6,336 bases of DNA from Candidatus Desantisbacteria bacterium CG1_02_38_46. GTDB taxonomy: Bacteria; Desantisbacteria; UBA1551; UBA1559. The stretch spans positions 1 through 6,336 of the forward strand of contig MNUO01000068.1 in the NCBI GenBank assembly GCA_001871015.1, in the 5' to 3' direction. Made by a program: the position numbers and the translations under genes. The notes beneath the pieces were generated by a model. It was given only the letters and a program-made list of their open reading frames with translations, ran no database searches and was not told where the DNA came from. Below, piece after piece: positions 1-6,336 of the stretch. The stretch's first letter is position 1; each line of letters starts with the position of its first letter.

Positions 1-18
1 AGAGTAAGAAATAATTTC

Positions 19-111
19 GGAGAGGTGGCCGAGCTGGCTTAAGGCAATCGCCTGCTAAGCGATTAGTCCCCTAACAGGGATTCCCGGGTTCGAATCCCGG
101 CCTCTCCGCCA
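19..111 (+). tRNA. tRNA-Ser (anticodon GCT)
   Basis: A full class II tRNA cloverleaf is visible. The acceptor stem GGAGAGG (19-25) pairs with CCTCTCC (101-107), the discriminator is G108, and CCA is encoded at 109-111. The anticodon stem ATCGC/GCGAT encloses the loop CTGCTAA, with anticodon GCT at 54-56, which reads serine codons AGC and AGU. A long variable arm (about 64-83, stem TCCC/GGGA) is typical of serine tRNAs. The T arm is CCGGG-TTCGAAT-CCCGG (84-100). It ends only 4 nt before the next tRNA, so the two are probably co-transcribed. Confidence 0.97.
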
Positions 112-115
112 TAGT

Positions 116-189
116 GCGCCTGTAGCTCAGATGGATAGAGCACCTGCCTACGAAGCAGGTTGTCGGGCGTTCGAATCGCCCCAGGCGCG
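116..189 (+). tRNA. tRNA-Arg (anticodon ACG)
   Basis: The acceptor stem GCGCCTG (116-122) pairs with CAGGCGC (182-188), and the discriminator is G189. The anticodon stem CCTGC/GCAGG encloses the loop CTACGAA, with anticodon ACG at 150-152. The T arm is GGGCG-TTCGAAT-CGCCC (165-181). The next bases are CGG, so CCA is not encoded and must be added after transcription, unlike the two serine tRNAs here. In bacteria A34 of this tRNA is converted to inosine by TadA so that it can read CGU, CGC and CGA. A tadA gene lies about 1.6 kb downstream on the same strand. Confidence 0.97.
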
Positions 190-228
190 CGGCATAATTG
201 CTATAAGACTACCAGATGTATGAGAAAA

Positions 229-234
229 AAGGAG
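229..234 (+). promoter_or_regulatory. Shine-Dalgarno site that sets the sppA start
   Basis: AAGGAG lies 5 nt before the ATG at 240. The in-frame ATG at 216 has no comparable purine-rich site upstream. Using 240 also gives the N-terminus MAKLTKKR followed directly by a hydrophobic stretch, as expected for a signal anchor. Confidence 0.75.
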
Positions 235-239
235 AAGAT

Positions 240-1250
240 ATGGCAAAATTGACAAAAAAGAGAATAGCGTGGCTAATCATTATCATTATTGTTGGTTTTG
301 CAGTAGGATTAAATATGTGGAAGGGTAAGCAGAGAACCGGACCAGTGCATATTCCAAGAACCCCGAAAGAAATTTTTGAAGGGGAGGTCAGGGAAAAAGG
401 ATACAAACAAAGATTTGTTGCAGGAGACAGGGATGCCAGCGATAAAATTGTTATAGTGAATGTACAGGGCGAGATTACCAATGCCAGATGGGGTTTTTCA
501 TACCGCAGGGGAATGGTGGATGAATTGATAAATCAACTAAAACAGGCAGAGAAGGACGAATATGTGAAGGCTATTATTCTGAACATTAACTCTCCCGGCG
601 GTCCTGTTATCGATGCAGACATTCTCTATACAAAAATTCGAGAACTCGGAAAGAAAAAAATAATTATTTCGCTTCTTGACAAAATGGCTGCATCTGGTGG
701 CTATTATGTGGCTTGTGCTGCTCATAAAATAGTTGCCCATCCACTGACCTTGACCGGAAACATAGGCGTTATTATGGATTTTATAAACCTTCAGGGTTTG
801 CTTGAGAAGAAATTGGGAATAGAAATGGGTGTTATAAAGAGCGGGCGATACAAGGATATTGGCTCTCCATATCGTTCAATGGATAGGAATGAGAAGAAGA
901 TGTTGCAGGACTTAGTTGATGCAGCGCATCAAAGATTCGTGGAAAAAGTGGCTGCCGGGCGCAATATCTCTGTAGTTAAACTGGCTCCTCTTGCTGACGG
1001 AAGGATATTTTCTGGTGAGCAGGCAAGACAGGTTGGCCTTGTAGATGAATTGGGTACACAGGACGAGGCAATTGAATTAGCAAAGAAATTGAGCGGGGTT
1101 GAAAGAGCTAAGGTTGTTGAGTATTATTTCCGTCCGAGGTTATGGGATTTTCTGTCAGGCAAGATCTCAGATTACTTGAAGGTTAAAGAGGTGTCGTCGA
1201 TACCAGAACCCACACTGGAATATATATGGCACCCTTCCTTTGGAAGATAG
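240..1250 (+). CDS. sppA: Signal peptide peptidase SppA, short (about 36 kDa) form
   Basis: This is a membrane-anchored serine protease of family S49, which degrades cleaved signal peptides and other membrane-derived fragments. From the ATG at 240 it has 336 residues, close to the 335-residue Bacillus form and about half the duplicated E. coli enzyme. Residues about 9-24 form one hydrophobic N-terminal anchor after a KKR basic patch, which would place the catalytic domain outside the membrane. The S49 core is clear. NINSPGG (115-121) is the oxyanion-side motif, Ser152 in AASGGYYVA is the predicted nucleophile, and Lys205 in SGRYKDIGS is the predicted general base, giving a Ser-Lys dyad. TGNIGVIM (172-179) and the late motif GRIFSGEQARQVGLVDELG (254-272) also match the family. 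It lies 50 nt after tRNA-Arg and 27 nt before the RDD gene, as the first gene of a probable sppA-RDD-tadA operon. An alternative start at 216 would add 8 residues. Confidence 0.95.
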   Translation: MAKLTKKRIAWLIIIIIVGFAVGLNMWKGKQRTGPVHIPRTPKEIFEGEVREKGYKQRFVAGDRDASDKIVIVNVQGEITNARWGFSYRRGMVDELINQLKQAEKDEYVKAIILNINSPGGPVIDADILYTKIRELGKKKIIISLLDKMAASGGYYVACAAHKIVAHPLTLTGNIGVIMDFINLQGLLEKKLGIEMGVIKSGRYKDIGSPYRSMDRNEKKMLQDLVDAAHQRFVEKVAAGRNISVVKLAPLADGRIFSGEQARQVGLVDELGTQDEAIELAKKLSGVERAKVVEYYFRPRLWDFLSGKISDYLKVKEVSSIPEPTLEYIWHPSFGR

Positions 1251-1277
1251 ATAAAGAGCATATGTCAGGGGGATAAA

Positions 1278-1796
1278 ATGAATGAAGAGGTAAAATATGC
1301 AGGATTCTGGTTGAGATTTGCAGCACTCCTGTTGGATGGTGTGGTGATTACCATGACATCGTTCGCTTTCCAATCCTTAATGCCCGGAGGCACGATTACG
1401 CCGCCAGATTTGAGTAAAGCTATTGAAACAATAGAGGGCATTCCCCAATTTTTGAGTGGTATGGTGGAAGCATTCCGACCATTCCTGATATCCAATTCTA
1501 TATTTTTCCTTATAGTGGTTCTTTACTGGGTAATATTGACCTGGAAATTTGGAGCTACCTTGGGCAAAATGGCAATGGGGATAAAAGTTGTAAGGGAGGA
1601 CTTAAAACCAATAAGTTTTGGAGGTGCGATTATAAGGGAGTTTCTCGTCAAGCAGGTTCTTTACGGAATTTTATTTTTTATCTCCTGGTTAGGTTATCTC
1701 TGGGTATCGTGGGATTTAAAAAAGCAGGGGTGGCACGATAAGATTGCGCGCACACTGGTGATAAAAGAATTTCAAAATGGAAAATTGTGCAGATAA
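1278..1796 (+). CDS. RDD family integral membrane protein
   Basis: A small RDD-domain membrane protein of 172 residues. The RDD signature is visible: an aromatic and arginine entry to the first helix (GFWLRFAALLLDGVV, with Arg13 and Asp20), FGATLGKMAMGIKVV (91-105) in the place of the usual GxTxGK motif, and the C-terminal QGWHDKIARTLVI (150-162). Hydrophobic stretches at about 15-33, 70-88 and 124-143 suggest three membrane helices. The family function is mostly unclear; some members have been linked to ion transport or stress tolerance, and nothing here picks out a substrate. The start has a good site, AGGGGG at 1267-1272. The 3' end overlaps tadA by 20 nt, so the two are probably translationally coupled. 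The place between sppA and tadA gives no direct clue to its role. Confidence 0.87.
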   Translation: MNEEVKYAGFWLRFAALLLDGVVITMTSFAFQSLMPGGTITPPDLSKAIETIEGIPQFLSGMVEAFRPFLISNSIFFLIVVLYWVILTWKFGATLGKMAMGIKVVREDLKPISFGGAIIREFLVKQVLYGILFFISWLGYLWVSWDLKKQGWHDKIARTLVIKEFQNGKLCR

Positions 1797-2220
1797 AAAA
1801 TTTATGAAGGAGGCAATAAAGGAGGCAAAAAAGGCATATAAAAAAGATGAAGTGCCGGTCGGTGCTGTAGTTGTGCATAATGGAAAAATTCTCGGTAGAG
1901 GGCATAATCAGGTTGAGCGAAGGGAAAGTGTAGTCGCCCATGCAGAAATTATGGCAATTATCTCGGCAACCAAAAAATTAGGTGACTGGCGTCTTACCGG
2001 CTGTAGCTTATATGTTACAGTTGAACCCTGCTTTATGTGTTTTGGTGCAATTATGCTTTCAAGAATTTCCCGTCTTGTTTACGGAACCTCAGAACCTGAA
2101 TTCGGATTCATAAATAGAGTGACAAAACTACCTGAGGGCTTAGAAATCACATCGGGATTAATGGGTAATAAATGCAGGAATTTGCTTGGCAGATTTTTTA
2201 AAAGGTTGAGGCAAAAATAG
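1777..2220 (+). CDS. tadA: tRNA-specific adenosine deaminase TadA
   Basis: This zinc-dependent cytidine/deoxycytidylate-type deaminase converts wobble adenosine 34 of tRNA-Arg(ACG) to inosine and is usually essential in bacteria. It has 147 residues, normal for the family. The zinc and catalytic signature is complete: HAE (His55, Ala56, Glu57, with Glu57 as proton shuttle) and PCFMC (Pro84-Cys88, with Cys85 and Cys88 as zinc ligands). Other family features are the helix FMKEAIKEAKKAY (9-21), VPVGAVVV (26-33), HNQVE with Asn44, and LGDWRLTGCSLYVTVEPC (68-85). The start codon lies inside the end of the RDD gene and has no good Shine-Dalgarno, consistent with translational coupling. A later ATG at 1804 would remove the beginning of the first helix. 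A guanine deaminase is a less likely alternative, given the lysine-rich C-terminal helix typical of TadA. Confidence 0.95.
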   Translation: MENCADKKFMKEAIKEAKKAYKKDEVPVGAVVVHNGKILGRGHNQVERRESVVAHAEIMAIISATKKLGDWRLTGCSLYVTVEPCFMCFGAIMLSRISRLVYGTSEPEFGFINRVTKLPEGLEITSGLMGNKCRNLLGRFFKRLRQK

Positions 2221-2221
2221 G

Positions 2222-2257
2222 TGTCAGGTATGGTGATTCATCACCTGGCAATTTTTT
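2222..2257 (+). terminator. Rho-independent terminator after tadA
   Basis: TGTCAGGT (2222-2229) pairs with ACCTGGCA (2243-2250) through eight pairs, one of them G.T, and is followed by A then six T (2252-2257). A competing inner hairpin, GGTGA-TTCA-TCACC (2232-2245), is also possible. It begins one base after the tadA stop codon and would end the sppA-RDD-tadA transcript before tRNA-Ser. Confidence 0.75.
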
Positions 2258-2303
2258 CGTCAGAGGTGATTTTAAAGTAGAGAGCATTATTTTGCATTCA
2301 AGC

Positions 2304-2396
2304 GGAGGGATGCCCGAGTGGTTGAAGGGGGTCGTCTCGAAAGCGATCATCCGCCGTTGAGGCGGATCGGGGGTTCGAATCCCTCTCCCTCCGCCA
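2304..2396 (+). tRNA. tRNA-Ser (anticodon CGA)
   Basis: A class II tRNA. The acceptor stem GGAGGGA (2304-2310) pairs with TCCCTCC (2386-2392), the discriminator is G2393, and CCA is encoded at 2394-2396. The anticodon loop CTCGAAA has anticodon CGA at 2338-2340, which reads UCG. The anticodon stem GTCGT/GCGAT has a G.T pair at each end. The long variable arm is a strong 7-bp hairpin, ATCCGCC-GTTGA-GGCGGAT (2349-2367), diagnostic of serine. The T arm is GGGGG-TTCGAAT-CCCTC. It lies between the tadA terminator and an AT-rich accessory gene. Confidence 0.96.
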
Positions 2397-2453
2397 TATA
2401 ATATAAAAACTTGACTTTTCCACAAAAATGCAGAGCGTATACAAAATTAGACT

Positions 2454-2477
2454 AATTGTTCTATTGATAGAACAATT
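2454..2477. promoter_or_regulatory. Perfect palindrome, candidate operator of the downstream ATPase-like gene
   Basis: AATTGTTCTAT (2454-2464) is exactly inverted as ATAGAACAATT (2467-2477) around a 2-nt centre. It ends 18 nt before the ATG at 2496. No T-run follows, so it is not a standard terminator. An imperfect copy of its left part (12 of 16 positions, ATTGTaCTATgAATAc) lies at 2488-2503, 33 bp downstream, and overlaps the start codon. Two similarly oriented sites about three helical turns apart would suit a dimeric repressor. Operator function is inference; an mRNA leader hairpin is the main alternative. Confidence 0.45.
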
Positions 2478-2495
2478 TTATATGGTTATTGTACT

Positions 2496-3551
2496 ATGAA
2501 TACGATTTTAAAAACATTACTTTTTGAATGGGAAGAGAGAGAACTTCCTTCAATAATTGAACGAGAAAAGAACCTTAAAAAATATCTTAATTTGTCCGTT
2601 CCCAAGAATATAAATATTTTTATTACTGGTTCTTCATCGAAAATGTCAAGCAAAGAAATTCCTACCGAATTAAGAGGTAGAAGCCTTGAGGAGAAAATTT
2701 CTCCGCTCTCATTTTCAGAATTTTTGAATTTTGAAAAAATAAACATTGATTTTGAGAAAATTGAATATCTTGAGGACGAGAAAGTAAAAATTCTCTCTGC
2801 CCTCAATGAATATCTTATGTGGGGTGGTCTGCCGGAAATTGTTCTATCAGAAACTGCACAAAAAAGAGAAATTATTCAGGAGTACTACAAAACAGTAATA
2901 AGAAAAGACATATCAGAGAGGTCCGGTATTAAAAATGAAGAAAACTTAAAAGCCTTGCTTTTACTTTTGCTCAATTCTACATCTTATTCAATAAGTAAAT
3001 TATACAATACACTTAAAAGTCTAAATTATAAAATAGGTAAGGCAACTTTGCAGAAATATCTCTCTTCCATAGAAAATTCCTTTTTTCTAAACAATAATTT
3101 TATTTTTTCTTATAAAATAAAAAATTCCCTTCAGTATCCCAGGAAAAATTATTTCATTGATAATGGGTTTGTCAGATCGCTTTCTACTAAATTTTCCAAT
3201 AATTATAGCCGTCTTTACGAAAATCTGGTATTCATAGAATTACAAAGAAGAATAGATTCTGACACCGAAATAAACTATTGGAAAGACGAGTTAAATAAAA
3301 ATGAGGTGGATTTTGTCATAAGAAAAAACACGGAAATTGTCCGATTGATACAAGTTTGCTATGATATTCTTGATTCTGACACAAAAGAAAGAGAAATCAA
3401 GGGCATTATAAAAGCCAGCAAAAAACTTAATTGCAATAACCTGCTGATTATCAATAATGAACTGGAGAAGGAAGAAGTAATAAGCGGCAAATCAGTAAAA
3501 TTTATTCCGCTTTGGAAATGGCTCGTTCAGGATAAATTGCAAGAAGTTTAA
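2496..3551 (+). CDS. AAA_14/DUF4143-type ATPase-like protein lacking the Walker A/B segment
   Basis: This belongs to the widespread archaeal/bacterial AAA_14 plus DUF4143 proteins, whose cellular role is poorly understood. Visible parts, in order: a family-like N-terminus (EWEERELPSIIER, 11-23), then without a nucleotide-binding segment the sensor-1-like strand IFITGSSSKMSSKEI (41-55), LRGRSL (59-64), SFSEFL (72-77), and MWGGLPEIV (108-116). A probable winged helix follows (about 160-200), then a DUF4143 nuclease-like end with EVDFVIR (270-276) and LIQVCYD (284-290). Normal members place a P-loop GxxxxGKT and a DEIQ-type Walker B between the N-terminal helix and the TGSSSK strand. Here only about 10 residues separate those parts and neither motif exists anywhere in the 351 residues. 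The reading frame is otherwise intact, so an in-frame deletion of the nucleotide site, near codons 35-39, is the simplest reading. ATP hydrolysis should be lost. The gene is visibly more AT-rich than its neighbours, follows a tRNA gene and has no Shine-Dalgarno, which hints at an accessory origin. It could be a decaying gene or a reduced DNA-binding derivative. Confidence 0.8.
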   Translation: MNTILKTLLFEWEERELPSIIEREKNLKKYLNLSVPKNINIFITGSSSKMSSKEIPTELRGRSLEEKISPLSFSEFLNFEKINIDFEKIEYLEDEKVKILSALNEYLMWGGLPEIVLSETAQKREIIQEYYKTVIRKDISERSGIKNEENLKALLLLLLNSTSYSISKLYNTLKSLNYKIGKATLQKYLSSIENSFFLNNNFIFSYKIKNSLQYPRKNYFIDNGFVRSLSTKFSNNYSRLYENLVFIELQRRIDSDTEINYWKDELNKNEVDFVIRKNTEIVRLIQVCYDILDSDTKEREIKGIIKASKKLNCNNLLIINNELEKEEVISGKSVKFIPLWKWLVQDKLQEV

Positions 3552-3606
3552 ACATGTCTTGTTAACTCTTTAAACTCTGTAAATTTTATCTTGAAGGGAG
3601 GGGAAA

Positions 3607-4677
3607 ATGATTAATTTAGATGATGCTAATTCAATTAAAAAGTTAGATCCTTCTGACATGCTTGGGTTGGTAGAGGGCTTACCAGAACAATTTGAAGAGG
3701 GCAGGAAAATAGTTTCGAATTTTGATATTTACCCTGCCTGTATCGGCAATATTAAACCTGATAAAATTGTAGTTACGGGATTGGGTGGTTCAGCAATTGG
3801 CGGGGATTTGCTCAGGACTTATCTTCTTGGCGATTTGAACATTCCTGTGGTGGTTAACAGACATTATAATCTTCCAGCATTTGTTGGGAAAAACACGTTG
3901 CTTCTTGCAGTAAGTTATTCAGGAAATACTGAAGAGACGCTCTCTGCTTACAAAGATGGAAAATCAAAGGGTGCAAAAATAGTGGGGTTGACATCCGGTG
4001 GAAAGATGAATGAGTTGTGCAAGGCAGATGGTGTGTCGGTTCTGATTATTCCCGGAGGACTTCCTCCAAGGGCAAGCACAGGATTACAATTTTCAGGAAT
4101 AGTCGGAATACTGGAAAAATTAGGACTAATAAAAGACAGGTCAGGCGAGTTTAAGGAGATGGTCGAAGTGCTTAAATCGATTCGCAGTGAACTGAACAGG
4201 CAGGTTCCACTTGATAAAAATCCAGCAAAGAAAATGGCAGTGCAGTTACAAGGCAAAATTCCCGTGATTTATGCAAGCCAGGACCTCACAGATGTAGTTG
4301 CACTTCGCTGGAAAGATCAGTTTAACGAAAACAGTAAATCATTTGGTATCTTTAATGTTTTTCCTGAGCTGAATCATAATGAGATTGTTGGGTGGGAAAA
4401 ACCTGCTGAAATTCTCAAGAATTTTGTTGTGATATACATAAGAGATAAGGGCGAAAATCCTCAGGTGAAAAAGAGATTTGAGATAACAGAAGGTTTAATA
4501 AAGGACATTGCGTTTTCTGTAGAGCATGTGTGGTCAAAAGGTGAGTCTTTTCTGGCGCGGATTTTCTCAGCGATATACATTGGTGATTTTGTAAGCGTAT
4601 ATCTTGCTTTATTAAATGGGGTGGACCCTACACCTGTAAAGAGAATTGAGGAATTAAAGAAGCAGTTAGTTGGATGA
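3607..4677 (+). CDS. Bifunctional phosphoglucose/phosphomannose isomerase (archaeal type)
   Basis: This cytoplasmic sugar isomerase interconverts glucose 6-phosphate, or mannose 6-phosphate, with fructose 6-phosphate, so it serves glycolysis or gluconeogenesis and the supply of mannose for glycans. Its 356 residues contain two SIS folds. Family marks are VVTGLGGSAIGGD (55-67), AVSYSGNTEET (101-111, phosphate-binding SIS motif), the PRAS turn (154-157) whose arginine matches the active-site arginine of the family, FNENSK (239-244, with Glu241) and ELNHNEIVGWE (254-264, with His257). The Glu-to-His spacing of 16 matches the catalytic pair known from the archaeal enzyme. Longer classical PGI enzymes lack this pattern. 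The start has a strong site, GGGAGGGG, just before the ATG. The gene ends immediately before ispE, so it probably heads the pgi/pmi-ispE-spoVG-tRNA-tig run. The 55-nt upstream gap must hold the promoter if it is not transcribed from further upstream; I see no convincing -35/-10 pair there. Confidence 0.93.
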   Translation: MINLDDANSIKKLDPSDMLGLVEGLPEQFEEGRKIVSNFDIYPACIGNIKPDKIVVTGLGGSAIGGDLLRTYLLGDLNIPVVVNRHYNLPAFVGKNTLLLAVSYSGNTEETLSAYKDGKSKGAKIVGLTSGGKMNELCKADGVSVLIIPGGLPPRASTGLQFSGIVGILEKLGLIKDRSGEFKEMVEVLKSIRSELNRQVPLDKNPAKKMAVQLQGKIPVIYASQDLTDVVALRWKDQFNENSKSFGIFNVFPELNHNEIVGWEKPAEILKNFVVIYIRDKGENPQVKKRFEITEGLIKDIAFSVEHVWSKGESFLARIFSAIYIGDFVSVYLALLNGVDPTPVKRIEELKKQLVG

Positions 4678-4689
4678 TTGGTGAGAAAG

Positions 4690-5748
4690 ATGGCACAGAT
4701 AAAATTGGAGGCACCGGCTAAAATAAATCTGGTACTGGAAGTACTCGGGAAGAGAGAAGACTGTTACCATGAAATCCGCACTATCTTCCAGTCTATTTCG
4801 CTTTGCGATATGATAACCTTACGGGAGATAAAAAATGGCGTAAAACTTCACTTATGCAAGGCTCCAACCACTATTTGCAGAGTAAACTCTGCCACTACAA
4901 GCAGAATAAACTCTGCCACTACAAGCAGAATAAACTCTGCCACTACAAGCAGAATAAACTCTGCCACTACAAGCAGAGTAAACTCTGCCACTACAAGCAG
5001 AATAAACTCTGCCACTACAAGCAGAATAAACTCTGCCACTACAACATACATTAAACCTTCAGAAAATCTTGCTTATAAAGCAGCGTTGTTATTTCTGAAA
5101 TCATCCGGGATAAAAAAAGGAGTTGAGGTATACCTTGAGAAAAATATCCCTGTAGGTTCAGGACTTGGCGGAGGCTCCAGCAATGCAGCAAGTGTCCTGT
5201 TAGGACTGAATAAACTGTGGAAGGTTGGTTTCACAAGGGATAATTTAAAGATGATGGCTTTAAAAATTGGAATGGATGTGCCCTTTTTCATTGATGGTGG
5301 AATGGCATATGCTACTGGACGGGGCGAAAGAGTTCGCAAGGTTTCACCACATCCTTCATTCTGGGTACTATTAATTGATCCTGGATTCCCCATTTCTACA
5401 AAGTGGGCTTATGATAACATTGATAATAGTTTATTATTGACAAAAAATCATTCTTATGCTAAAATTATGTTAAATGCCATCAAAAAAAGAAGTATAAAAA
5501 AAATTGCAGGTTTTTTATTTAATAGATTTGAGGAATTAATAAATAAAGAATATCCCAATTTCTTAGAAAACACAAAATGTAAATTGGCAGACGCCGGAGC
5601 CATCGGAACTTTGATGACAGGAAGCGGTCCGGTGGTATTTGGAATTGTTGAAGGAAGGAGGGATGCTTATCGAGGATTGGAGAGGATTAGAAGTACAACG
5701 AAGGAGAAGGTTTATCTTGCTAAAACAATAGGAGGAAGCTGGAGGTAG
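4690..5748 (+). CDS. ispE: 4-diphosphocytidyl-2-C-methyl-D-erythritol kinase IspE with an in-frame repeat insertion
   Basis: This GHMP-family kinase phosphorylates the 2-hydroxyl of CDP-methylerythritol, the fourth step of the MEP route to isoprenoid precursors. Numbered from the ATG at 4690 it has 352 residues. APAKINL carries Lys11, YHEIRTIFQSISL (26-38) follows, the ATP-binding glycine loop is PVGSGLGGGSSNAAS (154-168), and GMDVPFF holds the catalytic Asp196. The C-terminus has LMTGSGPVVFGIV. Residues about 64-118 are seven copies of SATTSRIN or SATTSRVN, placed in the loop before the helix SENLAYKAALL (124-134). Without these 56 residues the length is about 296, normal for IspE, and no catalytic motif is interrupted. 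ATG 4690 is preferred because GGTGAG lies 4 nt upstream and the N-terminus then aligns with the family; TTG 4678 or GTG 4681 are in-frame alternatives. It follows the isomerase gene almost directly, and its stop codon overlaps the spoVG ribosome site. Confidence 0.94.
   Translation: MAQIKLEAPAKINLVLEVLGKREDCYHEIRTIFQSISLCDMITLREIKNGVKLHLCKAPTTICRVNSATTSRINSATTSRINSATTSRINSATTSRVNSATTSRINSATTSRINSATTTYIKPSENLAYKAALLFLKSSGIKKGVEVYLEKNIPVGSGLGGGSSNAASVLLGLNKLWKVGFTRDNLKMMALKIGMDVPFFIDGGMAYATGRGERVRKVSPHPSFWVLLIDPGFPISTKWAYDNIDNSLLLTKNHSYAKIMLNAIKKRSIKKIAGFLFNRFEELINKEYPNFLENTKCKLADAGAIGTLMTGSGPVVFGIVEGRRDAYRGLERIRSTTKEKVYLAKTIGGSWR
4877..5044 (+). repeat. Seven tandem 24-bp REP-like palindromic units inside ispE
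   Basis: Seven contiguous units start at 4877, 4901, 4925, 4949, 4973, 4997 and 5021. Each is the 16-nt near-palindrome GCAGARTAAACTCTGC followed by the 8-nt tail CACTACAA. Copies are identical except at the sixth base, which is G in units 1 and 5 and A in the others. The G form gives a 6-bp stem with a TAAA loop. On the bottom strand each unit reads TTGTAGTG and then the hairpin GCAGAG-TTTA-TTCTGC, so GTAG stands two bases before the hairpin, as in REP sequences used by RAYT transposases. Because 24 is a multiple of three, copy-number changes keep ispE in frame and alter only the length of the SATTSRIN linker. The tandem array is seen directly; the REP relationship is inferred from architecture. 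Confidence 0.93.
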
Positions 5749-5750
5749 AT

Positions 5751-6062
5751 ATGGAGATTACTGAGGTGCGTATTTTTTTGCGGGATAACACAGGTAAACC
5801 CGAGGATAAGTTAAAAGCTTTTGCGACTGTTACTTTTGACAATTCCTTTGTGGTGCGGGGTTTGAGAGTGGTAAGTGGAGACAGGGGGTTGTTTGTTGCT
5901 ATGCCATCGCGCAAGTTGCCGGATGGGACGAGGAGAGACGTAGCGCATCCTATCAATTCAGAGATGAGGCAAAATCTCGAAAAGAAAATAATTGAGGCGT
6001 ACAATGAGAAATTAAAGGAGGGGCCATCTCCTAAAGATAAATCTGCCGCTGAGGGAGTATAG
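5751..6062 (+). CDS. spoVG: SpoVG family regulator (putative septation protein)
   Basis: SpoVG proteins are small nucleic-acid-binding regulators found in spore formers and in many non-sporulating bacteria, affecting septation, surface structures or virulence depending on species. This one has 103 residues. It begins MEITEVRIFL, has the core FATVTFDNSFVVRGLRVV (24-41), GLFVAMPSRK (46-55) and DVAHPIN (63-69), then a charged helix and a low-complexity lysine-rich tail (about 88-103). The ATG is 2 nt after the ispE stop, with GGAGGT at 5741-5746 overlapping that stop codon, so the genes are certainly close enough for coupling. ispE upstream of spoVG is also known from Bacillus, with two genes between them there. 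Its presence does not imply that this organism sporulates. Confidence 0.94.
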   Translation: MEITEVRIFLRDNTGKPEDKLKAFATVTFDNSFVVRGLRVVSGDRGLFVAMPSRKLPDGTRRDVAHPINSEMRQNLEKKIIEAYNEKLKEGPSPKDKSAAEGV

Positions 6063-6074
6063 GATATTTAATAG

Positions 6075-6146
6075 TGGGGAGTAGCCAAGTGGTAAGGCAC
6101 CAGCTTTTGGAGCTGGCATTCACAGGTTCGAATCCTGTCTCCCCAG
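6075..6146 (+). tRNA. tRNA-Gln (anticodon TTG)
   Basis: The acceptor stem TGGGGAG (6075-6081) pairs with CTCCCCA (6139-6145), and the discriminator is G6146. The anticodon stem CCAGC/GCTGG encloses TTTTGGA, with anticodon TTG at 6107-6109, which reads CAA and possibly CAG. The bases after the discriminator are CAT, so CCA is not encoded. It lies 12 nt after spoVG and 21 nt before tig on the same strand, so it is probably excised from a transcript shared with protein genes. Confidence 0.96.
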
Positions 6147-6167
6147 CATGAGTATTGAGGACTACAG

Positions 6168-6336
6168 ATGAAAATAAATTTTAAGCAATTGGATAAAAGC
6201 AGAGTTTGCTTTGAAATAGAAGTACCTGCAGAAGAAGTTGTAAAGGAAAAGGGCGAAATCTATGACTACCTTAAGAATCACGCAAAGGTTCCAGGGTTTC
6301 GGCCTGGCAAAACTCCTCAGGAAGTTCTAAAAAAAC
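6168..6336 (+). CDS. tig: Trigger factor, N-terminal part (runs off the window)
   Basis: Trigger factor is the ribosome-bound chaperone that meets nascent chains at the exit tunnel and usually also has a peptidyl-prolyl isomerase domain. Only 56 codons are present. They form the start of the ribosome-binding domain: MKINFKQLDKSRVCFEIEVP, then AEEVVKEKGEIYDYLKN and the signature GFRPGKTP (43-50), which contacts ribosomal protein L23. The ATG at 6168 has a modest site, TTGAGG, 7 nt upstream. The open frame continues to the last base, so the gene is cut by the window edge and not truncated in itself. The PPIase and C-terminal domains cannot be assessed. Confidence 0.93.
   Translation, partial: MKINFKQLDKSRVCFEIEVPAEEVVKEKGEIYDYLKNHAKVPGFRPGKTPQEVLKK

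Follow-up and report, generated by a model that had tools for sequence, protein, structure and literature searches.

An in-frame array of GTAG-type REP sequences within the ispE gene of a Candidatus Desantisbacteria bacterium

How does a gene for an otherwise ordinary IspE come to hold seven head-to-tail copies of a palindromic repeat in its reading frame, and does the enzyme carry them as protein? The window (the whole stretch of DNA analysed here, 6,336 nucleotides) is one whole contig of a 1.73-Mb draft genome of 133 contigs, estimated to be 88% complete. Its ispE coding sequence (4690..5748, plus strand; alternative TTG/GTG starts are possible at 4678/4681) predicts a protein of 352 residues that includes a 56-residue repeat-encoded insert and is otherwise a full-length IspE. 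The array-bearing ORF matched TIGR00154, the NCBIfam ispE model, at 223.5 bits against a cut-off of 138.7, and the glycine-rich loop is unbroken, as are the DVPF and N-terminal AKIN motifs, in line with the claim of a first-pass annotation of this DNA that the remainder of the enzyme is intact. A phosphoglucose/phosphomannose isomerase-like (SIS) gene lies upstream (3607..4677, plus strand; named by reading, without a family search) and a spoVG-like gene downstream (5751..6062, plus strand; also named by reading). Elsewhere in the window, an ORF at 2496-3551 that adjoins a tRNA-Ser gene has, judged by eye, the look of a DUF4143-type ATPase minus its N-terminal P-loop part.

Tandem Repeats Finder reported one array in the window, at 4877-5044, with a period of 24, 7.0 copies, 97% matches and zero indels. 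It lies in frame within the ORF at 4678 (or 4690)-5748 and encodes (C/S)R(V/I)NSATT seven times on the plus strand, which accounts for the 56-residue insert described earlier. All units share one orientation: to a 22-bp REP, headed by GTAG on the minus strand, each adds two bases. The units had been called exact copies; seven are indeed present and in frame, but they come in two forms. Unit 1 (4877..4900) and unit 5 (4973..4996) are of the GAGT form, reading GCAGAGT with a perfect 7-bp stem and a Val codon. Units 2-4 (4901..4972) and 6-7 (4997..5044) are of the GAAT form, reading GCAGAAT, in which one stem pair is broken and Val becomes Ile. Two units therefore have the sequence GCAGAGTAAACTCTGC and five have GCAGAATAAACTCTGC, with CACTACAA after each. 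Within the sampled 540 kb described below, the GAAT variant is restricted to the ispE array; this, together with the order of forms along the array (V I I I V I I), points to tandem duplication at the site itself as the probable way in which the array grew. As 24 is a multiple of three, the frame would be kept through any such change in copy number. Directly before unit 1, CCACTATTT (4868..4876, plus strand) resembles the REP end CCACTACAA and may be a degenerate remnant or a preferred target. An origin of the 24-bp period in slippage between an upstream CCACTA and the CCACTA of the REP was also considered and was dropped, since the internal linkers are CAA, not TTT.

A near-identical repeat in a 133-contig draft invites the suspicion that the array, or its copy number, is a mis-assembly of a dispersed repeat, and at 168 bp the array is about as long as one short read, so that short reads cannot fix the number of units. 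Against this, the internal variants are ordered, the frame is open throughout and contamination of the draft genome is low (0.58%). In-frame REPs in 18 other genes, with frame-keeping spacing, are also unlike a product of mis-assembly, and we regard this explanation as extremely unlikely.

Comparison with other IspE proteins shows the insert to be an addition. Among 22 aligned sequences, the array site appears as a clean 59-column gap in 21 orthologues and is filled in the window protein only. The insert follows the last N-terminal strand and precedes both the helix starting NLAYKAA and the glycine-rich loop; alignment and model agree in placing it where it had first been put. AlphaFold returned a confident IspE core, with pLDDT below 50 at residues 59-77, 88-96 and 103-118, which make up most of the insert; helices drawn in the modelled repeat region are unreliable. 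A Foldseek search with this model retrieved IspE crystal structures at target-normalised TM values of up to 0.88. The insert is thus modelled as a low-confidence loop on a normal IspE fold. Small and polar, the peptide (SATTSRIN)n is probably disordered, which would leave the kinase fold and active site undisturbed.

The repeat unit is not peculiar to ispE. On the strand opposite the gene its anatomy is GTAG-TG-GCAGAGT-TT-ACTCTGC, that is, GTAGTG followed by a hairpin with a TT loop. Allowing up to 2 mismatches, the genome holds 277 matches to the 16-nt core, versus 0 and 1 for the reversed pattern. Hundreds of copies therefore lie elsewhere in the genome, and the suggestion that the element is a dispersed one holds. 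We took a census in 540 kb of stretches from contigs holding the core motif, a sample in which density is biased upwards and no bias of frame or position is expected. GTAG(T/C)GG-headed hairpins numbered 177 in these 540 kb and 0 in shuffled sequence. Dozens of stem sequences retain pairing, among them GCAGAG/CTCTGC, GTCGAG/CTCGAC, GCAGACC/GGTCTGC and GTGCGA/TCGCAC. Some REPs stand alone, some form inverted pairs (e.g., stretch L074, 7269-7428), and others are strung head to tail in arrays whose period is mostly 24 to 30 bp. By a rough gene caller, 137 of 212 REP sites are intergenic. The density of REP clusters in coding DNA is ~23 times below that outside genes, in agreement with the purging of most insertions into genes.

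GTAG REPs have been defined as high-copy palindromes of 20-40 bp with an unpaired GTAG at the end of a 6-13 bp stem and a short loop; they form subfamilies with compensatory stems, are mostly intergenic and occur as singles, dimers and groups (PMC3733652). The present element agrees with them in size and copy number (22 bp, 277), in its GTAG end and 7-bp stem, in its two-base TY-type loop, in compensatory stems and in intergenic bias. It further shares with GTAG-1 and GTAG-2 an unpaired dinucleotide between GTAG and stem. By its GTAG head and the anatomy of its sequence, the element is assigned to the GTAG REP superfamily, for which that study gives 24 consensus families (PMC3733652). Di Nocera, De Gregorio and Rocco reported intragenic GTAG REPs in 2013; REP clusters that encode 43-82 residues are likewise on record, and so are two species in which one gene carries different REPs at roughly the same site (PMC3733652). 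Common to those REPs and ours are a mostly intergenic location, some in-frame intragenic copies, and clusters with captured flanking bases that code for tens of residues. Ours differ in their host lineage and in that we found no REP-flanked RAYT. Novel in the present case are the host lineage (an order that includes Candidatus Desantisbacteria), the burden carried by core genes, a coding array built head to tail, and the use of spacing to test for translation.

In-frame REPs occur within at least 19 recognisable genes of the 540-kb sample. These are topA, dprA, leuC, an UshA/SoxB-like gene, a TIGR03960 radical SAM gene, a Ca2+-type P-ATPase gene, asd, thiL, tsaB, thrC, an nrdG2-type activase gene, a CCA tRNA nucleotidyltransferase gene, trmD, trpE, trpG, a NuoL/M-like gene, mfd, ispG and ispE itself, the CCA, NuoL/M-like and UshA-like names resting on scores below family cut-offs. 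Alignment to solved relatives placed extra or unmatched residues at the REP position in TrmD, Asd and IspG, and TsaB spanned 292 residues over a 212-position model. Some REPs supply protein ends, such as the final residues of a Dxr-like protein. This protein (L048, 989-2158) ends within a REP (..CSGRVNSA stop). REPs are then found in three enzymes of one pathway, IspE and IspG being the other two, a coincidence that is probably due to chance, given the REP load.

Gene prediction was itself affected by the repeats. REP codons score badly in a codon-usage gene caller, which consequently began ispE downstream of the array; over two arrays it also preferred antisense ORFs, and all of these predictions were set aside. 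A test on 60-codon flanks was underpowered, and a fourth-order Markov version performed better. The twelve clusters that the latter placed in another frame proved, by eye from their translations, to be junctions of neighbouring genes. None of these twelve was recognised as a case of a REP breaking a gene by frame shift, though badly broken genes could evade the method.

If the intragenic copies are translated, their frames and spacing should matter, and both are far from random. Stop codons occur in two of the six frames of the REP consensus, and none of the 45 intragenic copies uses those frames. Of the 45, 39 use one of the two polar frames (SGRVYSA in forward, SRVNSATT in reverse orientation), 4 use QSKLCHY and 2 VVAEFTL. 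As copies in one array are not independent, these counts overstate independence; counted per locus, the polar pair accounts for 14/18 (p 0.03), a weaker bias than that per copy. Spacing between same-orientation neighbours is divisible by three in 14/14 cases inside genes versus 15/40 outside (Fisher p 2.5e-5), and if the former are grouped into about six arrays, the probability of this becomes 0.0014. Since each of the 14 spacings inside genes is divisible by three and stop-bearing frames go unused, it is very probable that intragenic REPs are translated and that selection has filtered them. These statistics are indirect but strong evidence for translated inserts under selection, and the repeated tryptic peptide INSATTSR would let environmental proteomes test translation.

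The same numbers bear on the idea that the repeats are transcribed and then lost to the protein, either by programmed ribosomal bypassing or by excision from RNA or protein. Mitochondrial byp elements and inteins are models for skipped or excised inserts. Such elements use hairpins, and the array RNA does fold far more strongly than shuffled sequences (z -7.65), as is expected of any hairpin array. An insert that is skipped, however, may contain stops and be of any length, yet none of the 45 intragenic copies uses a stop-bearing frame and 14/14 spacings keep the frame; moreover, no splicing domain is encoded. We consider bypass or excision hardly credible.

Palindromic DNA in frame within genes is known from Rickettsia, whose RPEs in protein-coding genes are about 150 bp long, the short ones of R. 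conorii being CGTC-type (PMC10969869, PMC3733652). Shared with RPEs is the presence of palindromic selfish DNA in frame in many unrelated, often core, genes (here 19 in 540 kb). In contrast, the unit here is of 22-24 bp, GTAG-type and tandem, which sets it apart from the RPEs described in PMC3733652 and PMC10969869. The likeness to Rickettsia in-frame palindromes, with REP-like tandem architecture, that was drawn in the first-pass annotation therefore extends to the in-frame location and stops short of the sequence class: the ispE element works like an RPE, yet is not an RPE. With REPIN/RAYT systems the genome shares inverted REP pairs and RAYT-like Y1 transposases. It differs in that the RAYT-like genes are not beside these REPs and the ispE array has a single orientation. 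One RAYT-like gene scored 79.9 bits against NF047646 (cut-off 80) and a second carries a stop. In the searched sequence of this 88% complete genome, we found no RAYT gene flanked by these REPs. A RAYT-like transposase (L010, 1462-2445) is fused to a DnaA-type helix-turn-helix domain and bounded by AGGGTCAGA and TCTGACCCT.

Taken together, the array is very likely a head-to-tail expansion of a mobile GTAG-type REP in a surface loop of ispE, translated within the enzyme. This agrees with the main earlier reading of a dispersed REP-like element translated in frame, the unit being dispersed and the insert missing from 21 orthologues. One REP, a short non-autonomous mobile palindrome, would have inserted into the loop before the first helix. 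Its mobilisation by a RAYT-type transposase is inferred, since no such gene with these REPs beside it turned up. Slippage or unequal recombination would then have multiplied the 24-bp unit, made up of 22 bp of REP and two bases. Selection would remove gene-breaking insertions and leave a tolerated fraction, and no benefit to the cell is required.

The element had also been proposed to be tolerated or put to use, and only the first half of this finds support here. That the array has been recruited, its polar loop or mRNA hairpins giving IspE or its expression a useful property, might be read from the retention of several copies in a single-copy pathway gene, from the preference for polar frames across genes and from the strong mRNA hairpins. 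The same peptides, however, occur in many unrelated proteins at unrelated loops, the insert is predicted to have no stable structure, and tolerance accounts equally well for the frame bias. Recruitment thus seems quite improbable to us, and a tolerated, translated REP array remains our reading of ispE.

The closest genome, Candidatus Desantisbacteria bacterium CG1_02_49_89, belongs to another family of the same order. Its IspE is 50% identical to that of the window and has no array, and the order SIS gene, ispE, spoVG-like gene is common to both. The exact REP was absent from this genome and 96 others, and was not found in the viral contigs searched. CG1_02_49_89 carries its own set of GTAG hairpins (33 in 239 kb, with 0-2 in Markov controls); GTAGTGGCAGAGCTTGCTCTGC is among them, and some are in-frame parts of GltX and HycI. 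Repeat-derived segments of different sequence occupy the same loop of LeuC in CG1_02_49_89 (L124, 8556-9971) and in the window genome (L043, 12636-14000). Given the relative's hairpins in frame in GltX and HycI and its repeat-derived LeuC segment, translated REPs are, as far as sequence can tell, a trait of both sampled families of the order and not of one gene. Translated REPs are accordingly not confined to Rickettsia and a few REP-rich isolates, and weigh heavily on core enzymes in an uncultivated deep lineage, where they add floppy loops to otherwise normal proteins. A broader proposal, which we hold to be rather doubtful, is that GTAG REPs are a continuing source of protein segments in this order: different REP families would colonise the same permissive loops in different families (as in LeuC), polar frames would be retained, and some arrays (as in ispE) would expand in frame and may acquire a role.

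Other repeats were seen alongside these REPs. A composite REP with an extra segment, ACTTCCAGAGTGCCTACTTT(T/C)GG, between the hairpin and the GTAG head, before CCACTAC, recurs in many copies, at sites that include L046 5232, L047 5165, L057 2446, L058 7526, L061 5338, L067 2530 and L068 9077. A predicted protein at L059 9969-11534 carries a triple N-terminal repeat, NKQSLFLAKEMSIKCQ, which is in frame and not REP-type. Finally, a second recurrent palindrome, TCAGG(A/G)CTAAAG(T/C)CCTGA, has about 39 plus 16 copies in L042-L081 (the 540-kb sample) and is also present in the Desantisbacteria relative.
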